This document shows positions 1 to 39,195 of a stretch of DNA of 39,195 bases, in pieces. Below the pieces are notes generated by a model, which saw nothing but the letters and a program-made list of their open reading frames with translations, made no database searches and was not told where the DNA came from. The position numbers and the translations under genes were made by a program. Numbering within the stretch: position 1 is the stretch's first letter; each line of letters starts with the position of its first letter. Source of the stretch: Nitrospirae bacterium JdFR-81. GTDB taxonomy: Bacteria > Nitrospirota > Thermodesulfovibrionia > UBA6902. The stretch is from assembly GCA_002011735.1 (NCBI GenBank), contig MTOQ01000073.1, positions 1 to 39,195 on the forward strand, read 5' to 3'.

Positions 1-13
1 AGAATCAGTCTTA

Positions 14-42
14 TTGACTTGCTTTCTTGTAGACACTACAAT
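14..42 (+). promoter_or_regulatory. Candidate sigma70 promoter upstream of ppdK (TTGACT-N17-TACAAT)
   Basis: TTGACT at 14-19, 17-nt spacer, TACAAT at 37-42; would give a ~140-nt leader before the ppdK ATG at 190. Confidence 0.55.
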
Positions 43-189
43 ATCTCCAGGGCGAGAGAACCTGACTTACAACACTCTCTATTTTAAGCGGACAGTAGTG
101 TAAATTTATCTTAAAATTTTGTAAAATATTCTGGTCTTTATTCGAACCTTTATCCTGCTAAATAAACAACTTTGTTTTGGAGGAATAAG

Positions 190-2913
190 ATGGCAAAGAA
201 GTATGTATATTTCTTTGGTAATGGCAAGGCAGAAGGGAACGCAAAGATGAAGAACCTCCTCGGAGGCAAGGGTGCAAACATAGCCGAGATGACAAACCTC
301 GGAATCCCTGTTCCTCCAGGATTCACCATCACCACCGAGGTCTGCACACTCTACTACAAGAACAACCGGAGATATCCAAAGGAGCTGAAGCCACAGGTGG
401 AAAAGGCCATGGCAAAGGTGGAAAAGATAATGGGCAGGAAGTTCGGAGACCCTGAGAAACCCCTCCTTGTATCAGTCCGTTCAGGTGCACGCCAGTCTAT
501 GCCAGGGATGATGGAGACCGTCCTCAATATAGGCCTCACCACCAAGACCATCCCTGGGATGATAAAGATGACCAACAACCCAAGATTCGTATACGATGCA
601 TACAGGCGACTGCTCATGATGTACGCCGATGTGGTCATGGAGAAGGCAGCAGGGATAGAGCCAGAGGATGGTCATGGCATACGTGAGAAGCTCGAACATG
701 AACTGGACAGGGTGAAGAGGGAGAAGGGCTACAAGAGCGATACCGATCTGACCGTTGATGATCTGAAGGGGCTGTGCGAGAGGTTCAAACAGATCATCAA
801 GAAGACGCTCGGGAAGGACTTCCCTGACGACCACGAGGAGCAGTTATGGGGAGGCATCGGAGCGGTCTTCCAGTCATGGATGGGGAAGAGGGCTGTTGCA
901 TACAGAAAGATCGAGGGCATCCCTGAAGACTGGGGCACCGCGGTGAATGTGCAGGCAATGGTCTTTGGGAATACAGGAGACAACTCTGCCACAGGGGTTG
1001 CATTTACCAGGAACCCCGCAACAGGTGAGGATGTGTTCTATGGGGAGTGGTTGCCAAATGCCCAGGGTGAGGATGTGGTTGCAGGCATAAGGACACCAAA
1101 CCCTGTCAATAGGGCAGGAAAGACCGAGGACACGAAGCATCTCCCCTCCCTTGAGGAGAAGATGCCAGAGATATACAGGCAATTAGACCGTATAAGGAAG
1201 AAATTAGAGAGACACTACAAGGATATGCAGGATATAGAGTTCACCATTGAGGACGGCAGGCTGTGGATGCTACAGACAAGGGTTGGTAAACGCAATGGTC
1301 AGGCAGCGATACGTATGGCCGTTGAGATGGCAAAATCAGGCCTCATCACAAAGGAAGAGGCGGTATTGAGGGTCAAGCCCAACCAGATCGATGAACTCCT
1401 CCATCCAAGCGTTGATCCTGGTGAGGAGAAGAAGGCCACCCTGCTCGCAAAGGGACTGCCGGCAGGGCCAGGTGGTGCCACAGGGAGGATCGTCTTTACT
1501 GCTGATGATGCAGAGGCATGGGCGAAGAAAGGCGAGAAGGTGATCCTGGTAAGGACAGAGACCTCTCCTGAGGATGTCCATGGCATGCACGCAGCAGAGG
1601 CCATCCTTACCGCAAAGGGAGGGATGACAAGCCATGCTGCACTCGTCGCAAGGGGATGGGGCAAATGTTGCATAGTCGGTTGTTCTGATCTTGATATAAA
1701 CCTCAGGAAGAGGGAGATACATGTAAACGGCAGGGTATTGAAGGAGGGCGACTGGATCACCCTCAACGGCACAGCAGGCAAGGTCTACGAAGGCAGACTC
1801 AACCTCCTGCCTGCTGATCCAGAGCACAACAAGTGGTATAAGGAGTTGATGAGATGGGCAGATAGGTTCAGGAAGCTCAAGGTGAGGACAAATGCAGATA
1901 CCCCTAACGATGCTGCCATAGCACGCCAGTATGGTGCAGAGGGGATAGGCCTCTGCAGGACAGAGCACATGTTCTTCGGGCCTGACAGGATAAGGGCAAT
2001 GAGGGAGATGATCCTTGCAGACACAACAGAGGAGAGGAAGAAGGCGCTTGCAAAGCTCCTTCCGATGCAGAAGAATGACTTTAAGGGGATATTCAGGGCG
2101 ATGAAGGGGCTGCCGGTAACCATCAGATTGCTGGATCCACCACTGCATGAGTTCCTCCCCCACAGTGACAGGGAACTCAAAGAGATTGCAAAGGAGATGA
2201 ATGTACCCTTTGATAAACTGGATGCCAAGAACAAGTCCCTCCACGAGTTCAACCCCATGCTCGGTCATCGCGGTTGCAGGCTTGGTGTCACATATCCTGA
2301 GATATACGAGATGCAGGTTCAGGCGATAATGGAGGCTGCCTGTGAACTGAAGAAAGAAGGTGTAAAGGTCATACCCGAGATCATGATACCACTTGTTGGT
2401 CATGTCAATGAGCTGAGGATGATGAAGGAGATGGTCGTCAATGTGGCCAATGATGTTCAGAGGACCTATAAGACAAGGGTATCCTATACGGTTGGGACCA
2501 TGATCGAGCTACCCCGGGCATGTGTCACATCAGATGAGATAGCAGAGGTTGCTGACTTCTACTCCTTTGGCACAAACGATCTCACCCAGACGGTCTATGG
2601 CCTCTCAAGGGATGATGCAGGTAAATTCCTGCCATACTACGTTGACAGGGGCATACTCAGGGATGACCCTTTCATTACCATAGACACCAATGGTGTCGGT
2701 GCGTTGATGCGTATCGCTGTAGAGAAGGGCAAGAAGGTCAAGAAGAACCTCAAGCTTGGCATATGCGGAGAACACGGAGGAGAACCAAAGTCAGTGGAGT
2801 TCTGTCATAACATCGGCCTTGACTATGTAAGCTGTTCTCCGTTCAGGGTTCCGATAGCACGGTTTGCAGCAGCCCAGGCAGCCCTTAAGGAGAAGCCAAA
2901 GAAGAAGAGATAA
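190..2913 (+). CDS. ppdK: Pyruvate, phosphate dikinase
   Basis: Motifs GGKGANIAEM, GGMTSHAALVARGWGKCCIVG (phospho-His), FGTNDLTQ, GICGEHGG. GGAGG at 180-184 favours the ATG at 190 over the 172 start in the ORF track. Confidence 0.97.
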   Translation: MAKKYVYFFGNGKAEGNAKMKNLLGGKGANIAEMTNLGIPVPPGFTITTEVCTLYYKNNRRYPKELKPQVEKAMAKVEKIMGRKFGDPEKPLLVSVRSGARQSMPGMMETVLNIGLTTKTIPGMIKMTNNPRFVYDAYRRLLMMYADVVMEKAAGIEPEDGHGIREKLEHELDRVKREKGYKSDTDLTVDDLKGLCERFKQIIKKTLGKDFPDDHEEQLWGGIGAVFQSWMGKRAVAYRKIEGIPEDWGTAVNVQAMVFGNTGDNSATGVAFTRNPATGEDVFYGEWLPNAQGEDVVAGIRTPNPVNRAGKTEDTKHLPSLEEKMPEIYRQLDRIRKKLERHYKDMQDIEFTIEDGRLWMLQTRVGKRNGQAAIRMAVEMAKSGLITKEEAVLRVKPNQIDELLHPSVDPGEEKKATLLAKGLPAGPGGATGRIVFTADDAEAWAKKGEKVILVRTETSPEDVHGMHAAEAILTAKGGMTSHAALVARGWGKCCIVGCSDLDINLRKREIHVNGRVLKEGDWITLNGTAGKVYEGRLNLLPADPEHNKWYKELMRWADRFRKLKVRTNADTPNDAAIARQYGAEGIGLCRTEHMFFGPDRIRAMREMILADTTEERKKALAKLLPMQKNDFKGIFRAMKGLPVTIRLLDPPLHEFLPHSDRELKEIAKEMNVPFDKLDAKNKSLHEFNPMLGHRGCRLGVTYPEIYEMQVQAIMEAACELKKEGVKVIPEIMIPLVGHVNELRMMKEMVVNVANDVQRTYKTRVSYTVGTMIELPRACVTSDEIAEVADFYSFGTNDLTQTVYGLSRDDAGKFLPYYVDRGILRDDPFITIDTNGVGALMRIAVEKGKKVKKNLKLGICGEHGGEPKSVEFCHNIGLDYVSCSPFRVPIARFAAAQAALKEKPKKKR

Positions 2914-2920
2914 GGTTGTT

Positions 2921-3508
2921 TTAAAAGACATACCTTATCAATACAAACCCACCGATCAAGAGCACAAGGAAGACGATGGTGAGGAGGTTGAAGTACCTAT
3001 CAATAAAATCCCTGATGGGCGGGCCAAACCTGTAGATCAGGGCAGCAACCAAAAAGAACCTGCCCGCCCTTCCAGCTATTGAGGCAAGAACAAACACAGG
3101 GAAGCTTATCTTGAAGGCCCCCGCCGCTATGGTAAAGACCTTATATGGTATCGGTGTAAACCCTGCTATACCAACTGCCCAGGCATCATATCGCATATAC
3201 AGGGACTGTATGTATTCATACTTATCCATCGCCCCATAGAACCTTATTATAGGCATACCTATTGTATCGATCAGTTTAAGCCCTATAAAGTAGCCAAACA
3301 TCCCTCCAAGCACAGAGCCAAGCGTGCAGACAAGGGCATATCCAAAGGCCCTCCTCGGTATGGATATGGCAAGGGTTATCAGCAGGACATCAGGAGGAAC
3401 AGGAAAGAAAGAAGACTCCGCAAATGCCAGGACAAAGAGTGCGGGTAGCGCATAAGGGGTCTCGGCCCAGTGCAACACCCAGTCATATAGCCTCTTAAGG
3501 TATCGCAT
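2921..3508 (-). CDS. YqaA/DedA-like (VTT/SNARE-associated) membrane protein
   Basis: 195-aa hydrophobic protein, AESSFFPVPPDVLLITLA... GGMFGYFIGL pattern typical of the YqaA family. Confidence 0.85.
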   Translation of the reverse strand: MRYLKRLYDWVLHWAETPYALPALFVLAFAESSFFPVPPDVLLITLAISIPRRAFGYALVCTLGSVLGGMFGYFIGLKLIDTIGMPIIRFYGAMDKYEYIQSLYMRYDAWAVGIAGFTPIPYKVFTIAAGAFKISFPVFVLASIAGRAGRFFLVAALIYRFGPPIRDFIDRYFNLLTIVFLVLLIGGFVLIRYVF

Positions 3509-3533
3509 ATCCTAATAATACACAATGTTTGCC

Positions 3534-3575
3534 GTAATGTGTAATCAGTAACTCGTCACCCGTTACTCATCACAA
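3534..3575. repeat. Degenerate 7-bp tandem repeat (about six units)
   Basis: Contiguous units GTAATGT GTAATCA GTAACTC GTCACCC GTTACTC ATCACAA. Confidence 0.6.
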
Positions 3576-3600
3576 AAAAAGGCGGGGTTAAAGATCCGCC
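3574..3600 (-). terminator. Rho-independent terminator
   Basis: Minus strand GGCGG ATCTTTAACC CCGCC followed by TTTTTTT. Confidence 0.75.
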
Positions 3601-3699
3601 TCCTCTGTCAGGCATAAGCCTGAAAAGGGGGGTTTAACCGCCGCCGCTGCAACAAAGAAGAAGGCTGATGATGACAGACAGAATCTTATGACCAGGGAT
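3574..3699 (-). ncRNA. Candidate ~125-nt orphan small RNA
   Basis: Strong promoter at 3705-3733 and intrinsic terminator at 3574-3600 bracket a non-coding segment containing the hairpin CAGGC-TTAT-GCCTG. Confidence 0.5.
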
Positions 3700-3704
3700 A
3701 ATCT

Positions 3705-3733
3705 ATTATACCAGGCGGAGAGGAATCTGTCCA
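3705..3733 (-). promoter_or_regulatory. Extended -10 sigma70-type promoter (TGGACA-N17-TATAAT)
   Basis: Minus strand TGGACA (3728-3733), 17-nt spacer, TGG-TATAAT (TATAAT at 3705-3710). Confidence 0.7.
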
Positions 3734-3819
3734 GCAAAAAATGAGGGGGACACTCACATCCAAAAATAATCATATTTTTCAATAGATTGCGTGAAATACT
3801 TAATAAATTACTTAAAAGG

Positions 3820-4806
3820 TCAGGTATAGAGCCTGATGGCCCTTACCACCTCATCTATGGTCTCAGAGGCAACCCTCCTTGCCCTTTCAGCGCCTGAGCT
3901 GATCACCTCCCTCAGCACCTCAGGCCTCTCCTTGAGGCTGTTTCTCTTCTGCCAAATGGGCTCAAGCACCCTGAAGATGTTCTTGATCAGGACCTTTTTA
4001 CAATCTATACAACCTATCCTGGCAGTGCGGCACCCCTCGGCCACCTCATCCTGCTCTGCCTTTGAGGAGAATATCTTATGCAGCTGAAAGACCGGTGACT
4101 TCTCAGGCTCCCCTGGGTCTGTCCTCCTTATCCTCTGCGGATCGGTGGTCATGGTCCTTATCTTCTGTTCAACCACCTCAGGGGGATCTGAGAGGTAGAT
4201 ACAGTTATTATAGCTCTTGCTCATCTTACGGCCATCAAGCCCTGTAACCTTTGGAAACTCCGTAAGAAGGGCCTCTGGTTCAGGAAAGACCCTGCCATAA
4301 AAATTATTAAACCTCCTGCATATCTCCCTCGTCAGTTCAAGGTGAGAGACCTGATCGATCCCCACAGGCACATAGTTGGCCTTATAGATCAGTATATCCG
4401 CTGACTGTAGTAACGGGTACCCAAGGAATCCATAGGTGTTGAGATCCTTGTCCTTCATCTCAAACTGCTTCTCCTTGTATGTGGGGACCCTCTCGAGCCA
4501 GCCAAGGGGTGTAATCATCGAGAGCAGGACATGCAGAACCGCATGTTCTGGCACGTGGGACTGTATAAATATGGTTGACCTCTCTGGATCAAGCCCTGCA
4601 GACAGCCAGTTCATGATCAGGTCTTCCACATAATCCCTTATCATGGATGTATCCGCATACTGGGATGTAAGGGCATGCCAGTCTGCAACAAAATAATAAC
4701 ATTCGTACTCATCCTGCAGTCTCACCCAGTTCTGGAGCGCACCAACGAGATTACCTATATGCAACCGTCCACTCGGCTGCATTCCGCTTAAGACCCTCTT
4801 CTTCAT
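3820..4806 (-). CDS. trpS: Tryptophanyl-tRNA synthetase
   Basis: SGMQPSGRLHIGNLVGAL (HIGH-type) and DGRKMSKSYNN (KMSKS). Confidence 0.97.
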   Translation of the reverse strand: MKKRVLSGMQPSGRLHIGNLVGALQNWVRLQDEYECYYFVADWHALTSQYADTSMIRDYVEDLIMNWLSAGLDPERSTIFIQSHVPEHAVLHVLLSMITPLGWLERVPTYKEKQFEMKDKDLNTYGFLGYPLLQSADILIYKANYVPVGIDQVSHLELTREICRRFNNFYGRVFPEPEALLTEFPKVTGLDGRKMSKSYNNCIYLSDPPEVVEQKIRTMTTDPQRIRRTDPGEPEKSPVFQLHKIFSSKAEQDEVAEGCRTARIGCIDCKKVLIKNIFRVLEPIWQKRNSLKERPEVLREVISSGAERARRVASETIDEVVRAIRLYT

Positions 4807-4842
4807 ACCCTATCTCCTTAAAGCCATCGTGGGATTTGATTA

Positions 4843-5514
4843 TTACAATAGTCGCAACAACGCAAGAAACAGATTCACAAGGGGAATGACAAAATACTGC
4901 GCTATCCCTGTCACTATCAGCACTATCACTATGATAAAACCGAATGGTTCTATCCTGCTGAATGATATCGCCTGCTTATAAGGCAGAAGCCCTACAAGCA
5001 CCCTCCCACCATCAAGTGGTGGTATCGGTATAAGATTGAATGATGCAAGGACGACATTAATTATAATACTCGATGTAAACATCAACATCAATGGCTTTAA
5101 TATCCTTGCGGTCACAACAGCAGGTGAGACCGCAGAGAGGGGTGCAATCAAGAATTTGATTATCAGGAGGCTCAGTACAGCAAGTAGTATGTTCATTAAA
5201 GGTCCTGCAGCAGCAGAGATGGCCATATCCCTCCGCGGGTCCCTGAAATTCTGAGGATTTATGGGGACAGGCTTTGCATAGCCAAAGACAAACTGTCCAT
5301 TTGTAAAGATGAATAACATCAGGGGCATCAGTATGGTGCCAACAGGGTCTATATGGACAAAGGGGTTGAGCGTGAGTCTGCCGACAAACTTGGCGGTGGG
5401 ATCACCGAGCCTGTTTGCAACAAACCCGTGGGCAACCTCATGAAAGGTGATGGCAATGAGTATGGGGAGGATGGATATAATTATCTGCCTTATCATCACG
5501 CCTGAAGGATCCAT
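4843..5514 (-). CDS. Site-2 protease family (M50) membrane metalloprotease
   Basis: HEVAHG (HExxH) in a TM segment, NLIPIPPLDGGRVL motif. Confidence 0.93.
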   Translation of the reverse strand: MDPSGVMIRQIIISILPILIAITFHEVAHGFVANRLGDPTAKFVGRLTLNPFVHIDPVGTILMPLMLFIFTNGQFVFGYAKPVPINPQNFRDPRRDMAISAAAGPLMNILLAVLSLLIIKFLIAPLSAVSPAVVTARILKPLMLMFTSSIIINVVLASFNLIPIPPLDGGRVLVGLLPYKQAISFSRIEPFGFIIVIVLIVTGIAQYFVIPLVNLFLALLRLL

Positions 5515-5618
5515 AGCCCTTTGAGTATCCTATTTTAACCGAAGACAGGATAAAATTACATAACCTTGAGATTATGGATAATTTTTTTGTCTGTCGGTAT
5601 AATTATTAAACTTTGGTT

Positions 5619-5648
5619 GAGGGCTTCGGGTGGAATCCCTGGAGCCTC
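5619..5648 (+). promoter_or_regulatory. Hairpin in the pckG 5' leader
   Basis: GAGGGCT...AGCCTC outer stem (one G bulge) with inner GGG-TGGAAT-CCC; a TATAAT lies upstream at about 5598-5603. Confidence 0.35.
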
Positions 5649-5695
5649 TCTATCAATATAGTTGAGGGAAGAACCTATCCTGAGTGGAGGTAGAT

Positions 5696-7486
5696 ATGGA
5701 GATACCAATAAAAAACAAAAGGCTTGCAGGATGGATCAGGGAGGTTGCAGAGCTGTGCACCCCTGAGGACATCTATGTGTGTAATGGTTCAAGGCAGGAG
5801 TATGAGAGACTGATGAGGATGATGGTTGACAGCAGGATGGCCATACCGCTCAAGAAGAGGCCCAATAGCTTTCTGTTCCGGTCAGATCCGAGTGATGTTG
5901 CAAGGGTCGAGGATCGCACATATATCAGCACCCCTTCCAGGGAAGATGCCGGACCAACAAACAACTGGATAGAGCCTGACAGGCTCAAGAAGACGATGCT
6001 GACACTATACAGGGGATGTATGAAGGGCAGAACCATGTATGTGATACCCTTCTCGATGGGACCCATCGGCTCTCCGATGTCGAAGATCGGTGTTGAGATA
6101 TCAGACAGCCCGTATGTCGTTGTCAACATGCATATTATGACCCGTGTGGGTAACAGGGTTATCGAGGCCCTTGGTGAGGATGGCGATTTTGTCCCCTGCC
6201 TGCACTCGATCGGTGCGCCATTATCAGAGGGGCAGAAGGACTCCCTGTGGCCATGTGCACCCATGGAGAAGAAATACATAAGTCACTTTCCTGAGGAGAA
6301 CCTGATATGGTCTTATGGCTCAGGCTATGGAGGGAATGCACTGCTTGGGAAGAAATGCATGGGCCTCCGCATCGCCTCTGCCATGGCGAGGCGTGAGGGA
6401 TGGATGGCAGAGCACATGCTCATACTGAGGCTTATAAGCCCTGAGGGCAGGAGATACCATATCGCTGCTGCCTTCCCATCTGCATGCGGAAAGACCAACC
6501 TTGCGATGATTCAGCCGTCAATACCGGGATGGAGGGCAGAATGTATAGGGGATGATATCGCCTGGATGAGGATCGGTGATGATGGTCGTCTCTATGCCAT
6601 TAACCCTGAGAGTGGATTCTTCGGGGTTGCTCCTGGGACATCGTATGAGACAAACTCGGTGGCCATGGAGACGCTCAGGGAGAATGTAATCTTCACCAAC
6701 TGTGCACTCACTGACGATGGTGATGTCTGGTGGGAGGGGATGACCGATGATGTCCCGTCCCATGCAATAGACTGGAGGGGTAACGACTGGACACCTGAGA
6801 GCCCAGGAGACGCAGCACACCCGAATGCAAGGTTCACCGCGCCTGTATCCCAGTGTCCTATAATCTCCAGTGATTGGGACAACCCTGATGGTGTGCCTAT
6901 AGACATATTCATCTTCGGTGGCAGGAGGAGCACCGTTGTGCCGCTTGTGTATGAGGCATTCAACTGGGATCATGGTGTCTTTATGGGTGCCACTGCGTCG
7001 TCAGAGACGACCGCTGCAAATATCGGTGCGATCGGCAACCTGAGATACGACCCGTTCGCCATGAAGCCATTCTGTGGCTATAACATGGCCGATTACTTTA
7101 AGCACTGGCTCGATATGGGTGACAGACTCAGGGACAAGGCACCAAGGATATTTTATGTAAACTGGTTCAGAAAGGACGGAGATGGCAGGTTCCTCTGGCC
7201 TGGCTTTCGTGAAAACAGCCGGGTGCTCAAGTGGATGTGCGAACGGATAGACGGTAAGGTGGATGCTGTAAAGACCCCTATCGGCCTCCTGCCGAGGATG
7301 GAGGACCTGGATCTAAAAGGCCTGGACATACCACCTGAGGACATGAGGGAACTGTTGAGTGTGGATATCTCGCAGTGGAAGGCCGAGATACCCAACATAG
7401 AGCACCACTTCAAGACGTTCGGGGCAAGGCTGCCTGATAGGCTCTGGAGACAGCTTGAGGAGTTCAAGGGGCGCCTTGGCGGCTAA
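5696..7486 (+). CDS. pckG: Phosphoenolpyruvate carboxykinase (GTP)
   Basis: [12 protein letters not shown] (P-loop with catalytic Cys), [17 protein letters not shown]...FLWPGF. GGAGG at 5686-5690 favours ATG 5696 over GTG 5684. Confidence 0.97.
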
Positions 7487-7523
7487 AGAGATTAATCCCT
7501 CCGTGCTGATGTAAAATATTAGT

Positions 7524-9284
7524 ATGATAAAAGCCGAGGCGCAAAAGTCAGTCGGTGTCCACAGAAAGACCCTGCTCAATGTCCTGGGTGTTGTCTATAT
7601 CCATCATAAAACGAGTGATGGAGGTGATATCTATCTCACAAGGTTTGCAGAGAGATACAGCAGACACCTCGAGATAGAGAACTGGTATGAGAAGGAGTGG
7701 TTCAATAAGAACAGGGTGAGGCTTGCAGGGACAGGCTCTGTATACAGGGTGCCCACAAAGGAGGTCGATGGGAAGGTGCTCAACCTCGTCATCAAGAACT
7801 CCAGGGTTGGTGAGGATGTGCCTGTTGACACCCACACCCTCCAGGAATTCTGTGACGCAGAGTTCAACAGTCCATGGGAGGAGTTCTCACTGGTTATGGA
7901 ACTGAGGGAGAGCATGTATGGTCCAAGGGATCTGAGGATAAACACGCAACTTCCGATGGCCATCTATGTCCCGCCCGAGAGGATGCAGATATGGCAGAGT
8001 GGCAGGTCAAAGGCAAAGATCAACAGGATAAGGGCAAAGCACCCAGGCATAGACCTTGATATACTGAAACAGTATAAGCTCATCTATAAGTGGATAGATG
8101 GGAAGGATCTGCTCCAGTTATTTAAACATATAGATATCGAAGAGGACAAAAGGCTTGAGCACCTCAGGATACTTGACAGGATGGTTATGGAGCATCTCAT
8201 GAAGAAGGGTTACCTCGTGGCTGACATGAAGCCAGAGCATATCATAATAAACGAGGAGGATTCAAAGAGGGTCGAGGAGCTTGGCAATTCAGGCCCAGGA
8301 AAACAGATAGAATACCTGTATGAACTCATCCATGCAGGGAGATACTCTGTGGTGGACTATGAATTGATGCTCAGGACACCAGAACACGAGGCCGAGGTCA
8401 AGAACTCAAGGAGACACTCCTATCTCGACGACCAGAGGGACAGGTTCATCCCCACGCCACTGCCACCCCATCTGTCCAGTATGGAGATAATGGGTGTCCC
8501 TTACATCTATGGCCATGCCGAGAGCACAGGAGGCCGCCTGTGGGTGGTTGGAAGGAACGCCCGATTATTCGATTACTTCCTTCCCGAGAGGTGGAGGAAG
8601 ACACCAAATATAAGACTCTCCAACAGGAAAGAGGTTTATTACACTGTAACAAAGGATAACATCCACCTCGTATGGAAGACATCAAGGGTGGGGGAGATAC
8701 CCGAAAAAGAGGAGGAGAGGTATCACCCAGGTCTTGGAGAGGCAGGAATAAACAGTCCGTTTGAGGAGTTTGCAATCGCCCATGAACTGACCAGGCTCGG
8801 CATCCCGTGTGTATATGTGAGGGCCATTTATATGACTGGAAGTCCGAAGATAGAGCCCTCTGTAGACCTGAGGAAGTATAAATCCCACAAGGATATACTT
8901 GACCCCGAGGGCAACCCTGTGCTCAGGGAGGACCACAATTATATAATGATCCAGGGATACTATAACGGGCCTGATGAGTGGGTTGCAAGACAGAAGGGCC
9001 CGCTGTATAGACCTGTTGATCTCGAGAGGGCTGTAACCGAGGGCCTGATAGACAGGGCACTCTGTATCAGGCTCCTTGCAGACACAAAGAAGAGGCTTGA
9101 GGATGTGGGATATGATGGCTCATTATTGAAACCCGATGACCTGCTCATTACTGTGGACAATCGTGGTGAGATAGTGATGGATGAATCAGGCAGGCCACTT
9201 GTGGTAATCTGTAACTTTGAGGTTATACTGAAACGCCCTCTCAATAGCCACCGTAGCTCAACAGGTAGAGCAGGGCATTCGTAA
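7524..9284 (+). CDS. Uncharacterised protein with two tandem diverged kinase-like units
   Basis: 586-aa ORF. Unit 1: LVIKNSRVGE, SPWEEFSLVMEL, GYLVADMKPEHIIIN, VVDYELML. Unit 2: LVWKTSRVGE, SPFEEFAIAHEL, GYDGSLLKPDDLLIT, VICNFEVIL. The last 12-13 codons lie inside a tRNA gene. Confidence 0.8.
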   Translation: MIKAEAQKSVGVHRKTLLNVLGVVYIHHKTSDGGDIYLTRFAERYSRHLEIENWYEKEWFNKNRVRLAGTGSVYRVPTKEVDGKVLNLVIKNSRVGEDVPVDTHTLQEFCDAEFNSPWEEFSLVMELRESMYGPRDLRINTQLPMAIYVPPERMQIWQSGRSKAKINRIRAKHPGIDLDILKQYKLIYKWIDGKDLLQLFKHIDIEEDKRLEHLRILDRMVMEHLMKKGYLVADMKPEHIIINEEDSKRVEELGNSGPGKQIEYLYELIHAGRYSVVDYELMLRTPEHEAEVKNSRRHSYLDDQRDRFIPTPLPPHLSSMEIMGVPYIYGHAESTGGRLWVVGRNARLFDYFLPERWRKTPNIRLSNRKEVYYTVTKDNIHLVWKTSRVGEIPEKEEERYHPGLGEAGINSPFEEFAIAHELTRLGIPCVYVRAIYMTGSPKIEPSVDLRKYKSHKDILDPEGNPVLREDHNYIMIQGYYNGPDEWVARQKGPLYRPVDLERAVTEGLIDRALCIRLLADTKKRLEDVGYDGSLLKPDDLLITVDNRGEIVMDESGRPLVVICNFEVILKRPLNSHRSSTGRAGHS

Positions 9285-9319
9285 TGCTCAGGTTAGGGGT
9301 TCGAGTCCCCTCGGTGGCT
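9247..9319 (+). tRNA. tRNA-Thr (anticodon CGT)
   Basis: Full cloverleaf: acceptor GCCACCG/CGGTGGC, D stem GCTC/GAGC, anticodon stem GGGCA/TGCTC with loop TTCGTAA, T arm AGGGG-TTCGAGT-CCCCT; discriminator T, CCA not encoded. Confidence 0.95.
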
Positions 9320-9331
9320 CTTCCTATCAAC

Positions 9332-9604
9332 TCACTTTGACCCGACGGCCTCCTTCTTCCTGTCATCCTGCTTCTTTGTGCCCTCTGTGGCCTTCTTTGC
9401 CTCTTCCATCGCCTTCTTTCTCTCAGGAGATGGATAGTCTGTCACATACCAGCCACTGCCCTTGAGCACAAAAGATGTGTTGGTTATCAGCCTCTTCAAT
9501 TCTCCCCCGCAATGTTCACATGTGGAAAGGGGATCGTCCGTTATCTTCTGTGTGACCTCGAACTGGTCATTACAACTTGTGCATTTGTATTCATAAATCG
9601 GCAT
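9332..9604 (-). CDS. FmdB-family zinc-ribbon regulatory protein
   Basis: [17 protein letters not shown]...[12 protein letters not shown]. Confidence 0.93.
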
Positions 9605-9668
9605 AATCTCACCCTCCCTATATAGCTCTTATTGAGTTATGGTGTGCACGAAGACAGGGCTAATATAA

Positions 9669-9698
9669 AATATATCATACCCCGGCAGGGTTTGACAA
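9669..9698 (-). promoter_or_regulatory. Candidate promoter for the FmdB-family gene (TTGTCA-N18-TGA-TATATT)
   Basis: Minus strand TTGTCA (9693-9698), 18-nt spacer ending TGA, TATATT (9669-9674). Confidence 0.5.
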
Positions 9699-9700
9699 GC

Positions 9701-10981
9701 TCAGACCAGGAGGTCGAGCACCATAAGGCTCTCTATATGGGGTGTGCGGGGAAAGAAGTTATATGCCCTGAAGAAACTGATCCTGTACCTCTCCATGAGC
9801 ATCTTCACATCCCTGGCCTGCGTGGACTGGTTACAGGATACATAGATGATCCTCCTCGGAAGCCTCCTCAGGAGGGCCTTTATTATCTTCTTGCTCAGGC
9901 CTGCCCTGGGAGGATCCAGTATCACCACCGATGGCTCACCTGCACCCCTCAGGAAGACTTCGGCCCTCTCACCTATGACCCTGTAGTTTTTTAGACCATT
10001 AACCTTACAGTTATATTCTGCAAGCCTTGCAGACTCCTCCTCGCTCTCCACAAATGTAACCTCCCCTGCATCAAGACATATCCCTATTGCACCCACACCC
10101 GAGTATATATCATAGACCCTGTCGTCCTGAGAGACAAAACCCCTCAGATCCGTCATCATCTTCTCGAACTCATCCATATTGACCTGTAAAAAGGTAAGGT
10201 CAGAGAAGTATATCTCTCTATGGAGGAGCCTCTCCTTCAGGTATTCCTCACCGATCCTGTAGAGCACCTCTGTGACCACAGAGGCACTGAACATGGGGGA
10301 TGAATAGACGATCTTAAAGCCCCTGAGGCCCCCTATCCTGGAGACCTCTCCTGTGAGGTCAGGGAAGCCCTCCTCCTTGACATAGAGGGAGCCGATAACC
10401 TCTCCCTCCCTGTTACACCTCAGGGTCAGTGTCTTCAACTGATCCTCCCTGATGCGATGCCTCCTCAGGATCTCCTCTATGGAGAGGGCAACCCTGTTGA
10501 TAGAGTCTATGGCGAGTTTACATCCATAGATAGGCAGCTTGCTCCTCCCCTGCCTCCTGTAAAAGGCGATCCTCACCCCCTCAGGTGTATCCACAAAGTT
10601 CAGCTCAAGCTTGTTCCTGTAGTGATAGGGCCTTCCATGTGAGAGCTCAAAGTCCCCTATGTCTATCATGAAGGTCCTCTGGAAGAGCTCCTTCAGTATC
10701 TCGATCTTCCATTGTATCTCCTGAGGATAATCTATAATCTGCCAGGGCGAACAGCTCATGTAGTGTTCCTCCTCAGGTGGTATCCGCAGGGGTGAAGGTG
10801 TGACCACCTCCACCAGATCACCCTCAAGGTAATCCCTCTTCTTCCTGATGATCCTGACCCTGACCTCCTCCCCAGGGATCCCTCCCCACACAAAGACGGC
10901 CCTGCCCTCATAAAAGCCCAGGGCCTTGCCACCGAAGACAAACTTCTCAAGCCTTAGCCCTATGGTATCTCCCTTCCTCAT
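9701..10981 (-). CDS. 23S rRNA (uracil-5-)-methyltransferase RlmD/TrmA-family protein
   Basis: TRAM-like N-terminus, DIYSGVGAIGI, ILDPPRAG, IYVSCNQSTQARD. Start moved to MRKGDTIGL because the longer ORF runs into the upstream kinase gene. Confidence 0.88.
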   Translation of the reverse strand: MRKGDTIGLRLEKFVFGGKALGFYEGRAVFVWGGIPGEEVRVRIIRKKRDYLEGDLVEVVTPSPLRIPPEEEHYMSCSPWQIIDYPQEIQWKIEILKELFQRTFMIDIGDFELSHGRPYHYRNKLELNFVDTPEGVRIAFYRRQGRSKLPIYGCKLAIDSINRVALSIEEILRRHRIREDQLKTLTLRCNREGEVIGSLYVKEEGFPDLTGEVSRIGGLRGFKIVYSSPMFSASVVTEVLYRIGEEYLKERLLHREIYFSDLTFLQVNMDEFEKMMTDLRGFVSQDDRVYDIYSGVGAIGICLDAGEVTFVESEEESARLAEYNCKVNGLKNYRVIGERAEVFLRGAGEPSVVILDPPRAGLSKKIIKALLRRLPRRIIYVSCNQSTQARDVKMLMERYRISFFRAYNFFPRTPHIESLMVLDLLV

Positions 10982-11006
10982 AATGGAGTGAATTAATCCT
11001 GACGGC

Positions 11007-12341
11007 CTAACCCACTGGCAGACTGATCTTGAACACCGTGCCCTTTCCCACGTTGCTCTCGAACTCCACCCGTCCGTTGTGTGCAACGATTATCTTCTGG
11101 ACAAGGGCAAGTCCAAGGCCTGTGCCCTTCTCCTTTGTCGAGAAGAAGGGGAGGAACACCTTATCCCTGATATCATCGGCTATCCCTGTGCCTGTATCCC
11201 TTATACTGATCATCGCCATCTCTCCGTGCAGGGAAGTCTCTACATCAAGCATACCTCCATCAGGCATGGATTCAATCGCATTGACAAGGAGGTTCGTGAT
11301 AGCCTGCCTGAGGAGTGTCTCGTCTGCCTTCACCATCAGGGTGTCGTGTGTCTTTATAGATAGCCTGATAGAGTCCCTGTCGCCTACCACTGCAGAGGCT
11401 GTATCCTCTATCAGCCTGTTGAGATCAACCGTTGTCTTATTCAGCACGGTGGGCTTGGCAAACGAGAGGAGCTCTGATATAACCATGTCCATACCCCTTA
11501 TCTCTGACAGTATGGACTCCACAGATGGCCTGTTGGCCTCGTCTATATTCCTCTTGAGGAGCCTTGCATAGCCTGCTATCACTGACATGGAGTTTCTGAG
11601 CTCATGTGCTATGCCAGCGGACATCTCACCAAGCTGTGAGAGCCTCTCCTTGAGCCTCACCTCCTCCTGCAGTGCCTTTATATCCGTGAGGTCTGTAAAG
11701 ATGAGGAGCATCCCTATGGCCTCGCCTGATTTATTCCTCAGTTGAGAGGTGGTCACCCCGAGCCACAGATGCCTGCCGTCCCTTGCTGTATAAGGATACT
11801 CAGCCCTTGTGATGCTCCTCTTATCCCTTAGGATGCTGACTATAGGCTCCCCGAAGACCTCCATAGAGTCCATCCCGACCACATCCTCTGAACTCAGGCC
11901 GAGTATCTGTTCGGCTGCACGGTTTATACTCCTTATCCTCATCTCGTTGTCCATGCTTATAACCCCGCTCGGGATGCTCTGGAGGATATTGTCGCTGTAG
12001 GCCTCTATCATCCCTGCCCTCTCCTCGGCCTGGGCCTTAAGCCGTGCAAGCTCCCTCTCCTTCTCCTTGAGTTTGCTGACAAGCTCGTGGAAGGTATCGA
12101 CCACAAAGCCCACCTCTGTCTCCTCATCCCCCTGCCCCTGATCCCTCAACATCCTCCTCTGCCTTGAGAGATAGAGTCTCAGTATAGAGTAGGCCGAGAT
12201 GGTCAGCACAAGGGCCACGATAGGAAGGATTGCACCCGTAATGGTGCCACTCAGGTAGGAGGCTACAACCATGCCAAGAAAGAGGCCTGAAAGCCCGATT
12301 ATAAGATAGATGAGGATATCTCTACCCGTCCTGTCTCCCAT
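11007..12341 (-). CDS. PAS-domain sensor histidine kinase
   Basis: Two N-terminal TM segments, PAS (SIPSGVISMDNEMRI), H-box AHELRNSM, N-box LLVNAIESMPDGG, GTGLGLALV. Confidence 0.93.
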   Translation of the reverse strand: MGDRTGRDILIYLIIGLSGLFLGMVVASYLSGTITGAILPIVALVLTISAYSILRLYLSRQRRMLRDQGQGDEETEVGFVVDTFHELVSKLKEKERELARLKAQAEERAGMIEAYSDNILQSIPSGVISMDNEMRIRSINRAAEQILGLSSEDVVGMDSMEVFGEPIVSILRDKRSITRAEYPYTARDGRHLWLGVTTSQLRNKSGEAIGMLLIFTDLTDIKALQEEVRLKERLSQLGEMSAGIAHELRNSMSVIAGYARLLKRNIDEANRPSVESILSEIRGMDMVISELLSFAKPTVLNKTTVDLNRLIEDTASAVVGDRDSIRLSIKTHDTLMVKADETLLRQAITNLLVNAIESMPDGGMLDVETSLHGEMAMISIRDTGTGIADDIRDKVFLPFFSTKEKGTGLGLALVQKIIVAHNGRVEFESNVGKGTVFKISLPVG

Positions 12342-12353
12342 ACCACACCCTGA

Positions 12354-13151
12354 TCAGACATAAGGCCTGGAGAGATACCAATGGAGGATCTCCTGCCCTG
12401 ACAGGAGACTAACGAGTGCACCAAGGGCAAGGAATGGGCCAAATGGTATCCTCACACCCCACCTCTGTCTGTTGTAAAAGATGACCATCATCCCCACTAT
12501 TGAGCCAGCAAGACTGCCGATGAATGTGGTGAGTATGACCCCTTTATAACCAAGCATCCCTCCAACCACCGCCATCAGCTTTATATCCCCTCCACCCATC
12601 GCATCCTTCCTGAATATGGCCTTCCCAACTATGGCGATCATATAGAAGAGGCCACCACCTGATAGCATACCAATAAGAGAGGATTTGAAGCCAAGGAGGT
12701 CATGCCTGAAGAAGGGATCAGGGAGGATCGTCGCCCCGAAGACGAGGGAGATCGGTATCCATGGAATGGTTATACGATCAGGGATTATCTGGAACTCAAG
12801 ATCTATGAAGGTAATCACTATCAGGGAGGAGACGAAGAACAGGTATATCACGAGGAGAAGGGGGCTCTCAGAACCAAACCTGTGCAATACAGACACAAAC
12901 AATAAGGCGTTAAGTGCCTCCACCAATGGATATCTGATGGATATCCTGGAACCACACTCCCTGCACCTGCCCTTCAGAAGGATGTAGCTTATTATCGGTA
13001 TATTGTCATAGAACCTTATGGGCCTTCCACAGGAGGGACACATAGAGGAGGGCATGATTATCGAGATGTCCCTGGGGAGCCGGTATATACATACATTCAG
13101 AAAAGAACCTATGACCGCACCCAAGATGAATACTATGATATACCCAATCAT
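12354..13151 (-). CDS. pilD: Type IV prepilin peptidase
   Basis: GSFLNVCIYRLPR, CPSCGRPI...CRECGSRIS, MGGGDIKLMAVVGGMLG. Confidence 0.95.
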   Translation of the reverse strand: MIGYIIVFILGAVIGSFLNVCIYRLPRDISIIMPSSMCPSCGRPIRFYDNIPIISYILLKGRCRECGSRISIRYPLVEALNALLFVSVLHRFGSESPLLLVIYLFFVSSLIVITFIDLEFQIIPDRITIPWIPISLVFGATILPDPFFRHDLLGFKSSLIGMLSGGGLFYMIAIVGKAIFRKDAMGGGDIKLMAVVGGMLGYKGVILTTFIGSLAGSIVGMMVIFYNRQRWGVRIPFGPFLALGALVSLLSGQEILHWYLSRPYV

Positions 13152-13462
13152 TCCGGTAGTTTGCTCAGCTCCCTTGCCTTCTCCTTGTGGTCTCTTATCA
13201 TCGCCCTTAGACCCTTGATCTCGTTAATCGCCTGTTTTATCACAAAGTCATCTGATGAGACCCTCTCACCCTTTTCATCAAGCTCGCATATCCTCCTGCC
13301 GATATCCCTGTATAGCTCATCGATCCTGTCCTCGATCCTGCTGCTCTCATAAAGGTGTCTTGCAATCAATGTCTCTGCCCTTATCCTGTCTGCAAGAAAC
13401 GCGGCCATCCATTTAATCCTGTTTAATCCTTCCCTTATGCTCCTCCTTATAATGCCAAGCAT
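13148..13462 (-). CDS. Hypothetical helical/coiled-coil protein
   Basis: 104 aa, overlaps the pilD start by 4 bp (ATGA-type coupling); highly charged, helix-forming composition. Confidence 0.7.
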   Translation of the reverse strand: MLGIIRRSIREGLNRIKWMAAFLADRIRAETLIARHLYESSRIEDRIDELYRDIGRRICELDEKGERVSSDDFVIKQAINEIKGLRAMIRDHKEKARELSKLPE

Positions 13463-13482
13463 AGCCCTTGAGAGACTCGAAT

Positions 13483-15612
13483 CTAACTCTTTATCAATTC
13501 GAGTCTACCCATCCACCTCCTGTTTAAGAACTCCCTTAAAAGGGGATAGTCTCTCAATCCTGGGTCAGCATCAGCGAGTGCAAACGCCTCACGCCTCGAT
13601 ATCTCGAGTAGATCGACATCCCTGATGATATTGGCCACCCTGAGATCAGGCATGCCTGACTGCCTGGTGCCAAAGAACTCGCCAGGCCCCCTTATGAGGA
13701 GGTCCTCCTCAGCGATCTTGAAGCCATCACTGGTTGACTCCATTGCCTTGAGCCTCCTGTGTGCCTCCTCTGTAAACGGGGGATATGCCAGGAGTATACA
13801 GTAAGACTCATGGGTGCCCCTCCCTATCCTCCCCCTCAACTGGTGTAGCTGGGCGAGTCCGAACCTCTCTGCATGGACGATGAGCATCAATGAGGCATTG
13901 GGCACATCCACACCAACCTCTATCACCGTGGTTGCCACCAGGATATCGATCTCACCTGACTTGAATCTCAGCATAACAGCCTCCCTCTCTGATGCGTTCA
14001 TCCTCCCATGGACAAGCCCCACCCTCCTCTCGGGGAAGACCCTCCTGAGCGCCTCCGCACCCTCTATTGCCGTCTTGAGGTCGAGCCTCTCCGAGCCCTC
14101 TATAAGGGGATAGACCACATACGCCTGCCTGCCCTTTGAGAGCTCATCCTCTATAAGGGAATATATCTTCTCCTTCATCGAGGGGAAGAATACCTTTGTC
14201 AGGACAGGCCTCCTGCCAGGAGGGAGCTCGTCTATAACGGATATGTCAAGGTCTCCATAAAGCGTGAGTGCAAGTGTGCGGGGTATGGGGGTGGCGGTCA
14301 TCACAAGCACATCAGGATTCACCCCCTTGCGCCTCAGGCTCGCCCTCTGGATGACGCCAAACTTGTGCTGTTCATCGATTATTGTGAGCCCCAGCCTGTT
14401 AAACCTGACCCTCTCCTGTATCAGGGCATGGGTTCCTATCACTATGTGTGCATCTCCCCTCTGTATCTCCTCAAGGGGTTTGTCCTTTGTCCCTGATGTG
14501 AGCATCACCACATTGAGCCCGAGCCCCTCGACCATCCTGTGGATATTTATATAATGCTGCTCAGCGAGTATCTCTGTAGGGGCCATGAGGCACGATTGAT
14601 AACCACTGCCAACGGCCTTGAGCATGGCAGCGAGTGCAACCACGGTCTTGCCACAGCCCACATCACCATGGACCAGCCTGTTCATCGGCAGGGGAGACTC
14701 CATATCCTCCATTATCTGTCCTATCACCCTCTTCTGTGCAGAGGTCAGCTCAAAGGGCAGTGCCTCGATAAACCTCCTCACGAGCCCGTCACCATCCTTG
14801 AACGAGATACCAAGCTCAACAGACTCGTTCCTCTTCATGATGGCAAGGCCGAGCTCAAGGAGGAAGAGCTCGTCAAAGGCAAGCCTCCTGTGGGCAGGGC
14901 TCAGACCCCTGTTGAGGGCCTCTATATCGGCCTCCCCTTCGGGGAAATGGACCTCCATCAACGATTCCCTGAGTGGCATCAGACCGTTCCTCTTTAATAT
15001 ATCCCCTGGGACATAATCCTCTATAAGGTCCTTATGGGTGGTGATGATATTATACATCAGTGTCCTGAGCTGTTTCGTTGATATCCCCTCTGTGGCCTTG
15101 TAGACAGGCACGATCCTTGATGTGTGGATAAACCTGCTCTCTGTATCCACGGGCTCGAAGACAGGGTTCTCCATCTCAAAGCCAGGGGCTGCGAAAGAAC
15201 GGGGCTTCACAACACCACTCAGTATGATCCTCTGACCCTTTCTGAAGTGTTTCTCAAGATAGGGCTGGTTGAACCACTTGCAATAGAGCACCGCTGAGCC
15301 ATCGGTGACCGCTATCTCGAATATCTTCAGCCTCTTCTTCGGGGTTGTGACAACACCTTTGGATATGACCTCACCGGTTGTGGTCTCAAGCTGTCCATAT
15401 CTCAGCTCCGAGAGCCTCTTTATGACCCTCCTGTCCTCATATCGCCACGGGATGTAGTAGAAGAGATCATGGAGGGTCTTGATCCCTAACCTCTGAAGGA
15501 GTCTTGCCCTCTGAGGCCCTATGCCCTTCAGATACTGAACAGGCGTGTCAATGGATATTGCAGGCCTCCTGTTGAGGACCCTCTCAGGGTTCTTGTTATT
15601 CAGCCTGTTCAT
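13483..15612 (-). CDS. recG: ATP-dependent DNA helicase RecG
   Basis: HGDVGCGKTVVALAAM, IIDEQHKFGV, ATPIPRTLALTLYGDLD, QLRGRIGRG. Confidence 0.97.
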   Translation of the reverse strand: MNRLNNKNPERVLNRRPAISIDTPVQYLKGIGPQRARLLQRLGIKTLHDLFYYIPWRYEDRRVIKRLSELRYGQLETTTGEVISKGVVTTPKKRLKIFEIAVTDGSAVLYCKWFNQPYLEKHFRKGQRIILSGVVKPRSFAAPGFEMENPVFEPVDTESRFIHTSRIVPVYKATEGISTKQLRTLMYNIITTHKDLIEDYVPGDILKRNGLMPLRESLMEVHFPEGEADIEALNRGLSPAHRRLAFDELFLLELGLAIMKRNESVELGISFKDGDGLVRRFIEALPFELTSAQKRVIGQIMEDMESPLPMNRLVHGDVGCGKTVVALAAMLKAVGSGYQSCLMAPTEILAEQHYINIHRMVEGLGLNVVMLTSGTKDKPLEEIQRGDAHIVIGTHALIQERVRFNRLGLTIIDEQHKFGVIQRASLRRKGVNPDVLVMTATPIPRTLALTLYGDLDISVIDELPPGRRPVLTKVFFPSMKEKIYSLIEDELSKGRQAYVVYPLIEGSERLDLKTAIEGAEALRRVFPERRVGLVHGRMNASEREAVMLRFKSGEIDILVATTVIEVGVDVPNASLMLIVHAERFGLAQLHQLRGRIGRGTHESYCILLAYPPFTEEAHRRLKAMESTSDGFKIAEEDLLIRGPGEFFGTRQSGMPDLRVANIIRDVDLLEISRREAFALADADPGLRDYPLLREFLNRRWMGRLELIKS

Positions 15613-16717
15613 CTGCGGAGGCTATACCTCCCTCTCTCCTCTGAACCTCCTCAAGCCCTAACTCTGCCTCTCCTGCCTTTATCTTCTCATACTCAGACTC
15701 GCTGATTATCTTGATATCCCAACCTGTGAGCTTCATGGCAAGCCTCACATTCTGTCCCTTCTTGCCTATGGCTATTGATAACTGGTCGTCACTGACAACC
15801 ACCAAGGCGGTCTTCTCCTCCTCGTTTATACCAATGCTGTCGACCATGGCAGGGCTCAGTGCCTTTGCTATCAACATCCTTGGATCATCCGTCCAGGGGA
15901 TTATATCGATCCTCTCGCCCTTCAGCTCCCTCACGATGGATTGGACGCGCGTGCCCTTCATCCCAACACACGCACCAACAGGGTCAACGGCATCATTGTT
16001 GGATATCACCGTCAGCTTTGTCCTGTCACCTGCCTCCCTGACGATGTCCTTTATAACGACTATACCCTCATAGACCTCGGGTATCTCCATCTTGAAGAGC
16101 TCTATAACAAAGTTTGGATGTGTCCTTGACAGCAGTATTACAGGCCCCTTGGGCGTGATCTTGACCTCCTCTATATATGCCCTGATGGTCTCCCCCCGCT
16201 TCAGGCTCTCGTTAGGAAGGGTGGACTTTATCGGCAGAGTTGCCTCGGCCCTTCCAACCGCAACATAGTATGCGCCCCTCTCCTTCCGTATCACAACGCC
16301 ACTGACGATCTGTCCTGTCTTGTCCTTGAATTCCTCGTATATGGCCCCCTTCTCTGCCTCCCTCACCCTCTGGAACAGGACCTGTTTTGCTGTCTGGGCC
16401 GCTATCCTCCCAAAACCCTCAAGGGAGACCGGCACCTCTATGGTATCATCCACATTCTTCGATGGATCGATCATCCTTGCCTCATCGAGTGATATCTCGA
16501 CCTCTGGCTCCTTCACCTCACTGACCACCTTCTTCAACGCCTTTATGGATATCTCCCCTGTCTCGGGATCCACCTTTATATTTATCTCAGGCTCAAGCCC
16601 GTATTTCTTTCTAACGGCTGACAGAAGGGCCGACTCAAGGGTACCGATGAGTGTATCCTTCGGTATACCCCTCTCCCTGACTATCTGCTCAATCAATCGT
16701 ATGAGTTCCCTCTTCAC
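15596..16717 (-). CDS. nusA: Transcription termination/antitermination factor NusA
   Basis: S1 and KH domains; DPVGACVGMKGTRVQSIVREL, SIAIGKKGQNVRLA. Confidence 0.97.
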   Translation of the reverse strand: MKRELIRLIEQIVRERGIPKDTLIGTLESALLSAVRKKYGLEPEINIKVDPETGEISIKALKKVVSEVKEPEVEISLDEARMIDPSKNVDDTIEVPVSLEGFGRIAAQTAKQVLFQRVREAEKGAIYEEFKDKTGQIVSGVVIRKERGAYYVAVGRAEATLPIKSTLPNESLKRGETIRAYIEEVKITPKGPVILLSRTHPNFVIELFKMEIPEVYEGIVVIKDIVREAGDRTKLTVISNNDAVDPVGACVGMKGTRVQSIVRELKGERIDIIPWTDDPRMLIAKALSPAMVDSIGINEEEKTALVVVSDDQLSIAIGKKGQNVRLAMKLTGWDIKIISESEYEKIKAGEAELGLEEVQRREGGIASADEQAE

Positions 16718-16718
16718 C

Positions 16719-17183
16719 TTATATGTTCACCTCCAGTCTCGCCCTTGAGATGATACTGTATGGGATGGCTACCCTCTTGCCACCATCCATCAGCAGGACG
16801 ACCTCTTCATCTCCTGCCGTCTCGATATCACCCACAAAGAATGTCTGATTCTGAAGCGGGGCCTTTGTAATGATCCTTGCAGTCCTGCCAGAGAACCTCT
16901 TGAAATCATCGGGATTCCTGAGGGGCCTGTCAAGACCAGGTGATGACACCTCCAGCACATAGGAGGACGGTATGGGGTCTTCGACATCCAGGATTGCCTC
17001 AATCTCCCTGCTCACATATTCACAATCATCCACCGTCACCCCGCCCTCCTTATCGATGAATATCCTCACGAGCAGTCTGCCCCGCATCTTGGAGACCTCA
17101 ACATAGTCCAGCTCTACACCAAGGGAGGAGACAACAGGCTCGATCATCTCCCTCACCCTTCTCTCAAGCTCCCTTGTATCCAT
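16719..17183 (-). CDS. rimP: Ribosome maturation factor RimP
   Basis: VRIFIDKEGGVTVDDCEYVSREIEAILD, YVLEVSSPGLDRPL; start at MDTRELE (ATG 17183). Confidence 0.95.
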   Translation of the reverse strand: MDTRELERRVREMIEPVVSSLGVELDYVEVSKMRGRLLVRIFIDKEGGVTVDDCEYVSREIEAILDVEDPIPSSYVLEVSSPGLDRPLRNPDDFKRFSGRTARIITKAPLQNQTFFVGDIETAGDEEVVLLMDGGKRVAIPYSIISRARLEVNI

Positions 17184-17193
17184 AGTATCACCA

Positions 17194-17224
17194 ATAAAAA
17201 CAAAAGAGTGGGAAAGGCCCACTC
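17194..17224 (-). terminator. Terminator/attenuator hairpin in the rimP leader
   Basis: Minus strand GAGTGGG-CCTTT-CCCACTC followed by TTTTGTTTTTAT, ending ~11 nt before the rimP ATG. Confidence 0.65.
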
Positions 17225-17255
17225 TGTCTAATAAAAGAATAAAGAAAACTAATAT

Positions 17256-17284
17256 AAAATAACATTTTTTTAATAAAAAAACAA
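17256..17284 (-). promoter_or_regulatory. Candidate promoter of the rimP-nusA operon (TTGTTT-N17-TG-T-TATTTT)
   Basis: Minus strand TTGTTT (17279-17284), 17-nt spacer with TG extension, TATTTT (17256-17261); AT-rich, so chance matches are likely. Confidence 0.35.
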
Positions 17285-17315
17285 GTTTTGGAGGGTGTTT
17301 TTGTAAAATACTAAC

Positions 17316-18350
17316 ATGAGGGTGAATATAAAACAATTGAGAGAGGCGGAGCTCGTCCGATTTGTTGAGGGGCTGGGGCAGGAACCGTACAGGGCACGGC
17401 AGATCATCAACTGGTTGTATAAAAGATATGCATCAAGCTTTGATGAGATGACCGACCTCTCAAAGGAACTCCGTGAGGAATTAAATAGAAAGGCTTTCAT
17501 ACCTGAGCTGAGGCCCCTCAAGAGCCTCACATCAAGGGATGGGACAAAGAAGTTCCTCTTTGAACTGGACGACGGCGAGACCATCGAGAGCGTCTTGATC
17601 CCTGAAGGAGACAGGAACACCCTGTGCATCTCCTCACAGGTTGGTTGCAGGAGGGCGTGCAGATTCTGTATCACGGGGAGACTCGGTCTGAGAAGGGATC
17701 TGAAGGCCTTTGAGATAGTTGACCAGGTAATAGCCGTAAAGAAGTTATTAAGGGGCCTAAGGATCACCAATATCGTGTTCATGGGTATGGGTGAACCACT
17801 GGACAATACCGATGAGGTGATAGAGGCGATCAAGAGGATCACAGGCCCCATGGGGCTCTCAAAGAAGAGGATCACGCTCTCAACGGTGGGCATCATCCCT
17901 GAGATCAGGAGGCTATACAGGGCCGTCCCTGGCATCAACCTCGCAATATCCCTCAATGCCACCACGGACGAGACGAGGAACAGGCTCATGCCTGTAAACA
18001 GGGAATATCCACTGAGGAGGCTGATTGATGTATGCAGATCCCTACCGATTGGGCCAAGGAGGAGGATAACATTTGAATATATCCTGATAGATGGTGTGAA
18101 TGACTCTGATGAAGACGCAAAGAGGCTCCTCAGGCTCCTGAGAGGGATAAGGGCAAAGGTGAACCTCATCCCCTATAACCCCGTCCCGAATCACACATTC
18201 AAGAGGCCGCCTGATGAGAGGATATCTGCATTCCAGAGGATATTGAGGGATGCAGGGATCACCACATTGATCAGGAAGAGCAAGGGGGTGGATATAGAGG
18301 CGGCATGTGGTCAGCTAAGGGCTTCCTATTTAAGAGTAAGGGGAGGATGA
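17316..18350 (+). CDS. rlmN: 23S rRNA (adenine2503-C2)/tRNA methyltransferase RlmN, radical SAM
   Basis: CRRACRFCITG (CxxxCxxC), FMGMGEPLDN, STVGIIPEIRRL. Confidence 0.97.
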   Translation: MRVNIKQLREAELVRFVEGLGQEPYRARQIINWLYKRYASSFDEMTDLSKELREELNRKAFIPELRPLKSLTSRDGTKKFLFELDDGETIESVLIPEGDRNTLCISSQVGCRRACRFCITGRLGLRRDLKAFEIVDQVIAVKKLLRGLRITNIVFMGMGEPLDNTDEVIEAIKRITGPMGLSKKRITLSTVGIIPEIRRLYRAVPGINLAISLNATTDETRNRLMPVNREYPLRRLIDVCRSLPIGPRRRITFEYILIDGVNDSDEDAKRLLRLLRGIRAKVNLIPYNPVPNHTFKRPPDERISAFQRILRDAGITTLIRKSKGVDIEAACGQLRASYLRVRGG

Positions 18351-19400
18351 TGATGTGTTTTTTATAATCTCAAATGGGATCTCTTCAAGCGGGAGGACCT
18401 TCTCGACAACGCCTGAGGATATCGCCTCGTTCGCCATCCCGTAGACAATGGCACTCTTTTCAGACTCCACCAGGGTCAGGCCGTTCCTATCCCTTATGGC
18501 CTTCATGCCGGCAACTCCATCCCTGCCCATCCCTGTCAGTATTATACCCATGACCCTTTCTCCGTATATATCCGAGGCAGACTGCATCATCATATCAATG
18601 GATGGCACATACCTGTCTCCTGGAGATGCCTTTATCGTCCTGACGCACACCTTATTGCCCAGCCTCTTCAAGAGGAGGTGATGTCCACCAGGGCAGATAA
18701 GCACCTCGCCCCTGTTGAGTGGCTCACCGTCCCTCGCCTCCCTCACCTTGAGAAGGCTCACACTGTCCATCCTCTCGGCAAAGTATCGTGTAAAGCCCTC
18801 GGGCATATGCTGGCTTATCAGGACAGTAGCATGAAGGTCTGATGGAAGACGCGATAGTATAGACTGGATGGCCGTCGGGCCCCCTGTGGATGCACCAATG
18901 GCTATCACCTCCACCTTCCTCCTTGTAACAGGAACCGCCTTCTTCACCACCTCTCCCTCCATAAGGGAGAGCGTCCTCATAAGATTATCCATCTTGAGGG
19001 ACTTGAGTGCAGCAAACTTCCTCAGCAGGTCCTGCTCGATCATCCTGAGCTCCTCGTTCGCCCTCTTTGTGGGCTTCTCTATAAAGTCTGCTGCACCAAG
19101 CTGTAGGGCCTTGAAGACTGTGTTGTTCCCTCCATGGGCGCTGATGACGATTACAGGCAGGGGCGTGTTCTCCATGATCCACCTGAGGAGCGTAAAACCG
19201 TCCATCCCTGGCATCTCAAGATCAAGGGTCACGATGTCAGGCTTCTTTCTCAGTATCTTGTTCAGCCCGTCCTTGCCATCAAAGGCTATATCTATCTGGC
19301 CCACATCAGGGTCTTTCTGGAGTATAGCCTTTATGGTCTGCCTGCTGAAGGCAGAATCATCTACGATCAATACATTTAATGGTTTCCTCTCCATATCCAT
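18330..19400 (-). CDS. cheB: Chemotaxis response regulator protein-glutamate methylesterase CheB
   Basis: Receiver VLIVDDSAFSRQ...DLEMPGMDG; esterase AIGASTGGPTAI, SQHMPEGFT, ILTGMGRDG. Confidence 0.96.
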   Translation of the reverse strand: MDMERKPLNVLIVDDSAFSRQTIKAILQKDPDVGQIDIAFDGKDGLNKILRKKPDIVTLDLEMPGMDGFTLLRWIMENTPLPVIVISAHGGNNTVFKALQLGAADFIEKPTKRANEELRMIEQDLLRKFAALKSLKMDNLMRTLSLMEGEVVKKAVPVTRRKVEVIAIGASTGGPTAIQSILSRLPSDLHATVLISQHMPEGFTRYFAERMDSVSLLKVREARDGEPLNRGEVLICPGGHHLLLKRLGNKVCVRTIKASPGDRYVPSIDMMMQSASDIYGERVMGIILTGMGRDGVAGMKAIRDRNGLTLVESEKSAIVYGMANEAISSGVVEKVLPLEEIPFEIIKNTSSSSPYS

Positions 19401-19408
19401 ACACCCTG

Positions 19409-20260
19409 TCAGGCAGGACTCAGAGGCTTCTGATAGACTATGTCGGTCTTTAGATGCCTGAGGCGGAATTTGGTGGTTATATTCATCAGGGATTCAGAGT
19501 GTCCAAGAAAGAGAAAACCACCAGGTCTTAAGACATCGAAGAGATTCTCTGCAACGATCTTCCGCGAATCAGGCCTGAAATACATCAACACATTGCGACA
19601 GAAGATGATGTCCACAGAGCCTATCAACCTCACCTTGTACGAGTCCACGAGATTAAGGAAGCTGAAGTTCACCAGTTGCTTGACCTTATCCTTTATCCTG
19701 TATTCACCATTCTCATTCCTCTCAAAGTATGTGTCTATGAAATACTTGTCCGTGCATCTGAAGGAGTTGTCTTTGTACACCCCTTTCCTTGCCGCACTCA
19801 ATACCCTCTGGCTTATATCGCTGCCGATGATGTTGATGTCCCAGCTCACGAAGTCATCATCCTCAAGCAGGCACATCGCAATGGTATAGGGCTCCTCCCC
19901 TGTAGAGCAGCCAGCAGACCAGATACTTATCCTCCTCTCCTCCCTGTTCCTTTCCTTCAGTTCAGGCAGGACCTCGTTCCGGAAGGCATCGATCTGTGTC
20001 CCCCCCCTGAAGAAGTATGTCTCGTTCACGGTCAATATATCTATTATGGTCTGTAGCTCCTCCTCCCTGTTCCTGTCATACTTCAGGAGACGATAATACT
20101 CCCTGAAATCCTTCATCCTGTGGATATACAGGCGATTGGTCAGCCTGAGCTGAACGATAAACTTCAGCCTGTCATCAAAGAATATCCCACAGTATTCTGC
20201 TATAAGGTCCCTTATCAGTCTGAACTCTTCTGTCGATAAAGGGATAAGGTTATTAACCAT
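19409..20260 (-). CDS. cheR: Chemotaxis protein methyltransferase CheR
   Basis: VNETYFFRG, SIWSAGCSTGEEPYTIAM, DIIFCRNVLMYF, GGFLFLGHSES. Confidence 0.96.
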   Translation of the reverse strand: MVNNLIPLSTEEFRLIRDLIAEYCGIFFDDRLKFIVQLRLTNRLYIHRMKDFREYYRLLKYDRNREEELQTIIDILTVNETYFFRGGTQIDAFRNEVLPELKERNREERRISIWSAGCSTGEEPYTIAMCLLEDDDFVSWDINIIGSDISQRVLSAARKGVYKDNSFRCTDKYFIDTYFERNENGEYRIKDKVKQLVNFSFLNLVDSYKVRLIGSVDIIFCRNVLMYFRPDSRKIVAENLFDVLRPGGFLFLGHSESLMNITTKFRLRHLKTDIVYQKPLSPA

Positions 20261-22250
20261 CTAAATACCTCTTTGCCGTCTCCCTGACCTCTGCATCACT
20301 ATCGGTTAATGAAACCCTTCTTAAAAGCTCCATGTTCTCATCCCTGAATGACCTGCCGATCACATCCACCACCCTCTTTCTCACGCTCCAGCTACTGTCC
20401 TCAAGCAGGGGCTTTAAATAATCAACCACATCGTCATGACCACTGAGGGACTCAACAGCCGTGCTCCTGATCTCAGGGTCAGGGTCCTTCAGGAGTGCAA
20501 GCAGGGCCGTCTTGACCTCCTCGCCCCTGAAGCCTCCGAGTGCCTCAATAGCGGCAAGCCTTATTATACCCGACTCATCCGAGAGGAGCTGGATTAAATG
20601 CCTCACCGCCCTGTTGTCCCCCCTCTCTGCAAGACCCCTTATCGCAGCCTCCCTCACCCATATTTCAGGATCAGACAGCAGGAGCACAAGGGAGTCAACG
20701 ACCCTCTCATCATCTATCCTCCCAAGTGCAAGGGCTGCCGACCTCCTCACCTCCTGTGACTCATCCGTCAATGCATGAAGGAGATATTTTACACTTTCTT
20801 CCCCATTAATTTCTCCTATCGCCTCAACCACAGCAAGCCTGACATCGGGCACGCTGTCCTTGAGCGCAATACCAAGGGGCTCAATGGCCTCCTTCTTCCC
20901 TATCTTCTTCAGCAGTATCGCGGCATTCCTCCGCAGGCTGGGATCATCGTCCGAAAGCCATGCCATCACCTCATCGGTATTCAGACCATCCCTCAATTCT
21001 GACAGCGCAAATATGGCCTCTTTCTGGACATTCTCATATTCATCCTGCAGGAGTGGTATGATGTGCTCCACTGCCTCGATCTTCTTCAGCTTGGATAGTG
21101 CAATAGCGGCACCACCACGGACATGTCCATCAGGATCCCTCAAGAGCCTCAGCAGGGGATCGAAGAAGACCCTGCTTCCTGCCCTTACGGCCACCTCGCA
21201 CAGGACCCTCTTCTGGTATGCATCATCGGAATCAAAGTATGGCAGGAGTAATTCAGGGGACGTCCGTCCCACGAACTCTATCGCCCTGGTAAATACCTCC
21301 CTGTCCTGCTCCTCTATATCAGCAGACATCTCCATGGCCCGTGCTATCGCACCTTCATCCTTGAGCAGGGTAAGGATCAGGATGGCTGCCTTGCGTAGCT
21401 CCTTCTTCTCACTGTCTGCATAGGGACGGAGGAACGCCACTGCATCCCCTCCAAGGGCCTCCTTTACAGGCCTGATTATCAGCTCTTCATCCACGGGCCT
21501 GCGATAATACCTCATTATGGAGAGTATAGTCTGCTCCCGCACACTCCTTGAGTCATCCCTGAGATAGGGGATCACATGCACAAGGGAGTCAGGCCTTCCG
21601 ATCTGACCGAGCGCCTTTATAATGGACTTCCTCAGGGGTTTCTCCTTGAGAAGCGACACAAGCACATCAACCGCCCTATCGTCACCGATCTTGCCCAATG
21701 CCTCGATCGCATGGAACGAAAGCCATATGTTGTCACCCTTAAGCACAGAGAGTAATGTATCCACCACCTCAACGGTCTTCAGGTTGCCAAGGTGCTCAAC
21801 CGCGGCAGCCTGGATGTTCTCGTCCTCATCATGTATTGCCTTCATAAACACGGGAAGGGCCCTTGGATCGCCTGTCACACCGAAGATGTCTATGATGAAC
21901 TTTCTGACATCATGATCGTCGGTCTCAAAGGCCCTTATCAGATGGTCTGTGGCCTCTGCCTCAAGGGCTATAAGGGCCTCTATCGCTGAATTCCTCTGAT
22001 TGGCATTCTCACTATAGAGGGTATTGATAAGTGCCTTTATCACATCCTCCCCCCTTATACCGAGTATCACCTCTATGGCACTCTTCCTGACCCTCCAGTC
22101 TGTATCATTAAATGCATCTATGAGAAGGGGCAGGGATAAGGAGGTATCCTCTATATTAATCAAAGAATAGACAGCCTCTCGTCTCACATCAGGGTCCCTG
22201 TCACTCAATAGCTCCTTTATCCTCTGGATCTCTCTCTCACTACCCCCCAC
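20253..22250 (-). CDS. HEAT-repeat protein
   Basis: 665 aa made almost entirely of ~31-residue repeats such as DPDVRREAVYSLINI and DPEIWVREAAIRGLAERGDNRAV. Confidence 0.94.
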   Translation of the reverse strand: MGGSEREIQRIKELLSDRDPDVRREAVYSLINIEDTSLSLPLLIDAFNDTDWRVRKSAIEVILGIRGEDVIKALINTLYSENANQRNSAIEALIALEAEATDHLIRAFETDDHDVRKFIIDIFGVTGDPRALPVFMKAIHDEDENIQAAAVEHLGNLKTVEVVDTLLSVLKGDNIWLSFHAIEALGKIGDDRAVDVLVSLLKEKPLRKSIIKALGQIGRPDSLVHVIPYLRDDSRSVREQTILSIMRYYRRPVDEELIIRPVKEALGGDAVAFLRPYADSEKKELRKAAILILTLLKDEGAIARAMEMSADIEEQDREVFTRAIEFVGRTSPELLLPYFDSDDAYQKRVLCEVAVRAGSRVFFDPLLRLLRDPDGHVRGGAAIALSKLKKIEAVEHIIPLLQDEYENVQKEAIFALSELRDGLNTDEVMAWLSDDDPSLRRNAAILLKKIGKKEAIEPLGIALKDSVPDVRLAVVEAIGEINGEESVKYLLHALTDESQEVRRSAALALGRIDDERVVDSLVLLLSDPEIWVREAAIRGLAERGDNRAVRHLIQLLSDESGIIRLAAIEALGGFRGEEVKTALLALLKDPDPEIRSTAVESLSGHDDVVDYLKPLLEDSSWSVRKRVVDVIGRSFRDENMELLRRVSLTDSDAEVRETAKRYLDG

Positions 22251-22746
22251 GGTTCTCTCCCTCCTTTTCTCTGTCTATTTTTGAATCCTTACTTTGTGAC
22301 AACCTATCTGTCATGTCTCCAAGCATCGATATCTCTTCAGGGCTCATGAGCCTCTCAAGATTAAAGATTATAATCAACCTCTCGTCTATCCTTCCAATGC
22401 CCTTAATATACTCGGTCTTGAGGCCCTTAAATATGGATGGTGGCGGAGAGATGTTATCCTCTGTGATGGTCAGTATCTCGATAACAGAGTCCACCAGCAA
22501 CCCCACCTTCCCATTGTGGAGCCTCACTATCAGTATCTTCTCCTTATTCGGTCGTGGATCAACATTGAGCCTCTTTCTCATGTCAATAAGGGGGATGACC
22601 GAACCCCTCAGGTTGAAGACACCACTCACATAGACAGGGACGCCAGGGAAGTGTGTAACCTTCTGTGGTCTTATTATCTCGATGACCCTGTTTATATCTA
22701 TGCCAAACTCTTCACCTGAGATGGTAAATATTATGAATCTACTCAC
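22240..22746 (-). CDS. cheW: Chemotaxis coupling protein CheW
   Basis: FTISGEEFGIDINRVIEIIRPQKVTHFPGVPVYVSGVFNLRGSVIPLIDMRKRL. Confidence 0.95.
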   Translation of the reverse strand: MSRFIIFTISGEEFGIDINRVIEIIRPQKVTHFPGVPVYVSGVFNLRGSVIPLIDMRKRLNVDPRPNKEKILIVRLHNGKVGLLVDSVIEILTITEDNISPPPSIFKGLKTEYIKGIGRIDERLIIIFNLERLMSPEEISMLGDMTDRLSQSKDSKIDREKEGENRGG

Positions 22747-24421
22747 TCCTGAAGCCTTCCAGTTCGTTCACAAATTCGGTCGTCTCCCTGTATACCCTGT
22801 TAAACGAATTCTTCACCTCTTGGATTGTGTTAATGATCTCACCGCCTATCGCCTCTATATCCTCAATCGAGGATGTAAGCTCTCTATCAATCCTTTCAGG
22901 ACTGACCACCTCCCTGATGTGTTTTATCTTCTCAGATGCGGTCTGCAGGTTCTTGAGCATCATCTGGACGGCCCTGTTCTGCTCCTCGATGCCACGCATC
23001 AGGTTGGATGATATCTCCTTTATTCTTTCGGAATCAGAGATTATCTGCCTTGACCCCTTCTCCTGCATAAATGTTGCCTTTGTCACATCCTCAACCGAAC
23101 TCTTGATCATCTCCATCGAGCTATTTATCTGTGAGATCCCCATCACCTGTTCATGTGTGGCCTTCTGTATGGTAGTCGCAGCGTCTGCCGACAGGCGCGC
23201 ACGGTTTATGACCTCCCTCAAGGCCTCGCCTGTCTTTACCACCAGGTCAGTCCCCTGCTCCACTGCCTTCAGGCTCTCCTCTGAGACACGCAGGGTCGCC
23301 TCTATGTCATCCTGTGTGGACTTTATGATCTCTGTGATCTCCTTGGCAGAGGCCCTCGTCTTGTCTGCAAGGAGCTTGATCTCGTCTGCAACAACGGAGA
23401 ACACCTTCCCCTCCTCCCCCGCCTGTGAGGAGAGTATGGCCGCATTGAGGCTCAGGAGGTTTGTCTTCTTCGTTATATCAGAGATCACCGAGAGTATCTT
23501 CTCTATATCCCTTGACTTCTCTCCAAGCCCCTGAATCATGCTCACATTCTTCCTCACAGAATCAGCTATCTCATCCATCCCATCCATCGCCTCTGCAACG
23601 ATACCCATCCCCTCGGATGCGATGTTACGCACCTCCTTTGTCAGATTGGCCGACTCTGTGGTGCTCCTTTCGATCTCCCTGAAGCTCGCTGTAACCTCAT
23701 CGATTGCAACAGAGGTCTGCTCCACCGAGACAGAGAGGTTCTCCATGTTCTTCGCTATCTCCCTTGCAACCTGTGCTATCTCAATGATCACGGAATGGAT
23801 GTCAGAGGTGGCCTTCAAAAGCTCCCTGGTGTGATCCTCTATCTCATTGCCAGATGATGTTATCTGTGTGAGTGCAGAGACATTATCCTCTGAGATATCT
23901 ATGAGGTCCCTGGTGATATCGAGCAACTCCCTTCTGTAACCATCGGACTTCTTTATCGAATCCTCCAGCCTCTTTATCAATTCATTCTGCCTCTTCACAT
24001 CCTCGCTCAGGGTGTCCACGGGCATACCCGATCTCCTGAGCATCATCGACAGCTGCCTCAGTCCATCTGACTTCTCTGAGAAGATCTGCCTGAGATGGGT
24101 TATAAAGGAGTTTATGGATCGCCTCAGATCCTCTGTCTCAACATAGTCGGTCTCTGCCAGGATGGCCGGCAGTGCCCCACCCCTTACCTCATCCAGTGAA
24201 CGGGTGATCACACCCATGGCATCATCAAACCTCTTCTTATAGAGGTTTGCTATCAAAAGCACCACCAACAGGACAAAAAGCTCGTATGCGACTACAAGGA
24301 ATATCCCCTCTCCATCCCGAAGAGAATATGCAAGCACGATGATCCCCACGGACTGGAGGACGACAAAGGCAAGGGCAATCCTCAGAACCATCTCACGAGT
24401 CAATGACCTTCTCTTCTGCAT
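22739..24421 (-). CDS. Methyl-accepting chemotaxis protein with minimal extracytoplasmic loop
   Basis: Two N-terminal TM segments separated by SLRDGEG; signalling tip ISDITKKTNLLSLNAAILSSQAGEEGKVFSVVADEIKLLADKT. Confidence 0.94.
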   Translation of the reverse strand: MQKRRSLTREMVLRIALAFVVLQSVGIIVLAYSLRDGEGIFLVVAYELFVLLVVLLIANLYKKRFDDAMGVITRSLDEVRGGALPAILAETDYVETEDLRRSINSFITHLRQIFSEKSDGLRQLSMMLRRSGMPVDTLSEDVKRQNELIKRLEDSIKKSDGYRRELLDITRDLIDISEDNVSALTQITSSGNEIEDHTRELLKATSDIHSVIIEIAQVAREIAKNMENLSVSVEQTSVAIDEVTASFREIERSTTESANLTKEVRNIASEGMGIVAEAMDGMDEIADSVRKNVSMIQGLGEKSRDIEKILSVISDITKKTNLLSLNAAILSSQAGEEGKVFSVVADEIKLLADKTRASAKEITEIIKSTQDDIEATLRVSEESLKAVEQGTDLVVKTGEALREVINRARLSADAATTIQKATHEQVMGISQINSSMEMIKSSVEDVTKATFMQEKGSRQIISDSERIKEISSNLMRGIEEQNRAVQMMLKNLQTASEKIKHIREVVSPERIDRELTSSIEDIEAIGGEIINTIQEVKNSFNRVYRETTEFVNELEGFRSE

Positions 24422-24426
24422 GGTAT

Positions 24427-27318
24427 CTACAGCATCCCCAGCTTGGCCATCAGGCCCTCGATGTATTTGTAATCCTCATACTTGGCCTCGATAAAGCCCG
24501 TGTAGTGTGGCGATATGGCCTGCAGTATCGCCCTGTCCTCAGGCTTATTATTATCAAGGCCGATGAGTGCATCCTTTATCCTCTGTTTCATCTCTGGCGA
24601 CAGGTTCTTGTTCACGCATATATTGAACTCAGGGATGTTCCCTGACACCTTTATGAACTTCAGCCCCTCTCTCTTGTACCTCTGGGCCACTGATTCCATC
24701 ACACCACCTGCGTCGAACTCCCCGTCAAGCACCGCCCTCACAACATCATCATGATGGCCCCTGAAATCATAGAAATTGAGATCCTGGAGCTCTATCCCGG
24801 CATCCTTCAGCATGGCCATGGGGACGATATAGCTCGATGTGGAGAGGATGTCACCAAAGGCAAAGGTCTTGCCCCTTATGTCCTGTATACTGTTGATCTC
24901 GTCATTGTCCTCCCTGGCAATAATAGCCACATGATGGAATGGCTTGCCATCCCTCAGGGCCATGACGAGCACCTCTACTCCGTAGTCTATCTTTGACTTT
25001 ATATAGGTTGATGGTGTCATGTAACAGAGCATCGTGATACCCTCTCCGATCTCCTTGATGGTTGTCTCGTAATCAGCCTGGATCCTGGGCTCTACAGGAA
25101 CATCAATCACCCTCGACAGGTATTCACACAGGGGCGAGAACCTCTTGTGCATCTCTGCAGGAGACTCCAGGGGTATGATGCCCATCCTTATGATCCCCTT
25201 CTCCTCTTCAGAGGGGACCTTGAAGAGGTTCAGCTCCTCAAGCAGTATCTCTGCATCCTTCTGGAGGTTCCTTATCTTCCTGTTGGCAAAGAGTGCATGA
25301 TCCCTGTTCCTCTTCGGGAAGGAGCTTATCCTGCTCACCGAGGTCTGGATATTCTCAGCAATCTTCTTCTCCTCCTTTATTGCATCGGATATCTCACGGA
25401 TCTTGCCTGTGTATGTCTCAACAGATTCATAGAGATTCTTGACCTCCTTTGCCTGCTCCATGATCGCTGTCTTCACATGTCCTGTGGCATCCCTTATCTT
25501 CTCTGCGGCCATTATCACCTGGGATACACCCTGGGAATGATCGGCCGTTGCCCTTGCGGTCTGTGATATCATCCCCTTTATCTTCTCCACCGTATTGGTC
25601 ACAAATCCTATCCCCCTCAGCTGCTCAGACGTGGCCTTCTCGATGGCAACGGTCATCTCCTTCGACTTGACGACATTCTCCATTATCTTCTTGAAGGTCT
25701 CCTTCGCCTCCTTGGTCAGCTTTGTCCCCTCCTCGATCGCCTGCTGACCCTTTGAGACCGCTATGGTAACATTCTTCACGTCATTCTGAACCGACTGGAT
25801 GATGGAGGATATCTCGTGCGTTGACATTGATGTCCTCTCAGCAAGGTCCTTTATCTCATCTGCGACCACGGAGAACCCCTTCCCGTGCTCTCCTGCCTGT
25901 GCGGCAAGTATTGCGGCATTAAGCGCAAGCAGGGTGGTCTGATCGGTAATATCATTAATAACATTCAGTATCTTCCCGATCTCCTCGGACCGCTTGGTAA
26001 GGACATCGATATAATCGGCCACATTATCGATACTCTCTTTTATGCTCTGCATAGCGAGCACGGTCTTCTCGACAGCGCTTATCCCAAAGCCTGTTACATC
26101 ATTGCTTATCTTCTCCGAGAGCTTTGCCGACTCTCTTGTATGTAGCTCTATCTCCTTTATAGAGGAGTTAATCTCCTCAATGGCGGTCACGGCCTCCTCT
26201 GCCGAGGCAGAGAGCTCCTCTGCCCTCTCTGCAACCTCCTTGATGTTGGCAGACATCTGTTCAATCGAGGAGGTGGTGGAGTCTATGGCATCAGAGAGGT
26301 CTATCGTCCTCTTGCTTATCTCCTCGGTGACGGAATCCATCTCCTGGAAGGCTGTGGCGTTCTGCTCTACAAGGACCGTGATCTCCTTAATAATCTTTAT
26401 TATCTCGTTCATCGTCCTGTTGAGCCTTTCGACAGACTTCAATATCTTCTCAAAGGACTCTGTCTCCATCTCTGCACCCTTTATGATCACCTTGGACTCC
26501 TCCTCCACCTCTCCTGTGACCTGCTTGATTTTCGTAGATATCATCTTCACCCTGTTGATGATCTTGCCAACCTCCCTCATGCCCTTTGCAAGGTCGAGGC
26601 TGAGGTGGCCTATCTCATCTTTAAAATAAACAGGGGGTCTGATTGAAAGATCACCATATGAGAGCCTCTCAACCGAGTTCTCAAGCTCCTTAACAGGTCT
26701 TATCACGGTCTTCCTGAAGACGATCCACAGGAAACCACCAAAAAGCAACGTCCCGATCAAAAGACTCAGCACTATGATCCTGTCCCTCCTGATTATCTGC
26801 TGGGTTGCATCTTTTATGGACATCGAGACCTTGAGGACTCCTATGAGCCTGCCATCATCGGCATGGCATTTGACGCACCGTTCTGTGTTAATCAGGGGGG
26901 TGTAATAGATTATAGATTCGTCCTTCCTGAGTACAGACCTCGATATACCCTTCTTGATCTCATTGATTGCCGATATATCCTCTGACAGTGGCTCTTTATC
27001 CCTTAAAAAGAAGTCTCTTCCTGATACATTGAGGATCGTGATGGTCTCGATCGGCCCCCTTCCTTCATGCCTCTTTATCATCCCCTTGGTAACCAGTGCG
27101 TCCCCTGTAAGCATGGTCTCCTCGATTGCATCCTTAATAAAATCAACGCTGTTGCCTGAATACACATCAACAAGCCTGTATATATCGGTCCTTATAAACT
27201 TGATACTCATAACCCCTATGGCTATGGATGCAACGATCAATGTAAATATCACGAGCCCCACTATCTTGATCTCAAGGCTTACATCCCTTAACTTCTGCAA
27301 TCTCTCTAATACGCTCAT
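24427..27318 (-). CDS. Methyl-accepting chemotaxis protein with CxxCH sensor domain and C-terminal PhnD-like binding-protein domain
   Basis: TM1, extracytoplasmic domain with ERCVKCHADDG, TM2, HAMP, signalling tip INDITDQTTLLALNAAILAAQAGEHGKGFSVVADEI, then ~280 aa IIRMGIIPLESPAEMHKRFSPLCEYLSRVIDVPVEPRI...GKTFAFGDILSTSSYIVP. Confidence 0.93.
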   Translation of the reverse strand: MSVLERLQKLRDVSLEIKIVGLVIFTLIVASIAIGVMSIKFIRTDIYRLVDVYSGNSVDFIKDAIEETMLTGDALVTKGMIKRHEGRGPIETITILNVSGRDFFLRDKEPLSEDISAINEIKKGISRSVLRKDESIIYYTPLINTERCVKCHADDGRLIGVLKVSMSIKDATQQIIRRDRIIVLSLLIGTLLFGGFLWIVFRKTVIRPVKELENSVERLSYGDLSIRPPVYFKDEIGHLSLDLAKGMREVGKIINRVKMISTKIKQVTGEVEEESKVIIKGAEMETESFEKILKSVERLNRTMNEIIKIIKEITVLVEQNATAFQEMDSVTEEISKRTIDLSDAIDSTTSSIEQMSANIKEVAERAEELSASAEEAVTAIEEINSSIKEIELHTRESAKLSEKISNDVTGFGISAVEKTVLAMQSIKESIDNVADYIDVLTKRSEEIGKILNVINDITDQTTLLALNAAILAAQAGEHGKGFSVVADEIKDLAERTSMSTHEISSIIQSVQNDVKNVTIAVSKGQQAIEEGTKLTKEAKETFKKIMENVVKSKEMTVAIEKATSEQLRGIGFVTNTVEKIKGMISQTARATADHSQGVSQVIMAAEKIRDATGHVKTAIMEQAKEVKNLYESVETYTGKIREISDAIKEEKKIAENIQTSVSRISSFPKRNRDHALFANRKIRNLQKDAEILLEELNLFKVPSEEEKGIIRMGIIPLESPAEMHKRFSPLCEYLSRVIDVPVEPRIQADYETTIKEIGEGITMLCYMTPSTYIKSKIDYGVEVLVMALRDGKPFHHVAIIAREDNDEINSIQDIRGKTFAFGDILSTSSYIVPMAMLKDAGIELQDLNFYDFRGHHDDVVRAVLDGEFDAGGVMESVAQRYKREGLKFIKVSGNIPEFNICVNKNLSPEMKQRIKDALIGLDNNKPEDRAILQAISPHYTGFIEAKYEDYKYIEGLMAKLGML

Positions 27319-27947
27319 ACAACCTCCATCTTTACTAACTCATCGACATTTAATATAGAGATAAACCTCTCTCCCATCCTCACAACCCCTCTTATAAACC
27401 TTTTCTCCCTCTCGCTCAGGGTCGGGGGCGGTTGCAGGATCTCCCTCTCAGGGAACCTGAGTACCCTTATAAACGGTCCCACGATTGCACCAACAGGTTC
27501 ATTCTTTGATGTGTGGAGAACTATGATCTTGCTCTCCTCATCACCATCGCCCCTGAGCTCAAGGCGCCTCTTGAGATCGATGACCGGCAGGACCTTGCCC
27601 CTCAGGAATGTCACACCCCTTAGATAAGCAGGGGACCTCGGCACAGGTGTCGCCTTCCTGTAGTTTATGATCTCCTGTATCTCCAGCAGCCTCACTGCAT
27701 AATCCTCATTCGATATCCTGAATGCAATAAGCTCAACCTCCTTTACAGGTTCTGCCTCAACCACATCCGTATCAGGAGGGACTTCGAGGGCCTCTTCGAC
27801 TGTCTGGGCCTCCATGGCCCTTGCCTCCTCAACACCTGTCTCGGTAACCTTCTGCTCCTGTCTCGCCTTTTCCCCCTGGTCGGTATCCTTCTTCCCCTCT
27901 CCTGACCTTAACTCCTTAAGCCTCTTTCTCACCCTTGATATATCCAT
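27315..27947 (-). CDS. cheW: CheW-domain protein with N-terminal charged extension
   Basis: ~70-aa charged linker then ELIAFRISNEDYAVRLLEIQEIINYRKATPVPRSPAYLRGVTFLRGKVLPVIDLKRRL. Confidence 0.94.
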   Translation of the reverse strand: MDISRVRKRLKELRSGEGKKDTDQGEKARQEQKVTETGVEEARAMEAQTVEEALEVPPDTDVVEAEPVKEVELIAFRISNEDYAVRLLEIQEIINYRKATPVPRSPAYLRGVTFLRGKVLPVIDLKRRLELRGDGDEESKIIVLHTSKNEPVGAIVGPFIRVLRFPEREILQPPPTLSEREKRFIRGVVRMGERFISILNVDELVKMEVV

Positions 27948-28756
27948 TATCTAACCCCGTTAAGGCCAAGCTCATATGCTATATCCTGAACGACCTCTTT
28001 ATCGATCAGCTCTTTACCAGAGCCAAAGGCCTCAAGCATCGAGTTTGATGCTATGTTGTTTATGTTCCTTGGGATGCCCCTTGAAAACCTGCATATCGCC
28101 TCGATGGCGTCGTCGCTGAAGAGTGGATTCTCCCTGCCCGCAACCTTCAACCTGTGCCTGATATACTCCCTTATCTCATCATCGGTTAAGGGCTTCAGGT
28201 GATAGAACAACCCTATCCTCTGTCTCAGTGGCAGATAGGCCTTTCGCTCGAGCCTCTTCCTCAGGTCAGGCTGTCCTATCATAATGAGGCACAGGAGGTT
28301 CTCCTCATCAAGCTGAAAGTTGGTCAGCAGCCTTATCTCCTCAAAGGTGCTCCTGTCAGGTATGAGCTGGGCCTCATCGATGATTATTACAGGTGTGATA
28401 CCCTTTGTATAGTCCTCGAAGACCTTTGTGTGGATCGCCTCAAGCAGATCATCCTTGGGCTGGTTATGGTCTATACCAAACCTCCTGGCTATCACCCTTA
28501 TAAACTGGGGGGCGGTAAGCCTTGGGTTGAGGATCGATATTATCCTGTAGTTGTCTCCGAGGGAGTCCATCAGGGCACGTGATAGCGTGGTCTTGCCAGA
28601 GCCTATCTCTCCTGTAAGCAGTATTATCTCCTTCTCCTCCACGGCAAGCTGGAGTCTTGCAAGCGCCTCCTCATGGGATTTGCTGAAGAAGAGGAAGGCA
28701 GGGTCAGGGGTTTTGCTGAAAGGCTTACATTTTAGACCAAAGAATTCCTCATACAT
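27947..28756 (-). CDS. ExeA/GspA/MshM-like AAA ATPase
   Basis: MYEEFFGLKCKPFSKTPDPAFLFFSKSHEEALARL; Walker A GEIGSGKTTL; Walker B VIIIDEAQ; RGIPRNINNIA. Confidence 0.93.
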   Translation of the reverse strand: MYEEFFGLKCKPFSKTPDPAFLFFSKSHEEALARLQLAVEEKEIILLTGEIGSGKTTLSRALMDSLGDNYRIISILNPRLTAPQFIRVIARRFGIDHNQPKDDLLEAIHTKVFEDYTKGITPVIIIDEAQLIPDRSTFEEIRLLTNFQLDEENLLCLIMIGQPDLRKRLERKAYLPLRQRIGLFYHLKPLTDDEIREYIRHRLKVAGRENPLFSDDAIEAICRFSRGIPRNINNIASNSMLEAFGSGKELIDKEVVQDIAYELGLNGVR

Positions 28757-28769
28757 CGTATAAGCCCTC

Positions 28770-30737
28770 TTATAGAGCAGATGTTGAGATATCCCTCCTC
28801 CTCAGCGCCTCCTCCATCATCCTGTCCATATCGATTACAAATACAACCTCGTGTCTGCCAACCTCTGCCGCACCTGAAAGACAGGGTATGTCCCTGAGGT
28901 GTTCACCCAGAGGCTTTATCACGATCTCTGTCTGTTCATGTATTGTGTCAATGAGCAGGCCCAGTCGCCTCTCACCAACACCAGCGATGACTGCATAGTA
29001 CTCCTGCTGGTGCGATTCCTTTAAGTTGAAGACACTCGCAACCCTTACAAGGGGAAGGAGTTCATTACGATGCTCTATGACCTCTCTACCCTCTATCGTC
29101 TGGATGTCGGCCTCACTCACTGTAATGGTCTCGGTGATGGATGTAAGCGGGATGGCAAATCTCTGGTCGCCACACTGCACTATCAGTGCCCTTACTATGG
29201 CGAGTGTAATGGGGAGGGTGATGATGAAGGTCGTCCCTGCGTTCTCCTGTGTCTCCACGTCAACAAAACCACCGAGTGAGGCGATCTTCTCCTTCACTAT
29301 ATCCATGCCCATCCCCCTGCCTGATATCTCACTCACGTCCTTCTTTGTGCTGAAGCCAGGTGTGAATATGAGGTTTATTATCTCCCGTCTATCAAGTTCC
29401 TGCCCCTCTTTTATCAACTTCTTCTCGATGGCCCTCTTGCGTATCTTCTCAACATCGAGTCCCCTCCCGTCATCCTTCACCTCAACCACCACGCTGTTAC
29501 CCTTTGAATATGCCTTGAGCGTCAGGGTGCCATGGGGTGTCTTATTGAGCCTCAACCTCTCCTCCTTTGTCTCTATCCCGTGATCAATCGCATTCCTGAC
29601 AAGGTGTACAAGTGGGTCCATGATATCCTCAGCTATCTGTTTATCTATCTCTGTATCCTCTCCATACAGCTTCAATTCTATCTCTTTGTTTGTATTTCTT
29701 GCATATCTCCTTATAATCTGTGATAGCCTGATAAACAACTGTTGAAAGGGTATCATCCTCAGACCGAGGATGCGTTCCTGCAGCTCTGTAAGGCTCCTCT
29801 CAAGGCTCTGTGCCACCTTATGGACATCTATCACAAGGGGCTCGTATCCATAGGTCTCTGATAGCTCTTTCGCTATCCTGAAGACAGCCCCCTTTGCCAT
29901 AACAAGGTCACTGATGTTGTCAAGTATGCTGTCGAGTTTATCAATATCTACACGGACGGTGTTTGTAGAGCTCTTCAGGGACGGTGATGGCCTCGGCTGG
30001 TATGTCTTTTTTTGAACCGGAGGGGTGGGCTGGACCACCACCTTTATATCATCCACACCTGCATCCTTCCTGATCCTCTCCTCGGATTCCTTTGAACTAT
30101 AGAGGAAATTAAATCCAAGGTGGCCATCAGGCACACCCTCTGATGTGGGCAGTGTTGCGATGATCTCTCCTGTCCTCTTCAGGATCGAGGTCAGCTCTTC
30201 TATGCGATCTGAAAAATCATCAAGCTTGAAGATCGTCCTTATAATATATATGCCCTTGCCCTCCCTGAAGTTGCTCTTGAGCCTCTGCTCCTCATACTCC
30301 GATAGCACCTTTACGATTGAGGGATCAAGCCCTATATCCTCAATACTCACCTCTCCTGTCTTACGTGGCGCCTTCTTCCTGAAGGCCTCGATGTCCCTGA
30401 TCGCCTCCTCAACATCGCTGAGTTCCCTACCCTCACCAACCTCGGCAACAAAACCCCTCAACACATCTATGGTGTTGAGGATAAACTCCACCACCTCTGG
30501 TGTGAAATCTATCCTCTCCATACGGAGGTCATCGAGGAAGGATTCAAAGGCATGACTGAACTCGGAGAGGGCCTTCAACCCAAAGAGGCCTGCAAGGCCC
30601 TTCATGGTATGGATTGAACGAAAGACAGAGTTAAGGATATCGGCATTAAAGCCATCCTGAAGTTCTAAGGCTGAAGATGTCACCTCTTCTAAGATCTCTT
30701 CTGCCTCAGCGACAAAGTCCTTTTTTGATGGCGTCAT
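28770..30737 (-). CDS. cheA: Chemotaxis histidine kinase CheA
   Basis: Hpt SIHTMKGLAGLFG, HLVRNAIDHGIE, DDGRGLDVEKI, GRGMGMDIVKEKI, C-terminal CheW-like domain. Confidence 0.97.
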   Translation of the reverse strand: MTPSKKDFVAEAEEILEEVTSSALELQDGFNADILNSVFRSIHTMKGLAGLFGLKALSEFSHAFESFLDDLRMERIDFTPEVVEFILNTIDVLRGFVAEVGEGRELSDVEEAIRDIEAFRKKAPRKTGEVSIEDIGLDPSIVKVLSEYEEQRLKSNFREGKGIYIIRTIFKLDDFSDRIEELTSILKRTGEIIATLPTSEGVPDGHLGFNFLYSSKESEERIRKDAGVDDIKVVVQPTPPVQKKTYQPRPSPSLKSSTNTVRVDIDKLDSILDNISDLVMAKGAVFRIAKELSETYGYEPLVIDVHKVAQSLERSLTELQERILGLRMIPFQQLFIRLSQIIRRYARNTNKEIELKLYGEDTEIDKQIAEDIMDPLVHLVRNAIDHGIETKEERLRLNKTPHGTLTLKAYSKGNSVVVEVKDDGRGLDVEKIRKRAIEKKLIKEGQELDRREIINLIFTPGFSTKKDVSEISGRGMGMDIVKEKIASLGGFVDVETQENAGTTFIITLPITLAIVRALIVQCGDQRFAIPLTSITETITVSEADIQTIEGREVIEHRNELLPLVRVASVFNLKESHQQEYYAVIAGVGERRLGLLIDTIHEQTEIVIKPLGEHLRDIPCLSGAAEVGRHEVVFVIDMDRMMEEALRRRDISTSAL

Positions 30738-31102
30738 AATCCTAAGTTCTCTTTGATGATCTCCTGGAGCTCATCGTATTTGAACGGCTTGGTTATATAT
30801 GCCTGTGCACCCAGGCCAAGCCCCTTCTTTCTATCCTCATCGCTTGATTCGGTTGTGATGATTATGACAGGGATATGCCTATATTGCTCTGAACTCTTTA
30901 TGAAGTTTGTAAGCTCGAGGCCATTTATATCAGGCATGTTTATATCTATCAGGGCGAGATCGATCCTCTGTGTTGGAAGGGTCTTGAGCGCCTCAAACCC
31001 CGTGGATGCCTCAAAGACATTGACCTCTCCTATATCTTCAACTATAGATCTGATGAGCGTCCTTATCGCACTTGAATCATCAACTATGAGAACATTCTTC
31101 AA
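30734..31102 (-). CDS. cheY: CheY-like response regulator (TTG start)
   Basis: VLIVDDSSAIR, DLALIDINMPDINGLEL, ITKPFKYDEL; the first codon is TTG. Confidence 0.94.
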   Translation of the reverse strand: MKNVLIVDDSSAIRTLIRSIVEDIGEVNVFEASTGFEALKTLPTQRIDLALIDINMPDINGLELTNFIKSSEQYRHIPVIIITTESSDEDRKKGLGLGAQAYITKPFKYDELQEIIKENLGL

Positions 31103-31157
31103 GGTTATATACCACCAGCCCCGAAGTTGTTAATTATTTAATCACTGTTTAAAAGAA

Positions 31158-31186
31158 AGTATAACAAAATATTAGAAAAGCATCAA
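31158..31186 (-). promoter_or_regulatory. Candidate sigma70-type promoter of the che operon (TTGATG-N17-TATACT)
   Basis: Minus strand TTGATG (31181-31186), 17-nt spacer, TATACT (31158-31163), ~56 nt before cheY. Confidence 0.55.
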
Positions 31187-31264
31187 TAAAAATAGAGGAA
31201 GGTTGACAGAATAGAACAGGATATAGCTTATCTTAGAGGATCTCCCTGAATCTAAGTCAGGATT

Positions 31265-32476
31265 TTAAACGATAAATGCACGGTGTAGTGCCCTCACCGC
31301 CTTCTCCGTGTCTTTGACATCTATCACGCAGGAGAGCTTTATCTCTGATGTGCTTATCATCATTATATTGATGCCCTTCTTTGCAAGGGTCTCGAACATC
31401 TTTGAGGCAACACCAAAATGTGAACGCATCCCAACACCCACGATCGAGACCTTGGCGATATTGGTGTTCATATTCACACCCCTCGCCCCGAGCTCCTTTG
31501 ACACCTCCCTTGTGATATTAAGGGCCTTCTTGGCATCGGCTATAGGCACGGTGAATGAGATGTCCGTCTTCTTTGTCTTTGTACTCACATTCTGGACTAT
31601 CATGTCAACAACGATATTGGCATCGGCTATGGCCTTGAAGAGCCTTGCTGCTATGCCAGGCCTATCAGGCACTGACATTATCGTTATCCTTGCCTGATTC
31701 TTATCATATGTTACACCTGAGACCACGATCTTCTCCATCTCTCTATCCTCCCTGGTTACAAGGGTGCCTGGTTTATTGTTAAAGCTTGACCTGACGACGA
31801 TCGGTGCATCATACTTCTTGGCAAACTCAACTGCACGACTGTGCAGGACCTTCGCACCGAGACTCGCCATCTCGAGCATCTCATCATACGATATCCTCTC
31901 CTGCTTCCTTGCCTCCTTGACAATCCTTGGATCAGCAGTGTAAACACCATCAACATCCGTGTATATCTCACACAGGTCTGCCTTGAGGGCAACCGCTATT
32001 GCCACAGCAGTCGTATCCGAGCCTCCCCGTCCAAGGGTCGTAACATCAGACGAGGCGCTTATACCCTGGAAACCTGCCACCACAGGTATTATCCCCTCTC
32101 TCAATACCCTCCTCAGCCTCTCTGCCTCCACACGTTCGATCATCGCCTTTGTATGAGAGCTATCGGTGATGATACCAACCTGCCTGCCTGTAAAACTCAT
32201 GGACCTATACCCAAGACTCTGGATCGCCATTGCAGTCAATGCACTGGATACCCTTTCGCCTGAAGAGAGCAGGAGGTCCATCTCCCTCTCATCAGGCATA
32301 TCTGTTATCTGGCGTGAGAGATCTATGAGCTTATCGGTCTCTCCTGCCATTGCAGAGACGACCACAACAACCCTGTTGCCCTGTTCAACCGTTCTGACCA
32401 CCCTCCTCGCGACCGCCTTTATCCTTGAGATGCTTCCAACAGAGGTTCCGCCATATTTCTGGACTATCAACGCCAT
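31265..32476 (-). CDS. lysC: Aspartate kinase
   Basis: [30 protein letters not shown], tandem ACT domains. Confidence 0.97.
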
Positions 32477-32481
32477 CCTCT

Positions 32482-33699
32482 TTAAACCCCTCTGATAAAA
32501 TAATCCATGAGCCTATAGCCCCTCTCAAAGACCCTGATACCTTTAAGCCTCTTAATCCCCTCTGAGAATGACCCTGCCTTACCACCCTTCGATCCCGTGC
32601 CAGCACTCCTGTAGATAACAAATGGCACAGGCTCACCCGTATGGGTCCTCACCCTCAGGGGTGTGGCATGGTCTGGCAACAGGAGGATGCTGTAGTCCCT
32701 GAAACTCCTCATACCCTTCATAATGGTGCCTATAACCCTTGAATCAAAGTCCTCAATGGCCTTTATCTTCGCCCGGACATCGCCATTATGGCCTGCCTCA
32801 TCGGGCGCCTCCACATGCAGATATACCACATCAACATCCTTGAGGGCCTTCAGCGCTGCCTTTGCCTTGCCCTCGTAATTTGTATCAAGGTATCCTGTGG
32901 CGCCCCTGACCTCTATGACATCAAAACCCACACTTACACCAATGCCTTTCATCAGGTCAACCGCAGAGATAATCGCCCCACTGAGTCCATACCTCTCCTT
33001 AAACCTGGGCAACCTCAGGCCCTTTCCCTGCCCCCACAGCCAGATAGAGTTGGCTGGTGGAAGTCCTTTCTTGACCCTCTGTCTGTTTACAGGGTGTGAC
33101 AGGAGTATATCAACAGAGGCCTTCATCAGATCCAGCAGAAGGCCTGCACCCCTGCCAGAGGGGAGGTACCTCTCTATCCTCCTGCCTGTTATATCATGGG
33201 GTGGCGTGCAGGTCATCCTGTCATCACCATTCCTCCACACCATGAGATGACGATAACTGACACCAGGATAAAAGGCGATCCTCTCGCTGCCGAGCCTCCT
33301 GTTTATCTCCCTTATGAGCCTCCTTGCCTCAGGTGTGGTTATATGGCCTGCGCTGTAGTCCTCCATCACCGCATACTTATCATCACCATTGAAACGGAGT
33401 GTAACGAGGTTACACCTGAAGGCCACATCCTCTGGCCCAAGCTCAACCCCCCTGTAGGCAGCCTCGAGAGGGGCCCTCCCGCTATAGTACCTCCCTGGGT
33501 CATAGCCTAAGATGGTGAGGTTTGCTATGTCAGAGCCTGGTTCAAACCCATCAGGTATGGTCCTCACCATGCCTGCTTCCCCCTCTGAGGCAAGTCTGTC
33601 CATATTGGGTGTGTTGGCCACCTGAAGGCATGTCCTGTATCCAAGCTCCCTCAGGGGCCTGTCCGCCATACCATCGCCAACAAGGATAATATACTTCAT
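32482..33699 (-). CDS. ApgM-family (cofactor-independent phosphoglycerate mutase-like) protein; predicted homoserine kinase analogue
   Basis: [58 protein letters not shown]; flanked by thrC and lysC. Confidence 0.88.
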
Positions 33700-33724
33700 C
33701 TTCTGACTGAATAACACTTTTAAT

Positions 33725-34801
33725 CTATATACAACAGCCCCTCAATAAATCCTCAACCGCTGATACACTGGCCCTGACCCTTATCGGTTCCTCCGAGACC
33801 CTCAGGGCGGTGTCCGGGTCCTTCAGCCCATTGCCCGTGAGTGTGCATACGATGGTGTCGCCATCCTTAAAATAACCCTTTTTAGAAAGCTTTATAACAC
33901 CTGCAAGCGATGCCGCAGAGGCAGGCTCACAGAAGATACCCTCCTTCGATGCTATAAACCTGTACGCCTCCAAGATCTCTCTGTCAGAGACCGCCTCTAT
34001 CACACCACCTGATTCATCCCTTGCCCTGACCGCCTTCTGCCAGCTTGCCGGGTTTCCAATCCTTATCGCTGAGGCAACGGTCTCAGGCCTATCCACAGGC
34101 CGCCCAAGCACTATCGGTGCAGCGCCCTCGGCCTGAAATCCAAGCATCCTCGGCAGCGCCTCTATCCTTCCGGCATCATGGTACTCTCTGTAGCCCTTCC
34201 AGTAAGCGGTTATATTCCCTGCATTGCCCACAGGCAGTGCATGGAAATCGGGTGCCCTTCCAAGCTGATCACAGACCTCAAATGCAGCGGTCTTCTGCCC
34301 CTCTATCCTGTATGGATTCAGGGAGTTTACGAGTGCTATGGGATGCTTACTCACGATCTCCCTCACGATGCCCAGCGCATCATCAAAGTTACCATCAATC
34401 TGGATCACCATCGCACCGTGTATCATCGCCTGCGCAAGCTTGCCCATTGCTATCTTCCCCTCAGGGATGAGCACAACCGTTGATATGTTTGCCTTTGCTG
34501 AATATGCAGCAGCAGAGGCCGAGGTATTGCCTGTTGAGGCACATATGACCGCCTTTGAACCATCCTCAACCGCCTTTGAGATGGCAACGGTCATGCCCCT
34601 GTCCTTGAAGGAACCCGTTGGGTTTGCCCCTTCATACTTAAAATACAGCTCGACCTTCTGGGGTATTACCTGATGGATATTTGTGGCCTTGATCAGGGGT
34701 GTATCCCCTTCATTAAGGGTTATAATCGGGGTCTTCTCTGTGACAGGCAGGAAATCTCTATATCGATTGATGACCCCGCTTTGGCCTTCCATACTACTCA
34801 A
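33725..34801 (-). CDS. thrC: Threonine synthase
   Basis: [60 protein letters not shown]. Confidence 0.94.
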
Positions 34802-35030
34802 CTACATCACCCTCTACGAGTTCTACCACAACACCCCTCTCCTTCAAATAATCGATACCCTTTGCGAGATTCTCATCCGTGCCCTCAAGCTCCAGCACCA
34901 TCTCGCCAACGGTCTCTGTCACACGGGCCCTCCTGATATTCGGCATGATATCGAACTTCTTCGCCATGGTAAATATCACAGGCTCCTTGATCAGGTGTTG
35001 AGGAAATGTAAGCTTTACCCGTTTGTTCAT
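34794..35030 (-). CDS. NIL-domain protein
   Basis: 78 aa: [47 protein letters not shown]. Confidence 0.9.
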
Positions 35031-35329
35031 GTCCTCCCCCTCAGGATTAGTCCCCCTGCTATTGCAGGGACTATGGATACGACATCACCGTCCTTAACAG
35101 GGGTCTGCTCGTTATCCAGAAACCTTATATCCTCCTCATTGACATAGATATTTACAAACCTCCTTATCTTACCCCCCTCTGATATGCGCTCACCAATACC
35201 TGGATATTTCTTATCAAGGCTCTCTATAAGGGATATCACTGTGCCTGCCTCACCCTCAACCTCCTCCTTGCCCTGGGTGAGGCGCTGAAGCGGAACCGGT
35301 ATCTTCACCTTAACAGCCATCTCCATCAT
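35027..35329 (-). CDS. MoaD/ThiS-family (ubiquitin-like) sulfur-carrier protein
   Basis: KIPVPLQRLTQGKEEVEGEAGTVISLIESLDKKYPGI...[22 protein letters not shown]. Confidence 0.92.
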   Translation of the reverse strand: MMEMAVKVKIPVPLQRLTQGKEEVEGEAGTVISLIESLDKKYPGIGERISEGGKIRRFVNIYVNEEDIRFLDNEQTPVKDGDVVSIVPAIAGGLILRGRT

Positions 35330-35373
35330 CCTCCTTTACTTCTAATAATATATTTAGCTTAAACCATCCTGAC

Positions 35374-36618
35374 TTATCCTGAACCACCCTCGATCTGTCT
35401 CAGCACCTTCTCAAAGGAGTCCAGATTCGGCTCGATATGATGGGGTTCAGGGGTATGCCCTGAAAGGGCCTCCTGGGTCTTTAAGCCATTACCCGTAATA
35501 CACAGGACGATGGTGTCGTCCTCCTTGATATGGCCTGCCCTTATAAGTTTGATTGCAGAGCCGAGTGTAACACCACCAGCGGTCTCCGCAAATATACCTT
35601 CTGTCCTTGCAAGCAGCTTTATTGCCTCCACAATCTCTTCATCAGAGACATCCTCACCATATCCGCCACTCTCGCTGACCACCTTTGTTGCATAATACCC
35701 ATCAGCAGGGTTTCCTATCGCAAGGGACTTTGCTATGGTATTCGGCTTTACCGGCCTGATGACATCTATCCCCTGTTTTATAGCGGTCACTATGGGAGAG
35801 CATCCTGTTGCCTGTGCGGCATAGACCCGTGTATGGACCTCCTCTATCAACCCTACCTCCTTCATCTCCTTAAAGCTCTTCCAGATCTTCGTCATCAGAG
35901 AGCCACTGGCGCATGGCACAACAACCACATCAGGTGCACGCCATCCAAGCTGTTCGATTATCTCAAACCCCTGGGTCTTTGAACCCTCGGCATAAAAGGG
36001 CCTTATATTGATATTCACAAAGGCCCAGTTATATTTGTTTGCGATCTCACTGCATAGCCTGTTCACATCATCATAATTGCCATTGACTGCTATGAGGTTT
36101 GGCTCATATACAAGCGATGCGATGATCTTGCTCTTCTCAAGCGAGGCAGGTATAAATATGAACCTCTTGAAGCCTGCCTTTGCACCATGGGCAGAGACAG
36201 AATGTGCAAGATTGCCTGTGGAGGCACAGGCAACCGTGTCGAAACCAAACTCCTCTGCCCTTGCAAGGGCCACCGCTACCACCCTATCCTTAAATGAGAG
36301 GGTGGGGTGGGCTACTGTATCGTCCTTTATATAGAGCTCTTTAACCCCTATGGCCCTGGCAAGATTGTCCGCCCTAACAAGGGGGGTAAAGCCTGTATCA
36401 AGGGCATTATCAGGCTCGCCCTCTACAGGCAGTAGCTCCCTGTATCGCCATATGTTCCTCGGCCTTGACTCTATCTTCTCCCTCGTAAGCACACCCCTGA
36501 TCCCCTCATAGTCATAGATCACCTCCAGGGGACCAAAACAGAACTCACACACATAAACAGGGTTTATCTCATACTCCCTGCCACATTCCCTGCATTTTAG
36601 CCCTTTTATAAAACCCAC
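35374..36618 (-). CDS. Threonine synthase-like PLP enzyme with N-terminal zinc ribbon
   Basis: CRECGREYEINPVYVCEFCFGPLEVIYDYE; DDTVAHPTLSFKDRVVAVAL; ACASTGNLAHSVSAHG; CITGNGLKT. Confidence 0.92.
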   Translation of the reverse strand: MGFIKGLKCRECGREYEINPVYVCEFCFGPLEVIYDYEGIRGVLTREKIESRPRNIWRYRELLPVEGEPDNALDTGFTPLVRADNLARAIGVKELYIKDDTVAHPTLSFKDRVVAVALARAEEFGFDTVACASTGNLAHSVSAHGAKAGFKRFIFIPASLEKSKIIASLVYEPNLIAVNGNYDDVNRLCSEIANKYNWAFVNINIRPFYAEGSKTQGFEIIEQLGWRAPDVVVVPCASGSLMTKIWKSFKEMKEVGLIEEVHTRVYAAQATGCSPIVTAIKQGIDVIRPVKPNTIAKSLAIGNPADGYYATKVVSESGGYGEDVSDEEIVEAIKLLARTEGIFAETAGGVTLGSAIKLIRAGHIKEDDTIVLCITGNGLKTQEALSGHTPEPHHIEPNLDSFEKVLRQIEGGSG

Positions 36619-36656
36619 TTCCCTGCCCCGATACTCCCAGTCCTTGATTTTGAGAT

Positions 36657-37460
36657 TTAAGTTAGAGAACAGTACTCCTCTGTATAATCAACCAGCTCCC
36701 TTATCCTCGGCTCTTTGCCACACACAGGACAATCCTCGTTCTTGGGGATCTTCACCTTCCTGAAATTTGCACCAAGGGCGTCATATATCAGGAGTTCCCC
36801 CTTAAGTGGCTTACCCTTGCCGAGGATGAGCTTCAGCACCTCCGTTGCCTGGAGTGCACCTATGACACCAGGCAGGACACCAAGGACACCTGCCTCCTGA
36901 CACGATGGCACAAGCCCTGGTGGTGGTGGCTCCTCAAAGAGACAGCGATAACACGGCCCATCGCCCGGCAGTATGGTCGTCACCTGTCCTTCAAACCTGA
37001 GTATGGCGCCACTGACCAGTGGCTTCTTCGTCATCACACAGGCATCGTTAATCAGATACCTGGTGGGGAAATTATCCGTCCCGTCAACCACTATATCATA
37101 GTCCTTTATAATATCAAGGATGTTCTTGCTGTTCAGCCTATCCTTGATCGGGATCACACTCACATCAGGGTTTAATGCCTCGAATGTCTGTTTTGCTGAC
37201 TCTGCCTTATTGACTCCTATCGTCCTTGTACTATGGGCTATCTGTCGCTGGAGGTTGCTCAGCTCGACACTGTCATTGTCAACCATACCGATCGTCCCCA
37301 CCCCTGCAGCAGCAAGGTAATAACCCACAGGACATCCAAGCCCACCGGCACCAACAACCAGCACCCTTGCATTCAGGATCCTCTTCTGTCCCTTCCCGCC
37401 AACCTCTGGCAATATGATATGCCTGCTATACCTCTTTAACTGCTCCTCTGTAAAATCCAT
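36657..37460 (-). CDS. MoeB/ThiF-family adenylyltransferase
   Basis: RYSRHIILPEVGGKGQKRILNARVLVVGAGGLGCPVGYYLAAAGVG, DGTDNFPTRYLIND, CPVCGKEP. ATG 37460 overlaps the TusA-like stop. Confidence 0.94.
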   Translation of the reverse strand: MDFTEEQLKRYSRHIILPEVGGKGQKRILNARVLVVGAGGLGCPVGYYLAAAGVGTIGMVDNDSVELSNLQRQIAHSTRTIGVNKAESAKQTFEALNPDVSVIPIKDRLNSKNILDIIKDYDIVVDGTDNFPTRYLINDACVMTKKPLVSGAILRFEGQVTTILPGDGPCYRCLFEEPPPPGLVPSCQEAGVLGVLPGVIGALQATEVLKLILGKGKPLKGELLIYDALGANFRKVKIPKNEDCPVCGKEPRIRELVDYTEEYCSLT

Positions 37461-37699
37461 CAGTCCTCTACCTCTTTTCTTATTATTATCCTCCACTCCT
37501 TCGGGTTTATCTTCTCAACCTTGAGCACAGAGTTCCCATAGTTAAGCATCGCCTTGGGGATGCTATCAGCAGCCTCGGGATAATCGAGTATGACCTCAAG
37601 CACCTGTCCCACCTCTATATCCTCTACGGCAAGCTTGGTCTTCACCAGTGTGTAGGGACAGATCTCCCCCCTGATGTCCAGTGTTTTGTCTACCTTCAT
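37460..37699 (-). CDS. TusA-family sulfurtransferase
   Basis: LDIRGEICPYTLVKTKLAVEDIEVGQVLEVILDYPEA; start uncertain (ATG 37699 or an upstream TTG). Confidence 0.9.
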   Translation of the reverse strand: MKVDKTLDIRGEICPYTLVKTKLAVEDIEVGQVLEVILDYPEAADSIPKAMLNYGNSVLKVEKINPKEWRIIIRKEVED

Positions 37700-37715
37700 C
37701 TTATTATTATTCAAC

Positions 37716-39026
37716 TTATTCACCCTCTTCTTCAACCCTTATATACACTGGTCTGCCTGTTACAACCGACAGCTTTTTTATCTCCCGCAATGCATTGACC
37801 ACATCCCTCTCCCTTGCCGTGTGGGTCATCATAACAAGCGGGACTGCCCTCTCCTTCTTCCTCTCCTTCTGGATGACTGACTTGATACTTATATTAAAAC
37901 TGCCGAGTATACCCGAGATCTTTGACAGCACCCCAGGCTTATCGATCGCATAGAACCTGAGATAATAACAAGAGAGTATGTCCTCCATGCCCTTTATCCT
38001 CAGGTCAGACCTTCCGGCGATACCGATGTCCCTTATCCTCCCCACAGCACCTGAATTTATATCCCTTGCGATATCCACGATGTCACTGACCACAGCACCA
38101 CCTGTGGGCATCTCTCCCGCACCCCTTCCGTAAAAAAGGCACTGGCCCACCGCATCACCCTCAATAAATACGGCATTATACACCCCTCCGACATTTGACA
38201 GGATATGACCAGAGGGTAACATGGTGGGATGCACCCTCATCTCAACATCCCTGCCCTTCTGTTTCGATATCGCAAGTAATTTTATTGTATAACCCAGCTC
38301 CTCTGCAAACTGTATGTCAAGCTGTGAGAGGCCAGTGATCCCTTCTGTATATATCTTTTTAAAGGAGAAGGGTATGCCAAAGGCGAGTGTTGCGAGGATG
38401 GCGAGCTTGTGTGCCGAGTCAATGCCCCCGATGTCGAGTGTTGGGTCAGCCTCGGCATATCCAAGCCTCTGCGCATCCCTTAAGGCCGTTGAGAAATCAA
38501 CACCCTCCTTTGTCATCTTGGTAAGTATATAATTGGATGTTCCATTGATTATCCCAAAGATTGACTGGATGTTATTACCAACGAGTGACTCCCTTATAAT
38601 CTTTATTATCGGTATGCCTCCTGCAACAGATGCCTCAAAGCCCACCTCAACTCCCTTCCTCTTCGCCGCATTAAATATGGTATGGCCTGATGTGGCAAGG
38701 AGGGCCTTGTTGGCGGTGACCACATGCTTCCCCTTCCTTATCGCCTCGACGATTATCTCCTTTGCGGGGCTGATACCACCGATCAACTCAACCACTATCT
38801 GTATCTCTGGGTCATCGACTATCTCCCTGTAATCCTTCACGAGCATGCCTTTGGGAAGCCTCAGCCCTCTATCCCTCCTGATATCGATATCTGCTATCCT
38901 CTTGAGGATGATGGGAAAACCTGCCCTCTCCTCAAGCTCTCTCTTCTTCTGCAGGAGGATCCTGGCGGTGCCGGTCCCCACCGTCCCAAACCCTATAATA
39001 CCTATATTTACTGGCCTGCTCATCAT
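37716..39026 (-). CDS. hom: Homoserine dehydrogenase
   Basis: NIGIIGFGTVGTGTARIL, VTANKALLA, INGTSNYILTKM, DIGGIDSAHKLAILA, C-terminal ACT domain. Confidence 0.97.
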   Translation of the reverse strand: MMSRPVNIGIIGFGTVGTGTARILLQKKRELEERAGFPIILKRIADIDIRRDRGLRLPKGMLVKDYREIVDDPEIQIVVELIGGISPAKEIIVEAIRKGKHVVTANKALLATSGHTIFNAAKRKGVEVGFEASVAGGIPIIKIIRESLVGNNIQSIFGIINGTSNYILTKMTKEGVDFSTALRDAQRLGYAEADPTLDIGGIDSAHKLAILATLAFGIPFSFKKIYTEGITGLSQLDIQFAEELGYTIKLLAISKQKGRDVEMRVHPTMLPSGHILSNVGGVYNAVFIEGDAVGQCLFYGRGAGEMPTGGAVVSDIVDIARDINSGAVGRIRDIGIAGRSDLRIKGMEDILSCYYLRFYAIDKPGVLSKISGILGSFNISIKSVIQKERKKERAVPLVMMTHTARERDVVNALREIKKLSVVTGRPVYIRVEEEGE

Positions 39027-39195
39027 CTTGCCACTCTGAAATGTAATTTAATATTATGCTTTAAAATATTACCGATATTCAAGATATTTGGAGGAGTGGT
39101 AATGTCAATAGTTTTGTGTAAATTCTTTTAAGGGTTTTCTCCTCCATTGATCATTTAAGTGACTTATTACTGCATATACTATCCTTTCTATACTC

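Follow-up and report, generated by a model that had tools for sequence, protein, structure and literature searches.

The window analysed here, 39,195 nucleotides in full, is contig MTOQ01000073.1 of Nitrospirae bacterium JdFR-81 (genome G000 in our sample). It carries a gene for GTP-dependent phosphoenolpyruvate (PEP) carboxykinase, pckG, followed on the same strand by a frame encoding a protein of two related halves, hereafter copy 1 and copy 2. The features at this locus are as follows.

3820-5514, - strand: trpS and an M50 site-2-protease-like gene, beside pckG
5684-7486, + strand: pckG, GTP-dependent PEP carboxykinase (Pfam PF00821, E 4.4e-173), same strand as the kinase-like gene
7524-9284, + strand: tandem kinase/pseudokinase-like protein, open frame with ATG start, 586 aa (P0001)
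7566-8438, + strand: copy 1, kinase-like half, residues 15-305 (AlphaFold2 model, Foldseek, invariant catalytic residues)
7728-7745, + strand: glycine-rich-loop-like GTGSVY, residues 69-74 (alignments; G69 invariant)
7794-7796, + strand: K91, candidate beta-3 Lys (invariant in 50/50 relatives; within model strand 87-92)
7878-7883, + strand: E119-E120 in NSPWEEF, candidate alpha-C Glu (invariant in 50/50; model helix 117-129)
8223-8240, + strand: D234-M-K-P-E-H239, candidate catalytic loop (D, K and H invariant; profile alignments)
8355-8363, + strand: D278-Y-E280, DFG-position motif (D and E invariant; D278 on the ABC1 DFG Asp)
8475-9233, + strand: copy 2, pseudokinase-like half, residues 318-570 (similarity to copy 1; both Asp positions lost in 50/50)
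8763-8768, + strand: E414-E415 in NSPFEEF, retained alpha-C Glu pair of copy 2 (alignment of relatives)
9123-9140, + strand: LLKPDD, residues 534-539, copy-2 catalytic-loop position (Asp lost; 16/50 relatives have His at residue 539)
9213-9215, + strand: N564, copy-2 DFG Asp position (alignment of relatives)

The pckG stop codon (7484-7486) is separated from the start of the kinase-like frame by exactly 37 bp, the distance given in the initial annotation, and every motif quoted there for the 586-aa frame was found in the translation. Across 26 aligned orthologs, identity to the window protein is 53-73% over the full length. Such orthologs occur in many Nitrospirota genomes (apparently Thermodesulfovibrionia) as well as in genomes of Fibrobacteres, Latescibacterota, Lentisphaerae and Syntrophaceae, and more divergent full-length members, with about 33-47% identity over copy 1, were retrieved from the phyla of the Syntrophaceae, Fibrobacteres and Lentisphaerae genomes. 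One Fibrobacter-named genome (L067) carries two full-length tandem genes head to tail (5971-7716 and 7845-9563), followed by a pfkB-like gene.

The protein had been described as repeating itself, and this is borne out by two sequence comparisons. Profiles of the two halves match each other with an hhalign E-value of 1.1e-9 over 208 columns, and the Smith-Waterman score between the halves of the window protein alone is 103, against a mean of 35 for shuffled sequences (sd 5.4, maximum 59 in 1000). These scores indicate homology between the halves. The repeat extends beyond what was first listed, as a small strand-rich N-terminal mini-domain precedes each kinase-like half (LGVVYIHHKTSDGGD / MGVPYIYGHAESTGG). 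Two single-domain relatives, both adjoining argJ, are encoded at L188:4913-5848 (- strand, 311 aa) and L183:5018-5974 (- strand, 319 aa); they keep nearly all of the catalytic residue set of copy 1 and possibly resemble the state before duplication.

In copy 1, G69, K91, E119, E120, D234, K236, H239, D278 and E280 are invariant in all 50 full-length relatives aligned, which come from several phyla. The motifs follow one another as in a kinase: a GT[GS]xVY glycine-rich loop, the beta-3 Lys, the alpha-C Glu, a DxKPxH loop and D[YFH]E. In profile comparisons D234 aligns with the HRD Asp of Hanks-type kinases, and H239 with their metal-binding Asn, which copy 1 thus replaces by His. A D-x-K-P catalytic loop is the form found in Ser/Thr protein kinases. 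Copy 1 therefore has, in order and in 50/50 relatives, the Lys, the Glu, the catalytic-loop Asp and the DFG-position Asp required of the superfamily, including the two Asp residues that it had been said to keep, and this conservation is good evidence for a putative kinase active site.

Copy 2 presents the opposite picture at both Asp positions, as had been claimed. The counterpart of D234 (L534) is never Asp among the 50 relatives, and the counterpart of D278 (N564) is Asn in 46 of them and Asp in none. The alpha-C Glu pair, on the other hand, is kept (E414 in 50/50, E415 in 49/50). The initial annotation had proposed a candidate beta-3 Lys in both copies; this holds for K91 of copy 1, but the copy-2 position is not conserved, with Lys in 28, Glu in 17 and other residues in 5 of the 50. 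Judged from its residues, copy 2 fits the definition of a pseudokinase, a kinase-derived domain without catalytic residues, and the pattern of loss is the one expected if a kinase half was duplicated and one of the copies then degenerated. The earlier reading of an active-type kinase fused to a pseudokinase is thus supported by the conservation pattern over 50 relatives.

Structure prediction by AlphaFold2 gave a mediocre model for the full-length protein (pLDDT 72.6); copy 1 was therefore refolded alone with 52 diverse sequences, yielding a pLDDT of 88.5 and a pTM of 0.86. When this model was compared with the PDB using Foldseek, the best 50 matches were all protein kinases, with E-values from 7.7e-5 and a probability of 1.00 for nearly all of them. 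Viral protein kinases head the list obtained from a viral fold library. Among the best 50 PDB matches, however, TM-scores against solved kinases are only 0.25-0.33, with an rmsd of about 7-10 Å. Because the TM-scores are near 0.3, we describe the predicted fold as remote and trimmed. The structure prediction that had been recommended as a check thus supports a protein-kinase-like, though remote, fold for copy 1; as the superposition over the whole domain is weak, a bilobal kinase fold proper is less certain.

No Pfam or NCBIfam family reaches its cut-off for the window protein, and Pfam matches are weak across all members, in agreement with the earlier statement that no named family was recognized. 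The best Pfam name is ABC1 (ABC1/UbiB, PF03109; E 0.0055), at 11.6-13.4 bits, below the gathering cut-off of 22.9 bits. The gathering cut-off of Pkinase (PF00069) is likewise not reached, 3 of 52 members giving weak matches (best E 0.025). Some members match Bud32 (2e-5) or PrkT (7e-4) weakly, and a weak match to Rad53 (E 0.02) places D on D, K on K and H on N. Profile-profile comparison of the family with Nitrospirota Ser/Thr kinases gave an E-value of 1e-4 with the catalytic residues in register, and comparison with ABC1 proteins 0.0085 with both Asp residues in register; in the positive control, Ser/Thr kinases against ABC1, it was 2e-10, while five unrelated E. coli proteins used as negative controls for profile alignment all remained above 0.1. 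With the family profile alone, a true Hanks kinase of genome G070 is also picked up (E 1.7e-6); it was rejected as a member (Pkinase 3.6e-51 at the same place).

Hanks-type Ser/Thr kinases are the best profile and structure matches of the tandem protein and share with it the Gly-rich loop, Lys, alpha-C Glu, D-x-K-P and DFG-position Asp in the same order. They differ in that the canonical HRDxKxxN and DFG motifs were not found in the family: its DxKPxH lacks the preceding His-Arg, its metal-site residue is His instead of Asn, and D[YFH]E stands in place of DFG. The copy 1 model, moreover, has only a short helical region after the DFG position. ABC1/UbiB/COQ8 atypical kinases resemble the family in the placement of both Asp residues, but membership was rejected, as the family is below the Pfam cut-off and weaker against ABC1 than against Ser/Thr kinases; the window genome has a genuine UbiB-type gene of its own. 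WaaP/WaaY lipopolysaccharide (LPS) heptose kinases share a kinase-like fold, and the His located five residues after the catalytic Asp of WaaP (HRDCYICH) had raised the suspicion of WaaP membership, which was rejected: WaaP does not align (hhalign E 0.34), no LPS-kinase family appeared among the Pfam results, and these enzymes are single-domain, lack a D-x-K-P loop and are encoded in LPS operons. WaaY gives an hhalign E-value of 3e-4 against the family. A defence function was likewise rejected, since PADLOC PD-T4-6 matches over the catalytic-loop region are weak (E 0.015 or worse) and the linkage to pckG does not fit defence. We conclude that the proteins constitute a new family of the protein-kinase-like superfamily. 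A scan of the whole window-genome assembly with Pfam Pkinase at E 0.001 gave no match, so that this genome may be without any canonical Hanks kinase.

The strongest result of the analysis is the genomic tie to pckG, whose adjacency had been marked for a conservation check and proved to be conserved. In a sample of 296 Nitrospirota genomes, with pckG scored by PF00821, the kinase-like gene is present in 39 and pckG in 47, and all 39 carriers have pckG (Fisher p 4e-41; p-values here ignore shared ancestry); a fortieth weak match, the G070 Hanks kinase, was left out of these carriers. Both genes lie on the same contig in 37 of the 39, always with pckG upstream and on the same strand, and in 27 pairs the matched regions are within 250 bp of each other. 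Eight Nitrospirota genomes have pckG without the kinase-like gene. Two genomes lacking the kinase-like gene, G008 and G312, carry a pckG closely similar to that of the carriers and offer a useful natural comparison. In the phylum of a Syntrophaceae genome, pckG is present in 7/7 carriers versus 108/297 genomes overall (p 7e-4). Over five phyla together, 72 of 73 carrier genomes have pckG, a count that omits two weak matches (G675 and G915) and includes the two single-domain and some partial carriers; the sole exception, G689, may be an incomplete genome. The gene thus both accompanies pckG in the genome and lies next to it, as proposed for a regulator of this enzyme.

Gene order is not uniform. 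The kinase-like gene precedes pckG at one locus (L171), is divergent from it at another (L179) and adjoins a divergent pckG subtype at a third (L180). The genome containing the last of these, G715, carries a pair of PEP carboxykinase genes that differ in subtype, and the divergent one is the neighbour of the kinase-like gene. The occurrence of several gene orders and both pckG subtypes shows that the association is not one frozen operon. In genome G987 (L190), only pieces of the kinase-like gene adjoin pckG: a copy-2-like open reading frame, together with fragments spread over other frames. They may represent a gene that has decayed or been frameshifted. Among members located away from pckG, neighbouring genes encode malate dehydrogenase (L127), methylmalonyl-CoA mutase and a glyoxalase-family protein that is a probable epimerase (L128), phosphofructokinase (L174), a GlgC-like nucleotidyl transferase (L132) and PfkB (L173), and so keep to a theme of C4-acid and sugar metabolism. 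Near the clustered Nitrospirota loci, trpS and the M50 peptidase gene are found at 27 and 31 loci, respectively, in varying orientation, but this linkage was not seen in the loci examined from other phyla. On this ground pckG is taken to be the primary partner.

Taken as a whole, the linkage argues strongly for PckG as the partner of the tandem protein. Gene linkage shows partnership, not phosphorylation, and it points to PckG as the substrate of copy 1 indirectly. When PckG sequences from genomes with and without the kinase-like gene were aligned, no Ser, Thr or Tyr proved to be conserved in carriers alone, and therefore no phosphosite is proposed.

PEP carboxykinase controls entry into gluconeogenesis. 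Inheritance of the kinase-like gene together with pckG across several phyla suggests that its product is probably a dedicated on-site regulator of the enzyme. pckG and the tandem gene would be expressed as one unit, probably by co-transcription. As a functional protein-kinase-like domain, copy 1 would bind ATP and most likely phosphorylate PckG, or PckG and itself, and such phosphorylation may tune flux between oxaloacetate and PEP in one direction or the other. Copy 2 would probably sense a metabolite or nucleotide, or clamp copy 1 to PckG, and could thereby control copy 1 activity as an internal regulatory or docking domain. We regard this combination, a dedicated PckG regulator with copy 1 as a kinase most likely acting on PckG and copy 2 as its regulatory pseudokinase, as evenly balanced between true and false. 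The broader proposal, that in several phyla this family serves bacterial GTP-dependent PEP carboxykinase as its dedicated converter kinase and exerts covalent on/off control comparable to that of AceK, is put forward tentatively, at slightly under even chances.

Two known systems offer functional parallels. AceK, the isocitrate dehydrogenase kinase/phosphatase, controls flux at a branch point, and like the tandem protein it is encoded beside the metabolic genes it serves (the aceBAK operon) and is of nearly equal length (578 versus 586 aa). Homology to AceK, suspected from this length and the operon logic, was rejected, as no sequence relationship was detected with the E. coli protein (hhalign E 0.38); to our knowledge AceK has no internal duplication. 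The PPDK/PEP synthase regulatory protein (DUF299) is a bifunctional Ser/Thr kinase that serves a single PEP-forming enzyme and is often encoded beside its target. It is a P-loop type enzyme without the protein-kinase fold and, on this description, is set apart from the tandem protein as a functional analogue only.

The same linkage would also fit a non-catalytic partner that binds PckG and acts as a scaffold or allosteric switch, responding to ATP bound by copy 1 or to a ligand bound by copy 2, with no phosphate transferred. A pseudokinase making up half of the protein and the His at the metal-binding Asn position are compatible with such a role; all copy 1 catalytic positions, including the loop Asp and Lys and the DFG Asp, are nevertheless invariant across phyla, whereas a catalytic Asp is often missing from pure ATP sensors, and we consider this reading unlikely, though worth keeping in mind. 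Rather unlikely, too, is a kinase of the same superfamily that acts on small molecules, as sugar, choline and LPS-core kinases do, with a gluconeogenic or sugar metabolite as its substrate. It would account for the remote similarity to WaaY and ABC1 besides Ser/Thr kinases, for the His shared with WaaP and for the carbohydrate genes neighbouring the family in several genomes, but the D-x-K-P loop is of the protein kinase form, linkage is to a single enzyme gene, pckG, rather than to a pathway missing a kinase step, and a pseudokinase half is typical of regulators.

A kinase-fold enzyme performing other chemistry on PckG, for instance AMPylation or glutamylation in the manner of SelO or SidJ, is improbable. 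The non-canonical metal-site residue would suit it, and a published account of SidJ shows that a kinase fold can take on altered chemistry (PMC6858067); no specific SelO or SidJ family signature was found, however, and the catalytic-loop Asp is present. That the protein is not a kinase at all, but an unrelated fold with chance kinase-like motifs, is very improbable: low TM-scores and sub-threshold Pfam matches would be expected in that case, yet the invariant residues occur in the right order and spacing, profile-profile comparison puts D234 on the catalytic Asp of two kinase families, the five unrelated control proteins fail to align, and the best 50 Foldseek matches in the PDB are all kinases. 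Regulation of PckG by a kinase-pseudokinase pair remains the preferred reading.

A literature search retrieved no dedicated bacterial PEP carboxykinase kinase, an absence that is only suggestive given its thin coverage of subscription journals. According to a 2023 review mainly concerned with plant PEP carboxykinase, no kinase has been unequivocally shown to be responsible even there (PMC10441589). A 2025 review on bacterial Ser/Thr pseudokinase families contains no mention of tandem or fused forms, nor of the terms Nitrospir-, carboxykinase or gluconeogen- (PMC12599244).

The near-constant presence of pckG in carriers, combined with a conserved kinase-like active site, makes the question of a PEP carboxykinase kinase directly testable with two proteins. 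The family also provides a bacterial example of putative intramolecular kinase-pseudokinase pairing, and single-domain relatives that may reflect the form preceding duplication. If the proposed role is true, it would place the oxaloacetate-PEP step under covalent on/off control, comparable to the control of isocitrate dehydrogenase by AceK.
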